Assembly (NCBI GenBank): GCA_021805485.1
Contig: JAJZFF010000261.1
Coordinates: forward strand, 1 to 7,900
Direction of reading: 5' to 3'
Length of the DNA: 7,900 bases
Source of the DNA: Pseudomonadota bacterium
GTDB lineage: Bacteria > Pseudomonadota > Alphaproteobacteria > Acetobacterales > Acetobacteraceae
Shown here: piece by piece, positions 1 to 7,900 of the stretch
How positions within the stretch are numbered: the stretch's first letter is position 1
Layout: each line of letters opens with the position of its first letter
Made by a program: the position numbers and the translations under genes
The notes under the pieces: model-generated
Told to the model about the DNA's origin: nothing
Seen by the model: only the letters and a program-made list of their open reading frames with translations
Database searches by the model: none

Positions 1-972
1 GGCGACGCTCGGCGCGGTCATCAGCAGGTAGGTGAACAGGTCGCGCGCCCGCCCCGTGGCGATGGCGCGGCGCGCCGCGGGGGCGCTCTGCCAGTAGGCG
101 GCGAGATCGACCGAGGGAGCGGGCGCGCGGAATTCGAACACGCCGTGATGGAGGAAATGCTCGTAGCCGCTGGCGAGCGTGCCGGCGGCCAGCGCCGCGC
201 CGACATCGTCGTTGGCGGCGCGGTAGAACCGCTCGGAGAAATCGGGCAGCGGGTCGAGCCCGGCCCCGGCGCCCTCGCAGAGATAATGGTGCAGGGCGCC
301 GTGCGCCGCGCCCGCCGCGATCGCCCGCGCCGCCTCGGGATAGGTGCGCCGGTACCACGCGGGAGCGAAATGGACCGAGCAGCGCGGCTCATCGCCGCCG
401 GCGTGCAGCCGCTGAAGATAGGCGAGGAAGGCCGGTTCCGCCGGGTCCGACTCCGGGTGGGCGGCACGAAACTGGGCCGGGTCGAACAGCAGATGCCCGC
501 TGCGGCCGGCGGCGGCGCCGGCGCGGAGATATTCGTCGTAATGGTTGACGAAGCCGCGCGCGTTCAGCTCGGCGAGCGTCGTATCGCCGAGCTGCGCGGC
601 GTAATAGGCGACGTCGAACAGCCAGTGCGGCGCCAGCTCCGCCCAGCCCTCGGCGCAATAGTGTGCGAAGCCGGACCGGAATTCGCCCCGCGCGACGCGC
701 GCGCGCACCGCGCTGTGGCGGGCGAGGTAGAAGCTCTCGTCGAAGAACATGTTCGGCGAGTGGCCACGGCCCTGGCCTTCGAGCAGATAGAAGGCGCGCA
801 GCGCCGTCGGCGAAGGCTCGATGAGCAGATCGACGACCTCGGGATAGGCGCGGACATACCAGGCCGGGTCGAACACCCACCACGCCGGCGCGGGGAAGCC
901 GAGCGTGGGCCAGTCGCCTCCGGCTTGGGTGTCCGAACGGGACGCGGCGCGGGCCAGGGGGCCGGCGTCCAT
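1..972 (-). CDS. FD..YY/HYL repeat protein, N-terminal part (probable glycosyltransferase-associated), runs off window
   Basis: An open frame of 324 codons runs from an ATG at 972 to the window edge with no stop, so the C-terminus is missing. The protein is built from tandem units of about 43 residues. Each starts with an FD-like pair followed by an aromatic-Y motif and ends in H-Y-x-x-x-G. Unit starts lie near residues 34 (FDPAWYVRAYPEV), 77 (FDESFYLARH), 119 (FDVAYYAAQ), 163 (FDPAQFRAAHPE), 202 (FAPAWYRRTYPE), 245 (FSERFYRAANDDV) and 288 (VDLAAYW). From memory, repeats of this kind form N-terminal regions of large alphaproteobacterial glycosyltransferases and polysaccharide-related proteins. 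No catalytic glycosyltransferase domain is visible here, so that function is inference. There is no signal peptide or membrane segment. The ATG lies one base after the CaiB stop (TGA-G-ATG) without a clear Shine-Dalgarno, which suggests translational coupling. It is surely coding: the repeat period holds along the whole frame. Confidence 0.72.
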   Translation of the reverse strand, partial: MDAGPLARAASRSDTQAGGDWPTLGFPAPAWWVFDPAWYVRAYPEVVDLLIEPSPTALRAFYLLEGQGRGHSPNMFFDESFYLARHSAVRARVARGEFRSGFAHYCAEGWAELAPHWLFDVAYYAAQLGDTTLAELNARGFVNHYDEYLRAGAAAGRSGHLLFDPAQFRAAHPESDPAEPAFLAYLQRLHAGGDEPRCSVHFAPAWYRRTYPEAARAIAAGAAHGALHHYLCEGAGAGLDPLPDFSERFYRAANDDVGAALAAGTLASGYEHFLHHGVFEFRAPAPSVDLAAYWQSAPAARRAIATGRARDLFTYLLMTAPSVA

Positions 973-973
973 C

Positions 974-2230
974 TCAGCGTCGGCGGGCGTCCGGCAGCAC
1001 ACCGGCGCGGCGCAGGGCGGCGATGTCCTCGGCGGTGAAGCCATTGCGTGCCAGCACCGCCTCGCTGTGCTCGGCGAAGCGCGGCGGCGCGGCGCGCGTG
1101 CCGCCAGGCGTGCGCGAGAGCTTGATCGGCGTGCCGAGGCCGCGATAGGCGCCGAGTTCGGTCAGCATCGCGCGCGCCGCCGTGTGCGGCGCGGCGAGCG
1201 CTTCGTCCACCGCCAGCACCGGCCCGGCGGGCAATCCGGCGCGCAGGAGGCGCAGCGCGAGGGCGTGACCGTCCTCCGCGGCGAGCGCGGTAGCGAAGCG
1301 GGCGGCCAGCTCGCCGCGATTGGTGAGGCGGTCGGCGTTGGTGGCGAAGCGCGGGTCGGTGCCGAGTTCGGCCAGGCCGAGTTCGGCGCAGAGGCGGCGG
1401 AACTGCCCGTCATTGCCGGCGGCAAGGAAAATCTCGCCGGTCGCGGTGCGGAACTTCTCGTAGGGCGCGAGATTGGGATGCGGATTGCCGGTCGCCACCG
1501 GGCGCCGGCCGTTCAGCAGATAGTTGGCGGCCTGGGGATGCAACAGCGCCATGCCGCAATCGTGCAGCGTCATGTCGACGAACTGGCCCCGACCGGAGCC
1601 GCCGCGCTCATGCAGCGCCATCAGGATGCCGATGGCGGCGTAGAGGCCGGTGGCGAGATCCACCACCGGGGTGCCGAGCCGCAGCGGGCCGGTGGTCGGA
1701 TCGCCATTGATGCTCATCAGCCCGGTCATCGCCTGGAGGATGGCGTCGTAGCCCGGGAGCCCGCCGAGCGGCCCCTCGGCGCCGAAGCCGGAGACGCGGC
1801 AATGGATCAGGCGCGGGAAGCGGGCAGCCAGCGTCTGTTCGTAGCCGATGCCCCATCTCTCCAGGCTGCCGGGCTTGAAATTCTCCACCAGCACGTCGGC
1901 GCCCGCGAGCAGGCGCAGCAGCACATCGCGCCCTTCCGGGGTGCCGATGTCGAGCCCGACCGACTGCTTGTTGCGGTTGACGCCGATGAAGTAGCTGGCG
2001 TCGCGGGTGCCGTCGCCATGGTCGAGGAAGGGCGGACCCCAGTCGCGCACCTCGTCGCCCTGCGGCGGCTCCAGCTTGATCACCTCGGCGCCGTGATCGG
2101 CGAGGATCATGGTGCAGTACGGCCCGCCGAGCACGCGGGTAAGGTCGATGACCCGAAGCCCGGCGAGGGCCCCCGGGGAGGTGGCGAGCGCCTTGCCCGA
2201 AGGCTCCTGGCCACCTTGCGTGACGTCCAT
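974..2230 (-). CDS. CaiB/BaiF family (family III) CoA transferase
   Basis: This 418-residue protein belongs to the formyl-CoA/carnitine CoA-transferase family, which moves CoA between an acyl-CoA donor and a free acid through an aspartyl anhydride. Visible family features are the N-terminal L-x-G-L-R-V-I-D-L-T-R-V-L-G-G-P nucleotide-fold start (residues 22-37), E-V-I-K-L-E-P (49-55), N-R-N-K-Q-S-V-G-L-D (85-94), L-V-E-N-F-K-P-G (114-121) and G-x-G-Q-F-V-D-M-T-L-H-D (213-224). By position relative to oxalate CoA-transferase Frc, D224 is the likely catalytic aspartate. Length is normal for the family (about 380-430). The ATG at 2230 is preceded by AGAGGA (2239-2244), and only 14 bp separate it from the stop of the preceding CoA-transferase subunit, so it is part of the same operon. 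The substrate is unknown. Family members act on oxalate, carnitine, succinate/itaconate, aryl acids and others, and nothing here selects among them. Confidence 0.93.
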   Translation of the reverse strand: MDVTQGGQEPSGKALATSPGALAGLRVIDLTRVLGGPYCTMILADHGAEVIKLEPPQGDEVRDWGPPFLDHGDGTRDASYFIGVNRNKQSVGLDIGTPEGRDVLLRLLAGADVLVENFKPGSLERWGIGYEQTLAARFPRLIHCRVSGFGAEGPLGGLPGYDAILQAMTGLMSINGDPTTGPLRLGTPVVDLATGLYAAIGILMALHERGGSGRGQFVDMTLHDCGMALLHPQAANYLLNGRRPVATGNPHPNLAPYEKFRTATGEIFLAAGNDGQFRRLCAELGLAELGTDPRFATNADRLTNRGELAARFATALAAEDGHALALRLLRAGLPAGPVLAVDEALAAPHTAARAMLTELGAYRGLGTPIKLSRTPGGTRAAPPRFAEHSEAVLARNGFTAEDIAALRRAGVLPDARRR

Positions 2231-2244
2231 GGCTCTTGTCCTCT

Positions 2245-3000
2245 TCAGGCCCTGCCCCAGACGCGGGCGCAGAAGCCGGGATAGGTCGCGCGCATCTCGG
2301 CGGCAACCGGGCCGCGGAGCAGCGCGAGTTCGTCCCCCGTCGGCGCCGGCGTTTCCGGCACCGCGCCCGGTGCGTCGAAATCGAACCCGGTCGCCGCCCG
2401 GACGCTGGCCAGGCTCTCGCCGGGATGGACGGAGTCGAGGGCGAAGCGCGCCCGGGCCGGGTCGAAGCGGAAGACGCAGCGCGCGGTGAGCAGCGCCTGC
2501 GCCGTGCCGCGGCGGAACACCTCCGGCGGCGAAACGCCGGCGGCGGAGATCCAGTCCACCCGCGGCACCAGCACCCGCGGCGAGTGTTCCTCGCGGAACA
2601 GGATGGTGCGCGGGGTCATCATGTACATGAAAGCCGAGCCGAAGCTGCCGGGGAAGCGCACGCCGCGGAACGGGGCTCCGGCCGCCGGCCATTCGCCGGT
2701 GCCGAGCAGATTGATATTGGCGGCGCCGTCGATCTGGCCGCCGCCAAGGAAGAAGAGGTCGATACGGCCCTGCGCGGTCAGGTCGAAGAGCTCGCACGTG
2801 CCCTCGGAGAACGGGTTCGCCTCCTCGCGGTGCAGCAGTGACAGCCGCACCGGATGACCCGAGAGCTTGACCAGCCAGCAGGCCGCCGCCGGGATCGGGC
2901 TGGCCGCGCCGACGGCGATGTGGCGGGCGGGCGGCGCGGCGGGGTCGAGGATCAGCCGCGCCAGCGAGACGGCGAGCCGTTCCTCCAGTGTCGGGGTCAT
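2245..3000 (-). CDS. Family I CoA transferase, beta subunit (glutaconate CoA-transferase/IpdB-like)
   Basis: This 251-residue protein resembles the beta subunits of glutaconate CoA-transferase (GctB) and the related ring-opening enzyme IpdB. Supporting features are the early G-A-A-S-P-I-P segment (31-37), the strand with H-R-E-E (57-60), the loop G-G-G-Q-I-D-G-A-A-N-I-N (86-97; compare GGAQIDPYGNVN in GctB), the G-S-F-G-S-A segment, and the C-terminal V-H-P-G-E-S-L-x-x-V-R-A-A-T-G-F-D-F-D block typical of the family (SSPEDVLENTGFDLD in GctB). GctB carries its catalytic glutamate (E54) in an ESG context. Here E59 or E60 are the candidates, but the context differs, so classical CoA transfer is probable, not proven. 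The ATG at 3000 overlaps the alpha-subunit stop by 4 bp (ATGA), the usual coupling for two subunits of one enzyme. Substrate unknown. Confidence 0.88.
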   Translation of the reverse strand: MTPTLEERLAVSLARLILDPAAPPARHIAVGAASPIPAAACWLVKLSGHPVRLSLLHREEANPFSEGTCELFDLTAQGRIDLFFLGGGQIDGAANINLLGTGEWPAAGAPFRGVRFPGSFGSAFMYMMTPRTILFREEHSPRVLVPRVDWISAAGVSPPEVFRRGTAQALLTARCVFRFDPARARFALDSVHPGESLASVRAATGFDFDAPGAVPETPAPTGDELALLRGPVAAEMRATYPGFCARVWGRA

Positions 3001-3818
3001 TCCGCCGCCGCCGCGATCGCCGGGGCGACATGCTCGGCGAGATAGGCTGCGAACCCCTCCCTGGTGCGGGCCGCGCGCGCATAGGCGAGAAGGTGCTCGG
3101 CGTCGGTGGGATAGTCGTCGAGCAGCCCGATCGGCCAGGCGCCGCGGGGGGCCAGCGCCACCGCCTCGACATAGGTGCCGGAAATGACGCCCGGCGCCAG
3201 CTTCTCGTCGGCCAGAAGGTTGCCGGCAACGCGCCGCTCCGCCGTCACCAGCACGCGCCGGGAAGCATGCGCCAGCGTCGCCAACTCCCGCCGCCGTCCG
3301 ACCCAGACATTGCCCTCGTCGTCGGCCATGGCGGCATGGAAAATGCCGACATCGGGGGCCAGTGCCGGCAGTAGCAGGATCGGGTCCCTGGTCGCGCTGA
3401 ACGGGTTGTCGATCACCATCCAGTCCGGCCGGTGGGCCAGCAGGTCGCTGCCGAGCACGCCGCGCATCGGGATGAAGGGCACGCCCTTCTCGGCGGCCTG
3501 CAGCCGCGCGTGCATCGCCGGGCAGGTGGCGTCGCGCAGCACGATCTCGCCGGCGGCCAGCGCGGCGAGGAAGCGCGGCGCGCCACCCGCCTCGCCCAGC
3601 GTCACCGCGCTCGTATCGAGTTCGGCGACGCAGCCGGCGCCGATCAAGAGGTCGGTCGCGTAGCCCGAGACCGGGACGCCGACGAGGCGCAGCCCGCGCA
3701 CCCCGCGCCGCACCAGCGCGCGGGCGAGCGCGCTCGGGGTCAGGGAGTTGTCCGGCGGCAGGGCCACCAGCGCGCCATCGGGGACGCGTGCGGCGAGATC
3801 ATCGAGCGAAATGAACAT
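2997..3818 (-). CDS. Family I CoA transferase, alpha subunit (glutaconate CoA-transferase/IpdA-like)
   Basis: This 273-residue protein matches alpha subunits of the glutaconate CoA-transferase group. It has the early P-D-G-A-L-V-A-L segment (13-20), a L-R-L-V-G-V-P-V-S-G strand-turn (43-52), the family block R-L-Q-A-A-E-K-G-V-P-F-I-P-M-R-G-V-L-G-S-D-L (105-126), A-D-D-E-G-N-V (165-171, usually ADxxGN), and a C-terminal Y-A-R-A-A-R-T-R-E-G-F-A-A-Y-L helix (246-260). In IpdA the stretch before LQAA contains acidic residues (E-M-D-E); here it reads R-D-A-T-C-P, so the IpdA hydrolase role is not supported. The ATG at 3818 has the best ribosome-binding site in the window (AAGGAGGGG, 3822-3830, core about 5 nt from ATG). 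This suggests strong, independent initiation. The stop overlaps the beta-subunit start. The enzyme is presumably a cytoplasmic alpha/beta complex; the acid it activates is not identifiable. Confidence 0.9.
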   Translation of the reverse strand: MFISLDDLAARVPDGALVALPPDNSLTPSALARALVRRGVRGLRLVGVPVSGYATDLLIGAGCVAELDTSAVTLGEAGGAPRFLAALAAGEIVLRDATCPAMHARLQAAEKGVPFIPMRGVLGSDLLAHRPDWMVIDNPFSATRDPILLLPALAPDVGIFHAAMADDEGNVWVGRRRELATLAHASRRVLVTAERRVAGNLLADEKLAPGVISGTYVEAVALAPRGAWPIGLLDDYPTDAEHLLAYARAARTREGFAAYLAEHVAPAIAAAAE

Positions 3819-3821
3819 CGA

Positions 3822-3830
3822 CCCCTCCTT
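3822..3830 (-). promoter_or_regulatory. Strong ribosome-binding site of the CoA-transferase alpha subunit
   Basis: The minus strand reads AAGGAGGGG followed by TCG and the ATG at 3818. The AGGAGG core is a perfect Shine-Dalgarno match at good spacing. It fixes the alpha-subunit start and contrasts with the weak or absent sites at aroQ and at the repeat protein (1-972). Confidence 0.8.
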
Positions 3831-3864
3831 GCCTTGGTGTCAGCCCAACCTTCGTGTCAGCCCA
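3831..3864 (-). repeat. 17-bp imperfect tandem duplication at the DLH stop
   Basis: On the minus strand TGGGCTGACACGAAGGT (3848-3864) is followed directly by TGGGCTGACACCAAGGC (3831-3847), 15 of 17 positions identical. The first copy carries the DLH stop codon (3857-3859). The second copy lies in the 38-bp gap before the CoA-transferase alpha subunit and abuts its Shine-Dalgarno. It looks like a short replication-slippage duplication. No function is evident. Confidence 0.75.
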
Positions 3865-4552
3865 GCGCGGCGACGAGCGCCTCGGTACTGCGGCCATTGG
3901 CGATCGCCGCCGAGCGCCCGTCCCAGTGCACGCCTTTGACGCGGGCGAAGGCGTGGTCCGCGTCGTAGTGATAGGCATGCACCAGCCGGTTCCCGCGCAC
4001 CGCGGCATCGACCTTGGCCCGACCCTCGGCGGGAAAATACTCGTCGCGGTCGGCGATGTGCACGACCAGGGGCGCGCGCAACGCGTCGAGCTCGCCGATC
4101 AGGCTGTCGAGCCCGACGCCGTAGTAGGAGATGTTGACGTCGGCGTCGGACTGCTCGGCCATCATGAAGGCGAGCCGGCCGCCGAGGCAGTAGCCGATGG
4201 TCCCGGCGCGGCCGTTGCAGCCCGGAAGCTTGCGCGCCGCCGCGAGGGTCGCCTTGAGGTCCTCGATCCCCTTGGCCTGGTCGAACCCCTGGAACAGCTC
4301 GAAGGCGCGCTTCCACTCGGCCTCGGTCTTGTCGGTGAGATCGATGCCCGGCTCGATGCGCCAGAACAGGTCCGGGCAGACGGCGATGAAGCCGAGATCG
4401 GCGAGGAAGGCGCAGGTCTCGCGCATCGCCGCGTTGACGCCGAAAATCTCCTGGATCACGACGACGGCGCCGGCCGGCTTGCGCGCGGGCTCGGCGACGA
4501 AAGCCGAGAAACGGCCGGAGCCGTCGGTGGCTTCAATGCTGATGGTGCTCAT
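3857..4552 (-). CDS. Dienelactone hydrolase family protein
   Basis: This 231-residue alpha/beta hydrolase matches carboxymethylenebutenolidase (DLH) in size and active-site layout. Q-E-I-F-G-V (34-39, with the conserved E35), nucleophile C122 in G-Y-C-L-G-G (120-125), D170 in D-R-D-E-Y-F-P and H200 in D-A-D-H-A-F form the Cys-Asp-His triad expected from DLH (Cys123/Asp171/His202). Classical DLH opens dienelactones to maleylacetate in chloroaromatic breakdown, but the family is broad and many members have other ester or lactone substrates. The start at 4552 is chosen because homology begins at M-S-T-I-S-I-E and because GAGGGGG lies upstream (4565-4571, 12 nt). The frame continues open to an ATG at 4627, but the extra 25 residues do not look like family sequence. 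It is the first gene of a probable operon with two kinds of CoA transferase, so its product acid may be their substrate (inference). Confidence 0.9.
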   Translation of the reverse strand: MSTISIEATDGSGRFSAFVAEPARKPAGAVVVIQEIFGVNAAMRETCAFLADLGFIAVCPDLFWRIEPGIDLTDKTEAEWKRAFELFQGFDQAKGIEDLKATLAAARKLPGCNGRAGTIGYCLGGRLAFMMAEQSDADVNISYYGVGLDSLIGELDALRAPLVVHIADRDEYFPAEGRAKVDAAVRGNRLVHAYHYDADHAFARVKGVHWDGRSAAIANGRSTEALVAALG

Positions 4553-4589
4553 GGACGGTTTGTTCCCCCTCGGTGTCGAATGGTCCGAT

Positions 4590-4614
4590 GCCAACGCCTG
4601 CTCCGGGCGTTGGC
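4590..4614. other. Perfect 9-bp inverted repeat (hairpin) between accC and the DLH gene
   Basis: GCCAACGCC (4590-4598) and GGCGTTGGC (4606-4614) are perfect inverted copies around a 7-nt loop. On the transcribed minus strand the hairpin lies 66 nt after the restored accC stop and about 38 nt before the DLH ATG. There is no T-run after it in either direction, so it is not a canonical intrinsic terminator. It could be a transcript-end or stability hairpin for accC, a leader structure of the downstream operon, or a regulator-binding palindrome. Confidence 0.5.
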
Positions 4615-4679
4615 TGAATCGGCTCATGAAATCAGACGCGTGCTTCGACGCATTGTGATCCTTGCGAACCGGTCAACCA

Positions 4680-4719
4680 CTAGTGGCCGGCGACGAAGCG
4701 CTCCAGCCAGTGGATCGTG
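4680..4719 (-). other. Out-of-frame C-terminal tail of accC (after a +1 frameshift)
   Basis: The in-frame accC sequence ends ...F-Q-R-G-D followed by TAA (4720-4722). Ignoring one of the two T's at 4720-4721 (plus strand) turns TAA into TAC, and the reading then continues T-I-H-W-L-E-R-F-V-A-G-H to a TAG at 4680-4682. The Y-x-I-H-W-L-E-x-F motif is the standard C-terminus of bacterial biotin carboxylases (compare DYDIHWLEKYL-type ends in alphaproteobacteria). The tail brings the protein to 446 residues, close to the usual 447-449. This is therefore a remnant of coding sequence displaced by a single-base insertion, or a sequencing or assembly error. Confidence 0.88.
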
Positions 4720-6021
4720 TTAGTCGCCACGCTGGAACCCGACATCTTCGACGATGCGCTGGTGTAGCGGCAAGGTGGTTTTGATGCCGACGACGACGAA
4801 CTCGGCCAGCGCCCGACGCAGCCGTGCGATCGCCTGGTCACGGGTCGGCGCGTGCACGATCAGCTTCGCCACCAGGCTGTCATAGTGCGGCGGCACGCGG
4901 TAGCCGGCATAGAGCGCGGAATCGACCCGCACGCCCAGCCCGCCGGGCGGATGGAAGGCGGTGACGCGGCCGGGTGTCGGCACGAAGGTCTCGGGATCTT
5001 CCGCGGTGATGCGGCATTCGATGGCGTGGCCGGTGAAGCGGATGTCGGACTGGCCGTAGCCCAGCTCCTGGCCGGCGGCGATCCGGATCTGCTCGCGGAC
5101 CAGATCGATGCCGCAGACCATTTCCGTCACCGGATGCTCGACCTGCAGGCGGGTGTTCATCTCGATGAAGGCGAACTGGCCGTCCTGGTAGAGGAATTCC
5201 AGCGTTCCGGCGTTCCGGTAGCCGATCTTCGCCAGCGCCGAGGTGGCACGCGCGCCGAGCGCGTCGCGTTCAGCGGCGCTGAGCGCCGGCGAGCCGGCTT
5301 CCTCGACGAGCTTCTGATGGCGGCGCTGGAGGCTGCAGTCGCGCTCGCCGAAATGCACGACCTGGCCGCGCCCGTCGGCGAGCACCTGGAGTTCGATGTG
5401 GCGCGGCCGGTCGAGATATTTCTCGAGATAGACGGCATCGTTGCCGAACGCGGCGCGCGCCTCGGTGCGTGCGGTGCGCCAGGCTTCCTCGATCTCGTCG
5501 GCGTCGTTGGCGACCTTCATGCCGCGCCCACCGCCGCCGGCGGCGGCCTTGACCAGCACCGGGTAGCCGATCGCCGCGGCGATGCGCCGCGCCGCGTCGA
5601 GGTCGCTCACCGCGCCGTCCGAGCCCGGCACCAGCGGCACGCCGAGCGCGGCCATTGCGGACTTGGCCTCGATCTTGTCGCCCATCATGCGGATATGGGC
5701 CGGCGAGGGGCCGATGAAGGCCAGGCCGTGGGCTTCGACCATCTCGGCGAAATCGGCGTTCTCGGAGAGAAACCCGTAGCCGGGGTGGATCGCGTCGGCC
5801 CCGGTGATGGTGGCTGCGGACAGGATCGAGGCGGCGTTGAGATAGCTCTCGCGCGCCGGCGGCGGGCCGATGCAGACGCTCTCGTCGGCGAGTCGGACGT
5901 GCATCGCATCGGCGTCGGCGGTGGAATGGATGGCGACGGTCGGGATGCCGAGTTCGCGGCAGGCGCGCTGGACGCGCAGCGCGATCTCGCCACGATTGGC
6001 GATGAGGATTTTCTGGAACAC
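4720..6021 (-). CDS. accC: Biotin carboxylase subunit of acetyl-CoA carboxylase (C-terminus cut by a frameshift)
   Basis: AccC carboxylates the biotin on AccB using ATP and bicarbonate, the first half of the acetyl-CoA carboxylase reaction in fatty acid synthesis. The N-terminal domain begins [23 protein letters not shown] is at 79-88 and the ATP-binding K116 is in G-D-K. The ATP-grasp glycine loop G-G-G-G-R-G-M is at 162-168, H-I-E-L-Q at 208-212, and the catalytic [13 protein letters not shown] at 288-300. The start is GTG at 6021, 4 bp after the accB stop, so the two are surely cotranscribed. As read, the protein is 433 residues and ends at R-G-D. The missing 13-residue tail lies in the +1 frame just downstream. 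Known active-site residues are all present, so the truncated product might still work, but an essential gene with a lost terminal helix more likely signals a sequence error. Confidence 0.95.
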
Positions 6022-6025
6022 GCTT

Positions 6026-6478
6026 CTATTCCAGGATCAGGAGCGGCTCGCCGTATTCCACCGGCGCTCCGGAACTGACCAGGATACGGGTGACGGTGCC
6101 GGCGCGCGGCGCCTTGATCTGGTTGAAGGTCTTCATCGCCTCGATGAGCAGCAGGGTCTGCCCGGCCGTGACCGTCTGACCGACGGTGATGAAGGGCGCC
6201 GTCCCGGGCTCGGGGCTGAGATAGACGACGCCGACCATGGGGCTCGGCACCGCGCCCGGGTCCGGCGCGGCCGGCTCGTTGGTGGGCGAGGCCATCACCG
6301 GGGCGGCGATGGGCGCGGCAGCGGTGGCGAGCGCGGCCGGGGCCGGCGCCGGAGCGAGCGCGCGGACGACGCGGATGCGGCTGTCCTTCTCGGCGATCTC
6401 GATTTCCGTCAGGCCGGTTTCGGTCAGGATCGCGGCGAGCTGACGGATGGCGGCGGGGTCGAAGGGTACCTGGCTCAT
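6026..6478 (-). CDS. accB: Biotin carboxyl carrier protein of acetyl-CoA carboxylase
   Basis: AccB carries the biotin that shuttles carboxyl groups from AccC to the carboxyltransferase (AccA/AccD, not in this window). The 150-residue protein has the usual three parts. A helical N-terminal region contains [18 protein letters not shown] (11-28), followed by an Ala/Pro-rich linker (about 41-78) and a C-terminal biotinyl domain (79-150). The biotin site is E-A-M-K-T-F-N with K116 as the modified lysine. The S-P-E-P-G-T-A-P segment (88-95) corresponds to the 'thumb' loop that distinguishes acetyl-CoA carboxylase BCCPs from other biotinyl domains. The gene follows aroQ by 21 bp, with AGG-containing sequence just upstream of the ATG, and precedes accC by 4 bp. 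Length and domain layout are normal. Confidence 0.96.
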
Positions 6479-6499
6479 CGCGGGCCTGTCACTTTCCTG

Positions 6500-6964
6500 T
6501 CAATCGGCATCCAGCACCCCGGCCTGATCGAGCAGCCCGGCCATCGCGGTCAGCGCCAGCGCGTAGCCGCGCACGCCGAGGCCGCAGATCACGCCGGTCG
6601 CCGCGCGCGACACGAAGGAGTGGTGCCGGAATTCCTCGCGGCGGTGGATGTTGCTGATATGCACTTCGATCACGGGCAATTCCACGGCGAGCAGCGCGTC
6701 CATCAGCGCGACCGAGCTGTGGGTATAGCCGGCCGGGTTGATGACGATGCCCTGCGCCCGGCCGCGACACTCCTGCACCCAGGAGATCAGCTCGCCCTCG
6801 CCGTTGGTCTGCCGGAAGTCGATGGCGAGGCCGAGCGCCTCGGCGGCCTCGGCGCAAAGGGCCTCGACGTCGTCCAGCGTCGCCGAGCCGTAGATCTCCG
6901 GCTGGCGCAGCCCGAGCAGGTTGAGGTTGGGGCCGTTGAGAATGACGATCAGCGGTTCTGCCAT
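6500..6964 (-). CDS. aroQ: Type II 3-dehydroquinate dehydratase
   Basis: This 154-residue enzyme dehydrates 3-dehydroquinate to 3-dehydroshikimate, the third step of the shikimate route to aromatic amino acids. The family signature [11 protein letters not shown] is at 8-18, followed by R20-x-P-E-I-Y25-G carrying the mobile-lid arginine and catalytic tyrosine. Q-T-N-G-E-G-E-L-I is at 52-60, the substrate loop I-N-P-A-G-Y-T-H at 75-82, and the catalytic histidine H102 in V-H-I-S-N with R-E-E-F-R after it. Length is typical (about 145-155). The ATG at 6964 is chosen because the conserved N-terminus starts there. The open frame extends to 7204 but only as non-homologous sequence inside the upstream gene. 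There is no strong Shine-Dalgarno. The aroQ-accB-accC order is common in proteobacteria. Cytoplasmic, normally a dodecamer. Confidence 0.96.
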
Positions 6965-7016
6965 GGCCGCGCCAGTAGCACGCGCGGGCGCGCCGGTCCA
7001 ATCGGTTCCGCGCCGT

Positions 7017-7850
7017 TCAGTGCTCCGGGAGGGCGGGCTCTGCGCTCGCCGCGGGGCCGGAGCCCGCCAGGGCGGGCGGCAGGCCGACGGCGGATTCGCG
7101 CCCGCGGACGCCGTCGAACGCGGCCTTATCGAACTGAGCGCCGGTGAAGTCCGCGCCGGCGATGTCGGCGCCGGAGAAATCGGCCATGAAGAGGTCGGCG
7201 CCAAGGAAGCGCGCGCCCTGGAGATGGGCGAAGGCGAAGGAGGCGCGGCCGAGCTCGGCGTGGCTGAAATCCGCGCCCTCCATGTGCGCGCCGGCGAAAT
7301 CGGCGTGGATCAGCCCCATCGACTGGTTACGCATGTCGGCGGCGGCGTGCGTGCCGATGAATTTCGCGCCGCGGAAATCGAAGCCGGCGAAATGGCCCTG
7401 GACGCGGGCGGCGGAGAAATCCGCGCCGGCGAAGATCGGCGCCTCGGCCGGGTTCGTCTCCAGCCCGGAGGCGACGACCATGGCGCTGACCATGGCGCCC
7501 TGCAGGTTGGCGCCGGTGAAATTGGCGCGGATCACCCAGGCCAGAGCCAGATTGGCGCCGGCGAGGTTGGCGCCGTGCAGATCGGCATCCTCCAGCTTGG
7601 TCGCATAGAGGTCGGCCCCGGCGAGGTCGGCCCCGGAGAGATTGAGACGGCTGAGATCCAGCCCGGCGAGGGAGAGATGGGAGAAATCGGCGGGGTGGCC
7701 CGGCGCGGCAGCGGCGAGCGCGGCGCGCACCTGGGCGGCGTCGAGATCGGCGGCGTAGCCCGGCGCGGCGAGGGTGAGCAGCAGGCCGGCCGCGAGCGCG
7801 CCCCCCCGCAGCGTCCGCGGCAGCCGCTGGCTTGCTTGTCGTGCCGTCAT
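7017..7850 (-). CDS. Exported pentapeptide-repeat protein
   Basis: This 277-residue protein starts with a clear signal peptide: basic n-region, hydrophobic [12 protein letters not shown] (18-29) and a G-Y-A-A-D cleavage region near residue 33/34. The mature part is mostly A-(D/N)-(L/F)-x-x repeats, which family structures show folding as a square right-handed beta helix. One block covers about 54-120 ([25 protein letters not shown]). Then comes a break with E-T-N-P-A-E-A-P (131-138) and a second, F-rich block to about 248 ([15 protein letters not shown]). A low-complexity Gly/Pro/Ala tail ends the protein. No catalytic domain is attached, so a specific role cannot be assigned. A periplasmic structural or binding function is the plain reading. 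It sits 52 bp upstream of aroQ and its ATG overlaps the stop of a preceding reading frame (ATGA). No clear Shine-Dalgarno is visible. Confidence 0.92.
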
Positions 7851-7900
7851 CGCGCGCCCATAATTTGAATCATGATGGAGACGATGTTGTCGCTCACAGT
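7847..7900 (-). CDS. Possible C-terminal end of an upstream gene (partial, unidentified)
   Basis: From the window edge the minus strand reads 17 sense codons ending [10 protein letters not shown] and then TGA (7847-7849). The TGA overlaps the ATG of the pentapeptide-repeat gene as ATGA, the arrangement usual for coupled genes. The fragment is too short to identify, and it could equally be an untranslated leader that happens to be open. It is less GC-rich than its surroundings around 7860-7875. Sequence beyond the window would decide. Confidence 0.35.
   Translation of the reverse strand, partial: TVSDNIVSIMIQIMGAR

Follow-up and report, generated by a model that had tools for sequence, protein, structure and literature searches.

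A surplus base near the 3' end of accC in an acetobacteraceal contig, probably an error in the sequence or else a mutation of very recent origin

The accC locus and its neighbours

The window, by which we mean the whole 7,900-nt stretch of DNA analyzed here, carries the biotin carboxylase gene accC on the minus strand (4720..6021). The reading frame starts with GTG at 6021 and closes after 433 codons with TAA at 4722-4720, and the protein has been deposited in the database with a length of 433 aa. This 433-residue AccC scores 688.6 bits with TIGR00514, compared to an AccC equivalog cut-off of 626.5, and 732.7 with NF006367, compared to a cut-off of 597; the family match, above the cut-off in both cases, spans residues 1 to 433. 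The minus-strand letters at the end of the gene are ...GGC GAC TAA CAC GAT CCA CTG G..., and the premature TAA (4720..4722, minus strand) contains one base more than the equivalent site of two close relatives, L001 and G084, both of which have a Tyr codon there. Translation of the next frame past the TAA gives TIHWLERFVAGH, which represents the last 12 residues of the family and is followed by TAG at 4682-4680. This remnant of the AccC C-terminus lies out of frame at 4680..4719 on the same strand, and the remaining two frames lead to unrelated sequence. We infer that a 12-residue match to the conserved tail, positioned right after the stop in a shifted frame, is far beyond chance. The missing in-frame tail is a lesion in a member of the AccC family and is not the mark of a separate family. 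A preliminary description of this DNA had reported the same coordinates, the shifted-frame tail, the TAG at 4680-4682 and a restored length of 446 residues, all of which agree with our reading of the frames and with the 446-aa length of the nearest homolog, P0002.

The other genes of the window are also on the minus strand. Upstream of accC lies its partner accB (6026..6478; PF00364), which encodes the biotin carboxyl carrier protein and is matched in 79 of 80 related loci. The next upstream neighbour is aroQ (6500..6964; PF01220), coding for a type II dehydroquinase and matched in 68 of the 80 loci; some of the loci stop short of the position of aroQ. Upstream of aroQ is a pentapeptide-repeat protein (7017-7850), for which tblastn gave a match in one of the 80 loci (L001), some of the loci ending too early to tell. 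Immediately downstream of accC is a gene for a dienelactone hydrolase-family protein with an intact frame (3857..4552; PF01738), accompanied by a CoA-transferase-family protein (2997-3818; PF01144), a 251-aa ORF without a Pfam match (2245-3000), and a type III CoA-transferase (within 974-4552). We presume that the 2245-3000 ORF is probably the partner subunit of the 2997-3818 protein. At E 1e-5, neither Pfam nor NCBIfam gave a match to an open-ended ORF at 2-1044, which contains no indel relative to L001. The genes at 974-4552, located 3' of accC, are uncommon neighbours among the 80 related loci; matches were found for the dienelactone hydrolase in 3, the 2997-3818 protein in 8, the 2245-3000 ORF in 7 and the type III CoA-transferase in 5, with some loci ending early. 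The spacer that follows accC (4553-4679) is short in both the window and L001, and G084 contains approximately 350 nt more there (gaps of 228, 55, 31 and 39 nt).

A megablast comparison with plasmid records returned 48 matching records. Five listed matches extended over 19–20% of the window, taking in accC and part of accB at 73–75% identity, and one further record matched in one place at 90–95% identity. No plasmid record covered 80% of the window, so nothing in this comparison suggests a known plasmid.

Conservation of the site and of the C-terminal tail

The DNA comes from an alphaproteobacterium near the Acetobacteraceae. The closest match among the 80 related loci is L001 (Acetobacteraceae bacterium isolate clean415), which aligns in one piece over the whole window at 92.2% DNA identity (7868 aligned bases). 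G084 (region L106) aligns at 92.0% identity (7147 aligned bases). At the position of the window's TAA, both relatives have TAC and lack the surplus base, and their ORFs run intact over 446 codons. Compared with the tail of the window, that of G084 has one silent codon difference, and that of L001 has one silent codon difference and a different last residue. P0002, the nearest protein among the best 120 of 8000, is 446 aa in length, is identical at 430 of the 433 window residues (99%), and has the C-terminal end GDYTIHWLERFVAGH. The comparison of sister accC 3' ends proposed in the preliminary description thus comes out in favor of its view, both relatives keeping the tail in frame without the surplus base. 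A shorter AccC specific to this clade is ruled out by the full-length proteins of L001 and G084 and by the 99%-identical P0002.

The site could be read in 79 of the 80 related loci, the last base of the remaining one (L021) falling just before it. The codon is TAC in 51 loci and TAT in 28, and a stop in none; the proposal that the TAA occupies the position of a family Tyr codon therefore holds for all 79. Note that the 80 loci are the best of 574 by match to the 433-residue query and under-represent broken copies. All 79 readable loci carry the conserved tail [IV]-H-W-L-E in frame, whereas it is out of frame in the window. Among the best 120 of 8000 scored proteins, a length of 433 aa is found for the window AccC alone; the other 119 are 445–461 aa long and all contain [IV]HWL[ED], with Phe replacing Y434 in four of them and IHWLD (Asp for E440) found in one.

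We also examined a draw of 100 family genomes, a sample less biased than the 80 loci although overlapping with them and including both close relatives. In 93 of the 100, the accC frame runs without an internal stop as far as residue 443-446. The other seven missed the strict E-value of 1e-200 and were re-inspected. Four of these (G008, G095, G092 and G034) show the C-terminal part as separate pieces, 77–81% identical, with open frames to residue 444-445. In G070 a single 60%-identical AccC match stays open as far as residue 444, and no tail of the genome's own AccC could be read in G027 or G075. The surplus base is private to the window among all of the sequences compared.

An alignment of 25 proteins selected from the 119 shows no variation at residues Y434, I436, H437, W438, L439, E440, F442 and V443 of the tail. 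A structural model of P0002 places residues 438-445 in a terminal helix (block mean pLDDT of 87 and 78). The model is of middling quality (mean pLDDT 80.1, pTM 0.80, 25 sequences) and is weak at residues 33-60 (pLDDT under 50), the other four models ranging from 72 to 47. Based on this model, the stretch lost from AccC is probably structured. The equivalog cut-off passed by the truncated AccC says nothing about activity, and a literature search on C-terminal truncation of biotin carboxylase or AccC returned no match.

Quality of the window and constraint on accC

Over approximately 7.5 kb of coding sequence aligned to L001, no indel other than the accC base breaks a frame, which gives one frame break in approximately 2,510 codons aligned to L001 and in approximately 2,270 aligned to G084. 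For these codon counts and for the aroQ matches, the aroQ range was taken from 6489 and so took in a few codons beyond its stop, a detail on which no conclusion depends. The remaining coding indels relative to these two relatives are of 15, 9, 12, 9 and 6 nt. A generally error-ridden window is ruled out by this count of one frame break. A further indel relative to L001, 17 nt in length, sits at the dienelactone hydrolase stop codon without altering the end of the protein. At and after this stop (3832-3864), there are two 16-nt copies, 94% identical and spaced 17 nt; 17 nt are missing here in L001, and the sequence of G084 is similar in length and only loosely alike.

Codon differences within accC number 52 silent and 11 replacement relative to L001, and 57 silent and 10 replacement relative to G084, a pattern of substitution that points to a gene under constraint and not decaying. 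A scan for terminators and promoters around the end of accC found none. Taken together, the data show an accC that is ordinary and constrained except for a single private surplus base.

Origin of the surplus base

We consider it probable that the surplus base is a sequencing or assembly error. In this explanation, an ordinary acetobacteraceal accC lies beside aroQ and accB, and a surplus base at 4720-4721 in the assembled sequence turns the Tyr-434 codon into a stop and pushes the last 12 residues out of frame. As an error is the most likely origin, the real gene of the cell probably encodes a protein of normal length. The preliminary description had offered an error, a very recent event or bypass by frameshifting. 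That it is one of the first two is strongly supported, the base being absent from L001 and G084 (approximately 92% identity to the window) and from all 79 loci with a readable site. The base is private relative to the close relatives, a pattern that a real new mutation would also produce. Against an error is the nature of the site: the base falls within a run of no more than two A/T in a sequence of 71% GC, and long homopolymers are absent there, all eight runs of at least 5 being located elsewhere in the window.

A real and very recent one-base insertion is a possible but less probable origin. It would leave an AccC without its 13-residue C-terminal tail that is still active enough, or a dead-end variant or fatty-acid auxotroph. 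The sequence itself is compatible with such an insertion. The tail is undecayed, with the few differences from L001 and G084 described above, the truncated AccC still scores above the equivalog cut-off, and a lone lesion in otherwise clean sequence also fits a real new mutation. Loss of accC function is known in other organisms: in Fructilactobacillus, one of two accC paralogs is reported to be interrupted by an IS element (PMC12724224), and drug-selected fatty-acid auxotrophs of Staphylococcus aureus are reported with accC loss-of-function (PMC6102330). The real accC lesions described in these reports come from paralogous or selected situations (PMC12724224, PMC6102330). Weighing against a real insertion are the lack of any lesion at the site in the 79 readable loci or in the 119 listed proteins among the best 120 of 8000, the invariance of Y434, I436-E440, F442 and V443 with rare exceptions among the 119, the modelled helix at residues 438-445, and the presence of one AccC each in the L001 and G084 genomes.

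Two further explanations were considered. In one, accC would be a redundant copy undergoing decay, another biotin carboxylase having taken over; the preliminary description had raised a second biotin carboxylase for the case of a real lesion. Each close relative does contain two more long proteins with a biotin carboxylase domain, but these are 51–56% identical, have open frames of 659–970 aa and coexist with an intact AccC, and accC of the window sits with aroQ and accB and is constrained. The L001 and G084 genomes, for which completeness is not stated, have a single AccC each, so redundancy is unlikely; we reject a decaying copy, an explanation to which we assign almost no probability. In the other, a prfB-like +1 frameshift at the TAA, either programmed or opportunistic, would give full-length AccC. 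This would account for a stop at the shift site followed by C and for the conserved tail in the +1 frame. Yet a stop is found at the site in none of the 79 readable loci, and none of the five SD-like motifs sought as a stimulator is present in the 20 nt upstream of the shift site. In addition, the P-site codon GAC is not slippery in the +1 direction, as by general decoding rules re-pairing would be on ACU, to which tRNA-Asp is poorly matched. The bypass by programmed slippage raised earlier is thus not supported, given the unshared stop and the missing upstream motif, and we regard it as highly improbable. It is very unlikely that, as a peculiarity of one strain, a living strain uses an AccC without the conserved C-terminal helix or employs a non-canonical +1 bypass.

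Overall, an error in the sequence or a mutation of very recent date is the most likely interpretation, in preference to a novel mechanism. The case is mainly one of quality control, in which a gene caller reports a truncated version of a normally essential enzyme, and neither a tolerated truncation nor recoding should be read into the accC stop. A real base would raise the question of whether AccC can do without its conserved C-terminal helix.

In prfB-type genes, programmed +1 frameshifting takes place at a stop codon. The window resembles this type in having a stop at the shift point and the conserved product in the +1 frame, but differs in that the shift site is not conserved, no SD-like motif is found, and the P-site codon is not considered slippery. 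Another parallel is provided by assembly frameshift errors, in which one assembly has a break in a conserved gene that close relatives carry whole (PMC2330054). As reported for a comparison of two Vibrio fischeri strains, 75 of 82 suspect loci were errors, the majority being frameshifts; resequencing followed the comparison, and the study confirmed five genes as true pseudogenes (PMC2330054). This precedent dates from 2008 and a different technology, and its errors were resequenced, whereas that of the window is deduced from comparison (PMC2330054). Relative to the AccC family, accB adjoins accC in the window as it does in the family, and the last 13 residues of AccC are missing through one surplus base.
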